Program-made: the position numbers and the translations under genes
Notes under the pieces: model-generated
What the model was told of the DNA's origin: nothing
What the model saw: only the letters and a program-made list of their open reading frames with translations
Database searches by the model: none
Part shown: positions 1-64,000 of the stretch, piece after piece
Numbering within the stretch: position 1 is the first letter of the stretch
How the letters are laid out: every line of letters starts with the position of its first letter
NCBI GenBank assembly: GCA_958510825.1
Contig: OY294044.1
Location: 74,694,895 to 74,758,894, forward strand
DNA: 64,000 bases
Direction: 5' to 3'
DNA from: Brachypterus glaber
Lineage: Eukaryota > Arthropoda > Insecta > Coleoptera > Kateretidae

Positions 1-667
1 ACAGAATGAATCCATTCTAGCTTTAGATACGGTATGAATATTCCGTATCAAGTGTTAGAATGAGGACATGTAGTGCCATCTCTTGTTTATAAAAGTAAAG
101 AAAACTGTAGCAAAATTAGCAAAAATATATATATTTGACCATGAAATATTGAATAATTTAATGCAATTTAAAGTTTTGCTTTAAAACTACATAAAATTTA
201 TTAGTTTTTCTTAATATTTGACCAGTTTTTTATCAATTTAGTTCAAAAAATTAAAACTGCTCCATCTATTGTTAAATATTTAAACCTGATATATGTCACA
301 ACAATCTGACATAACCTTCAATTTTTTCATTATAATTTGCAAATATGTCTAAAATTAAATAAAAATCTTTTTTAAGTACGGATTTGATAAAATTATTAAA
401 TAACATAATTGCTTTATTTAAAAATATGTGTTTTGTTGCATTTACAATGTCGAGTCACAAAAAAACATGGTTTTTAACCTTGTCCGCAGTTTAAAGCCAT
501 ACAGTGGTTCATATTTGCAGTCGAAGAAAAAGTATAGTCTACAATACGTATGGAATAGTCATTCCGCACTCGCGGGACCGTCATACTCGCCTGCCGGCTC
601 GTATGACAAACTTACCGCTCGCGCGGAATATTGTCTATTCCATACTAGTTATAGAATATACTATTCT
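1..667. repeat. Palindrome-ended dispersed repeat, copy 1
   Basis: This block recurs as a near-identical direct copy at 49805-50472. It opens with short dyads (AGAATGAATCCATTCT, then GATACGG/CCGTATC around a small loop). It closes with a nested palindrome at about 543-667: GTATGGAATAG pairs with CTATTCCATAC, and GTCATA pairs with TATGAC inside. The terminal AATATACTATTCT also ends other palindromes in the window. An open reading frame at 428-709 is present in both copies but runs through the palindrome and matches no family I know, so I do not call it a gene. The left end may be cut by the window edge. Confidence 0.75.
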
Positions 668-1600
668 AAATTCGTCAATAAAATTGTAACAAAATTTTTA
701 CGGGTGTAAACACCCGTTATTAAAATACACTAAAAATCATTATTTTTTGCATTTTCGGCTTATAAGAATTATTAAGAGAATGTCATGAAACGTCTAGAAA
801 ATGTTAAAAAAGTAGGTGTTAAAATAATGTGTGTCTGTCTGTCGGTCGGTCTGTATCTAAACCTTATAACTTTTGAACGAAATGTCCTATTTGAACAATT
901 CTTTTACCAAACGATTCAGAACCTTTTCTGTTTGAATCACATCAAATATGGTTAAAATTAGCATAGGGCAAGAAGGGCAAAATGAACAAAAAACTATATT
1001 TTTTACCTATGTCTCACTTATTATTAATAGTAGGAGAATTCTTTTTGCATAAATGAAAATAATGCTTAATTCCCTAAAAAAACATAAGTGATCATCTTTA
1101 TCGTGGGACTATTAGTTTCAGAGATATAGGCATTTTAATGAATTTCGATATATTTTTACATTTTTAATTGGATGTCAAATGTTGACACTAGTAAAATTTC
1201 AATCATAGGTAAAATTAATTCCAATAAATTTTTCTTTTAATCAATTTCTGATAATGGTGCGCTCAGAAAAACAATCCAATAAGGCTACAAAGAAAAAACA
1301 AAAGGATATGGTCCAAAAATACAGGAAAAGTGAAGCCAATTTGATATCTTATTTTATAAACTTCCTCATTTTGCCCCCCGTCTAGATTACATGTTTTTTT
1401 TTATATAATTCTAAAGACATTAAAAAATATCCGTTTGCATACAGACTAGGGCATTAAAAAAATACAAAGTTTTAAAAATTTTAAGTGTATTCTCTCATGT
1501 CGTGAAAAAACACTAACAAAACGATTTCTTTAAATCAAATATCTGTAATTTACTTTTTTTATCTTAATTAACTTATGGCTCGGCTATTTATTGATTCGCA
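668..1600. other. AT-rich spacer with a perfect hairpin and a CTGT-rich tract
   Basis: No gene is visible. ACGGGTGT-AA-ACACCCGT at 699-716 is a perfect 8 bp hairpin just after the palindromic repeat. A (CTGT)n-like tract lies at about 830-853. Similar tracts at 5985-6013, 38265-38310, 61840-61860 and 63066-63090 suggest these are marks of dispersed repeats. Confidence 0.5.
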
Positions 1601-1617
1601 TTGGATAACGATTATAT

Positions 1618-1700
1618 ACTAATAGTATATTAAAGTACTGGTTTCATAACATACGTTTTTAGCGCACGAGTACAAGTTTAGAAAACGAGCCGCTTGCTCT
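1618..1700 (+). repeat. Truncated copy of the AATAGTATATT palindrome family
   Basis: It starts with AATAGTATATTA and continues through GTTTCATAACATACG into CG-rich sequence (AACGAGCCGCTTGCTC). It matches the left half of the complete copy at 4425-4556 but its right half is missing. It abuts the left arm of the foldback at 1693. Confidence 0.5.
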
Positions 1701-4425
1701 AAAATTTTAAAAAACTTACATTTAAATTGATGACTGATTTAGGGATTTTTGTTTCGAATTACAGTTTTCGCCATGTTTAAAATTCTAAGAACGAATATTA
1801 TTTTGATATATTTTAAAGTAATTTCTTCTCTTTTCCACTGCAAGTAATCAAGCCACAATTTTAACATGGTAAAACATAACCTAAACACAAAATTTTGTAG
1901 AAAATTAAACTTTAAACCGACGATCACAATTGCACGGCAAACGTCAAGAGATAGACTTTTGTCTGTTGCCAACCCAAAAGAAAAAAAAGTAGAGACCTCT
2001 TATGGGCCTATAAGAACACGCAAAATGCGTGTGATTATGAGCTTATAAGAGTCGCAAAATAGAAAAAGATACAAAAACTTCAAAAATCATTTAAAGGATA
2101 CACCTACAGGGTTCGAAAATTTGAACATATCTCACACAAACTGAAAGAAGCTAACTGGCTGAATATGCAAAATAGAGTCACTTTACAGACGCTGTGCCTA
2201 TATCACTTCATTATTAATAAACACCCTCATATTTATACGAAAAGTTAAATTTTCGCCATAACATTCATGGTGCCAACTTAAGACACGTCAACCTTTTGAC
2301 AGTTCCTTTACATCAAACTGTAAGATTTTAAAGATCTTTTTTATTTAATATTAGTGTCAATTATAATAAATATAGAAATTTTTCTAGTTTGAACAAAAAT
2401 AGTTTCAAAAAGTCTATTAGAGAACTTCTAGAAACTACTCAAAATTAATTATTAATTTTTTTTTTCAAGGTGTTAGTTATTTATTTATTTTTTGTTTCTC
2501 ACTAAAAAGTCCTCTAATTTGAAACAATAAATCAGTAATTAAATTAAATTAGTATTTTTTACCTATTGTTATTATTTTATTTATAAGTTATACATAGATT
2601 AAATTTTTACTGAGGTTAAGTGGAAGAGCTTTAGGTTGCGCTTCAGAATCGTGTTTTTGATGAGCAACTCATTTGAACTTCGCCTCTTATCATGCAACTG
2701 TATATAATAAAATAAAGACATTTATTATTATTATTATTATATAACTGGTATACCATATCATGTAAAATGCAAAAAACTGTGCCAAATTTCAACTTAAAAA
2801 AAACGAATTTGTTACTCACTTAGGTACTTACTTTATTTGAAAATTAATAAATCAATAATTTTAATTTTTTCCAGTTTTTAAATAGTGAAAGAAAACGTAT
2901 TTTATTGTTTTAAGCTTCAATGTGGCAAAATATTTGTTTTTCCATTAAAAAAGAGCCACTAATAGTTATTTTCTTAACTAGTGTATTAAGTGGATAAAAT
3001 CACTTTATACACGAGTTGAGAATTTAATTTTATCCAACACCTTTTATTTTTAAATAAAAATCTATAATTTTGCGAAAAATTATGTCAAAAATATTAAGAT
3101 TAAGTTTTCTTAATACTAAAATAATAGGTAGCCATGGCCTAAGTATGCCCATTAAAAATAAACAATTGCTAGTTTTACATTTCTTACAAACGTCAAAATG
3201 GACGCGGTGAATTTTTAATAAAAACAGTATTTTATTCAAAAACTAAAGAATAATTTGGGATTTTCTTTAATTTTTATGGTTTAGTTAACGTGCTTCTATT
3301 TATAGAATAGTTATAATACTTAGTTAATAGGGTATGTAACTAATTTTGAGTGAGATCAAAAGCTGTACGTAAAAGAGTGGGTGAAAAATTTTTTAGTCAC
3401 TAATGGAAAAAAACTCAAATTTGACATTTAAAATAGTGCTCAAAAAAAGTGTTTCTGTGAAGGTGTTGGATAAAATTATTTTTTTATTTATTTATTTTTT
3501 TTATTTTCAAATGAAGCAGATTGCTCCGGAAATATTTAAACCTTAATAGAAACTTTTTTTCATATTTTTATATGTAGAATCACTTCCCAAATTTTGGCAT
3601 GGCAGTTACTGATCACCCTAGGCGCTCATTCTGTTACACTCTAAAGGCTGAACCCTCCTGGACTTTTCTAATTACTGCCCAGTGCCGTTTTTAGATAAAA
3701 TGTAATAAATCAACTATTTCTCTATGCAGAAAATATGTTACATTTTTATGAAATTTGGTCTAGAAAAAGAAAAAATTGGGTCCAGTATATATTCAAACAC
3801 TCGAAAAAAGTGAGAAGTTTCCCAGACATCCGCACAAACTTTCCAAATATTAAATTAGTATAACCAAAAACTTTTCATAAAGAGGTTATAAATCATGCAG
3901 CTTTGTTCGAAAGATTGCAAGAAGTAATAAAATTAGAAGCAATATGGAGACTATTCATAGAAACTAATTTAAATTAAACCGAAGCTGTACGTATAGTGAG
4001 TGTGCCAAAAACAAGAAGTTTTTCGGCATTCTTTCCACTGCACAGTTCAAAGAGAATTTTTTCTACTTTGCAACTCTTATAAGCTCATAATCGCAAGCAT
4101 TTTGTGTGTTCTGATAGGCCCATAAGAGATTCACTTTTTTTTCTTTCGGGTTGGCAAGGGAAAAAAAATACGTGCAAATTTCAATTTCGATTTAAATTTT
4201 AATTTTTTTAAAAATTTTATGTTTAGGTTATTTTTTACCCTGTTAAAATTGTGGCTTGGTCACTTGCAGTAAAAAAGAGAAGACATGACTATAAAATATA
4301 TTAAAATGTCATTTGTTCTTAGAATTTTAAATATGGCGAAAACTGTAATGCCAACCCGAAACAACAATCCCTAATTCAGTCATCAATTTAAATATGAGTT
4401 TTTTTTTAAATTCTAGAGCAAAATA
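1693..4425. mobile_element. Foldback element with ~370 bp inverted arms
   Basis: 1693-2062 and 4058-4425 are inverted copies of each other. For example, TGATGACTGATTTAGGGATT on the left answers AATCCCTAATTCAGTCATCA on the right, and the CTTATAAGAGT region is matched by ACTCTTATAAG. The interior is AT-rich with a short (TTA)n at about 2727-2742 and no coding sequence I recognise. Each outer edge carries a palindrome-family copy (1618 and 4425). The family is unknown. Confidence 0.6.
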
Positions 4426-4556
4426 GAAAAAATAGTATAAAGCACTCGTTTCATAACACGTTTTTAGCGCACTACTACTTTATAAAACTCGCCGCAAGCG
4501 ACTCGGTTTCTTAACTTATACGTATGTTATGAAACTAGTATTTTAACCTTTTCAGA
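4425..4556 (+). repeat. AATAGTATATT palindrome family copy
   Basis: It starts AAAAATAGTATAAAGC. GTTTCATAACACG on the left pairs with CGTATGTTATGAAAC on the right, around a CG-rich core (ACTCGCCGCAAGCGACTCGG). It shares terminal sequence and layout with copies at 543, 7345, 16785/20187 and 37385. Confidence 0.55.
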
Positions 4557-5556
4557 CCCAGGAGTAAATATTTAAAATTTAAAGTTTTTTTACGTAAAAG
4601 GTATTTTAAAATTTTGTTAAACTCACATCGTTTTCAAAACTATATGTAAAAAAATCTTTTGTCATAGAAATTTCTCCACATAAAGCAATCTTGGTAACAA
4701 ATCGCAAATTGTTCATTGCGCCACAGTTGGCGAAATGGTATTGAAAAGGTTAATACACTATTATTCGCAACTGTATATAATAAAGGATGGCCCAAAAAAA
4801 ACGGACACTTTTTAAACTGTTATAACTTTTTTGCCTTTTGACAGATCTGTACCAAATTTATAATCAATATACTAAACACATGTAACATTTGGAAGATAAT
4901 TTTATTTACATTTTAAAACATTATTATATTGTTCAGCAATAAAGCTTTTTCCGAAGGGGTTGTTTTAAAGCTTTGGGGATTAGAGCAAAATGTATAATAT
5001 GATAACTTACCGACCTCACTATGTTCAGTGATCTTTTTTTAATAGATGAGTTTTAAATTTTAATTTGAAATTTTAGTTTATTTTTTATTCATATTTTCCC
5101 GAATGGTTACATATTGCAACGTAAAAAAAATGATTCAGTAGGCGTGTATTTATCTGGCATCTCTCAAAAAATAATCTCGTAATTTAAAAAGTATTAAAAA
5201 TGACCAAAAAACTGAAGAAGTGTCGAATTACTTTAAAAACCAAGGGGAAAAATGTCAAAGCTGAATTCTAGATGTATATTTTAAGAAAAATGGATATTAA
5301 ACAACACAAAAGTTATAAATGGCGTACGGAAATTCAAAAATTTTACTACATGTAACATGAGAAATAAGAAATCGCTAAAATAAAATAAGATTTAGGTATT
5401 TGCTAAATGAAGAAACAATATAAAGAAATACGTCTTTATTACAAATAAATTAAGTTATATTGAACACTGTCTTATTTTCTAACAATAATATAAAACCATA
5501 TTATGGTACATGATCTTGGTTGGTTAATTGTAGTAATAATTTTATATTGATTTACA

Positions 5557-6471
5557 AAAGGACCCCGCACCAAATACCTAGGAAATTTGTTGTCGACAGA
5601 ATTTTTTCAAAATCTAGGAATAGAATCTTTAGGTCATTCTGAATAAAAGTTGTCATGTACATAAAATCACTAAGTGCCTTTATTTAAAAAATACAGCAGG
5701 TGGTAGCTCCGAAAATCGAAATTTTAAAATCGCGATTTTACGTATTTTTTACCGAAATGAACTTATTTATTGGTTTATATGAAGTAGATATATATGTAAA
5801 TGCTGTGTACTTATGTATACTTATGTATTGATTCTTATGTATACCTAATTACACCGGCACTTAGTACTACTAAGAGTGTCTTGAAATCTTCGCCAAATAA
5901 GTCAAAATCTTTAACCACCTTTTTTTATCTTTCTCGACGTTTTAGACAGTCCTAAGCCAAAACCAGTAAAAAAAAATTTTTCGTCCGTCTGTCTGTCTGT
6001 CTCTGTCTGTCTGTAAACTCAATAACTCCATTTCTAAAAAAGATATCGACAACCGGTTTTTTGCAAATCGTTTCTTATCGAATTTCGAAGATCTGATTAG
6101 ATTTTGGGGGTAAACAATTGGGGGTAGAGGGGTAAGAATGGGGTAAAACTCCTATTTTTAGCGTTTTTTTGGTTATAATTAAGTTAATTATTATGGTATG
6201 TTATTAATTAAGCATATACATAAAAGATATTTTAAAAGTGCTCAAAAAATGTTAGAAACAATTTTTTCCTAAAACACATTGTTTTCGAGATATTGGCGTT
6301 TAAAATTTCGATTTTTGGAGCTACCACCTGCTGTTATTTTTTAAATAAAGGCACTTAGCGATTTTATGTACATGACAACTTTTATTTAGAATGACCTAAA
6401 GATTCTGTTCCTAGATTTTGAAAATATTCTGTCGACAACAAATTTCCTAGGTATTTGGTGCGGGGTCCTTT
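5557..6471. mobile_element. MITE with ~170 bp terminal inverted repeats
   Basis: AAAGGACCCCGCACCAAATA at the left is matched by its inverse TATTTGGTGCGGGGTCCTTT at the right. The arms continue to about 5730 and 6300 and include the GGTGGTAGCTCC motif. The interior carries a (CTGT)n tract and a TACCCC/GGGGTA-rich segment also found inverted at 62885-63210. There is no coding sequence. Confidence 0.75.
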
Positions 6472-6472
6472 C

Positions 6473-6500
6473 CCATCATATCATATCATATCATATCATC
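6473..6500. repeat. (TCATA)n microsatellite
   Basis: Four to five tandem ATCAT units sit directly against the right end of the preceding MITE. Confidence 0.8.
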
Positions 6501-7344
6501 GTTTATTTGATGTTAACATTTTTAATACAAGAGCACTTTTTTTTGTTTTGACAAAAACTATACTGATTTATTATTTCTCTACACAGTTTTATTTTTAAAT
6601 ATAGTCATACTTTATTGTTCATCTTCTTTAAAACCACCACAATGCAGTTTTAATAAATTTTTTTCACCACCAGCCTAAAACCACATCTTTATTACTGTTC
6701 TTTTCATTGGTAGAAATATTATTTCTCTACCTATGACGTCAGAGGTTCTAAAAATATTGAAATTGCACCATGGTTAATAATGAATTTTTATTCAGCTGTT
6801 TTGGCATCTGACGTTTCACTTAATTATTAAATTACATTGCTATTTACAAGTGTCTTTAGGCACCAAATTTATTTATTGCATGATAAATTAAAAAATATTA
6901 ACCAAATTAGTACCTATAAAATATGTTTTACAAAAAACATTTCAAAAAGTGAAAATTATTGGTCCATTATATTCAACCATAGATTATACAACCCATATAT
7001 TACCGTAAGGATCATATATTACTAGAGGTACAACCCCCATATATCGATTTTTGAGGCAATAGATTCTCCCTCACAGTTTTCGCCTGTCCCCTTATTTCTG
7101 GGGGAGTACCAGAATCATCACTTTGCATTTCACTATCCATTTTTATATATTTTATCACACTTAACACGGAAACACTTTCTAACTTTTTAGCAGATCACCA
7201 GAAAATTTCTACCAGAAATGTCAAGTTATTTTTTTAATGGCCGCGAACGGCCAGCGTGATATTTTAAATTTATAAGCTTTTTCATTAAATTTTAGTAAAA
7301 TAAATAAATAAATAGCTAATTAATTGTACTGGTAGTGAAAAAAA
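6501..7344. other. Spacer without recognised genes
   Basis: AT-rich sequence inside the 4783-9273 composite. A 62-codon frame at 6837-7025 has no recognisable domain. Nothing else was supported. Confidence 0.5.
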
Positions 7345-7490
7345 TACTATATTTTCCACGTGAGTGATGATTTAACATTTTAGACCGCGTCTTGCGGGCT
7401 TCGCGCTAGCGCGCTCATCCCGCAATTTGACGCAAGTCAAAAATGTTAAACTTCTCTCACTTGGTAAATAATATACTATTTCTTACTTTT
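7345..7490. repeat. AATAGTATATT palindrome family copy with CG-rich core
   Basis: The arms GTGAGTGATGATTTAACATTT and AAATGTTAAACTTCTCTCAC are inverted. The core GCGGGCTTCGCGCTAGCGCG is strongly CG-rich in an AT-rich region. The right end AATAATATACTATTT is the family terminus. Confidence 0.6.
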
Positions 7491-7913
7491 TGATTAGTGA
7501 TTTTTGATATTTTCAATTTGATATAGGGTAAGGTCGCTATAATCGTACCACCTAAGATATTTTTTTTATATTTTTCGTAATTGGTTACATTTTAGACTTT
7601 GATTTTTATTTTAAGTTAAAGTATAATCATTTTTTTTTACTAAACTTGATTATAAAGATAAAAAGGCTTTCCCATTTACTCATTAAAATTTATTTAATTA
7701 AGTGTATTACCAATGAATTTAACGGACTTCACGGGTAGTATTTTTTAATTTATTTTCAATTGTCAATAACTAGAATAAATTATTCAAATAACAAGTTTCT
7801 TTGATTTTTTATCACAATGTTATCGAAAAAAAGAAAAACACAACTTTAATCATATCCTAAGGGATATAAAGAACTTTCACTTTCGGGTTTAGACCGTGTT
7901 AATGGATTTTCAC

Positions 7914-7956
7914 TTTCCGACGTTTCGTCTCTTACTACTAGAGACATCTTCAGGGA
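7914..7956 (-). ncRNA. Hammerhead-ribozyme-like motif of the Penelope element
   Basis: The minus strand has CTGAAGA, a 6 bp stem II (GTCTCT/AGAGAC, 7-base loop), GAAA, then ACGT and C. The four-base palindrome ACGT in place of stem III fits the minimal dimer-type hammerheads reported in Penelope-like elements. Stem I is only about 3 bp (TCC/GGA), and one unpaired T lies between CTGAAGA and stem II, so activity is uncertain. Confidence 0.5.
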
Positions 7957-7996
7957 TTAATCTGAAACTAAGTTTCGAATCAACTTGTGTCACTAT

Positions 7997-8340
7997 TTAT
8001 GACGAATTGTGGTTATTCACCCTTGACGAGGTTTTTCCTATCAAAGACTTCCATATTGCAGGTAAGTGGTAACCAGTGTCCCGATTGATATTGTTAGGAT
8101 GCTTGATGATTTCTATCGATTCCCGTATCTTCCTTGGCATTTTTTCTGTTTTCTGTTAATATTTGTTTTGTTTCAGACAAATTGATTTTATGACCTGTTT
8201 CATGTACATGTTCGGCTACTGCCTATAAGGAAATTTGTTTCTTTCTTATATTGCGCTCATGCTCTTGAAGTCTTGTAGAAATTTTTCTCTTAGTTTCACC
8301 TATGTAAACCGTACCACAGGAGCAGGGTATTTTATATAAG
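7997..8340 (-). pseudogene. Penelope-like GIY-YIG endonuclease fragment
   Basis: The minus strand reads YKIPCSCGTVYIGETKRK, then an RLQEHERN segment, then AVAEHVHETGHKI. These are the conserved blocks of the GIY-YIG endonuclease that ends the single Penelope-like polyprotein: the YIG motif, the conserved arginine/histidine region and an upstream Cys-x-Cys. The family enzyme nicks target DNA for retrotransposition. The reverse transcriptase part is absent. There is an in-frame stop just before AVAEH and a one-base frameshift near 8127. Past the shift, the frame continues with HPNNINRDTGYHLP to a stop at 7997. It is a dead fragment. Confidence 0.8.
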
Positions 8341-9287
8341 AGACGAAACGTCGGAAAGTGAAAATCCATTAACACGATCTAAACCCGAAAGTGAAAGTTC
8401 TTTATATCTTAATGGCCGTGAAAGCTTAAAATCTAAAATATCCTACGGGAATTAAACCCTGGACGATTTACAAAAATTAATACCGGTACCATTTATGAAA
8501 CTTCCCTATTTTGCATTAAAATAAAATATATAATATATAAAATAAAAAAATATGTATATCTTTTGTTTATATGCTAATTCTACTGATATTAATTATTGTT
8601 ATTACACATAAAACAATTTGGTAACTGTACTCACTGAAGAGAAATATCCTTAGAAAAACTTGCAGATACATACATCAGTTTAAGCAATTTTTTGACAGAC
8701 CTTATCTATTGAGGTTAATTAAAAACTACCAAATTGTGTATGAGAATTTATCTCCAAGCTAGATATTATTGAAAGTCATAAGTTGTCTCAAAAATCTTTT
8801 CGAGAGAAATTAAAAAAGTAAGATTTGCGGGCCGGTACGATATAGGCTGCCTTTCCCTACTATTTTTTGAGATATGTCAAAATTACTTTTAGATAACCCC
8901 CTACTTAATCGTTTTTTTAAGCTAAAAAATACATTTAACGCTTTCTCTAGCCTTTCGGAAAAATAATTATAAAAAATAAATTACAATTTTAAATTAAAAG
9001 GTAAATACAAGTAACTACTGAAGAAAGACTATTTAGAATAATGCAGATGAAAAGTTATCATTTTTTATGTTTTGCTCTAATCCCCACGGCTTTAAAACAA
9101 TCTCTTCAGAAAAAGCTTTCTTACTAAAAAATATAATAATAATTTAAATAAATAAAATTATCCACCGAATCCATGTTTTGATGCTATTCATTTCAAAGTA
9201 AGTAAAGATCGCTCAAAAGGCAAAAAAGTTATATCGGCTTAGAAAGTGTCCGTTTTTTTTTTTGGCCACCCTGTAAAATGTACAATG

Positions 9288-9546
9288 GAGCGGTGGTAGC
9301 TCAGTCGAGATGACTCTGGTCTTCTAACCAAGAAGTCCGAAGTTCGATCCCCGGTCAGAGAACAAAAATTGTTCAAATAAAAATTCCACCGTAACCATGT
9401 GCTTCGGAGGGTACATAAAGCCGTCGGTCCCCCTGGGTTAGTAGGCATCGCTACTAACTACCTAAAACAGGGTTAAAGATGCAACAGGCGCAGGAACTAC
9501 CCACTACGGTGGGTCTCCCCGGCAATAATGCCATACGCTAAATAAT
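9288..9546 (+). mobile_element. tRNA-derived SINE with 13 bp target duplication
   Basis: The head contains a pol III A box (TAGCTCAGTCG) and a B box (AGTTCGATCCC) with tRNA spacing. The body includes AGCCGTCGGTCCCC and ends GCAATAATGCCATACGCTAA plus an AATAAT tail. AAAATGTACAATG occurs exactly at 9275-9287 and again at 9547-9559 as the target-site duplication. An apparent 69-codon frame on the opposite strand is a by-product. It inserted one or two bases beyond the mariner-type end at 9273. Confidence 0.9.
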
Positions 9547-9649
9547 AAAATGTACAATGTACAATGTAGATACATTACATATATTAATGAAACTTGGGAA
9601 GTATATAATTTCTTGTCCCACTGTTTTCCATGCCATGACCTGTAATGAG

Positions 9650-9834
9650 CAGTCATCGGCGAATTTTCAGTTAATATGTATATTCAATATTGTTGTGTGT
9701 AACAAATTAGTCGTCAAATGTTTCGATTTAGTGACCTTTATAAAATTTTTCCTCATAATTCGGCAAAATTATTCCGTATTTCTGTATTTATTTTCAACGT
9801 TGATGAGTCATAACTGAATTTATTCCGATTAATG
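9650..9834 (+). mobile_element. hAT-type MITE, copy 1 (internally deleted)
   Basis: Starts CAGTCATCGGCGAA and ends CCGATTAATG, imperfect inverted ends of hAT type (CA...TG). The 8 bp GTAATGAG flanks both sides (9642-9649 and 9835-9842). It lacks the ~100 bp GGCGCCGCG segment present in the copies at 34512 and 53213. Confidence 0.85.
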
Positions 9835-9847
9835 GTAATGAGTATGG

Positions 9848-10010
9848 AGACCAGTAATATATCTGTGGCTTGGTTCTCTAAGGGCGGATGTCACTTTGTC
9901 AGTTGCAGCGCTTTTAAAATATTACATCAGAGTTGACTTGAAAACGTTGCTATTGACAAAGTGACATCCGCCCTTAGAGAACCAAGCCCCATATATAATA
10001 TTACTGGTCT
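9848..10010. mobile_element. 163 bp hairpin MITE
   Basis: Arms of about 60 bp: AGACCAGTAATAT and CTTGGTTCTCTAAGGGCGGA at the left, inverted as TCCGCCCTTAGAGAACCAAG and ATATTACTGGTCT at the right, around a ~40 base loop. There is no coding content. Confidence 0.8.
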
Positions 10011-11100
10011 GCATTTAAATCATTAATTTCCCCTAGATGGCGCCAATGATTAAAATATCTTTAAGCGAGATGGCTGAACTGCGGTTGTCATGATAAACAC
10101 GAATATAATTTAATGCATTTTTGTTAAAAGACTTAAATGATACAGTTTTAGTCAATGTTTTTTCTTACTTTTGGGACTGAGAATAACAATAAATGTTATA
10201 AACCGTGCCTTGTGAGCTATCAAAAAATGTTTTTTATAGTTGTTTTTTTTTGTATTACGCGTATCTGAAACTTCTGTGTTATATGATTATGCTTTTCTTG
10301 TAAAAGGCAGGAAAAATCATTTGTGCTAAATATGAAAAGAACTGAAAAACAAAGTGTTATATAACTATATAGTATTATTTTCTCCATTCGAATTCAAACA
10401 TCTTCAAACAAATCAATAAGGTACTTTATTTTTAAATAAAAACAGGTGCGAAATGGTATACAGGTCTCCCGGAAAATGGTACTTAGCCTCGACCTATAAA
10501 TGTCACTTCGTGCCTCGACCATTTATATAGGTGTCGGAAAAGTACTATTTTCCGAGTCGACTATTAAATAGTCCAATATAATATTTTATCTTTTTGCGAA
10601 ATATCAATGATACAACTTCAAATACAAATATCTCTTAATTTTTAATCATTTATCACACAGAGATCTATATATCATACAGGTTTCTATAATTATATTATAT
10701 TACTATTATTATAACGATTATAATCGTTCAATCTGTATTTAATAAAAAACATAAAAATGCGCTGCAGGCTAAATTTTTGCTACTTTCAAGATAAAATGAT
10801 TTAAAATGAAAAATTATAAGTTCTTGTTATTTTTTGTTCAAATAGGCATTTAACAGAATAAACAATAATGCCCAACATGTAAAAATATTGCCTTTTTTAA
10901 TCCTATAAGCGTAACATGCTTTTTTATAGGTAACACAAAGGGTAACGTTGGTGTAAAAAAAACGACTTTTTTATTTGGGTCATGTGTTGCAAATTTAATA
11001 TCTTAAGCCGTTCAAAAGTAAAGAAAGGTATTTTTGACGCGCCCTGTATATTCCTTGCAGAATATTTGAAATTTTGCCGAACACGCTATTAGAATAAAAA
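10011..11100. other. Spacer with one palindrome and a partial mariner end
   Basis: At 10484-10552, GGAAAATGGTACT pairs with AGTACTATTTTCC around a CG-richer core (CCTCGACC twice). It may be a diverged palindrome-family member. GACGCGCCCTGTA at about 11037-11049 resembles a lone mariner-type terminus. No gene. Confidence 0.45.
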
Positions 11101-12506
11101 ATGTACAATAAAAAAACTAAACTTAAAGAGAGTACACTAAAAAAAAGATTCTGGTTGAGGCAACCAAATCAATAGTTAAATACAGACAGACTCTTTTGCT
11201 TTCCCATTTTTTAAATTTTCTAAATTTCGGAAAGCCTTGTATTCGTGCAAAAATTTTCGTTTTTTTTCGCTTATTTTTCTTTTTATTACCTTTTATGTCG
11301 ATATAAATCCATTTCAAGCAAAAAAAAAATGTTGATCGATTGGTCGTTCTTTCCGGGAAATCTTGTATCCACGATAACTTAAGAACGCTTTAATCTAGAG
11401 ACTTGAAATTTAGCATACAGGTATGTTACCAAAAGTTTTTGCTCGGAATTGTTTTTGGTAAACATTGGGCTGGGGCAAGGGGGGCAAATGGGGTAAATAT
11501 AATAATTTTTCACAAAAATTTGAAAATTTCTATATAGGAGTTTTTGAGGTTGCTGAAATTCAATATGATAATAAAAAAATTTAACTCTACCCCCACGGGG
11601 GTCAGGGGATAAATATATTTAAATATTTTCAATATTTTCGTCAAAATTGGTATATAGAGGTTTTTGGGGACGACGAAACTAAATTTAATAATAGAATTTT
11701 TCCAGTTCCACCTCCTAAGTGATGGGGGTAGTTTTCGTATATAGGGGTTTTTGAAGTTGCTGAAAGTAAATCTGATAATAAAAAAAATCCAACTCCACAC
11801 CCTGAGGGGCAGGGGGTAGTTTCCTTGGAAATTGGTATAAAGGGGTTTTTGAGGTAGTTAAAAGTTAATCTGAATATAAAAAAATTCTAACTCAACCACT
11901 GGAGGGTAGAGGGTAGTTTTGGTGAAAATTTGTATATTGGAGTTTTTGAGGTTGTTGAAACTGAATATGATAATAAAACATACATTTAACTCCTGGAGGT
12001 GAAAAATGGGAAAGCAATTTTACTGGGCAGTGTATTTCTGGTTGCTGCAACCAGAAATTGAGTAAGGGCAACAATACAACTGCTTACCAGTAAAATCGCT
12101 TTCCCATTTTTCACCCCCGCGCTTTAAATGGATGTTTTATTATCAGATTTACTTTCAGCAACCTCAAAAACCCCAATATACAAATTTTCACTAAAAATAC
12201 CCTCCAGAGGGTGGAGTTAGATTTTTTTATTATCAGATTAAGTATGGCAAATTTCAAGTCTCTAGCTTAAAGCGTTCTTAAGTTATCGTGGATACAAGAT
12301 TTCCCGGACAGAACGACCAATCGATCGAAAAATTTTTTTATGCTTGAAATGGATTTATATCGACATAAAACGCAAAAATACGAAAAAAAAAAATTGAAAA
12401 TTTTTGCACGAATACAAGGCTTTCCACAATTTTAAAAATTTTCAAAATGGGAAAGCAATAGTTGTTTTGTATTAACCCATTGATTTGATCCTTGTTTTAT
12501 TGTACG
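11101..12506. mobile_element. Foldback element with ~110 bp internal tandem repeats
   Basis: The ends GTACAATAAAA and TTTTATTGTAC are inverted. The arms (about 11101-11420 and 12245-12506) share GATCGATTGGTCGTTCT, TATCCACGATAACTTAAGAA and GTCGATATAAATCCATTTCA in inverse. Between them lies a degenerate tandem unit built on TATAGGGGTTTTTGAGGTTG, GATAATAAAAAAAT and a C-rich ACTCCACCCCC block, about five times on one strand and once inverted near 12140-12240. Minus-strand reading frames here follow the repeats and are not genes. Confidence 0.7.
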
Positions 12507-13336
12507 TACACATTTTACAAATAAGAAATAAGTCCCAGGGTAGTTTTTAACACTCTAGGCTAAAATAAAACCCAAAGACAAAAACTTTTACTGTTTTAAC
12601 AATATGTATAATATTTTTCCAGGGTGGGTTATTATTTTTTAGAAGTTTTGATATTTTGATCTTCCAGAGGCTATACAAGGGTTTGAAATATCGATACATT
12701 AGTTCTTAAGTGATGTAGCTTGAAACTGGGTTAATTTAGTATTACATCAATCCACCGCTATGCATCGGAGCAAAAATAAAAACATGTTGAATTAAAATAA
12801 GTCATATTATTACTCTGACGCTTAACATCAGGTCAATTCAATTGAGAGTCTAGAACTTATGTAATAATATTAGGGTGGAAATTACTATTTTAACATTTGG
12901 GAACCGTGAATTTTAATAATCTTTACGTACTCAGTTTTAAAAGAAGTGTTTTTTCCAAAATATAATATGGTGCCGACTTGGTGCCAAAGTCTTGAAAATT
13001 TAACCCAATGTTTTTTTCTAGCTATAATAAAAGTTTCGGCTCCAAATAACTTAAAAACAAATTTATTTTATAAGAAATATATTATATAATATTTTAAGGC
13101 AGATTCGGACACATTAATTTCCCTTCTATCAACATAAACCTTTAAATATAAAATTTTATGCTTTTTAATATGGGAGCTTTATGTAAGCGGTAGTTAACTA
13201 TAAAGACATTTTTTATGCATTTTTATTTCTATATTTTATTGATAAAAGCTCTGATTAAGAAAAAAAATAATTATTTATATAGGCGACAATGGATCTACCA
13301 TATTGCAAAAAAATATTTTCAGGGGTAATATCATAA
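12507..13336. other. Spacer without recognised genes
   Basis: AT-rich sequence. No coding, RNA or terminal-repeat signal was supported. Confidence 0.5.
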
Positions 13337-13505
13337 GTGATACTAGGTTAGGTATCGGTGGTTTTTTACATAATTTTTATGCATATTAATCCCAATAACG
13401 AAAATGGAAAGACTGCTTTAGCAGGAGTTGCATTTTCCAAAAACTGGGATTAATATGAGTAAAATTTGAAAAAAAAGCACCGGTACCTAAACTAGTATCA
13501 CGAAT
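13337..13505. mobile_element. ~170 bp hairpin MITE
   Basis: Arms of about 65 bp: GTGATACTAGGTTAGGTATC and ATTAATCCCA at the left, inverted TGGGATTAAT and GGTACCTAAACTAGTATCAC at the right, with a short loop around GGAAAGACTGC. Confidence 0.75.
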
Positions 13506-13734
13506 TGATATTTAGGGAGGGAATATAATTTATATTTAATACACATACCTCCTAATTATAACGTATTAAAAAAATTAATTATATTTTATAAATTAAAAAT
13601 CAAAACAATAAGCACGATTTTAGATTTTAGAAAAGAGGGGTAAAAAACCATCGTAGGGGTAAGGTATTTTCACTTATCAGTATAGCATACTACATATATA
13701 TAAATTATATTCTCACTTAAATTAATATTTTATC

Positions 13735-14090
13735 AGCTGATCAGCAACCATTAAAAACCATTTTGTTTGTGAAATATAATTAATACTTTGCTATGACCGT
13801 CTTATTGGATTCACCAATAATTCTGACTTTAGATTTATGTTCAGTAATCTCAAAAACAATTTTACGTATAACAATTTTTGTGAAGTACAATATATATTTT
13901 GATATTTATGCTCGCCATATTAAATCCGTCATACTTTAAAAAGTAAATTTTACTATAGATTTAGACATATAATCAGTGACCGCTTATACCAGTTTTTGTG
14001 AAATTTAATAAAATATTTAATATTTATGTCCGCTATATTGATCTCACAGATTTTTAATCAGCTATCATAAAAACCATTAAGCGTGAGTAT
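13735..14090. repeat. Degenerate ~120-140 bp tandem repeat, three units
   Basis: Three diverged units share TTTTTGTGAAATATAAT-like sequence, then ATTTATG, a CG-containing CCGC/CGCC..TATT step and a closing ATCAG..ATAAAAACCATT. The units are too diverged for exact borders. Confidence 0.5.
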
Positions 14091-14906
14091 TTAAATGGTT
14101 GCCTACATCAATTTTAATTTTAAAACGTTTTTAATTTTTTTAAATTTAAGATCAAGTCGGCACGGGTTAATGACTATACTGCCCAACAAAAATAGACTTT
14201 TTTTTATTTGCCAGGAACCTTTTTGTTGATTCTGGCTATATTTGATGCGCTGATTTTGAAATCTTTTTCCGTTTCTCATGATCAATCGTTTTTTTTTTTT
14301 TTTGAGATATAACGTACAATGTTTTTTTTGCCCATAGTTTTGTCAAAAAGAGAAATTAAGGTCTATTTTTTTTCTCTTAAACTGTTTCTCAATTAATAAG
14401 GATTTAAGCGAAAAATGCGGATATTTCAAAAAAGGTATTTTTCGCTTCCACCCTAATTAATTTTCAATAAAGCTTTGATAATAATACCTTGAGGGGTTTA
14501 AGAAAGTTTTGTTTGGTAGAACCGCGGTTTCACTTTCTAGTGGATTTTTTTTAATATTCTTTTATTTCACGTATATTTTTTTACGTTTATCTAACCAGAA
14601 GCTATGTGTACACATTGAGGTATTGCCAAAAAACAGGTTTTCGTTTGTTTGTGTTCTAAGAAGAAGCCTTCGCTGGAATAAGAAAGTCAGATAAGTATTA
14701 AGTAGTAATTAGATTCTTATATTAACATATGTAAGCATATGTTTGGTAGCTCTCTACCCGAATAGAAACTATACTGCTATTTGTATTTGAAACGTCTCCA
14801 AATAATAGTATGTGTACATTAATTAATATCAGCAGAAGTAGCATATGAACAAAACATATACATATTTTTTAGTTTATACATTATATTTTTTATTTTTATG
14901 CAAAAT
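14091..14906. other. Spacer without recognised genes
   Basis: Reading frames of about 60 codons at 14103-14285 (-) and 14509-14694 (+) are low-complexity and match no domain I know. Confidence 0.5.
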
Positions 14907-15451
14907 AGGGAAGTTTCATAAATCGTACCGGTATTAATTTTTGTAAATCGCCCAGGGTTCAATTCCAGCATATCCTGCGGGGTTTAAAGTTGTGTTTTTC
15001 TTTTTTCGATTACATTGTGATAAAAAATCATAGAAACTCGTAATTTGAGTAATTTATTCTGGTTATTGACAATTAAAAATAAACAAAAAATTACTACCCA
15101 TGAAGTCCTTTAAGTTCATGGGTAATGCACGTAATTAAATAAATTCTAATAAGTAAATGGCAAAGCCTTTTTAATTGGCATTATTTTTTTAATTTAAACC
15201 AACAATAAATAATTATGGTAAGTTTATTAAGAAGGTACGATTTAGGCAACCAGGTTCCCAAATCGTACCATTTGCAGATCTTAACAAAACATGTAAAAAA
15301 TCGATTATAAATGTTATGAAGTTTAGTAAAAAAAATTATGTTCAAAAATGATTATACTTTAACTTAAAATAAAGAGCAAAGTCTAAAATGTAACCAATTA
15401 CGAAAAATACAAAAAAATATCTTAGGTGGTACGATTATAGTGACCTTACCC
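14907..15451 (-). mobile_element. MITE (AGGGTAAGG/TTCCCT ends), copy B
   Basis: Inverted relative to copy A at 7527: starts AGGGAAGTTTCATAAATCG and ends GATTATAGTGACCTTACCCT. It lacks the Penelope insertion. Instead it has a small hairpin GGTACGATTT/AAATCGTACC at about 15234-15269 that copy A lacks. Confidence 0.8.
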
Positions 15452-16784
15452 TTATTATTATTCTAGCGCAGGCGCTGTGAATAACATAATAATTAAAGTT
15501 AATTATGTCAGTTCTGTTATATATATTTTTTAATTTAAAATAAAATTCGGTACCAAATTCTAACTCAAAAAAATTAAATTCGTCCCCTCCCACATCATTT
15601 AAAAACTGGAAAAAAAATAAAATTACTTTTTTTTAAATTTTTTAATGAAGTAGGTGGATTACTCTCGCTTTTTAAGTTGTTTTGCATTTAGGCATTTTGC
15701 GTCATGGTATATACCAGAAATATTTAATTAAAAAAATATATTAAAATTTTTTTGAGCTAAAATTAGGCACAGAATTTTATTATGGTATTTTTCGCCACTA
15801 TATGGGGAAGACGTGTTTTTTGAAACACCCTATTGCATATGAAACGATTACTTTAAATGTCGCATTAAATTAAACGTTAGTCCTAGTACCATAAATTCGA
15901 ATAAAAACTAATCTTTTACAAAAATAATTTATATCTGGCTACAGGCAACAATTTTAACTGATACCTACTATATATGTACTTCCACCAAAATTTTATGAAG
16001 TATCTCTCATAAAGCTTAAAAGAGCAAGTATCCTACTTAAATTTGAGCCTAAATAAATTCTTTAATGTATTATAATAATTTACCTATTCGCATTTAAAAA
16101 TTAAAAGATCAAATATTTAAAACTACTATGAATTGAGCTTTGAATTAAAAATATTTAAACTCAACATAAAAAAATACTACTACGTTGTAAATTCTACGAA
16201 TTTTACTCACCTCGTTTTATATGCCATTTTCCACCTTTCATTACAGACTTTTTTGATGTCTTTTATGTTTTTCAATCCAAATATTTCTGTTTTTCGTGTC
16301 AAAAATAATAACTATAGTTATAACCTTACTATTTTGACCCAGGTCAATATAACTTAATATGTTTTATTAATGTCTAGATTTTATAAGAATTACTTAATTT
16401 GTGATTTAGTTACCTTACATTTTATAAAAAACATAAATATTTCCTCATGAAATGTTAAAATTTGACAGTCTTATGTGGTCGCATATCCACAGAAATCAAA
16501 TTTAATTAGTAAACAAAATTTTCTTTGATTTAAAAGATGCTTGCTGTTAGGCAACCCATTAAACAGTGTTGAGCTTCCAATATATGTTGTATTTAATATA
16601 AAACCAAGAAAACTAAAAGTAAATAAAAAAATATATTTCCTGTTGATGTATATAAATTTGTCTGCTATTTTGTGTTTGGCTTTTCTCAAAATTCGCGGAA
16701 TAAGTAATAAAAATTAGAAAATATTAAATTAAGAATTATTAAAGTTTAAATTTAATATTTTTTCGGGATGGTAGGAAAAATAGT
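15452..16784. other. Spacer without recognised genes
   Basis: AT-rich. Frames at 16133-16357 and 16471-16689 show hydrophobic low-complexity translations only. Confidence 0.5.
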
Positions 16785-16867
16785 GTACATAACCCGTTGG
16801 AAAGTGTATTTCTTACACTCGTGGGGTTTCCTCACTCGCCTGACGGCTTCCCAATCGCGTGAAATAT

Positions 16868-17276
16868 TGTCACGAATGATGGGTCTTCTTGTTACGAATC
16901 ATGGTCTTCCTCTCAATTTTGCTGGATACGGGTTGGGGTAATTGAAACACTTCTTTATAATACACGTTCTTACCACTTTAGGTGACAGAGATGTCAGAGT
17001 TACTTTGCCCAATGGGCACTGCCCACTTTGGGGACTACCCAACTATCGACTCTACGCTATTCAATCTGATAATCTAATTTTATAATTTCTTATTTTACGT
17101 ACCGTATTTATACAAAAATGTTTTACAAACAAACCTTGTTTATTTAAGTTCAATAACACAAGAATGCTTGATGTGCAAAACATCTGTATGCAATACAAGG
17201 TACTAATTTATAAATAATAAAATTGTTTTATGAAATTTAGGTAAAGCCTGTATGGCTACCTAGCCAACTCTTGACA
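16868..17276. repeat. Left LTR
   Basis: 409 bp, TGTCACG...TTGACA, identical to 19778-20186. Confidence 0.92.
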
Positions 17277-19777
17277 TCCCCGGCACCTAAGAATTTCGTG
17301 CCCCAGCGAAATGGTAATCTTTATTGAAAAACAAAATATTTACAATACATAATAAAATACTATCTATATATTACATTTTCTTCTGTTGAGACTCTGCAGA
17401 GGCACATGCATCTCCATACTCATTTTCCATCACGACTGTCACCCATCTGGAATCTCTGGAAACTACTTTCTGTCATCGGGAATCTCTTTACTTATTTTCT
17501 GCTTCATTTTTCCATATTGAAAGCCTACTTGGACAACTCTTAGATACGCTTGCGTGGCTACCCAACTGAACTAACATGGACTCGATGAATTTCCTCTCCT
17601 TTAGGAAACTCTCTGAGGGCTTACCATTTGCCTCAACATTCAACTTTTTACACCATAATACTTTTCTTCCATTTCTTCTACTTCATTATTCAACTTTTTT
17701 CTTCTTAACCTCTTTAACCTCGGATTTTGGACGTCTAAACCAAAGGCACTTCTAAATTTTCAACTTCTCAACTTCGTACTTCTACAACTTCATAACTTCG
17801 TAACTTCATAACTTATTTTTCTTGGGTCCTTTTTCACCTGGGCATAGAATGTTTTTTCTCTGTTGGATCCAAGGCCGGTGGTCCTAACAGCATTCGTATG
17901 TGTACATCCCTTGTGTGATCAACCATACAGCTTCAACTCCAAATCAGCGAGACGTACCAACCCTGATCTGAATGACTGTTCCCTTCTCTGGTGGAGCGTT
18001 AAAGATTTTTCACAGCTTTCTCAACTTGTTCCATTATTCCCTGTTTGGCGGTAGTTTTTGAACTTCCTTATCTCTATTTCTGCTTTTTCTTCTGACGTGC
18101 CTCCGCTGGTCTATAAAACAAAATTCATAATTTTTTATTACTTAGTGCCTCTATCACAATAATCAAATTAAAAATCTAATTAGCTTTATTTTGGACGAAC
18201 TTTCCAAAATAAAAAAAAATCTTTACATTACATGGCCTGTAACAACCGCTTTACTACTGCCTTCTCAAACTTACTTAAATTTGTCTATTAACATCAACTT
18301 TACTAAACTTTCTCTAAAGCTCTAAAATCAGCGTCCCTTCTTACTTGGCAAATAACTCTAAAAAATACCCGAAAATAACCAAAAAAGCTCTTTCCAAAAT
18401 AAAACTTCCCAAAAATAATTTTATTATAGTATAGTATATTCACATTTTATATAAATTTTTTATCTTAGTAATTCAACACTAAAATTTATTTATGCAATTC
18501 TGCAAATTCCAACTTACTTACTTTTAATGATTGTATATAATTTAATTTTTTAGTTTCAATTATGTTTAACTGCACAATACCTAGTTATTGTATTTCTCTA
18601 AAAAAAAAAATCCTATGTTATAAGGTCCAACATCGAACTAAAATACCTGTTTTTTGTTAAAAAATATTGTGAATACTGTGTTTTAATTTTTTCTGTGTTT
18701 ATGTTTTTGTTCTATCTACTACCCTCTTTCAACCTATTTTCCTGGAAAATGCAAATTAAGTTTATTGGTAAGTTATATTCTAAAAAATTTTCCACTTATA
18801 ACTTCATTTTGTTAAAACTCTAGAAAAACTTAGTACCGCAAAAACTTTAATCTATAACTCGTTTTAAATCAACCCTGTAATCATACTAAAAATTATAAAA
18901 AGTACTTCTTACCCTCTATCAAGTTTCTCTTTTAAGCTTTGTCTAAAACTTTCTGAAACAATTACCACTTAAAGTCTGCAAAATAAATCTTTACATTTTT
19001 AAAATTAATTCTCAATCGCAAAAAATATGGAAATTTGAACAGTATACAACCCAAACATTGTTTTTCTAATATTTTCTCAAGCCTTTAAAATTACAACCCT
19101 CTCGTGTAACTCGATATCGCTTTAGCCCAAAACAAATAGGTAGCAATGTTTTCTTTTATTTGAGTTTTCGACAACGATAAATCTCTAACCCTAAAAAAAC
19201 CCTATTTTGATTGAGCGACTTTGACCGAAAATATCCTATTACCAATACCTTCAAAATACTATTCAAATCATTCCTTGAACCCAAAATGGTTTAGGGTCTG
19301 GTATATAGCTTTTAGCTGCATGATTTATTCTGAAACAGTTGTTGTGCCATTTCGACTGTTCAAGTAACTCACACTGCATTTTTTACTATATTGGCACTAC
19401 CAGACGGTCCTAAGTCCATTTTAAATAAATACAAATACAATAAACCCTTAAAAAAAATCAAATATGTTTACTTACGAACTGCCTTCATAACATTACTTTT
19501 TGCCTAAAACCATCCCAATACCTGTTTTGTATACAATCTTCCGGCTAAAAAAAATTCTTAATTTTGCATTTTCCTACAATATAAACATAATTATTAGCTG
19601 AGTTGGACATTACTACATTTTACCTTAAAATAAATAACTATTACTAACTTATTGCTACGATACATTTTTACCAATTTTTTGTTGATGTTTCCTGCATTAT
19701 TTCCTACTCGCTTGGCTGAGGTACTATAAATTACGTATGGTGACGCAACTCGGGATCGTAGTGGGACACTTCTACCA

Positions 19778-20186
19778 TGTCACGAATGATGGGTCTTCTT
19801 GTTACGAATCATGGTCTTCCTCTCAATTTTGCTGGATACGGGTTGGGGTAATTGAAACACTTCTTTATAATACACGTTCTTACCACTTTAGGTGACAGAG
19901 ATGTCAGAGTTACTTTGCCCAATGGGCACTGCCCACTTTGGGGACTACCCAACTATCGACTCTACGCTATTCAATCTGATAATCTAATTTTATAATTTCT
20001 TATTTTACGTACCGTATTTATACAAAAATGTTTTACAAACAAACCTTGTTTATTTAAGTTCAATAACACAAGAATGCTTGATGTGCAAAACATCTGTATG
20101 CAATACAAGGTACTAATTTATAAATAATAAAATTGTTTTATGAAATTTAGGTAAAGCCTGTATGGCTACCTAGCCAACTCTTGACA
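19778..20186. repeat. Right LTR
   Basis: 409 bp, identical to the left LTR. The purine tract before it is weak (GTAGTGGGACA). Confidence 0.92.
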
Positions 20187-20225
20187 ATATGTCACTTTCC
20201 ACACTAGTTATTTAATATACTATTT

Positions 20226-20310
20226 CTACGAGTAAGAAAAGATGTCTCTTTCCGCACGCATAAGTGTGTGGAAAGAAGGTCTTTTCCGCACGCATAATTA
20301 TTTCATAAAA
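20226..20310. repeat. Short duplicated CTTTTCCGCACGCATAA motif
   Basis: TTTCCGCACGCATAA occurs twice about 50 bases apart with an inverted GGAAAGA between. It may be a broken palindrome-family copy. Confidence 0.35.
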
Positions 20311-20391
20311 ACAAGTAGCTTAATTATACAAACGTGTAACGTTATTGGCTAAGACACTTGTTTCCATCCCCATAAAAAATGGTTCGTAGGC

Positions 20392-20600
20392 CGCCCGACG
20401 GCCAACATTCAGCCGACGTAATTTGCGTCGGCGGATGGTTGGCCGTCGGGCGATGGCGACCGATTAACATGAAAGCGGTTTCCTCCAAAAGTCGCAGTCG
20501 CTGACGACTGCGACCGGGTAGCCGCGACCGAGTCGTTACTACTAACTACCGGCCGCCGTTCGTTTGGTAGCCGGTCGCTTGCCATTCCGGGAGCATACAG
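20392..20600. other. GC-rich multi-hairpin patch
   Basis: CGCCCGACGGCCAAC at 20392-20406 pairs perfectly with 20438-20452, and AGCCGACG/CGTCGGCG forms a second helix inside it. GTCGCAGTCG/CGACTGCGAC at 20491-20514 is another 10 bp perfect hairpin. A third, weaker one uses CTACCGGC and GGTAGCCGG. Composition contrasts sharply with the surroundings. There is no coding frame. It may be the end of an unrecognised DNA transposon. Confidence 0.6.
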
Positions 20601-20880
20601 TTTATCAGAAGTTCTCGGGATTGTTTTTGTTGAACATTGGGGTGCGACAAGGGGAACAAGCAGGGAAAAATAAATTTTTTACAAAAATTTGAAAATTGCC
20701 ATATAGGGGCTTTAAGGTTGCTGAAATTTAATTTGATAATTAATTTTTTCACCCCTAACCCCCTAAATATTTTAAAATCTTTTCAATATTTTCGTCAAAA
20801 TTAGTATATAGAGGTTTTTTTGGTTGACGAATCTGAAGCTGATAATAAAGTTCCCCGAGGGATAGTTACTTGACCTATTT
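20601..20880. repeat. Partial copy of the ~110 bp repeat seen at 11430-12240
   Basis: It shares ATTGTTTTTGTTGAACATTGG, the AAGGGG..AGCAGGG stretch, and CAATATTTTCGTCAAAATT with the interior of the 11101 foldback, without the inverted arms. Confidence 0.6.
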
Positions 20881-22637
20881 TACAGTATGGAACCATTCAG
20901 TAAAGGAAAAAAAATCTATTTTAAAAGGTGAGGGATTTTTTACTTGTTGGGTAACTGTTGCTTTTTACTTTTTGGGTAACTATTGCAGTTAATAGATAGT
21001 AATTATTAGTTATTAGTTAGTAACTATAAGTTACTATGAACAACAGAAAAGGAACAACGCTATTGTTTTACTTTAATATTTTTTATTTATACTGATCCCT
21101 TAAATTTAAGAGAAGGATTGTTGCTTCAATGTCTTGTTGTGTATTTCTTTTCCCCTCGGAATTTCAAATAATTTTGGAGCCCTTAATGGACCCAGTGAAA
21201 CTACTAGCAGATGGTTTTTCCACCATTTCGTCATTGGTGGTTGTGGTTGATTTATTTCACTGCTATGTCGAATTTTTCCAGGGATTTTAACCATGGCATT
21301 GTACCTTCCTCTATGAATCGTTTAGGTATTGTAAAGTGATCTAAAATCATTTGTTAAAATTTATGTAACCTTTTTTGTGTGGCTCTACGATATGTAGTAG
21401 GTTCGAGACTAGGTTATTATTTATGGATAAATCCAGCTTGTCTGAATACTCCTCCATTATGGCAACAAATAAGAATTAAGTATTATTTTTTACGAAAACT
21501 TTTCGTCGAAATTACAAAATTGTGTAACTTTCAAAATTGACAAGCGATGGATTAGAAAGAAACAGATATATAACAACACACTCAACTACCTCGAAAGGCT
21601 GGTCGTACAGTGTGGTTAATGCAACGTCATAGATGACCACATAGTTATTTAATAATATCGCAAGAATGATTTAACTATAGTAAATATAGTAACCAAGGTT
21701 GCATAATTTAATAAAGTTAAAGCGCGAGAATTTGACTATATTCTTCCCAGAACAAGTTTTTAGGATTTCACTGCCAATAGATCTTTAAAGTCAAGACCAA
21801 CCCTGTGACACTACGCAGTTTTAACGAGATTTATAGTATTACTTAATGACCGAAAACGGCCAGATGGAGAAAATGTCTTCGAGCGCGATTTAAAGCCTTC
21901 TAGATTTTTCAAACTTCAAATATAGAATTTTTTCCAGGCTAATCAGAAAAATGCATGGATTTCGACAACTGTCGCAAAAATTTAACCATTTTTAAAATAC
22001 TCATTTTAAGACGAAAAAAGCATTTCGAGTGCGGTTCTTTGCATAATAACTTTTCCTTACTATGAGCATGTCTATATTTTGCCTAAAAGTCGTTTTAAAT
22101 ACACCACAGGTTAATCAAGTTAAAAACTGGGTCCTTCTGCTGTGAGATACAAGGAGGTAATGTCTGAACTATTTCATTACGTTCATGGTCAAAACCATTC
22201 TCTAACATGATCCCTGGTCAAACTTTAGCTACAATCTTATCAAACCTTTAGGAAAGCTGTGACTACATTTTCAATTTTCAAGCATTAAACATTTAAAATG
22301 TTCTTTTATTAAAATTATATGATGCTTCAATTCAAAAGCTTTGCATAAATCTAGAAAATGTTTAGCACTGTATGGATACATTTCACAATTTGGGACATTT
22401 ACTGGTGGAAGTATAAATTCTGTTAATTTTTGATTTATGAGGAAATATTCATCATTTATTACAATGTCGAACTACAATTTGCTTTACATTTTACCTGTGC
22501 AGCATATTGACACATTTGTAACAAATTACAACAAAAAATTATACAGTGTTTGTCCTAGTTGTGACTACACTGGTAAAATTTAGAAATACCTATAATCAAT
22601 GTTATAACATAACAAAAGTAAATAGTACAATGTTATA
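20881..22637. other. Spacer without recognised genes
   Basis: AT-rich, with a small TTACTTTTTGGGTAACT direct repeat near 20940-20980 and TTAGTTA-rich sequence. A 62-codon minus frame at 21106-21294 has no recognised domain. Confidence 0.45.
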
Positions 22638-22999
22638 CAGAGCGGTCCAAAAGTCACATCCCCTCTAAATATCCAAAAGTCACCCCCCCCCTTAACTTTT
22701 GAACCAGTTAAGATATGGACTTTTTTTGGAACAAGTAAGACAATTCAATCTATTTTTTGCATATATTTCATATTTTCAGCTCTTAAAATGTGGGCCGTGG
22801 GGCATGGGGGATTTTTTTAATGGAAAAAAGGGCAGTGTGGTATATCTTTTAATCCCCCCCCGGCACGGGGGGATTTTGCCTCCCTGTCAAATCAAATCAA
22901 ATATATGCGAAAAGATAGTTTAAATTATCTGATTTAAGTAAAGTCGATATCTCAACTCGTTCAAAAGTTAAGAGGGGGGGTGACTTTTGGACCGCTCTG
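22638..22999. mobile_element. 362 bp mariner-type MITE
   Basis: CAGAGCGGTCCAAAAGTCAC at the left is answered by GTGACTTTTGGACCGCTCTG at the right, with TA on both sides (22636-22637, 23000-23001). The interior is C/G-homopolymer rich (nine C's at 22683, CCCCCCCGG at about 22854). An overlapping 74-codon frame is incidental. Confidence 0.85.
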
Positions 23000-23001
23000 T
23001 A

Positions 23002-23266
23002 TATTATTCAGTACAGAACCAATGCACAGAAGTAGACCTGAAGAACTGCAAACATTTTTTTTTCTTTAACTTTTCATTTTTTCAAAAAATATATATTTGG
23101 GAGGTAGTTAATTCACCCTGATATTTTTTTCGTGAGTTCTGAACTAGGCTGTATGTATAACATTTAATTTTTTACGAAAAATAATTTTGTTAAATAAAAA
23201 TATTAATATTATTTTGTGAAAAATTTACTGATTTTTAAATATTAAACCAGACTTCGCAAGGAAATA
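23002..23266. other. Short spacer
   Basis: AT-rich spacer between two TA-flanked elements. Nothing recognised. Confidence 0.5.
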
Positions 23267-23827
23267 CACTGCCGCACATTAAATTCGGGACACCTAAAAA
23301 AATGATTTTTTAAATTCAAATATTTCGAAAACTAATTAATGGATTTGACTATTTCTTTTTTAGTTTTAAAGGTTAAACATTCCCTACTTTTGTTTGTTTT
23401 GAGAATGATTATTTTTTTTTTCGTATTAACATCAACAAATAATGTCCAACTATGTTTTTACCCCATTTTCTATGACTTGCATGGTACGCCACTGCAACTG
23501 TTTATCAAATTATTAAAGTCTATCTTATTGCCGCAGTTTTAGTGAATATTTTCTTTTTTATTTTTTTACATTTTTACTTCTGGTTTAGGAGATATCAGGA
23601 TTTTCCTGAAAGTTCTCACTTTTTCAACTTAAAAAGTACTACATGAATTTGATTGATGCTGTGCTTTAAATTTGAAGCTTAACCGAGTTAAGTTTTTCTT
23701 CTAATCAAGTTTATCAAAAACATAAATTCGGATTGAAAAACTTGAGTAGAAGAAAAAATAGGGTCACTCCGTTTGGCGGCAGTTCTGCGAAATCACCGTT
23801 AAGCCTCTGTCAGACGGCAATAAAAAG

Positions 23828-24304
23828 ACAACAACACATGGTGTTCCCAAGCGGTCACCCATCTAAGTACTAACCGCTCCCTTTTTTTTAATTTAAAAAG
23901 TCTTTATTTAAGGTCAATATTTACATAGCAGTTTTTCAGGACAGAACATTTAAAACTTAAATCTAAAAACATTTATACATATATAAATCGGGGGAGGTTT
24001 CCCGGGATCTCACCGGGTCCCCGGCACCCCCGTTCGCCGATCGGAGCATCCCTGCATCCCACCTCTACACTGCCAATGTGTATTGGCTGCATGCGCAAAG
24101 TGTAGCGGAGGGACTAGCGGACACACCGCACGGCGCCCGGGGGCGCCGAGGTTCCGAAGAGACCCCGTTCGCCCTCCCCCGAGGCCTAGATCCATAAACA
24201 TTTCTAGGTTGGCTGGAAAAGTGGAGCCAAAGTACGGCGACGACGCTGCTTAGATTCAGAGATCAGACGAGTTCTGGCATTTTCAGCGTGGTTTGGTCGT
24301 TGCC
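23828..24304 (-). pseudogene. 5S rRNA-like unit 1, split by an insertion
   Basis: The 3' half is 23828-23880 (including the complement of GGTTAGTACTTAGATGGG) and the 5' half is 24241-24304. About 360 foreign bases separate them. Confidence 0.75.
23881..24240 (-). mobile_element. Non-LTR retrotransposon 3' end inserted in the 5S unit
   Basis: On the minus strand this reads from GC-rich sequence through a stop after a GGMQGCSDRRTGVPGTR-like frame, into an AT-rich 3' region with AATAAAGAC and a terminal run of A. That is the profile of a 5'-truncated LINE 3' end. It sits exactly between the CTCCC and GACGCTG blocks of the 5S sequence. High GC content and rDNA location suggest an R1/R2-type element, but no domain proves the clade. 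Confidence 0.6.
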
Positions 24305-24377
24305 GTGAAAATGTAAAATAAACCAGCGAATATAAACATAATTATTCTGTATACATTATTTGAAAACCTGACAAAAA

Positions 24378-24495
24378 GACAACAACACGTGGTGTTCCCA
24401 AGCGGTCACCCATCTAAGTACTAACCGCTCCCGACGCTGTTTAGCTTCAGAGATCAGACGAGTTCTGGCATTTTCAGCGTGGTTTGGTCGTTGCC
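24378..24495 (-). rRNA. 5S rRNA-like unit 2 (most intact)
   Basis: 118 bases on the minus strand, close to the usual ~120. It starts GGCAACGACCAAACCACGC, has an A-box-like AGCTAAACAGCGTCGGG and a C-box region GGTTAGTACTTAGATGGG, and is followed directly by a TTTTT pol III terminator. The 20-50 region (ATGCCAGAACTCGTCTGATC) differs somewhat from typical arthropod 5S as I know it, so it may be a pseudogene or a variant. Confidence 0.7.
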
Positions 24496-24569
24496 GTGAA
24501 AATGTAAAATAAACCAGCGAATATAAACATAATTATTCTGTATACATTATTTAAAAATCTGACAAAAAG

Positions 24570-24686
24570 ACAACAACACGTGGAGTTCCCAAGCGGTCAC
24601 CCATCTAAGTACTAACCTCGCCCGACGCTGCCTGGCTTCAGAGATCAGACGAGTTCTGGCATACCCAGCGTGGTTTGGTCGTTGCC
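24570..24686 (-). rRNA. 5S rRNA-like unit 3
   Basis: Same organisation as unit 2. Substitutions include an altered GGTTAG-preceding block (CGAGGTTAG) and a changed ATACCC stretch. T-run terminator present. The ~75 bp spacer with CAGCGAATATAAACATAATT is shared by all units. Confidence 0.6.
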
Positions 24687-24760
24687 GTAAAAATGTAAAG
24701 TAAACCAGCGAATATAAACATAATTATTCTGTATACATTATTTAAATACCTGACAAAAAG

Positions 24761-24889
24761 ACAACAACATGTGGTGTTCCAAAGCGGTCACCCATCTAAG
24801 TACAAACCGCGCCCGACGCTGCTTGGCTTCAGAGATCAGACGAGAAATTAGACGAGTTCTGGCATTTTCAGCGTGGTTTGGTCGTTGCC
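24761..24889 (-). pseudogene. 5S rRNA-like unit 4 with internal duplication
   Basis: About 11 extra bases (a second TAGACGAG after GACGAGAAAT) interrupt the region 5' of the A box. Confidence 0.65.
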
Positions 24890-24963
24890 GTGAAAATGTA
24901 AAATAAACCAGCGAAAATAAACATAATTATTCTGTATACATTATTTAAAAACCTGACAAAAAG

Positions 24964-25090
24964 ACAACAACACGTGGTGTTCTTAAGCGGTCACCCATCT
25001 AAGCACTAACAGCGCCCGACCAGAGACTACAATTTTTTATATCTAGCCCGACGCTGATTGGCTTCAGAGATTAGACGAGTTCTGGCATTT
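24964..25090 (-). pseudogene. 5S rRNA-like unit 5, truncated
   Basis: About 32 bases (CAGAGACTACAATTTTTTAT and on) are inserted in the middle. The 5' end of the gene is lost at TTCTGGCATTT, where GAAGAT-rich sequence begins. Confidence 0.65.
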
Positions 25091-25915
25091 CAAGATAAAG
25101 ATGAAGATGAAGAAACAGTAGAAGAAGAAGTAAAAGACATGAGTGTAGAAGAAGAAGTAAAAACATGAGCTTTTTGAGTTGAGTGAAAAAATGACAACTT
25201 TCAGGAAAATCCTGATATCTCCTAAACCAGAAGTAAAAAAGTAAAAAAAATAAAAAACAAAATATTCATTAAAACTGCGGCAATAAGAAAGACTTTAATA
25301 ATTTGATAAACAGTCGCAGTGGCGTACCATGCAAGTCCTAGAAAATGGGGTAAGAAACATAGTTGTACATTATTTGTTGCTATAAATACGAAAAAAAAAT
25401 TTAGTCATTCTTAAAACAAACAAAAGTAGAGAATGTTTAGCTTTAAAACTAAAAAAGAATTAGTCAAATCCATTAATCAGTTTTCGAAATAATTGATTTT
25501 AAAAAATGTAAATTTAGGTGTCCGGAATTTAATGTGCGGTAGTGTATAAAATAAATTAAACTCAAATTATAATTATTTGTTAAAAAATCGATATAACGAG
25601 ATTTCATTTAAAAAGTTGAAAATTTAATATTGTTACAACAGGAAGCATTTTTTTACTTTTTAGAGCTCTAGCTACGATGGTTTTCAAATATTCGTCCGTT
25701 TGTCCGTGTGCACACCTCTCCCGAATAAAACTTTAGTTTAAAAAGAGTCCTCCATCATTAGCAATACTATTTCGTCAATAACATTAGTACTTCTTGCACA
25801 TATTTTGAATCTGTTTACAAAAAATCATTATTTCCATTACATTTCAAAAAAAGCATTTAAAACATTAAAAACAGATTCAGATTTTTCAGATTTTTTATTT
25901 ATTTTTTACTGATTA

Positions 25916-27414
25916 CACTGGTCGACAAATCAGAAGATTTCTCTAACTAAGATTCCAGACATATGTTTATACTAATTTTGGGTCGCTGAATCCAAATCCG
26001 AAGGCCGTTTGTCTCCATCACCCTCAGATTTTTTTATATCATAAAAAAAGTTAAAATTAGGGAAATCGATTTTGTGTAATTACAAGAAAATGCTTTGACT
26101 TATCACATTAAAATGGTAATAAAGGTTATTTATTCCCCTACTTACCCAAAAATACAACTGTGTGTATGTCAGAGGCGTGCGTTCTTAAGTGTTTCTGTAT
26201 TATATTTCTCCAACAAAATTTATGTTTAAGAATTTTACAATTTCGATAAAAAATTATTATTTATTGATTAATTTTACGTAAAAAACATGTTGGACCTTTT
26301 GATCAAAGGTCAATAGTTTTCGAGAAAAATAGGTTTAAACAAGAAAAAAACTGCTGCCAACAAGATAATACTTTCTCCTATAGGTCTAGGTTTATTAAAA
26401 TAAAAATAAAAATAAATAAATAAATTAAAAAAAAAAATCCGAAAAAAGTGTCTTTTTTCGTCTTAACGAAAAATAAATTGAAAAAAAAATAAAAAAAGTC
26501 CAAACCCCATTTTACCCCACCCCGATTTTAATCAAAAAAAAATCCTAGCCACACAAAAAAAAGGTCAATAGTTTTTTTTTCCTATGTATTTTGAGCCGTT
26601 GAATCCGAATTTGAGGTCAAAATAGCAAATCACCTGGAAAACTAATTGGATAACGTGCTATTTTGGCTTCAAATTCGGATTCAACGCCTCAAAATACATA
26701 GGAAAAAAAACTATTGACCTTTTTTTGTGTGGCTAGGATATTTTTTTATGAAAATCGGGGTGAGGTAAGGGGGTAAAATGGGGTTAAAACTTTTTTTTAT
26801 TTTTTTTTTCAATTTATTTTCTGTTAAAACGAAAAAAGAGACTTTTTTCGGAAAAAAATAATGTAATTTTTTTTTTTATTTATTTATTTTTATTTTAATA
26901 AACCTAGACCTATAGGAGAAAGTATTATCTTGTTGCCAGCAGTGTTTTTCTTAGTGAAACTTGCAGAGATATGTTTAAACCTATTTTTCTCGAAAACTAT
27001 TGACCTATGATCAAAAGATCCAATATGTTTTTTACGTAAAATTAATCAATAAATAATAATTTTTTATCGAAATTGTAAAATTCTTAAACATAAATTTTGT
27101 TGGAGAAATATATTACAGAAACACTTTAGAACGCACGCCTCTGACATACACACAATTGTATTTTTGGGTAAGTAGGGGAATAAATAACTTATAATACCAC
27201 TATTAACCGTACTTAATTTTAATGTGATAAGTCAAAGCATTTTCTTGTAATTACACAAAATCGATTTTCCTAATTTTAACTTTTTTTATGATATAAAAAA
27301 ATCTGAGGGTGATGGAGACAAACGGCCTTCGGATTTGGATTCAGCGACCCGAAATTAGTATTAACCTATGTCTGGAATCTCAGTTAGAGAAATCTTCAGA
27401 TTTGTCGACCAGTG
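25916..27414. mobile_element. 1.5 kb near-perfect foldback, CACTG ends, TTA duplication
   Basis: CACTGGTCGACAAATCAGAAG at the left is mirrored by CTTCAGATTTGTCGACCAGTG at the right. The arms are about 700 bp each around a ~35 base centre near 26645, and TTA flanks both sides (25913-25915, 27415-27417). A shorter element with the same ends lies at 52928. A 3 bp duplication with CACTG ends would suit a CACTA- or PIF-like transposase. No protein is encoded. Confidence 0.85.
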
Positions 27415-28821
27415 TTATTTAACATATGATGCAGGTTTTTGTTTCATTTTCGTTTGTTTTTATTGTATAAAGTAATAAATTATATTAAAACAAATATAAT
27501 AGTTTAATTTTATACAGGGTGTATTTGAAATAGGGTCCGAAATTTTAAGGGGTCATTCTCCATCATAAAATATGAAAAAAAGTTTCTATAAACATATACC
27601 CAAAAATTCAGTTTTTATTTAATAACTCAGAAATCTTTTGAGATATAGAAACGTGATTTTACACGTGAACTAATATTAATAAGGCCCATCTTCCTATGTT
27701 ACTTTTATTATTTTAACAAGGTGTTTGCGAAACGGGGGGCTTTATCTGTTTTTTGTCCCTATTTTCTGTGTAACTTTTTCGTAATTTTATTTTTGAAATG
27801 TGATTTCCCAGACCAAAATACATAAAAAGGTACTCTTGTTGTAATATTTTAGGATTAACCGTTTTCGAGTAAAAATTAATTTGAAGGTGAAATTTCACGG
27901 TTCGATGACGAAAAATTAAATACTAAAATGTTAAAAACTCAAAATTTCAATGATGCAGGTTAGTTCTATATCAAAAACTAAGAAAAAAAGTTTTCATACA
28001 TGTAGGTCGAAAAATCGCTTTTAAAGCTACTATGCTGCCCTGCTAAGACAGGAAGTCGTATCTACAAAAATTGAGTTTTTCAGGTTATGCCGGTTTCTGG
28101 TACATTCGGGTGTGCTCTACCATCAAGACAAGGTCTAGATGTCATATCTCAATTAAAAATAGTGATTTTAAATGATATTTTGTTCGTCGTATCTGCAAAA
28201 ATGTACCTCTTACTAGGTCAAAAAGTCGTATGGATTATTACTAAGTCAAATTGTCGTATCTGAATAAAAATATGTTAGATACGACATTTTGACTTAGTGT
28301 TTGTACTAAGTCAGAAAGTCGTATTGATTTTTTCTAGGTCATTTTGTCGTATCTAAAATATTAGATACGACATTATGACTTAGTATCGGATAGTGGGCGG
28401 ATCCAATTATTGACAGTCGTAACTGTTAATTTTTTGTTATTATCGTTTATTGAATTATTTAAGTTAAAGTGATTCTTTATTGAAGAAATAGGATTAGTTA
28501 GGTGTTTCTCTATTTTATTAAACTGTTGATACAGAAACAAGACAAGGTATGTTGTACTTAAATAGTTAACTTGTTGTTCGCCGTTACCGGTTATTTTTAT
28601 GGTTATGTTATGTGTGTTTTATTATTCCTAGATGTCCGAAAGATCTAAAAAGTTAGTTACACTAGCACTAAACAAAGAACTTGCTCAAAAAATGTCCTCA
28701 TTTAGAATTAAAGACCACCAAGAAGTTGACGACAATAATAGTAATAATAACGAAGATTTAGATGATCCCGATTTTATTCCGGAACCAGTGCGAAAGAAAT
28801 TACAGATAAAACCTAAATGCG

Positions 28822-28882
28822 GTAGGAACCTGAATAATAATAATAATAATAAATAAATAATAATAATTTGCTTTCTTTCTAG
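28822..28882 (+). other. Intron 1 of the transposon gene
   Basis: GTAGGAAC donor and CTTTCTTTCTAG acceptor. It contains an (AAT)n run. Confidence 0.65.
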
Positions 28883-29967
28883 TGTCAAAAAATACTGACT
28901 TTCAATCAAATAAACACAAGATTAATATAATTTCTGATGTATTAATTTCAAAATCTCAAGAAATGTCGCCAAAAGCTAGCGAAATTGAAAATCCTGAAGA
29001 ATTCATTGTCGATTTATTAAACAATATTATAGAAGATGCAGTGGAAATAAGTAAAAATAATCAACTAAAGAAATTTACAAAAAAAGGAGAAGTACGAAAA
29101 AGGAAACTACACAGCACATCCTTAGAACAAAGAAAAAAACAGAAAAAAGAGGAAAAAATTGGAAAACATGGTGTTCAGGAAACATGCAGGCAAAATTGCA
29201 CAAAAAAATGTTCTCAAATAATTGACATAAACAGGCAAAATGCTATAAATAAAGAATTCTGGGAATTGACCTACGAACAACAACGTCAATTTATTTTTAG
29301 TTCAGTAAAGAAAATCACTAAAAAAAAGAAAACTAAAGATGGAGACTCTAGGCGTAGTAATACAATCGTTTATTATTTAAAAGCCGATACAGGGACTGAT
29401 GTAAAAGTGTGCAAGAAATTTTTTTTGGCAATTTTGAGGTATCCAGTTCATAATGATAGAATCGTAAGAGATGTTTTAGTTAGAACTGATTCAAAATGTT
29501 TGCTTGTCAAACCATTAAAGCGAGGACACCCGTCTGAGAAAAAAATTGATAGACAATCCATTATAGACCATATAAACGGTTTTGGTCCAAGAATAGCCCA
29601 TTATAGAAGGGAACATGCTCCTAATAGAAAATACCTCCCCAGTGATATTAACATTAAATTAATGCATAACGATTTTCTCAAAAAGTATCCTGGAATTCAT
29701 GTTTCATACGAACTTTATCGCCAACAAGTTGAGATGAATATTTCGTTTGCTGTGCTAGGTCATGAAGAATGTTGGCCATGCGAAACATTTGATCTTCATT
29801 CTAAAAACTCCAAACACGACAAGAATAAACTTACTTTTGATTGTGACGATTGGCAAAAATGGAAAATTCATTATGAAGATGCCATAGAAGCGAGAAATGA
29901 ATATAAAATTGACGCATCTTCAACAGCAGGCCCAGAATCATTATGTTTTTCTGCAGACTTGCAGAAG

Positions 29968-30021
29968 GTATATCATTTTTTATGTTAATCAGCAAAATGC
30001 TATCATTAAATTAAATTTTAG
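29968..30021 (+). other. Intron 2 of the transposon gene
   Basis: GTATATC donor and AAATTTTAG acceptor. Removing it joins LQK directly to VIMLPRCE. Confidence 0.7.
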
Positions 30022-31596
30022 GTGATAATGCTACCACGCTGTGAAATGTTCAAAGAAATAATTTTTACACCAAGGATCATTTGTTTCAATGAAAGTTTTG
30101 TTCCCCTAGGCAAGCAATCTTTAACAAACAAGCCCGTAGCTGCTGTTTGGCACGAAGGAGTAGCTGGGAGGAGTAAATCTGATATTATATCAACATTTTA
30201 CAAATTTCTTTCGTTTCAACGTGACGCCACAGAAATAACAATTTGGCTAGATAATTGTGCATCACAGAATAAGAATTGGGCTCTGTATTGCTTTTTTGTT
30301 TATTTAATTAACTCAGCAGAAGTAAATCTAAATTTATTAAAAATAAAATATTTACAAACTGGTCACACTTTCATGTCCGCTGACTCTTTCCACCATCAAG
30401 TGGAGAAGTCCTTAAAACAAACAGGATAAGTATTAGATTTTGAGGATTTTAAATTGTGTGTAAAAAAAAGTAATAGTTCAAGGGTGGAAGTGATTGAAAT
30501 GAATCTTAATGATTTTTGTGATTTTATTGATTTTTCTCCCCGATATAAAATGAATAAAATTATACCTAAACCTTATCTAGCCAATTTTGTACAAGTTCAG
30601 TTTACAAGGTTCTAAAAACCTATTTTATAAAACTAAATTCAGTGGTGAATTGATTGAACTAAACTTCCTCCTGGCAAAACATTATAAAGATGAGCTACCA
30701 GATCAGATTGGGTTTCATTGTACGACATTTTATCTAACCGGTTTTGTTAGATACGACATTTGGTCTTCGTATTATACTAAGACAAAATATCGTATCTAAC
30801 AGAAGTCTTTTTTTTTGCAAATTCTGCTACATACATTATTTAAGATTTCTTGTATTGGTTTATTAAAGTTAATTCCACCCTTTAGCACTAAACATGGAAA
30901 CTATTACCAAAAAACGGAGATGGCATATCATAATTTACAAATTGCTTAATATCTCGAAACCTTGTTTTTCCAGATACGACTTCCTGTCTTAGCAGGGCAT
31001 AATGGCTCTTTAAAAATGGTGCATTTTTAGGAGATCACAGCACCCGTAGGACTGATTTTTTGAAGTAGGTGTATGTGAAGTTTTTTCTTAGTTTTTGATG
31101 TACATTTGCTTAGCATCATTGTTTCGATTTTCAACATTTTAGAATTTAATTTTTTGTCCTCGAACAGTGAAATTTCACCTCCAAATTAATTTTTCTCGAA
31201 AACGGTATTACAGTATTACAATAAGGGTATCTTTTTTATGTATTTTGACCTGAATAATCACATTCCAAAAATAAAATTACAAATATGTTTAACAGAAAAA
31301 AGTTTTGTCAAAAAATTGATAAGGCCTCCCCGCTTCGCACACCCCTAATTAATTTAAGTACACGAAAATAACATACAAAGATCGGACCTATTAAGACTAA
31401 ATCACATACAAAACCTCGTTGCTATATCTCAAAGGCTTTTTGAGTTATTAAATAAAAACCGAATATTTTAGCCACTTTCAATGGGGCTTATCTACCTTAC
31501 GACGCATTTTTAGACATATGTTTATTGGAACTTTTTGACATTTTTGATAATAGAATCACTCCTTAAAATTTCGGACCCTATTTCAAATGCACCGTG

Positions 31597-32905
31597 TATG
31601 ATACCTATTAAACCGTTCAGTTTTATATTCGGGCCTCCCAGGCCCAGGGTATATAAATGTGTATATTTCGTAGGGTATGCATCCTAGGGTTAAAAAGATT
31701 TTTAATAATTATACTGCTATACACTCAAAAATTTTCCGTCACCATTTTAGTTGATTCTAGAGCTGTTTTCGGAACCTTGCTTCGTTTTTCTCGATAAGCT
31801 CAGATATGGTTCAGATTTTTATAAGCAACAACTCGATAGTGTTAGCCTAGGAACAAAAAAAATTCCACCTACCTTGAAAGTTCAAACCTCAAGGTTGATA
31901 CTCCCAAATACTCGAAAAATTACTCGAAAGAAAAATTAATTAATTTTATTTATTTATAAAGGCCAAAATCGGTATATAAGTGCTCATGCCCCCTAAATTT
32001 GACACACCGATTTCGAAAAAAAAAACGATTTTAGCCAGTGACATTTTTTTAAGCCTCCCTTTACATTAACGTGTATGTTTAAAATAATAAATAAAAATAA
32101 AAAAAAAAACAAAGTGGCCTAATTTTCCAAAAATCTGCATTACAAATATATTTTTTTAAATTATTATTTTAAATAATTATTTAAGAGATTTTTATTTAGA
32201 TTTTTTTTTATAGTTTTAATATGCAAAGACTGAGCTTTATTTAAGGCTTTTTCAGATGGTTTTACGCCCTTTAAAAAAATACTATATGCTTTGAAATTTT
32301 ACATAAAAAATACAGTTTTTATTATTATTTTTTTTTTCGAAATGTATAATATTAAATATTCTATATAAATGTTATACTAGTATACTAGTATATGTGTTTT
32401 TCCCAAAAACCGAATATTAAAATTCGGCCGAAAATTCTCCAAATTAAAAAATAAATAAAATATTAAGATTTGTAATTTAGTGTAAATTAGAGCACTAAAT
32501 AGGTAGGTTTGTTAGGGTTGGTAGGTACTTGGTGCTCTAGTGGAAATAAACTTTAAAATGGCCTGGGAAAATATTTTTAGACTTTTTAAATTATGTTTTA
32601 GTGCTAAATCATAATTTAAAAAGTATACTATGAAACACTATATTTTTAACCTCTTCAGGGACATAGGCACATACGTGTACGTTTAAAAATTAATTCAGCA
32701 AAATTAAATTCACCAAATTCTCTATTGCTCAGTGGCTATAGCTGTTGCCTTACTTTGTTTCCAATCACAAGCGACATCCAATTGCCAAGATTCGCACATC
32801 TTCAGTTGTTTACTTGTTTTGACAATAAAAAGCATTTTTAACTTTTGCCACTAAGTTAATTTAAACAAAAAAAATCCTCCCTGAAGAGGTTAAATTTAAT
32901 TTATA
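31597..32905. other. Spacer without recognised genes
   Basis: AT-rich. ACTAGTATACTAGTATA near 32373-32391 is a small direct/inverted repeat. A 62-codon frame at 31751-31939 has no domain. Confidence 0.45.
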
Positions 32906-34005
32906 CAGTGTGATCCGTTTATTTTGACACCCCAAAAAAAGGAGTAGGTATTGATGGATAAGGATGGACCTTTTTTTTAAATGTGAGCCGCAAAAATAAT
33001 TTTGTTTTTCAAAAACTGGCTAACTACACTTACTTTTATAATAGGTTTTTTAAAGAACACACACTAGCGATTTTTTTACAACAAAAGTTTTATCGTGGGT
33101 CTATTTGCAATTGCTTAAAATTGGTCTATACCAAATTTCGTTAAAAAATATCAATATTTTAGAAATAAACAATATATTGCGTAAAATTATGTGTTTGTTT
33201 TTTTAAATTCTCAAGACAAGTAGACACTAAATGTCTAAATGGTATACATACTCTAGAAGACACTAGTATTAACTACTTTATCACACATTAGAAACTGTTA
33301 ATAAGAAATTAATTCATTTTTGTATATTTTAATTAATTAATATTTTCTTGAAAATGGTTTTCTATTATTCGTTGGTTATTTATTTTTAAAATTTGCGGCC
33401 TTTTTTAAAATTACTTTTAAAACAGCACCTGATTCGTTAAATAATTTATTAATCTTGAAAACAGTGATGTGGTGACTCCTGCATTTGGATGTCGGTCGTT
33501 AAAAATCTGAGCTGTTTCTGGCGCTGATCTTTCACCCTCTCTAGAAATTCTAAAATTTTCTATTTTATCTTGTAAAGATAAAGACATTTTTAAAATAAAA
33601 AAAATTGACAATTAAGTGTCAGAAAAATAACGGGTAATTCATTGTTCATGTAGAAAATTAATGACTACTTGAAGTATTTTAAAAAAATCGCAAAGTTTTA
33701 TGCAAAACATTTTTATTCCTTAAATATTAACCGATTGATTGTTCTTGACCAAATTTGGTATAGACCCATTTTAAGCAATTGCAAATACACCCACGATAAA
33801 ATTTTTGTTGTAAAAAAATCGCTAGTATGTTTTCTTAAAAAAACCTATTATAAAAGTTAGTGTAGTTAGCCGGTTTTTGCAAAACAAAATTATTTTTGGG
33901 CCTTATATTGTAGTTTTTTTGTCCTCATTTTAAAAAAGGTTCATCCTTATCCAACAATACCTACTCCTTTTATTGGAGTGTTTCCAAAATAAACGGATCA
34001 CACTG
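32906..34005. mobile_element. 1.1 kb mariner-type element
   Basis: CAGTGTGATCCGTTTATTTT at the left and its diverged inverse AAAATAAACGGATCACACTG at the right are flanked by TA (32904-32905, 34006-34007). The long inverted arms share GGTCTATACCAAATTT. Only an N-terminal transposase remnant survives inside. Confidence 0.85.
33417..33590 (-). pseudogene. Transposase N-terminal helix-turn-helix remnant
   Basis: The minus strand from the second Met reads MSLSLQDKIENFRISREGE, then SAPETAQIFNDRHPN and VTTSLFSRLINYL. This is the pattern of an N-terminal helix-turn-helix of mariner-type transposases (residues ~5-55: ETA.IFN.RHPN followed by a recognition helix). It fits the TA-flanked ends of its host element. 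No catalytic DDE/D domain follows, because the frame stops and the right arm begins. It could also be a related DNA-binding domain of another IS630-type family. Confidence 0.5.
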
Positions 34006-34511
34006 TATACTATATTTTTAACGTATAATACCTACCTGAAATAATTATAATAGGTATAAAAATAAAAAAATCTTTATTTTGGTAAATGTAGAGAGATAAA
34101 ACGCAATATACTATCCACCGTAAATAGTTTTTAACTTTAAAGTGTAACTCACATGTATTTACCACGCCAAATAGAATACAAGCAAACTTTCCAAACTCAA
34201 TTAATGTTAAATGCAAATACCTATCGCTCTAGATTTGATGTAAAGTTTATTTAATTTCTACACCTTAATATTGAACAAATTTTGTTTCTACGTGTGCACT
34301 ACACATTGTGCAGTTCCAAAGTTTAGTATTAAATATCAATTATAATTTAAAATTATTAACTATTGAACTATTTCATCTAGGGGTTTAAGTATTCTCTGCA
34401 ATAACTCGGGTCGAGGTAAAAGCAAAGTTTGACAATAAACAAGCCTTGAGTATGTAATGCTCTGCATAGCAATTACTCTTAAAAGTTTATAATGTGTACT
34501 TCATTTATTAC

Positions 34512-34806
34512 CAGTCATCGGCGAATTTCCAGTGCTCGCATAGGCGCCGCGTTGATTCTAGCGTTGACGCGAGGTTTTAAATATTTACATTTTTATTTTC
34601 TTCGAAAAACACCGATATATTTACATATTTATAGTTAATATGTATATTCAATATTGTTGTGTGTAACAAATTAGTCGTCAAATGTTTCGATTTAGTGACC
34701 TTTATAAAAATTTCCCTCATAATTCGGCAAAATTATTCCGGAAGCCTATGTTTCTGTGTTTATTTTCAACGTTGATGAGTCATAACTGAATTTATTCCGA
34801 TTAATG
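34512..34806 (+). mobile_element. hAT-type MITE, copy 2
   Basis: CAGTCATCGGCGAATTTCC to CCGATTAATG, flanked by an exact 8 bp TTTATTAC on both sides (34504-34511, 34807-34814). It contains the CGCATAGGCGCCGCGTTGAT segment missing from copy 1. Confidence 0.9.
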
Positions 34807-34849
34807 TTTATTACGTGTTACTACTTCCCCCGAAGAAATCTGAAAAAAA

Positions 34850-35220
34850 AAGCTTTTTTCTTTAAGCGTACTAAAATGTTCATATTTTATAACTAAACAC
34901 ACTAGTAAGAAGTGATCTATTTTTTTACAGTAAACAAATGAGTTCATTGTTGTACGTCGTAAAAAAAAGTCAGTTAGGAAAACCACCACTGGCGGCAGCA
35001 CTCTTTGACTTTGATAGCCATACTTCAAACTTGTTTGTTTATTATGTAAACAGATGGTTGACTCGAGATTCTGTGCAAAAACCTTGTGTGAAATTGATTA
35101 AAAATGACTGAAGAAGAATATATGGTTTATACACCTACAAATCTCTCCGAAATCTCAAATGCTACATTAGACAAGTTACCATCGAAAGCGCAAACAGTGA
35201 AAAAAGTTGGACCTGCAGGC
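34850..35220 (+). repeat. Duplicated segment with small reading frame, copy 1
   Basis: Matches 36860-37230 at roughly 90% by eye. The shared part includes AATGTTCATATTTTATAACT, a GGCAGCACTCTTTGACTTTG stretch and the start of a frame at 35104 reading MTEEEYMVYTPTNLSEI then LDKLPSKAQ. Copy 2 reads similarly and goes on KVYDLAYKRKLK. The LP.KS..VY.LAY pattern recalls the N-terminal part of tyrosine-recombinase (Crypton-like) proteins, but the match is too short to rely on. The copies diverge downstream. Either could be a 5' promoter/exon fragment of a mobile gene. Confidence 0.4.
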
Positions 35221-35289
35221 CAGATTTTATATATTGTGGCAGTTAACGTGGTTAATTATTCCGTTATACCAACACCAAGATATGTTTAG

Positions 35290-36859
35290 AAGTTTAGAAT
35301 AAGACTCTTAAACAAAAATTGCATTTTTATTAAACGTAAAGTTATATTGTAATACGTCAAAGCTTCGTCAACTGTTCCCTTCTTTAAAGAATAATGATTT
35401 TACAGGGTTAACCTGTAGAGTCATAGCTAATCGAACTGACGTCAACATAGTGATGACTTCAGTCAGAACAGCACTGAATTTACTTAAAGCCTTTTACATA
35501 GTGACGCCTTCGCCATAATTGCGAATAAATGAAAATAAATATAAATTTTTACAAGATTTCCATAGAGGATCTTTCATAGGAATTCCTTTTTAACATTAAT
35601 ATGTTTTAGACAGAGAGGTTAAGGGATCAAACCGTTACGGCTGAAACCGTTACGAAAAAGTGTCCCATGGCAATAGGCCATAGGCCAGAAGCCACAGGCC
35701 ACAGGCCACAAACCGCAGACCACAGGCTACAGGCCACGGGCCACAGGACATAAGCTATAGGCCATAGGCCATATGCTATGGGCCATATGCTATGGGCCAT
35801 AGGCTATAGGCTACAAACAAAGTAATCTGGTTAGCGCTTGCTTCAATCATATATGATATGAATATATATATTTATAAATAATATATATTATAAGTGAACA
35901 CGTGGTAGATAGAAAACCTTGTCTCATAACTGGAAGCTTAAAACATATTAATGTTATCACGGTTGCTTTACTTGTACAGTAGAACGTTTGTTTGTTTCTG
36001 AATTTTTTTTATATTCAGGTGAATTTGCTTCAAAAATATCATTTAGATTAAAAGAAAAAGACAAACAATTTTTTTTATTAATAGCTCACAAGTGAGTTTA
36101 TGCATTATGCGTAAGTAAGGTTTTAATGTTGCCAACCTTTCGGTTATTAGCCAGTAACTTTTCATTTTGGGTTAATGTTTACTTTAGTAATACCATATAT
36201 AAATATATAAAAAAAAAATTGGATGAAGCTGGAATCTAACCCTCAAGCTCGTGGTTGTAAAAGGTTTTTGGAAAATGTTTTAAAAAATGTCTTATTTTTT
36301 CCGTGTCTATTTTTTTATGTATTTGCTTCAAAATCTGTCCAAACAAGAGCCTGTAAAATCACATTTGGAACAAATAGACCTTCTTATGAAAAAAGGCTTG
36401 AAATGGCCTTCTTAATAAGAAAACTGGAGGATATTTAATATTTACGCATCACGTTCTACATGACCGTTTCTCTGTAAATATAAAGGATATGTTTATTCTC
36501 AATGAGAAAATCAGGATAAGAAGACACGATTTAAAATTGAAAAAGCTAAGCTATCGACGCAAACCCCGTCAGTTTTAATGAATGGAATAACTTGTCAGTA
36601 GTTCAGGCAAACAGTTTTAAAAAGTAGTAGATTCCTACCTTTTGTAATTATGATGTTTATATTTACCTGCCTTTTATTTCTTACTGTGTTTCTTTAAGCT
36701 TTTTTTTTACTCTATATTTTTTTATTTTATAAATCTGGGCATAATAGGATTTTTCCTCTGCCCTAAGCATTGATTTAATAATAATAAATAATAATAATAA
36801 TTTAAAAATATTTTTTTTATTTTTTTTACTTTTAAGGGAATTTCGATTAATACGCATAG
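35290..36859. other. Spacer with a heptamer minisatellite
   Basis: No gene recognised. It includes the GGCCATA array at 35667-35816. A 71-codon frame at 36223-36438 has no known domain. Confidence 0.45.
35667..35816. repeat. (GGCCAYA)n heptamer minisatellite
   Basis: About twenty imperfect units alternating AGGCCATAGGCC, AGGCCACAGGCC and ATGCTATGGGCC over ~150 bp. Confidence 0.85.
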
Positions 36860-37255
36860 ATGGCAAAAAAAGCTTTTCTTCAAGCGTATTAAAATGTTCA
36901 TATTTTATAACTGAACACACTAGTTAGAAGTGATCTATTTTTTTACAGTAAAAAAATGAGTTCATTTTTGTACGCCGTAAAAAAAAGTTAGTTAGCAAAA
37001 CCACCACTGGCGACAGCACTCTTTGACTTTGATGACAGCCATACTTCAAACTTGTTTGTTTATTATGTAAACAGGTGGTTGACTCGAGATTCTGTGCAAA
37101 AACCTTGTGTGAAATTGATTAAAAATGATTAAAGAAGAATATATGATTTATACACCTACCAATCTCTCCGAAATTGCAAATGCTACATTAGACAAGTTTC
37201 CATCGAAATCGCAAAAAGTGTACGATTTAGCCTACAAAAGAAAATTAAAATAAGC
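36860..37255 (+). repeat. Duplicated segment with small reading frame, copy 2
   Basis: Direct copy of 34850-35220. The frame beginning near 37124 reads MIKEEYMIYTPTNLSEIAN and ends at a stop after YKRKLK. Confidence 0.4.
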
Positions 37256-37384
37256 TAAGGAAGGTTTAAGTTTATTTCGAAAAGGTTTTATTTGCCTATT
37301 TTAATAAAAAAAAACATACTTTATTACTGAATAAATTAAATTCAAAAATTATTATTTTAAAGAAAATATATAGGATGTTTGAAG

Positions 37385-37535
37385 AAAAAATAGTATGTTT
37401 CACTCAGAGGAAAAGTGCTTTTTTTTACTTATCTGTAGTTTCCGGACTCCGCTTAGAGTCGTCCGTAAATTATACAGACTAGTAAAAAAAGCTTCACTTT
37501 TCCTCTTAGTAAAACAATATATACTATTTTTAGAT
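37385..37535. repeat. AATAGTATATT palindrome family copy
   Basis: AAAATAGTATGTTTCACT at the left and AACAATATATACTATTTTT at the right are inverted. GAGGAAAAGTGCTTTTTTT is answered by AAAAAAGCTTCACTTTTCCTC. The core CCGGACTCCGC..GAGTCGTCCG is CG-rich. Confidence 0.65.
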
Positions 37536-38894
37536 TTTGATGTATTTATTTATCCATTTATTCCAAACACGATCTCCGTCCGGAGTCTACACTCCATACC
37601 GTTAGACAGACCAAAACCAAACTTTAAACAACGTTTTTATGGGATTGTTTAGTATTTTTATTAGTTTATCTCTACTGTTAAAAATAAGTATAGTTTAGTG
37701 ATAAACAAAAATGGAAAAACACGATTTTTTAAAAAATGGTTATAACGATAATGTCCGTTAATAGTAAACGAACATAACAACAATTAATTACTGGTTCTTC
37801 CTGAAAAAAGTTATTATATTATATAAATATTTTACTTTCACGCCTTTCAAACTACTAAACTACTAAAATCGAGAAACCGGAGGTAAAATATATTAGATTT
37901 TGAGATTTCATAAGACGATTAAAACCATTTCTAGGATAACTGAATTTTATTTTTAATCAAAGAATTAAAATAAATAAATAATAGAAATCGATAAACGTAA
38001 AAAAAATGTTTTAAAAGATTTTGGTTTAAAGCGTTATCAATAAAATATTAAAATCAGTTTTCAACGCGTTGCATACCGGGAAAATATTGTGGCGCTTACA
38101 ACAGATTTTTTAAAATGTTTGGATTTTTAACTTTCTTGTGTTTGGGGGATTCTTTTAAATTTCAGTATATTAATAGGCTTTATGTCCTTACAACACTGAT
38201 TTTTTCAAAAAAATTGAAGTCGATCAGATTGTTCTTTGAGTTATCTTGCAGACAAGAAAACGTGACGGAAAGACGGATGGACGGACAGACGAATAAACGG
38301 ATAGACGAACATACATTTTAAAGCTTGTTTAAAATTATTTACAACATTCATTGACACAAAAATTTGTGATTTTGGACAAAAAATTGATTTTTTCGGGATC
38401 CAAAGTAAACCTATTTATACGAGTATTGTTATAATAATTCTCCTATTTTGAGAAGCTTCGAGGAGTATAATAACGGGTAGCTTGTTCGTTTTGGTTTGTC
38501 TGGATTTACTTTTAAGGCCAACGTTTTATTTAACCACGTAAAAAGTTTTTGTGTCAAAATTCAGTCTGGTATTTTTCTACATTTCTCGCAAAAAATAAAT
38601 TCAAAAGTAAAAAGCTTCATTAGAGTTCATAATATGCATACGGTCGACCAACTTTTATTTTCCAAAAAACTTTTAAAGTGACACCAAGTAAAGTTTATAG
38701 GGGATATTACCATAAACTTTCTACTTAAAGTGGAAAAAAAGTATATATTTTGTATGTAAAAAATATAAACAACGGTGCGTTCTGTTTTTATTGCCTTTTT
38801 ATTGCCCCCAAACAAAAGTTGAATACATTTTTTACAGAGGACTGGCTTTGATGTGATACACCACCTAAAGGTGCATTGCGTCTGTCTGTTTCTA
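37536..38894. other. Spacer with a GACGGACAGACG tract
   Basis: No gene. The tract at about 38267-38310 belongs with the other (CTGT)n-like repeat marks in the window. Confidence 0.45.
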
Positions 38895-41800
38895 TAAGCG
38901 ATTTTTTGCGAGTAATCATAGTCAACTTTTCACTATAAAATTGAGTTGTAAAAACATTAGCGGTAAGAACAATGTTTAGTAATTACACAGATCCACAAAA
39001 AATAATTAAGTTTAATGACCATTAACCTGACTATTTTTTTTACGTACCCGGAAATAGTTTCAGTCATATTAGCTGAATTTCGGATGTTATAGTTTTCGAC
39101 CTTCAATAGTTTACGTGCTAGAGAAGTTTAAAGATTTAGAGCTAACTCGCCAGTACTCCTTTCTGCAGTTTTTTGCGAGTAATCATAGTTAATTTTTTAC
39201 TACCTATAAAGTTAAGTTGTAAAAACGTTTGCATTAAAAACAATGTTTTAATTACATCGGCCCACAAAAATACGTGCCTCGCTTCCTTCTTATGTAAAAA
39301 TAGTTTCAGTCATATTTGGCTGAATTTCTGATATGTTATAGTTTTCGACCTTCTGATTTAAAGTTATTCAGGGCACAACTCCCAAAAATCAATAATTTAG
39401 GTTCTAGAGGACTTTGAAAATCTTTTAAACCGCGATGTTCGGTAACCGGTGTTATGAAAGACTAGTTTCGGTCCGATTTGGTGAAATTTTGGCTGTGTCT
39501 TTGGGTAAAGCTCCCAAAATTTAATAATATAGGTGCTAGAGAACTTTAAAGATCTCGAACTAACTCGCCAGTACTCATTTTCGCAGTTTTTTGCGAGTAA
39601 TCATAGTCAACTTTTTACTACCTATAAAGTTCAGTAGTAAAAACATTTGCATTAAAAAAATGTTTTAATTACAGAGGTCCACAAAAATAATTAAGTTTAA
39701 TTACCATTAACCAGACTATTTCTTACGTACCCCACTTCCTTCTTATGTAAAAATAGTTTCAGTCATATTTGGCTGAATTTCGGATATGTTCTAGTTTTTG
39801 ACCTTCTGATCGAAAGTTATTCAGTGAAGAGCTCCCAAAAATCAATAATATAGGTGCTAAATTTGAAAATCTTAAAAACCGCGGTGTTCCGTAACCGCTC
39901 TCATGAAAGAGTCGTTTCGGTCCGATTTGGCTGAATTTTGGCAAAGCGTGTTTGGTCACAACTCCCAAAATTCAATAGTTTACGTTCTAGAGAAGTTTAA
40001 AGATTTAGAGCTAACTCACCAGTACTCCTTTCTGCAGTTTTTTGCGAGTAATCATAGTCAACTTTTTACTACCTATAAAGTTAAGTTGTAAAAACATTTG
40101 CATTAAAAACAATGTTTTAATTACATCGGCGCACAAAAATACGTGCCTCGCTTCCTTCTTATGTAAAAATAGTTTCAGTCATATTTGGCTGAATTTCGGA
40201 TATGTTATAGTTTTCCACCTTCTTATTAAAAGTTATTCAGGGCACAACTCCCAAAATTCAATAATTTAGGTTCTAGAGCACTTTGAAAATCTTAAAAACC
40301 GCGATGTTCGGTAACCGGTGTTATGAAAGACTCGTTTCGGTCCGATTTGGTGAAATTTTGGCTGTGTCTTTGGGTAAAGCTCCCAAAATTCAATAATATA
40401 GGTGCTAGAGAACTTTAAAGATCTCGAACTAACTCGCCAGTACTCATTTTTGCACTTTTTTTCGAGTAATCATAGTCAACTTTTTACTACCTATAAAGTT
40501 GAGTAGTAAAAACATTGGCATTAAAAAAATGTTTTAATTACACGGTCCACAAAAATAATTAAGTTTAATTACCATTAACCAGACTATTTCTTACGTACCC
40601 CACTTCCTTCTTATGTAAAAATAGTTTCAGTCATATTTAGCTGAATTTCGGATATGTTCTAGTTTTTGACCTTCTGATCGAAAGTTATTCAGTGAAGAGC
40701 TCCCAAAAATCAATAATATAGGTGCTAAATTTGAAAATCTTAAAAACCGCGGTGTTTCGTAACCGCTCTCATGAAAGAGTCGTTTTGGTCCGATTTGGCT
40801 GAATTTTGGCAAAGCGTGTTTGGTCACATCCCCAAAATTCAATAGTTTACGTTCTAGAGAAGTTTAAAGATTTAGAGCTAACTCGCCAGTACTCCTTTCT
40901 GCAGTTTTTTGCGAGTAATCATAGTTAATTTTTTACTACCTATAAAGTTAAGTTGTAAAAACATTTGCATTAAAAACAATGTTTTAATTACATCGGCGCA
41001 CAAAAATACGTGCCTCGCTTCCTTCTTATGTAAAAATAGTTTCAGTCATATTTGGCTGAATTTCGGATATGTTATAGTTTTCGACCTTCTTATTAAAAGT
41101 TATTCAGGGTACAACTCCCAAAAATCAATAATTTAGGTTCTAGAGTACTTTGAAAATCTTTTAAACCGCGATGTTCGGTAACCGGTGTTATGAAAGACTC
41201 GTTTCGGTCCGATTTGGTGAAATTTTGGCTGTGTCTTTGGGTAAAGCTCCCAAAATTTAATAATATAGGTGCTAGAGAACTTTAAAGATCTCGAACTAAC
41301 TCGCCAGTACTCATTTTTGCAGTTTTTTGCGAGTAATCATAGTCAACTTTTTACCACCTATAAAGTTCAGTAGTAAAAACATTTGCATTAAAAAAATGTT
41401 TTAATTACAGAGGTCCACAAAAATAATTAAGTTTAATTACCATTAACCAGACTATTTCTTACGTACCCCACTTCCTTCTTATGTAAAAATAGTTTCAGTC
41501 ATATTTGGCTGAATTTCGGATATGTTCTAGTTTTTGACCTTCTGATCGAAAGTTATTCAGTGAAGAGCTCCCAAAAATCAATAATATAGGTGCTAAATTT
41601 GAAAATCTTAAAAACCGCGGTGTTCCGTAACCGCTCTCATGAAAGAGTCGTTTCGGTCCGATTTGGCTGAATTTTGGCAAAGCGTGTTTGGTCACAACTC
41701 CCAAAATTCAATAGTTTACGTGCTAGAGAAGTTTAAAGATATAGAGCTAACTCGCCAGTACTCCTTTCTGCAGTTTTTTGCGAGTAATCATAGTCAACTT

Positions 41801-42650
41801 TTTACTACCTATAAAGTTAAGTTGTAAAAACATTTGCATTAAAAACAATGTTTTAATTACATCGGCCCACAAAAATACGTGCCTCGCTTCCTTCTTATGT
41901 AAAAATAGTTTCAGTCATATTTGGCTGAATTTCGGATATGTTATAGTTTTCGACCTTCTTATTAAAAGTTATTCAGGGCACAACTCCCAAAATTCAATAA
42001 TTTAGGTTATAGAGCACTTTGAAAATCTTAAAAACAGCGATGTTCGGTAACCGGTCTTATGAAAGACTCGTTTCGGTCCGATTCGGTGAAATTTTGGCAG
42101 AGTGTCTTCGGGCAAAACTCCCAAAATTCAATAATATAGGTGCTAGAGAACTTTAAAGATCTCGAGGTGACTCGCCAGTACTCATTTTTGCAGTTTTTTG
42201 CGAGTAATCATAGTCAACTTTTTACTACCTATAAAGTTCAGTAGTAAAAACATTTGCATTAAAAAAATGTTTTAATTACAGAGGTCCACAAAAATAACTA
42301 AGTTTAATTACCATTAACCAGACTATTTCTTACGTACCCCACTTCCTTCTTATGTAAAAATAGTTTCAGTCATATTTAGCTGAATTTCGGATATGTTATT
42401 GTTTTCGACCTTCTGATCCAAAGTTATTCAGGGCCCAGCTCCCAAAAATCAATAATATAGGTGCTAGAGCACTCAGAAAATCGTTGTGTTCGGTAACCGG
42501 TGTTATGAAAGAGTGGTTTCGGTTCGATTTGGCTGAATTTTGACAAAGGGTCTTTGGTCACAACTCCCGTAATTCAATACTTTACGTGCTAGAGAACTTT
42601 AAAGATTTTGAGCTAACTCGCCAGTATTCCTTTCTGCAGTTTTCTGAAAA
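38895..42650. repeat. Satellite with ~868 bp higher-order unit (419 + 448 bp monomers)
   Basis: The landmark GCAGTTTTTTGCGAGTAATC (with small variants) recurs at about 39171, 39586, 40034, 40453, 40901, 41321, 41769 and 42188. Spacings alternate near 419 and 448, so two monomer types form a ~868 bp dimer. Like monomers are more alike than neighbours: AACAATG versus AAAAAATG after GCATTAAA, and ACATCGGC versus AGAGGTCC. The first monomer (38899) and the last (to 42650) are diverged or truncated. Repeating reading frames (for example 40042, 40909, 41778) are by-products. Confidence 0.9.
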
Positions 42651-42929
42651 AGTGATGGAATGTAAAATTATCAGCACACAAAAATACCTACAAAAAGTAT
42701 ATTCTGGTCAAGAGTAATTGACATTTTTTATTTTTCGTGCGCCTGTGTTATTTATTAATTATAATATAAATTATAATTATTAATTACAATTATATATTAC
42801 ATCACATAACATGTTTGTTTAACCTCGTACTATTATACTTAACTAAGCATCCCCTAAGTCCAGGATTTGTGTGGGCTAGTGGTAGGAGCAGCACCGCACA
42901 GTGGTCCCAGAATAAAAAAAGAAGTGATA

Positions 42930-43755
42930 AAAGTTAACTTTTTTGCATAGGGCCATTTTTTGCACTGCTGATTACAAAAAAAATAGTAAAAATATTAATA
43001 AAAAATTTTTTCGACAAGCTTCTTTTTGTAATATTAATACGGACCATACCCAAAAACTTAAAATTCAAAATGGCAATATAAATATGGCCGATTTATTTTT
43101 AAAATTTTGCCAAAATTTAAATATTATTATTAAATATTACCTACTACGAAAATAAGGCACAAAACTAACAAAACTTAAGAGATTCAACCCAATCTGTTAT
43201 GAGTTATTTTCTTTATATATACTTTTAATTACTGTAAAACTTTCATGATTTTCTACTGGCCCGTTTTTTTTTTTAATTTTGAAAAAAAAAATATTAATTA
43301 AAAAATGGGAAAAATATAAATAATTTTTCTATTTTATTCATATATTAATCAAAAATATCCTAAAGTTATTACAGATTTACGAAGAAAAACTATTTAGACC
43401 AATACATAATTTATTTTGAATATTTAAGAAAGAAAAATCATATAAGAAAACATCCAAATTAGTCCCAGAAAAAAAAAGTGACACAAGTCAGTTTTTTTGC
43501 ATAGGGCTATTTTGCAACGCTGATTACGAAAGAAATAATGAAAAATCCGAAAAAAAAAAATGTTGGCGTCATTAGTTTCAAATTTTTTCCAAAAGTCCGA
43601 TTTAGCTGAAACTCGGTATAAAGCCTTCCTTTGACAATCTAAATGCGGACCAATACTCAAAAACTTAAAATTCAATATGGCGAAATAAATATGGCAGATT
43701 TATTCTTTAAATTTTGCCAAAATTTAAATATGATTATTAAATATTACCTACTAGA
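42930..43755. repeat. Diverged direct repeat, two units ~540 bp apart
   Basis: 42940-43147 and 43480-43755 share TTTTTTGCATAGGGC, CTGATTAC, AAAAACTTAAAATTCAA, the AATATGGC..ATTTATT stretch and AAATATTACCTACTA. The second unit has about 70 extra bases. Confidence 0.65.
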
Positions 43756-43850
43756 TTTTTTTTCGAAATTTGGTATTTTTTTGAAACTTCCGAATCGATT
43801 TATTGGTTAAGGAGACCTTGTCATCATACTTACCAAAAAAAATTGCGTAG

Positions 43851-44350
43851 GGGAAAATACCCATGAATGGGACATATTACTGAATGGGACAGTGCCTGTT
43901 TCTGAACTATGCTTAGTAATTTTTGATTTTTGTTACCATGCTTAGATGGCCCTATATGTGCAGTTAAAAAATAATAAAAAATGACAAAGTTTAGGCAGCT
44001 GGGTTTTTAACAAATTTAATAAGTCAAAAATAAATATTTTAACAGCTATATTTTTTGTTACGAAATGACACTATAAGTTTATTAGTAATAGCTATTTTCA
44101 TGATTTGTTATCTTTAATAGCAATTTTTATTCTTGTCCCATTCAATAATACCGTGTTCTTGAATGGGACAATTTAAGTTTTTTTTAATGCTTGTAGTTTT
44201 GGTAAAAATTAATATTATTCAGGTTTATTACTTGAACTGTGTTGTTTTGTTTCCAAATATGATAACTAAAATAAAATTAAGTATAAAACATTAAAAATAA
44301 AATTTTGGCAGCCGTTTAAAAAAAAGTATCCCATTCATAGGTATCTCCTT
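43851..44350. mobile_element. ~500 bp MITE with GAATGGGACA motifs
   Basis: GGGAAAATACCCATGAATGG at the left is mirrored by CCATTCATAGGTATCTCC at the right. GAATGGGACA recurs inside in both orientations (43864, 43883, about 44140, 44162). No coding. Confidence 0.65.
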
Positions 44351-45354
44351 CCTACCTACCTACCTGATTGTTCCGGTTAATTCATTTTAACCGATATATC
44401 AACTACTGTGTTTATATAATGAAATATAAACATTTAAAAGTGATTGAAAAAAAAATGATTTTAAACCTGGTAAACTACACGTTAAATATTTGATTTAACA
44501 AGATATTGAAAAGCCCTTTGAACCGACATTTCCCCGTAGCATTTCCGGTAAAATCTCTGGAAAATTTCCACCCGCTGGATCTGATTAAAATGTTTTTTAA
44601 CGCTTGGAGCATCCTCAGAAATTCTTGTCTTTGATAGAAATCTACGGAGTGCCTTCGCTTCAATAGGTCTTTAGTAATGCCTTTTCTGCTCCTTTTTTTT
44701 CTTCAAATATTAAAGTTAACACATGTGGTGTCAAAATGAATACGGATACTTCATATGTTCGAACAAATTACCTCGGTATAAAAGGTATTGTATTTATGCT
44801 CGTTGAGTAAAAAATCCTTTGCTCGACGTTTTAGCTTCAAATACTGTAATATTAAAAAATATTGATGTCAAAAAAAATTCTATGAGAAATAGTATAGGAA
44901 AGACGCCTAATTTCAGATGGTTTTCTAATTTCGTATAGTAGTGTATCTAAGATACTATCTGCAGAGGTAACCGGAAACCTACTTTTATGGTAAGCCAAAA
45001 GTCAAACTAAATCCGTCCTGTAATATAAACCAAATTTTATTATCTTAACTATAACATATGGCTTGAAGAGTGTTGTTTAAATGACGTCATAGTTAGTTTG
45101 TAAAGTAAAAGTAAAATCTTTTTCGAGGTTAAAAAGTTGATTAAGTTGTTTCATTTTATTATTATTCTAAGAAAGTAAGAAACTTATTGTTCTAAACAGG
45201 AAGTTTGCTTTTGCTAATGTTTATTTTATATTTGGTACTCTTAGATTTTGCGTCATTGAGGCGTTTACATAAAAAGAATATACATTTTCATTAGACTAAT
45301 TAATTGGTTATTAATTGGTAATTTTTACAACTGTTAAATTTGAAAACAGTGGTA
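44351..45354. other. Spacer without recognised genes
   Basis: AT-rich. A 62-codon minus frame at 44475-44663 shows no domain. Confidence 0.5.
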
Positions 45355-45511
45355 TAAGTTCTAGCGCCGTAGGTGAAAATATTGACAAATTTCAAGTTTA
45401 GGTTTTATAAACTCCAATAAAAAAGAACGTAAGGACAGAAATTTTTAATTTTAAACAAAATTATAAAAATATTAATTTATTATTCCATCAATCTATTTTC
45501 TAATCATCGTA

Positions 45512-45578
45512 CAGAGTGATATTGGTAGACTGACAGTTTCGGGCTGCTGGCCCTCTTCAGTACCAAGAGTCAACTCTG
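45512..45578 (-). ncRNA. Type I hammerhead ribozyme, unit 1
   Basis: Read on the minus strand: stem I TTGGTA/TACCAA extended by CAGAG/CTCTG across an internal loop. Then the core CTGAAGA (CUGANGA), stem II GGGC/GCCC with loop CAGCA, GAAA, and stem III ACT/AGT closed by a three-base loop. The cleavage base C17 directly precedes TACCAA. All core nucleotides of the hammerhead are present. The asymmetric internal loop in stem I is where the loop-loop contact of natural hammerheads forms. Confidence 0.9.
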
Positions 45579-45865
45579 CACGCTGATTAAGAAAACGTTT
45601 TTAGACTTTACTCGCAAAAGGAATATAGCCATTAGATTGATGTAGACTTGTGCGCCATCTATTTCTAGATGTAGACAACTACTCATACCTCTCCTAATCT
45701 GGAGACTTTGAATGGTAGCAAGTTGAAGACTTGTGTGTCTCAAGCACATAGTACCACTAACGGGTGGTTAGACGTAAAATTAGTAAGGACAGAAATTTTT
45801 AATTTTAAACAAAATTATAAAAATATTAATTTATTATTCCATCAATCTATTTTCTAATCATCGTA

Positions 45866-45932
45866 CAGAGTGATATTGGTAGACTGTCAGTTTCGGGCTG
45901 CTGGCCCTCTTCAGTACCAAGAGTCAACTCTG
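45866..45932 (-). ncRNA. Hammerhead ribozyme, unit 2
   Basis: Same fold. One substitution (GACTGTCAG on the plus strand) lies in the stem III loop and does not touch the core. Confidence 0.9.
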
Positions 45933-46219
45933 CACGCTGATTAAGAAAACGTTTTTAGACTTTACTCGCAAAAGGAATATAGCCATTAGATTGATGTAGA
46001 CTTGTGCGCCATCTATTTCTAGATGTAGACAACTACTCATACCTCTCCTAATCTGGAGACTTTGAATGGTAGCAAGTTGAAGACTTGTGTGTCTCAAGCA
46101 CATAGTACCACTAACGGGTGGTTAGACGTAAAATTAGTAAGGACAGAAATTTTTAATTTTAAACAAAATTATAAAAATATTAATTTATTATTCCATCAAT
46201 CTATTTTCTAATCATCGTA

Positions 46220-46286
46220 CAGAGTGATATTGGTAGACTGACAGTTTCGGGCTGCTGGCCCTCTTCAGTACCAAGAGTCAACTCTG
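46220..46286 (-). ncRNA. Hammerhead ribozyme, unit 3
   Basis: Ribozyme identical to unit 1. The only difference nearby is CTGTTTAAG for CTGATTAAG, outside the ribozyme. Confidence 0.9.
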
Positions 46287-46573
46287 CACGCTGTTTAAGA
46301 AAACGTTTTTAGACTTTACTCGCAAAAGGAATATAGCCATTAGATTGATGTAGACTTGTGCGCCATCTATTTCTAGATGTAGACAACTACTCATACCTCT
46401 CCTAATCTGGAGACTTTGAATGGTAGCAAGTTGAAGACTTGTGTGTCTCAAGCACATAGTACCACTAACGGGTGGTTAGACGTAAAATTAGTAAGGACAG
46501 AAATTTTTAATTTTAAACAAAATTATAAAAATATTAATTTATTATTCCATCAATCTATTTTCTAATCATCGTA

Positions 46574-46640
46574 CAGAGTGATATTGGTAGACTGACAGTT
46601 TCGGGCTGCTGGCCCTCTTCAGTACCAAAAGTCAACTCTG
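46574..46640 (-). ncRNA. Hammerhead ribozyme, unit 4
   Basis: One change (ACCAAAAGTC for ACCAAGAGTC on the plus strand) falls in the stem I internal loop. Confidence 0.88.
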
Positions 46641-46926
46641 CACGCTGATTAAGAAAACGTTTTTAGACTTTACTCGCAAAAGGAATATAGCATTAGATTG
46701 ATGTAGACTTGTGCGCCATCTATTTCTAGATGTAGACAACTACTCATACCTCTCCTAATCTGGAGACTTTGAATGGTAGCAAGTTGAAGACTTGTGTGTC
46801 TCAAGCACATAGTACCACTAACGGGTGGTTAGACGTAAAATTAGTAAGGACACAAATTTTTAATTTTAAACAAAATTATAAAAATATTAATTTATTATTC
46901 CATCAATCTATTTTCTAATCATCGTA

Positions 46927-46993
46927 CAGAGTGATATTGGTAGACTGACAGTTTCGGGCTGCTGGCCCTCTTCAGTACCAAGAGTCAACTCTG
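46927..46993 (-). ncRNA. Hammerhead ribozyme, unit 5
   Basis: Identical to unit 1 across the fold. Confidence 0.9.
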
Positions 46994-47280
46994 CACGCTG
47001 ATTAAGAAAACGTTTTTAGACTTTACTCGCAAAAGGAATATAGCCATTAGATTGATGTAGACTTGTGCGCCATCTATTTCTAGATGTAGACAACTACTCA
47101 TACCTCTCCTAATCTGGAGACTTTGAATGGTAGCAAGTTGAAGACTTGTGTGTCTCAAGCACATAGTACCACTAACGGGTGGTTAGACGTAAAATTAGTA
47201 AGGACAGAAATTTTTAATTTTAAACAAAATTATAAAAATATTAATTTATTATTCCATCAATCTATTTTCTAATCATCGTA

Positions 47281-47347
47281 CAGAGTGATATTGGTAGACT
47301 GACAGTTTCGGGCTGCTGGCCCTCTTCAGTACCAAGAGTGAACTCTG
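47281..47347 (-). ncRNA. Hammerhead ribozyme, unit 6
   Basis: One change (AGAGTGAACTCTG for AGAGTCAACTCTG) in the stem I internal loop. Core intact. Confidence 0.88.
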
Positions 47348-47634
47348 CACGCTGATTAAGAAAACGTTTTTAGACTTTACTCGCAAAAGGAATATAGCCA
47401 TTAGATTGATGTAGACTTGTGCGCCATCTATTTCTAGATGTAGACAACTACTCATACCTCTCCTAATCTGGAGACTTTGAATGGTAGCAAGTTGAAGACT
47501 TGTGTGTCTCAAGCACATAGTACCACTAACGGATGGTTAGACGTAAAATTAGTAAGGACAGAAATTTTTAATTTTAAACAAAATTATAAAAATATTAATT
47601 TATTATTCCATCAATCTATTTTCTAATCATCGTA

Positions 47635-47701
47635 CAGAGTGATATTGGTAGACTGACAGTTTCGGGCTGCTGGCCCTCTTCAGTACCAAGAGTCAACTCT
47701 G
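47635..47701 (-). ncRNA. Hammerhead ribozyme, unit 7
   Basis: Identical to unit 1 across the fold. The following partial unit stops before its own ribozyme. Confidence 0.9.
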
Positions 47702-48819
47702 CACGCTGATTAAGAAAACGTTTTTAGACTTTACTCGAAAAAGGAATATAGCCATTAGATTGATGTAGACTTGTGCGCCATCTATTTCCAGATGTAGACA
47801 ACTACTCATACCTCTCCTAATCTGGAGACTTTGAATGGTAGCAAGTTGAAGACTTGTGTGTCTCAAGCACATAGTACCACTAACGGGTGGTTAGACGTAA
47901 AATTAGTAAGGACAGAAATTTTTAATTTTAAACAAAATTATAAAAATATTAATTTATTATTCCATCAATCTATTTTCTAATCATGATGATTAGAAAATAG
48001 ATTGATGGAATAATAAAAAAGAACGTATAAAAGCTATAGCGCCGCAGGCGATTTTTTTATAAATTTTATAGCCTATTTGAATTTTAGAAGTATTACTATT
48101 TAAAGTTGAAATAATAGAAAACTGTAGTGCCGCAGGCGAAAATTTTTACGAATTTGAAGCTGTAGGGTCCACTTGGAAAAGAGCCTGCATATTTGCTTCG
48201 CTTTGTGCCCTTATCGTTCTTAGCGCCGCAGGAAGAAATTTTATAATCTATTTAAATTTTAAAGGTGGTACTATTTAAAGTTTAAATGCAAGAAAAGTCT
48301 AGAGCCTCAGGCGAAAATTTTTACGAATTTTAAGCCGTATGGTAAAAAAGCTAGATTTTTTTAGTAATTTTATAGTCTATTTTAATTTTAATAGTGTATT
48401 TAAAGTTTAAATGCAAAAAAAACTAGCGCCGCAGGCGAATAAAATTACGAGTTTGAAGGTGTATGGTCGGCTTGGAAAAGAGCCTGCATATTTGCTTCGC
48501 TTTGTGTCCTTATCGTTCTGGGAAAGTAAAAGTAAAGTATAAACTTTTTATTATAAACCATAAGAAACTACCAATGCCGGGCCCCTTGAACCCGGGCCCG
48601 GAAAAGCTTCAAAAAATTTTAGATTTTTGTATAAAATTTTAAAATTTTGGTCCCCCGCTTGGACTTTTGCTGTTAATACGATTATTTACATTCTCAAAAT
48701 TTAATTTTGATAAGTTAATAAACAAAAAAATCCCACCACTATTTTGTGGCACTATTTTGTGGTATATACTATATCTAGGGAGTACGCCTTCGCCAAATTT
48801 CAATTATTAATTAACTGAA

Positions 48820-48912
48820 AAAGGGAATCGGCGCCAGTGAAGTTTGAACTCACGATCATTAGATCAGTGTCAGGCTATATCGATACCATTGACCGCTGAG
48901 CTAAATCTCCCA
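48820..48912 (-). mobile_element. tRNA-derived SINE head
   Basis: The minus strand starts GGGAGATTTAGCTCAGCGG (A box TTAGCTCAGCGG) and contains a T-arm GTGAG-TTCAAAC-TTCAC (B box). The 3' side does not pair with GGGAGAT, so this is not a functional tRNA. The rest of the SINE continues left into AT-rich sequence without a clear end. Confidence 0.65.
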
Positions 48913-49500
48913 TATTCCAATAAGTAAGGAATTTTTTGTGAACAGATTCACCAGCCTGTTCTGACCATAAACCTAGTCCTTTATTTTTCAGCAATTTTAA
49001 CGAGTCTTGAAGGTGATGGATAATTACATGAATTTTCAAAGTTTCAGATACACCCGTTGCTTTGAAATATTTCGATAACATATTTATATCTCCTTGACAA
49101 TCATAATCTGAAGGAAATTTCCCAGTGGTGAAGCATTTTTCAATAATTTTGTTCATGATTTGGAAGGCGGATATAAAATGAATAACTTGAAGTACTTCTA
49201 CATCCTTAACAATTTCCAGATCGGTGGCGCGTTGCTCTCTTTTAAAAGTTTTCGGCAGGCATTCCCTTCAAAGATCTCGCCGTGATAACTTTTAGAGATT
49301 AAATTTAGTTTTTTGGGCCACAGTAAGGCTTTATCACGTCCAAGTAGCGGCACAAGACCATCCCAAAATAAATGATTGACGAATCCTTGGAGTAGATGGA
49401 GTTCTGGGATGATGCACTTCTCGATGACATACATATTATCATCTTCTTCGTTTGGACTTTCGATTTCCATATGATCGTTTTCTTCCTCTTCCTGTTGAAT
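48913..49500 (-). pseudogene. Fragment of an unclassified transposon protein gene, cut by the SINE
   Basis: Two frames continue each other across a one-base shift near 49200. The first contains an acidic start (QQEEEENDHMEIES), PELHLLQGFVNHLFWDGL, YHGEIFEGNACRKLLK. The second has VLQVIHFISAFQIM, HVIIHHLQDSL and GLGLWSEQAGESVHKKFL. Blocks of the PELHLL.G.VN, FEGN.CR.LLK and LW/YSEQ..ES.H type recur in uncharacterised transposon proteins of insects and cnidarians as I remember them; I cannot name the superfamily. The coding sequence ends at TYWN, where the tRNA-like SINE begins. It also lacks an N-terminus. Confidence 0.6.
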
Positions 49501-49675
49501 TCATTCTGTATTATCTAAACCTCTATTTAAATCGGGCGAATAGTTCTATGGGAGAATGGTGGTAATACATATTTTGAAAAAACCTTGACCTCCGCGGAGG
49601 ATTTAAATAGCGGTTTAGATAATACAAAATTATTCAACAGGAAGAGGAAGAAAAGGATCATATGGAAATCGAAAG
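49457..49675. repeat. Inverted duplication of the transposon gene's acidic segment
   Basis: 49457-49534 and 49598-49675 are inverted copies (CTTTCGATTTCCATATGATC versus GATCATATGGAAATCGAAAG) with ~63 bases between, centred on CTCCGCGGAGG. Confidence 0.8.
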
Positions 49676-49804
49676 TAAGAGAAGTCGTTACGTTGATGGA
49701 GGGTCCATTGGAAAGAAAGGAAAATTAAAAAGTGTTAATCGACTTATAATGCTTTGCATTGTACCTCAAGTAAAAGAAACTTAAAATACACACAAGTTTC
49801 AAAC

Positions 49805-50472
49805 ACAGAATGAATCCATTCTAGCTCTAGATACGGTATGAATATTCCGTATCAAGTGTTAGAATAAGCACATGTAGTGCCATCTCTTGTTTATAAAAGT
49901 AAAGAAAACTGTAGCAAAATTAGCAACAATATATTTATTTTACCATGAAATATTGAATAATTTAATGCAATTTAAAGTTTTGCGTTAAAATTACATAAAT
50001 TTTATTACTTTTTCTTAATATTTGACCAGTTTTTTATCATTTTAGTTCAAAAAATTAAAACTGCTTCATCTATTGTTAAATATTTAAACCTGATATCTGT
50101 CACAACAATCTGACATAACCTTCAATTTTCGCATTATAATTTTTAAACATGTGCTAAAATTAAATAAAAATCTCTTTTAAGTACTGATTTGATAAAATTA
50201 TTAAATAACATTAATTGCTTTATTTAAAAATATGTGTATTGTTGCATTTACAATGTCGAGTCGCAAAAAAACATGGTTTTTAACTTTGTCCGCAGTTTAA
50301 AGCCATACAGTGTTTCATATTTGCAGTCGAAGAAAAAGTATAGTCTACAACACGTATGGAATAGTCATTCCGCGCTCGCGGGACCGTCATACTCGCCTAC
50401 CGGCTCGTATGGTAAACTTTCCGCTCCGGCGGAATATTGTCTATTCCATACTAGTTATAGAATATACTATTT
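49805..50472. repeat. Palindrome-ended dispersed repeat, copy 2
   Basis: Direct copy of 1-667. Differences are scattered substitutions (for example GAATAAGCACATG for GAATGAGGACATG). It ends with the same nested palindrome and CTAGTTATAGAATATACTATT terminus. Confidence 0.8.
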
Positions 50473-51176
50473 TATAAAATGTAATGACAGTTGTTATAGG
50501 TTGACTTTTATGAACATGCCTAGCGCAGTAACGCTCTAGTCAGTACTGCAGTAAGTGACTGAACTATTGACAGAACCATAAATTGCAATTTAAAAATGGT
50601 CAAAGAAGATTTTAGTTTAGCAATTAAGAATGAAATTAAATTAACCAAATTAAAGAATATACCTGTTAAAATATTAAGATAAGTAATAAAACAATTTATA
50701 TCTTTTTGCCATGAAAAAAATATAAAAGTTGGTTTGAAATTTCTTAATTATGCGTTTTTATTGAATATTATCATAATAATTAAAATAAAAAATTCAAATA
50801 AAATAAATAAAAAGCCTGCAGACTTTTTTATTTAATATATTATATATCTTTATCAGAACTTTTTTTAATGCGCTTCGTTTGATAAAGCTATTACTGAGAT
50901 CCAATATCAATTAGAATCACGTTTCCGTGAAAAAAACTTATCTTTCGATATATACCCGAACCCTGGGTTATATCGAACTGGAAAATAAAAAAAAGAAAAA
51001 TAAATACTTGTTCTGTAAAAATATAGTTAGTTTCCTCAAAAACAAACTCAGAACTGTACTAAAACAGATTGGGTAATTTTTTAATACAGTGTAAAAATTA
51101 TGTATATATTTATGACGGTATTGATTATGTTACTTTATCATTAGGGCCCCTCTGTGGACGAGAAATACGGAAAAAA
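50473..51176. other. Spacer without recognised genes
   Basis: AT-rich. A short GC-containing TACTGCAGTAAGTGACTGAAC segment has no clear role. Confidence 0.5.
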
Positions 51177-52244
51177 CAGGGTCGGATTTAAAAAAATATT
51201 ATGAAAATTCTAAATTTTTAAATAAAATACACTAGTTTACAAATTTTGGGTTCTTCGCGTGTACCTCAAAGAAAAAGTAATTTCTATACTAATTTTGGGT
51301 CGCTGAAAACAAAAAAGATACTTATTTTTTTTCCAAAGAAGTGTTATCTAGATACACGCAGAAAACGTGTTTTGTGGTTCTTTTTTAGTTAATGGCAAAA
51401 ATCTCGGGAGACGTTGATCCAACTAATATGAATTGTACATTGTTCAAAAGGTATGTTCTTTTTCTTTCCGATGATATACTGTTTGTGATAATTGGATTAA
51501 AATTTATTGGGTTGCGAAAGTCGAAAAAAAGTAGATTTTCTAAACTTTTTTGAAAATCACTCATATTTAGTTGTTCCATGAAGATAAAAAAAATATTTTA
51601 CATACTTTTAAGATTGCAGGTGAGAGATAATTCTATAACAAAAATATAAAGCCTAAAAATGACGAAAAAGTTATAGCATATTAAGTGAAGGCAGGCAATT
51701 TCAGTTATTTACATATTCATACTTTTGGTCAAAAATATATTTTTTTACTCAAACTTTTTACCCGTACCCCCCATTTTTTCAAAACATAATTGTCCCATGC
51801 AGGGAAGCATCTAAGGCATTTGTACGCTGGGGGCTGCCTTTTTTTTAATTTCATATCGTAAACTCAAGTGTTACAGTCTTAAATTAAAAAAAGAAAGTCT
51901 TAGCGCCACAGGCGAAAATTTTTACAATTTTGATAGTCCATTTTAACAGTACTTTAAATTTCAAAAAATGCAAGCTCTGGCGCCGCAGGTAACTTTTTTT
52001 ACAAATTTTACGCTTAAGTTTTACAAGCTTGAATTTAAATAAACGTAAATTAGCCCTAGCGCCGCAGACTAAAATTTTTACCAATTTCAGGGTCTATGGC
52101 CCACTTGGAAAAAGCTCTGCATATTTGCTCGTTTTGACGCCTTTTTTTTGTTGGAATATACAACTGTTTATTGTAAACTTCTGACGCCGGGCCCCCCTAG
52201 AGCCTGGGCCCCGGGTAATCTGCACGCCCCTGAATCCGACCCTG
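51177..52244. mobile_element. hAT-like non-autonomous element with GCGCCGCAGG units
   Basis: CAGGGTCGGATT at the left is mirrored by AATCCGACCCTG at the right. Inside are AGCGCC(A/G)CAGGCGAA-like units (about 51902, 51980, 52061), then CCACTTGGAAAAAGC and GCCGGGCCCCCCTAGAGCC. The same succession occurs at 48035-48600. CAGGGnCGGATT ends with GGGCCC-rich subterminal sequence are familiar from animal hAT elements. A matching 8 bp duplication is not visible. Confidence 0.6.
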
Positions 52245-52927
52245 TTTCTCGCTATAAACATTGCTTTAAAATTATGCTGAAGCTAACATTTCATTGAATA
52301 AACGTAAATAACTATAAGCGTTCAAAGATTCCTAACCTAACTTTGAATAGATATGAAATATTGTTTTTTTCTTTTAATTATAAGATGTAGATATTAAGTG
52401 ACCATGCCTAGGTAAAGTTGCCTTATACATAAAAAAGCAGTTAAAACAGTAGGATTACGTCAATATTAATAGTTATTTAAATATTTTGAAAAAAATCGTA
52501 TCCCCCACTTACGGTACTCCCTTACGTCTAACTGTATTGGTTCGGTGGCGATAGAGTGTGGCGCTTTAGTACAACTCTGAAATTATCATCTGTTTGCGGG
52601 GCTTAGTTATCATAAATAAATTTTTTAAATAAGATATTGGCAAATATTTTTTTTTGTCGTTACTGCATCATGCATGAAGCACATTGCAGTAAATAATTAT
52701 TTTTAAATAAATCCCAAATAAATCTCATAATATTTTCACACCGTAGATAAAGTATGACTTTATTATAGTCATACATTACCTACGATGTAAAAATTCTTAT
52801 ATAAGACCATATTTTAAGCAATGAATTTTATTTGTAAAATACTAAATGTCAAGTATTGCGCATTATGAAAGAAAAAGTACGCTATTTTAAAGATACTGAT
52901 ACTGATGACCGTCTTGAACTGATATTA
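52245..52927. other. Spacer without recognised genes
   Basis: AT-rich. Nothing supported. Confidence 0.5.
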
Positions 52928-53966
52928 CACTGGTCGACAAAAAAAACATCTTTCCATTTTGTCTGATATATCATTTTCGATGTACCTTTTAATGCTGAAC
53001 ACGAATTTGACCTCCATTTGTCGACTGGTTCGGGATTTGGAGATAAAAGCTCTAGCTTTAAAAAAAAAAAGTTAAATATCTTCTGTTTTGAGCCCTATTT
53101 TTTTCAAGGACAGTATACATCTATACGATGCAGTTTTTTACGCATATTTTAAAAATATTTTGTTTTTTTAGATCTTTAAACATTTTTTAAATGCCTATTT
53201 CTCCGTTATTACCAGTAATCGACATAAACTCAGTTATGACTCATCAACGTTGAAAATAAACAAAAACATAGGCTTACGGAGTAATTTTGCCGAATTATGA
53301 AGGAAAGGTCACTAAATCTAAACATTTGACGACTAATTTGTTACACACGACATATTAACTATATATATATATAGGTGTTTTTCGAAGGAAAATCCGATAT
53401 TCGATTTTTATATTTTAAGAGTACGAAAATTTTTAATTTTTATTTATCCATAACTTTTTTCCCACCTAACTCGTTTAAATGGAATCATTAAATGTAAATT
53501 TTTAAAACCTCGAGTCTACGCTAGAATCGACGCGGCGCCTATGCGAGCACTGGAAATTCGCCGATGACTGGTTATTACTAAAGCTTTTAATTTGTTTTTT
53601 AGCTCAATTGATTCATTTTTTAATGTTCATTAATTCTGTGAAATCAGATTTGAGATTGAAATTTTCTTTCCTGAGATACAAGTGAAAAAACACACCCTTG
53701 TTTTTATAGTTCGAAAAAGACGCTTTTTTGTGTTTTTTTTTAACAAGGTAATTAGAAATAAAACTTTTATTTTAACATTTAACATTATGTTAGGACTAAA
53801 AACACCGATATTTAACTTTTTTTTTTCAAAAAATCAGTAGCATTTATCTCCGAATCCCGAACCAAAGTCAACAAATGGAGGCCAAATTCGTGTTCAGCAT
53901 CAAAAAGTACATCGTAAATTATATATCAGACAAAATGGAAAGATATGTTTTTTTTACCGACCAGTG
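52928..53966. mobile_element. CACTG-ended element with TTA duplication, split by a hAT MITE
   Basis: CACTGGTCGAC at the left and its near-inverse ACCGACCAGTG at the right are flanked by TTA. The arms share CATCTTTCCATTTTGTCTGA and CACGAATTTG..CTCCATTTGT in inverse. Only the outer ends match the foldback at 25916; the interiors differ. The hAT-type MITE at 53213-53570 lies near the middle. Confidence 0.8.
53213..53570 (-). mobile_element. hAT-type MITE, copy 3
   Basis: Minus-strand copy of the 34512 element, flanked by an exact 8 bp GTTATTAC on both sides (53205-53212, 53571-53578). Confidence 0.9.
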
Positions 53967-55645
53967 TTATTGAAGATATGGAAGAAAATAATTTAAAATG
54001 AGATTATTGCCAGACGTTAATGAATTTGTTATAAATAATAATAAGACAAAGGTACATTTTAAATTTAGAATCTTCGTTATTGGAAAACTACTCAAAATAA
54101 AATAAAACATAATTCATTGAAATCAAACGGACGATTGGACATTCCACATCAAACTTGTGCAAAATTTACCTGCGCCATATCTTGTGTGGAGTTTACCCTA
54201 GTAACTGCAAAAATACATCAAACACCTGCTAAAAACTGCTGCCAACAAAATAATGCTTTGTTCTGTAGGCCAAACCTAGGTCATTTAAAATCAAAAACAA
54301 ATAAAAAATTAAAATAAAAAAAAAATTTTTTTTTCAAAAAAAGTTTCTTTTTTCGCAAACAAAAAAAAATGTTTTTTGAAAAAAAGTGTTTTTACCCCAT
54401 TTTACCCCCTTACCCGACGGGTAAACCGCTGAACAAATTTTGTGCACCTTAAGCAGGAAATCTTCAAAGATTTCCTCGTAACCTTCAAAGATTTCCTCAG
54501 AAAAGGAGAAAATCTTTAAACATTTCCTCGTAACCTTCAAAGATTTCCTCCAGATTTCCTCCAATTTGTACACCTGAATTCCTCTGCGTTTTACCCCTCG
54601 CCCTTGCCCCACCCCGATTTTTACCAAAAACAATTCCAGCCATAAATGGGCCGTTATGCAAGTAGCAAGCAACACACAATATTTACATATTGTGTGTAAC
54701 CACATAGGTACATAAGCTATAGTGTGTATTAGATAAAGACAAAAACACATTAGGTGTGTAAAATTTAGTGTAAAATTTAGTTATTCTCTACCTATGTGTG
54801 TGTAACGTGAAAAAATAACTTATTTAAATTAGTATATTTTCTTTCATATAACACATGAAAAATTTGTTGCCTATGGTCAATCAATTTAGTTTTAATTTAT
54901 ATTGTGAGCTATAGTTTTTCTTATCCTATATTTTTCTAGACTTAACATTGGACACCTATACTGTGTGACGATTTTTAATGTATTTCGTTTTAACTCCGAG
55001 CGAGATACTAGCTTCTCTCATTTTATTATAATAAGACCTCGGGAGTTAGCGAGCTTTTTATACGTTCATAAGTGTGATTATAATATATATTTGTGGTAGA
55101 TATTAAAATATATTATATTTTCGAAATTTCGGATCCATTCAACAGAAGTATAACATTAATAACCTCGTTAATAACAGGCACACAAAAAAATCTTCTGTCC
55201 CAGAGGTGCGACGTATATACTTTGACGCACGGATCTGTGGCTACGGGAAATATGTTTGGAATGTGTCTGCAAGTGGGAGGCCCATTGTAGGCACGCACCC
55301 CTTATAATGCTCTTGTCGGAAAGAAGAGAACGTGAATAATTCCTCCCCCTTTAATTTTGTATTTTAAAATACAAAAATAATTTTTGCTCACGTCTTTAAG
55401 CCGTAAGATAATAACGCTTCATTTCATAGAATGGTGATATCTAATAGTATTTTAATATAAGATGATGCTAAATTTATACTGCATCTGGTGCAGAAAATGC
55501 AATATAGAGTAGACACACAAAAAGAAAGTTAATGTTAATTCAAGTAAAACTATGAGAATTCTTAATATTGTAATATATGGTAGATATATTAAAAAAGGAA
55601 TTAAAGGTTATAAGAGCTTAATGGAAACACATAATGGTGTATATA
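53967..55645. other. Spacer with a small minisatellite
   Basis: Homopolymer-rich, with TTTTACCCC and GGCCAAACC stretches similar to 26380-26530. No gene. The 138-codon minus frame at 54334-54750 runs through the minisatellite and is not credible. Confidence 0.45.
54455..54570. repeat. Short tandem repeat of CTTCAAAGATTTCCTCGTAAC
   Basis: About four imperfect units of the 21-base motif with shorter variants between. Confidence 0.75.
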
Positions 55646-56186
55646 CAGGATGTTCAGTAAATGATGTCATTAATATTAAGGGGTAATTATACATGGGAAA
55701 ATATAAAAAAAAGTTCGTATAAACATATGTCTAAAAATGCGTCGTAAGGGAGTTAAACCCCTTTGAAAGTTGCTAAAAAAATCGGTTTTTATTTAATAAC
55801 TCAGGAACGCTTTGAGGTACAGCAACGAGACTTTGAATGTAAACTAACCTTAATAATGCTTCTTCTTCTTCTTCTTCTTCTTCTTTCAATTTAATTGGCC
55901 TTGTATTCCATTTCGGCCAGTGGTCTGCGTTGTATTTATCGGGGTGAGATGTTTTTTTTCTTTTTTGTTTTTTTTTTCTTCTTCTCTTCTTCTTCTTTCA
56001 ATTTAATTGGCCTTGTTCCATTTCGGCCAGTGGTCTGCGTTGTATTTACCGGGGTGAGATTTTTTTTTCTTTTTTGTTTTTTTTTTTTGATTTTTTTTTT
56101 GTGTGGTCTTCTTTTTCTTTTCTCTTCGTCTTCTTCGTTTTTCTGTGGGTAATGGATAAGGAATTATTAAGGGGTAAGGGGAGGTG

Positions 56187-59100
56187 TTAAAGCTTAATGT
56201 TTACTGACTCTAGGAAACTGACTACCGTTTCTACTACTACTTGTGAAGTGTTATTAAGGATGTGTGCTACATTGATTGAGCTGCCTATCGTACTACTTAG
56301 CTTGTGGTATAGTTCATTCATTTGGGCTTCATGTAAGGGGCATTCTAAAGGTATGTGGTGGATGTCTTGTATGCTTCCACAGTGACACTCTGGGTTGTCT
56401 TCTAAGTGTATACGGTGTAGATATGATTTTGTGAGACAATGCCCACTTCTTAGGCGAAGGAAAGTAGTCGTATGCCTTCTGTCCAGTTTTGTTGATTTTA
56501 TCCATGGTTTTGTTAACTTTGTGGTATGGGTTGCGTAGAATCTGCCAGAGTGCGCTAGTATTTGAGTAAATTCGTTTTCCCATTGATTTCTTTTCATTTG
56601 TTTAATTTCTTTTATGAATTCTCGCCAATGGATTTTTATTTGGGATGGTCTTTCGAGCGTTGTGCCTATTGTGGCCAGTTTGTCCGCTTCTTCATTACCA
56701 GGTATATTGGTATGGCTTGGAATCCAACAAAATTGTACTGTAGCTCCTGAGTTTTCTAGGTCTACTATGAGTATTTTGGAAGTGTATGTAAGGTAGTCTT
56801 TTTTGTTTGAGTTCTTTGTGTCACAGATCTTGTATAATGCGGACCGAGAGTCTGAGAAGATTATAAATTTCTTTTTTTGTGATGTGCGGAACATATCAGA
56901 GGCAAAAAGTATTGCTTTTTGTAGCGCGTAATTTTCTGCGGTAGCAATGGAGAAATGTTTAGGAAGTTTTTCAGCGAATCTGTAATTTGTTGATGGTATG
57001 TATATTCCTATTCCGACATTGCCCTCTGAGCTTACAGACCCATCGGTATACAGCTACAAAGTTTTCCCAGTTCTCATTCACATAAGTTAAAAACATGCCT
57101 CTATTATCAGTATCTTTTTTAAGGGGAGGGATGTGGATTTTTTTTTTAGGATGATAGATTGAAATTCCGTGTTAAAAAGGGGAATATTGTTTGATTTTTG
57201 GATTAATGGAGATTTGTTGAGGTAGAAATCTAGGGCATATATTAGGGGAGGGCGGGTACGGTTAGACCAATATCGACCTCCGTCGTAAAAATCCGCATAT
57301 ATGGTTATTAACTTCGCTAAGATTGTGCTATGTTCCATTGAGAAAAGTTTACCTACATAACGGCATGCCAGCCATTCCCTTCTGGCTGATAGGGGTTGTT
57401 CGCCCGTCTCAGCCAAGAGGATATTGGTGGAGGTGGACTTCATGAAACCTCCTATTATCCTGAGGCATTGGTATTGGGTTTTTGACAGTTTTTGAAGTGA
57501 TTTTTTGGGAACTCTGAAGAAAAGGGTACTTCCTAAGTCAAAATGCGGTCTGATTGTGGCGTTATATAGAATTAATAAGGTGATTGGAGCACCCCATTTG
57601 GTGCCACATAGGGAGCGTAGGATGTTTATTCTTTTCTTAGCTTTGTTACAGAGCATATCTATATGTTCTTTCCAGTTAAGTGAGTATTCAAGGATTGCAC
57701 CCAAGTACTTCACTGAGTTCGACCAGGGAATGGGTTGACCTACAATCACTATAGGCTGTAGGGGGGGATAGTTGATAGTTTTCCGAAAGAGTATGGCAGA
57801 ACTTTTTTGCGCTGATATAGTTAGACCGTGTTCTAGTAGCCAAGCTTTAATGTTTCTTAAGGTGCGATTTATAGCGTCAATAATAAGAAAAAGGTTTGAG
57901 CCGGAGCATATTAGAGCTAGGTCGTCAGCATACTGGATAATCCTGCAGCCTAAAATCCCAGAAAGGTGTAAAAGGTTTGTAAATATTTTGAAAAGTATCG
58001 GGCTTAGTATAGATCCCTGAGGGAGGCCTATCGACGCTACATGGGGGCCTATTTTATCGTTCCGAGCCTCTATCTAAAATATATACATTACGATTTTGAT
58101 ATAAAAGTATAATGACGTCAGCAATGTCTTTAGGTATGTTGATTTGTGCTAGTAATGGATATAAAATGGATAGATCTACATTATCAAAGGCCGAGTTTAT
58201 ATCGAGTGTCACTAGTACGGTATGGTTCCCTGTTTGGAGTTCACTGTGGACTGTGGAGGTTATTATTGTAAGTGGGTCTATTATGCTTTTCCCTTTTCGA
58301 AATCCGAACTGAAATGGGTACAGGGAGTTGGAACGTTCTATTTTATGTTCTATTCTGTTTTTAATTAAAGTTTCAAAAGTTTTTAAAATGCAGGAGCTTA
58401 GGGAGATGGGGCGGTAGCCGGATAGTTCTGATAGGTTTCTATTGGGTTTTGGGATTGGGATAATCAAGTAATCTAGCCATTGTGGTGGGGGCGGTGTGTG
58501 ACCTGAGAGAATTTTGTTAAAGAGATTCAACATTTTTATTTTAGTGGATTTGTGTAGGTTCTGCAGCATGGAGTAAGTTATAAGGTCTATGCCTGGAGTT
58601 GAGTCAACTTTTCCTTCGAGCGCATATTCTAATTCCAACAGGCTGAATGGGGGGGATGAATTTTCGTTGAAGACGATTTCCGGTTTTTTTGGTAACGCAG
58701 TTTGTGGGCAAAGTTTGTTAAGCAGTTCTGTGTTGATAGATTTTAGTGGGAGGGCCTTAGGGGGGGGGGTTCCGAGCCCCTAGAAAACCTTTTTACTTTA
58801 TTCTAAACGATACTAAGGGGGGTGAATCGATTAACATTTTCGCAAAATGTTCGAAAACTCTGTTTTTTCTGCCGTTTGAGATTTTTTTTTGTTTCTGCAG
58901 CTGTTTTTTTTGGCCTGAAGGAAATTGTCAAGGTTAAAGTTAATTTTTAAAGTATTAAAGGCTTCTTTTCTGTTGCTAACTGCAGCGTCGCAGGCATCTA
59001 ACCACCAGGGGCAGTAAGGTGCTTTTTTTTGAGTTTTTGATTTTAGGTATAGCTTGGTCAGCTGCAGCCTTAATAAAGTTCTCGAGTTCGTTGTAGCTAT

Positions 59101-59878
59101 CAAAGTTATTTAAATAAGACGAATCGGATGTAATTTTATAGTTAGTCCAGTCTGCTTTTTTTAGATTATATTTTTCTATTGGGGGAGGAGGGTTAGGGGT
59201 GGTGACCTGGGGGTTAACGTTTACTATTATGGGGTAGTGATCGCTGAGTCCCGGATCTGATTTTACATCGAAATTGGATGTTCTGGCTATTATTGGGGAT
59301 GAGATTGCTATATCTGGGGCGCTTATTCCGGGAGGGGGGACTACTCTAGTACCTGCTCCATTGTTTAGGATGACGAGACCATTGTCGTGTATTAAATCGT
59401 ATAGGGTATTACCGTTGTTAAATGAGAGCTGGGATCCTATAGTGGAGCCCCTAATGGGGTTCTGTGCATTGAAGTCTCCTATGAGAATGAACGGGGTTTT
59501 TAGTTTATCGATTAGAGTTTTTATTGTTTGAATGGGGAGGGGGAGGTTAGGGGGGTTATAAAGTGCAATAACCGAGGCATGTTTTGTTTGTATTCCTAAA
59601 ATTTGAAAATTTTCGTGACAGTTTATTGTAGAAATGTCTACAATATCGTATTTAATGTGGTCTTTCGCTAAGAGGGCTATGCCTCCCTTGCCGTCGCGCC
59701 TATCTTGTCTATAAGAAGAGTATCCTTTTATTTTGAAATTATGTTCTGGTTTTAAAAAAGTTTCGTTTAGAGCAATAAAATCTGGATCTTCTTCTCTTAT
59801 TATTCCGATTAGTGTTGATTTATTGGAATTTACTGAGCGAATGTTCCAGTGAATTAATTTCAGACTCTCAGTTCGCAT
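56187..59878 (-). pseudogene. LINE ORF2 polyprotein (endonuclease, reverse transcriptase, RNase H), frameshifted
   Basis: Nearly full length (~1,230 codons) but broken into several frames. The endonuclease (59878 to about 59190) has LIHWNIRSVNSNK, ALNETFLKP, IGDFNAQN and LSDHYPI, all catalytic landmarks of AP-like endonucleases. The reverse transcriptase has YRPISLSSC, FGFRKGKSI, LDINSAFDNVD, GLPQGSILSP (about 58000-58030, after a frameshift) and YADD (about 57921-57934). The RNase H has YTDGS (about 57040), AENYAL, FSDSRSAL and GNEEADKLA, so all four acidic positions survive. The C-terminus has a CHCG..H....C motif typical of these elements. RNase H plus this layout suggests the I group (alternatives LOA, Nimb or R1). 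Confidence 0.85.
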
Positions 59879-59951
59879 TATAATTTTTAGTAAGTATTAG
59901 GGTTCAGATATAAAGAGAAGAAGGAAGAGAAAGGTGATAAAGAAGATAACT

Positions 59952-60166
59952 TAGGGAGACAATGGTATTACCGTATCTTCTTGTGTGAGGGGGTGAGTTG
60001 GGTGACTTTTGTTTTGGTTTGATAAATTAAGCATTTTTTTGATTATTAATGTTACATCGTTTATTAGAACAGGGAGGGAAGCTTCCTCTGTATTTATTTC
60101 GTTGGTAAAAAGGTCAATTAGTTTTTGGGCTGACGGCCCTTTTAGAAAAGTTGGAGATGAGGGGTT
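59952..60166 (-). pseudogene. LINE ORF1 C-terminal fragment
   Basis: About 70 codons read FLKGPSAQKLIDLFTNEI and continue to DTVIPLSP and a stop. Position directly upstream of the endonuclease ORF makes this the end of the gag-like ORF1. The nucleic-acid-binding part is lost to 5' truncation. No zinc knuckle remains to confirm it. Confidence 0.6.
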
Positions 60167-60879
60167 TTGAAGGTGAAATTTTACGGATCGAGGACGAAAA
60201 ATTAAGTACTAATATGTTTGGACTTTCAACGTGCGGGGTTATTCTATATCAATAACTAAGAAAAAAAGTTTCTATACATGTAGGTCGAAAAATCGCTTTT
60301 AAAGCTACTATGGCCCTTTAAAAATGGTGCATTAGGATCCTATAGCTCCCTTAGGATTGATTTTTGGAAGTACCTGTATATGAGGTTTTTGAATCATTAA
60401 AATTTAGGTTTTTAGCATTTTAGTATTTAATTTATGGTCCTCAAACAGTGAAATTTCACCTTCAAATTATTTTGCCTCAAAAACGGTTAATTCTACAGTA
60501 TTAGAACAAGAGTACCTTTTTTATGTATTTTGACCTGGGGAATCATATTCCAAAAATAAAATTACAATAAAGTTACACAGAGAAAGGTTTGGGACAAAAA
60601 ACTAATAAGGCCCCCAGTTACGCACACCCCTGTTTAAAATAAGTACATGAAGATAGCATACGAAGATGGGCCTTATTAAGGTTAGTTTACATTCAAAACC
60701 TTGTTGTTGTACCTGAAAGCGTTCCTGAGTTATTAAATAAAAACCGAATTTTTTAGCCACTTTCAAAGGGGCTTAGCTCCCTTGCGACGGATTTTTAGAC
60801 ATATATTTATAGGAACTTTTTTACATATTTTCCTATGTAGAATCGCCCCTTAAAATTAATGACATCATTTACTGAAATG

Positions 60880-62884
60880 TAAATAGTTAACTCAACGAGG
60901 TCTATAACATATTCGAATTTGGTTCTACATTATGTGAATTTAATGCACTTTTGCATTGTCGTTTCTTTATTATTCTTTTTTTGTATGAGTATAATAAATA
61001 GAGCAAAGATGCATACCTAAATTGATATTTATATTCTTCGGGGATGTTTTATATATGAACCTATGCAGTAAGGACTAGGATATACGTAAACGGCAAAAAC
61101 GTACAGTGTGATGTTTGAAAATGAATTTTTGCAGTTTACTTATATCCTAGTATTTCCTCATGTCCTGGGTTCATTTTCAAACATTTGAAAATAAACCCAG
61201 GACATGAGAAAAACTAGGATAATATCCTATATTATACAGAAACGGTGAAAATGTACAGGGTGAAATTCGAAAAGGAACCCAGGACCTGGAGAAAGACTAG
61301 GATATACGTAATGATCACATTATTATAAAAAAAAAAACAATAACTAGATTCCAAAATCATCAAAATCATCAAATCATCATTACAAATATTTCTTTTCTGC
61401 CACTTTGGGGTATTTTTGTATCAATATTAAAAAAATTAAAGGCCGATCTCAGTACTCAGTACATACTACTTTAAAAAAATATTCTTGGCAAATTTGGATT
61501 TAGAATAAAAAAATTTGGGAGCCCGAGTGCGCCCCCACTAGTGTTATTAAGTCTGCTTTAAATCGCATGTTTTTTTATGAAACATTATCTAAAATAATTT
61601 TTGCATCGTAACCTCTAATATATAATATATAAGTACAAGGGTGAAGCGTCCGGTTCGGTTTAAAAAAAATTAATCCGGGCTGATTCAAGTTTGGTTTCGA
61701 ACTCTGAAAAGATTACAGGCCTGCTTTAGTCCTAATTTGATTTGAATATAAACCTGACTAGTTTACGTACATATTATAAATATAGTCATAACCAGATCAA
61801 GTTTGATTTGACATATTTAGATATGTTCTTTTGCCTGTCCGTCCATCCGTCCGTCCGTGAGTTTATTTATCCGTCAGATGAACCGTCGTTTATTAGCGCG
61901 ATAAGTCAAGAACGATTTTTTCTATCGACCAAAATTTTTAGGTGTAAGCAAATTCTATGAGAGGAAGATCCCTATTATTTTTGAAAAATCAAAAAAGGCT
62001 AAGAGGAAAAGTCGAAAAGAATTACTTTTGTTAGGTTGATAAATCCTACCATTTTTGAAAAACAAACATTAAAAAATAAAAAACTGCTCGCTGCCAATAA
62101 AATAATACTTTCCCCTGTAGAGAGAACGTGATTTTTTTGTACTGGTTTTTTTATATTTATTTATTTATTTGTTTATAGTCATTCTGGGACCTCGAAGGTG
62201 TTTTACACCATAATAGACTGGTTACATTACAAAAAATATTATTGCTCCATACTATTTCATTCCATTCCAATATTTAAAAAAATATGTTCCTCGGTTCTAT
62301 GTTTTATACCGTTCATTCCATGCACTTTCTCCACAATGTGTGAATACATTCCAGAAGTTTATTAAGCAACAAATACCATAATTTTGTAAAATTAAAATTG
62401 TCTAAAATAACTGGACTTTGACAGTTTGTTTTATGGTTTCTCTTTCCTGACAAAATGCGCACATTACACAGCTGTGTACTGTATATAGTGGTCCAAAAAT
62501 AAAAAAAAAATTGACAAAACTCTTAATTTTTGTGTGATTTTATTTTCGATACCGCTGGTTTCGAATATCTTAGTGAAAACCCTGAAAACAAAATTTCCCC
62601 GCCACTAGGGTGGAACATATTTTATTTTATATTTTCGATTCTGTTAAAATTTGGTTTGGGTCCGTTCATTAAAATCAAAAAAAATTCTTTTTTTCTTAAA
62701 ATTAAAAATAAATTGAAAAAATATTTAAAAAAAATTGTTTTTACCCCCTTACCCAATCCGATTTGTACCAAAAATAATCCCAGCCCAGAACTTTGGACTT
62801 ATTTAAAATTATGTTTCATATAAGTGTTTACCAATTTAAAATTATGTTTTATATAAGTGTTAAATTAATAAAATACAATACAAT
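60880..62884. other. Spacer with one strong hairpin
   Basis: No gene. It contains repeated ACTAGGATATACGTAA around 61074-61320 and the hairpin listed next. A CCGTCCGTCCGTGAG tract lies at about 61845-61860. Confidence 0.45.
61157..61208. repeat. Perfect-arm hairpin within a small inverted element
   Basis: CTCATGTCCTGGGTT and ATTTTCAAA pair with TTTGAAAAT and AACCCAGGACATGAG around a short loop. Wider sequence (ACTAGGATATACGTAA at 61075 and 61304; CCTAGT/ACTAGG) suggests a ~250 bp element. Confidence 0.65.
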
Positions 62885-63210
62885 AATAATTGCCTTAATT
62901 AAAATCAAAAAACGCTAAAAATAGAAGTTTTACCCCATTCTTACCCCCTTACCCCCAATACTTTACCCCCAAAATCTAATCAGCTCTTCGAAATACGATA
63001 AGAAACAATATGCAAAAAACCGCTTGTTAATATCTTATTTAGAAATTGAGTTATCGAGTTTATAGACGGACAGACAGGCAGACGGATTTTTTTTACTGAT
63101 TTCGTCTGGCAAAGATGTCGAGAAATGTGAAATAAACATGGACAAAGATTTTGACTTCTCGGCAAAGATTTCAATACATCGGCACTCTTATTGCGTAAGT
63201 TCACTGCTTG
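62885..63210 (-). repeat. Inverted copy of the CTGT-tract segment at 5880-6190
   Basis: Shares in inverse AACGCTAAAAATAG, TTTTACCCCATTCTTACCCC, AATCTAATCAG and the GACAGACAGGCAGACGG tract with the interior of the 5557 MITE, but without its terminal inverted repeats. Confidence 0.65.
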
Positions 63211-64000
63211 TTTTTAAAAACCACCCTGTATCAGTAAGTGAAAAAAATCTATAAAACACGTTTCACGGTTAATGGACTATCTCTGTTAGGCGTAATACAT
63301 TCTTTTAAGTCATTTAGTATACACTAGGGTGCCCAGTCAAAATTAAAAAATGGATTTTTTAGGATCCCACCCCCTATAAATAAATGTTCATTTAGGTCAA
63401 AAACCAACCCTCAATTTTTTTCAGATTTTTAAAAAAATATTTAGATGTCCGGCGATTTTTTGAGAGAGAAAACATGTTAAGCCTTTTTATTAGGTATTAT
63501 TTAAATATAAAAAGGTTGAAATCAGGCTATTTTAGAAAGGGAAATTATTTTTGAATAATGAGGGTATATTAAAAAAAAATACGTATGAAGCTTATTTATG
63601 CTACAAAAAATGTTACTTAGAATTTTTTCTCATGGGTAATTTTTTTTTAGAAATTCATTGATAAGTACCAAATAACGCCCCCATATTTAATTTAAGAAAA
63701 TTTGAGAAAATTTAAGAAAAAGAACATGATGTCCAAAAAAAAATCACAAATCCCATTATATGTAAAAAAAATCACTTTATTTCGATAAAAGAGATGATAT
63801 TTGGCCAAAAAAAACATAATAATATGTACAACTTGCTTTGAAACGTGTTTATTTTTATAACTGGTTGTTGCGATTTTTTTTTTTCAGATTTAAAAAAATA
63901 AACGTCCTACACTTTTTTTGAAAAAAAAATATATAATGTGTTTTATTACATAATATAACATACTACAAGGCATTTTGAAAACATTTTTTATTTATTTGCT
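63211..64000. other. AT-rich end of the window
   Basis: Homopolymer-rich sequence without gene, RNA or terminal-repeat signal that I can support. Confidence 0.5.

Follow-up and report, generated by a model that had tools for sequence, protein, structure and literature searches.

The 64-kb window analysed here, the whole stretch of 64,000 nucleotides taken from the Brachypterus glaber genome, carries a tandem array of 354-bp units whose seven full copies each encode a type I hammerhead sequence on the minus strand. Very probably, the array is a retrozyme of the non-autonomous, non-LTR kind that entered the site by copying of an RNA. It lies between two exact copies of a short direct repeat, and it ends in an inverted, head-to-head tail. 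When its flanks are rejoined with one copy of the repeat, they align without gaps across the junction to a diverged paralog of the flanking DNA.

Structure of the tandem array

The array spans positions 45429 to 47984, where TRF gave a period of 354, 7.2 copies and 99% matches. With TRF and a repeat search it was resolved into seven full units of 354 bp (353 bp for the fourth) and a partial unit of 79 bp, the RNA sense of the whole being the minus strand. The distances between successive predicted cleavage sites on that strand are 354, 354, 353, 354, 354 and 354 nt. Both TRF and these unit lengths agree with the seven-unit array given in the preliminary description, to which the partial copy is now added. 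This eighth unit (47906 to 47984, minus strand) covers RNA positions 99 to 21, the numbering being counted from the predicted cleavage site, and is probably the end of a long cDNA.

The 354-bp unit has a GC content of 0.356 (36%). A single open reading frame of at least 75 amino acids was found in the array, at 47273-47536; it measures 87 amino acids from stop to stop and none is longer. Inspection of the array sequence by eye showed no sign of an LTR, a primer-binding site or a polypurine tract. A search for further copies of the unit in the 64-kb window returned none, only 19 weak, AT-rich matches, the best of which covers 75 columns at 71% with an E-value of 4e-4.

Nine variants distinguish the eight units, the partial copy included. 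All nine are singletons, none is shared, and together they affect 0.35% of bases; the insertion is young. Three of them fall in hammerhead loops and the other six outside the hammerhead, as had been claimed for the unit-to-unit changes, with none in loop 2. None falls in the 55 paired or core nucleotides, a placement that would occur by chance with P about 0.22 and so gives no evidence of selection on the fold; selection on the hammerhead, read from unit variants, was rejected on this basis.

Elsewhere in the window, tandem 5S genes were recognised with Rfam, no tRNA gene was found in the 64 kb by ARAGORN in its bacterial setting, and a broken LINE was seen at 56187-59896 and a degenerate GIY-YIG-like stretch near 8306. 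The 5S genes and the retroelements would fit an animal source, probably an arthropod.

Hammerhead sequences of the units

When the two strands of the window were scanned with a hammerhead descriptor, seven hammerheads were detected, all on the minus strand and one per full unit, and none on the plus strand. They lie at 45508 to 45582 (unit 1, with predicted cleavage between 45528, which is C17, and 45527), 45862 to 45936 (unit 2, which has a variant in the stem III loop), 46216 to 46290 (unit 3), 46570 to 46644 (unit 4, with a loop 1 variant), 46923 to 46997 (unit 5), 47277 to 47351 (unit 6, also with a loop 1 variant) and 47631 to 47705 (unit 7). Their stems I, II and III measure 6, 4 and 3 bp. 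In a control with 100 dinucleotide-shuffled windows, six loose matches were obtained and none that was equally strict. An accidental hammerhead was rejected on this comparison, which also upholds the earlier claim of a minus-strand hammerhead of type I in every unit, as far as the seven full units are concerned.

In all seven full units, read on the minus strand, stem I (UUGGUA/UACCAA) is followed by an internal loop and then by an outer helix of 9 bp, CGUGCAGAG/CUCUGUACG. The sequence continues with the core CUGAAGA, stem II (GGGC/GCCC, with the loop CAGCA), GAA, stem III (ACU/AGU, around a loop of 3 nt) and C17. Loops 1 and 2 are both present, with 7+5 nt and 5 nt, respectively. The sole departure of the core from the usual CUGAUGA is the A at position 7, the only core position that is free to vary in the cricket ribozyme (PMC2837043). 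The units carry a type I hammerhead, and the RNA made from them is predicted to cut itself.

Insertion site and inverted tail

The array is flanked by an exact 16-bp direct repeat, AATAAAAAAGAACGTA, with copies at 45416 to 45431 and 48012 to 48027 and no third copy in the 64-kb window. The last three bases (GTA) of the left copy overlap the unit and the first six (AATAAA) of the right copy overlap the inverted tail, so the length of the target site duplication is 7-16 bp, of which 7 bp are unambiguous once these overlaps are removed. The preliminary description was right about an exact flanking repeat; the length it gave (15 bp, or 9-15 bp) is replaced by these figures.

The flanks of the array are part of a degenerate local repeat. 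A diverged paralog of this flanking repeat, at 51940 to 52097 on the plus strand, served as a proxy empty site; 114 of 163 aligned columns are identical (70%) and the alignment is gapless across the junction. When the flanks were rejoined with one copy of the 16-bp repeat, they matched 51940-52097 with 84.0 bits and no gap at the junction. With two copies the score was 65.4 bits and the alignment stopped at the junction, and with none it was 55.4 bits with threefold gaps. A longer alignment, to 51866-52152, also spans the junction. One copy again scores best, with 123 bits as against 113 for no copy and 109 for two copies, but this alignment fits badly where the flanks meet, which leaves the register of the repeat uncertain.

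The proxy empty site, the absence of any shared variant among the nine and the shuffle control of the hammerhead together support an insertion rather than a satellite grown locally, in line with the retrotransposition proposed in the preliminary description. Private variants are what is expected if one RNA circle was copied repeatedly and the copies mutated afterwards, whereas unequal exchange should leave shared ones.

The inverted tail had been put at about 30 bp. It is present at 47985 to 48017 on the plus strand, as a perfect inverted repeat of 33 nt which is fully complementary to the unit and covers RNA positions 20-52. The array starts at RNA position 96-99, with three bases in common with the target, and ends at position 21 after seven turns. 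The final 6 nt of the tail are common with the target repeat, and the putative second cDNA would have started at position 46-52. A single base, a G, separates the arms of the inverted repeat, and the junction, ATCATGAT, is palindromic. Two cDNAs, one per target strand and joined head to head, would be the simplest reading of this junction.

The two putative cDNAs would have ended side by side, at RNA positions 21 and 20, where hammerhead stem I has its outer edge. The naive chance that two stops agree within 1 nt is 3 in 354, a figure computed post hoc for a single event. The two ends at first seemed to mark a helix base, but the predicted circle speaks less for this, since RNAfold puts no helix end at position 20/21, and all that separates stem I from the next helix there is a 1x1 mismatch. 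Since the stem continues past this mismatch, a block to cDNA synthesis at stem I is a guess. All of the junction evidence comes from one insertion, and the inverted junction at 47984/47985 may contain an assembly error.

Proposed insertion cycle

The cycle that we infer, including the order of the nicks, would begin with transcription of the minus strand of the array, after which the hammerheads would cleave the transcript to 354-nt units that a host ligase would circularise. A reverse transcriptase provided in trans would then open an AT-rich target on both strands. The 3' end of the plus strand would prime a cDNA at RNA position 96-99 and extend it for about seven turns of the circle, and the 3' end of the minus strand would prime another, short one at position 46-52. 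The two cDNAs, both antisense to the RNA, would stop at the outer edge of stem I (positions 21 and 20), and their head-to-head joining would leave the inverted tail together with a target duplication of 7-16 bp.

A more specific form of this cycle, in which Penelope-type dual-strand insertion acts on a hammerhead circle, with two fixed internal starts 3' of the ribozyme and with stem I setting both stops, is offered as a speculation that we consider doubtful. It counts against the inferred cycle in general that the long cDNA would have run through the hammerhead some seven times before it ended at this very place.

Source of the mobilising enzyme

Metazoan retrozymes are thought to be mobilised by Penelope-like elements or by LINEs (PMC7229834, PMC7761336). 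For the present array, we regard a Penelope-like element as the most likely source of the enzyme, a judgement made with slightly better than even confidence. The insertion scars resemble those of Penelope-like elements, and a LINE with twin priming would fit them too. In a rotifer, Penelope-like copies can have a head-to-head inverted pLTR whose junction is palindromic; they can be flanked by duplications of 8-10 bp, which some copies lack, and a tail of 31 bp is optional (PMC3846280). Like Penelope-like elements, the array combines a type I hammerhead in tandem repeats with an inverted palindromic end, a short duplication (found in many copies of those elements) and a probable internal start of reverse transcription downstream of the hammerhead.

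The purified Penelope-like enzyme of a lizard favours AT-rich DNA as its target, of which it cuts and extends the two strands, and it begins within its RNA, with a main start at ORF bases 111-118 (PMC11167929). By our own count on the printed template, these bases lie 82-89 nt downstream of the hammerhead cut of that element, and a second start near +42-59 may be deduced from a tail of 30-40 nt rather than from a figure. The inferred starts of the retrozyme, at +96-99 and +46-52, can thus be set against +82-89 and the deduced +42-59 in the lizard, a likeness between one insertion and one element. At the starts of the lizard enzyme, the RNA has no homology with the DNA that is cut (PMC11167929), whereas the retrozyme shares 3 and 6 bases with its target. 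Penelope hammerheads have been characterised as minimal variants that have no helix III (PMC7761336), whereas a stem III can be drawn for the retrozyme.

Unlike Penelope-like elements, the array contains no element ORF, its longest frame being that of 87 amino acids, and an ORF of the Penelope type, with reverse transcriptase and GIY-YIG, is absent from it. A Pfam scan of 14 of the 56 window ORFs of at least 75 amino acids, including five of the seven within 42-52 kb, returned no GIY-YIG domain and reverse transcriptase only in the LINE, at 57-59 kb. The degenerate stretch near 8306 matched PF01541 with an E-value of 0.0014, below the cut-off, and is the sole candidate trace of a Penelope protein that was seen in the window. 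It was chosen by eye for the Pfam test from a motif scan for GIY-YIG that gave three YIG-type matches and none to a stricter GIY pattern.

The same retrozyme could instead have been moved by an APE-type LINE with twin priming, an alternative that we take seriously while thinking it somewhat improbable. A T-run on the minus strand would have annealed to RNA where it is rich in A, and the long cDNA would have been primed from the opposite strand. Twin priming produces inverted 5' ends, and a potential donor is close by, in that the broken LINE at 56187-59896, which we take to belong to an I/jockey-like clade, has endonuclease, reverse transcriptase and RNase H domains and lies 8 kb away. The minus-strand target, TTTTTTATT, is T-rich, as are L1-type nicks (four terminal Ts; PMC3649969), and the 15-bp duplications of hammerhead repeats in Nematostella have been termed LINE-like (PMC4918200). 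Against a LINE, neither poly(A) nor a simple-repeat tail can be read from the sequence at the 3' junction, the start lies inside the unit, and the plus-strand cut, beside GAAC/GTA, is not T-rich.

Predicted folding and ribozyme activity

The preliminary description had proposed a comparison with the Rfam hammerhead models, which yielded a sub-threshold match at best. No hammerhead was reported at the gathering score, and none at an E-value of up to 10 over 2.8 kb of the array, where the only match was a chance one of mir-785 to the palindrome. When a 111-base stretch was submitted, RF03152 (RAGATH-1-hammerhead) was the best of the five matches listed, with 21.3 bits against a cut-off of 56.3 and an E-value of 0.083.

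The predicted circle is highly structured, at -90.0 kcal/mol compared with -65.1 (sd 5.6) in 100 mononucleotide shuffles. The RNAfold optimum for the circle, at -93.3 kcal/mol, contains a hairpin which pairs the core ACUG with the stem III strand. Keeping stems I and II gave -87.4 kcal/mol, about 6 above the optimum, an energy that is a bound for these two stems only, with stem III still unformed. In the 90-nt hammerhead stretch, RNAfold, which leaves out tertiary contacts and dimers, assigned a probability of 0.0 to the three pairs of stem III and of 0.31 to the innermost pair of stem I. The sub-threshold Rfam score and this preference for folds without stem III weigh against a ribozyme that would be predicted to cleave easily.

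The strand of stem III is nearly self-complementary, with a predicted duplex energy of -9.7 kcal/mol between like units and of -13.7 kcal/mol for the unit 2 variant with another. Axolotl retrozymes cleave efficiently only as dimers (PMC7229834). Cleavage of the retrozyme RNA as a dimer is a real possibility, because stem III is disfavoured, its strand could pair with that of a second molecule and dimer dependence has this precedent. A related reading, that the hammerhead is a dead or never catalytic relic, or active only in dimers, so that the units are passive or are cleaved only in multimers, seems to us unlikely. The stem III of just 3 bp with a 3-nt loop, a minimum free energy fold that hides the core, the nearly self-complementary strand and the axolotl case (PMC7229834) would agree with it; against a relic, the core is intact in 7/7 units, with no departure but the A at the variable position 7 (PMC2837043).

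Other origins of the tail and of the array

The inverted tail might also have arisen by fold-back of the 3' end of a single cDNA, with no second primed cDNA. The palindromic junction would suit such an event, and self-priming has been proposed for the palindromes of Penelope elements (PMC3846280). With 1 nt between the arms, however, the loop would be too short for one molecule, and fold-back leaves the extra G unexplained, whereas a second cDNA reaching position 20 would supply it; we hold fold-back to be quite improbable. A plain tandem satellite, grown in place by unequal exchange and carrying its hammerhead sequence incidentally, is rejected as highly improbable on the 16-bp duplication with its proxy empty site, the inverted tail and the lack of shared variants (0/9), even though the hammerhead arrays of salamanders, schistosomes and Dolichopoda crickets are described as satellites (PMC2837043).

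Relation to known retrozymes

The sequence comparisons support placing the insertion with the metazoan non-LTR retrozymes, as an additional member. Three defining features of these elements were found here, namely a hammerhead in each full unit (by sequence and pairing), the unit size and GC content, and a target duplication. Going by its name, the tandem repeat pDo500 of Dolichopoda cave crickets has a unit of about 500 bp. Like the present array, it is an insect tandem repeat with a hammerhead in each unit and a variable core position 7 (PMC2837043); unlike it, pDo500 is described as a satellite family, in passages that describe no insertion junctions (PMC2837043).

In those animals that have been examined, metazoan retrozyme repeats, which are 150-450 bp long and carry type I hammerheads, give rise to both linear and circular RNAs (PMC7229834). 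As characterised by Cervera and de la Pena (2020), the non-LTR retrozymes of metazoans are non-coding tandem units of 150-450 bp with low GC (below 50%) and no LTR, with a type I hammerhead in each unit, a target duplication of more than 4 bp and a highly paired predicted circle (PMC7229834), and the array resembles them in all these respects, the lack of an LTR being judged by eye. It differs in that its unit sequence was matched to no family, a pattern with 23 fixed hammerhead bases having no match in either of two collections, of viral and of genome contigs, without animal genomes. It differs also in that the junction is resolved here, with an inverted head and two putative start sites. We found no description of inverted heads in metazoan retrozymes in the literature on retrozyme junctions and Penelope involvement that we consulted, which is not proof of their absence. 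Plant LTR retrozymes are likewise non-coding, processed by hammerheads and spread through circular RNA (the last two being properties that the array probably shares), but they differ in having type III hammerheads, LTRs, a primer-binding site, a polypurine tract and 4-bp duplications (PMC4918200).

According to a 2020 review, animal retrozyme repeats contain no conserved motif that would point to a partner retrotransposon (PMC7761336). With a young insertion for which both junctions are available, along with the duplication, the inverted head and a stand-in for the empty site, the question of the retrozyme mobiliser becomes accessible to a test at the level of sequence, and the start and stop positions of arrays can be compared across one genome with those of Penelope-like elements and LINEs. 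If Penelope-type dual-strand insertion on a hammerhead circle were true, the same two starts and the same stop would recur in every copy of this retrozyme family, the long-sought mobiliser of animal retrozymes would be named, and the ribozyme would also shape the DNA that is inserted.

Repeats and coding sequences around the retrozyme array

Two further tandem arrays are present in the window. The first (24241-25020, period of about 191 bp) encloses three tandem 5S rRNA genes on the minus strand (24377-24889), recognized at the Rfam gathering score. The second, at 39102-42296, comprises 7.4 copies with a period of about 418-452 bp and 66% matches; the descriptor scan for hammerhead sequence and pairing found no hammerhead in it, and it has no match in Rfam at the gathering score. 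The Rfam mir-785 precursor family matches 47955-48015 with 22.2 bits against a cut-off of 62, a chance match due to the palindrome of the inverted junction, where the retrozyme array meets its inverted tail.

Among the coding remnants, a broken LINE on the minus strand (56187-59896) retains Exo_endo_phos endonuclease, reverse transcriptase and RNase H domains, split over separate frames. On the plus strand, the second of the interrupted ORFs at 28867-30429 matches DUF7869 (PF25273, E 1.4e-07). A degenerate and frameshifted GIY-YIG-like stretch (8000-8350, minus strand) reads YKIPCSCGTVYIGETKRKISTR; its Pfam match to PF01541 (E 0.0014, 19.3 bits) lies under the cut-off of 22.6, and the two adjoining pieces have no Pfam match. 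This stretch resembles the type found in Penelope-like endonucleases.

Insertion target of the retrozyme array

A degenerate repeat family with the hallmark GCGCCGCAGGCG occurs at 45355-45383, 48030-48500 and 51866-52152, and is the insertion target of the retrozyme array.
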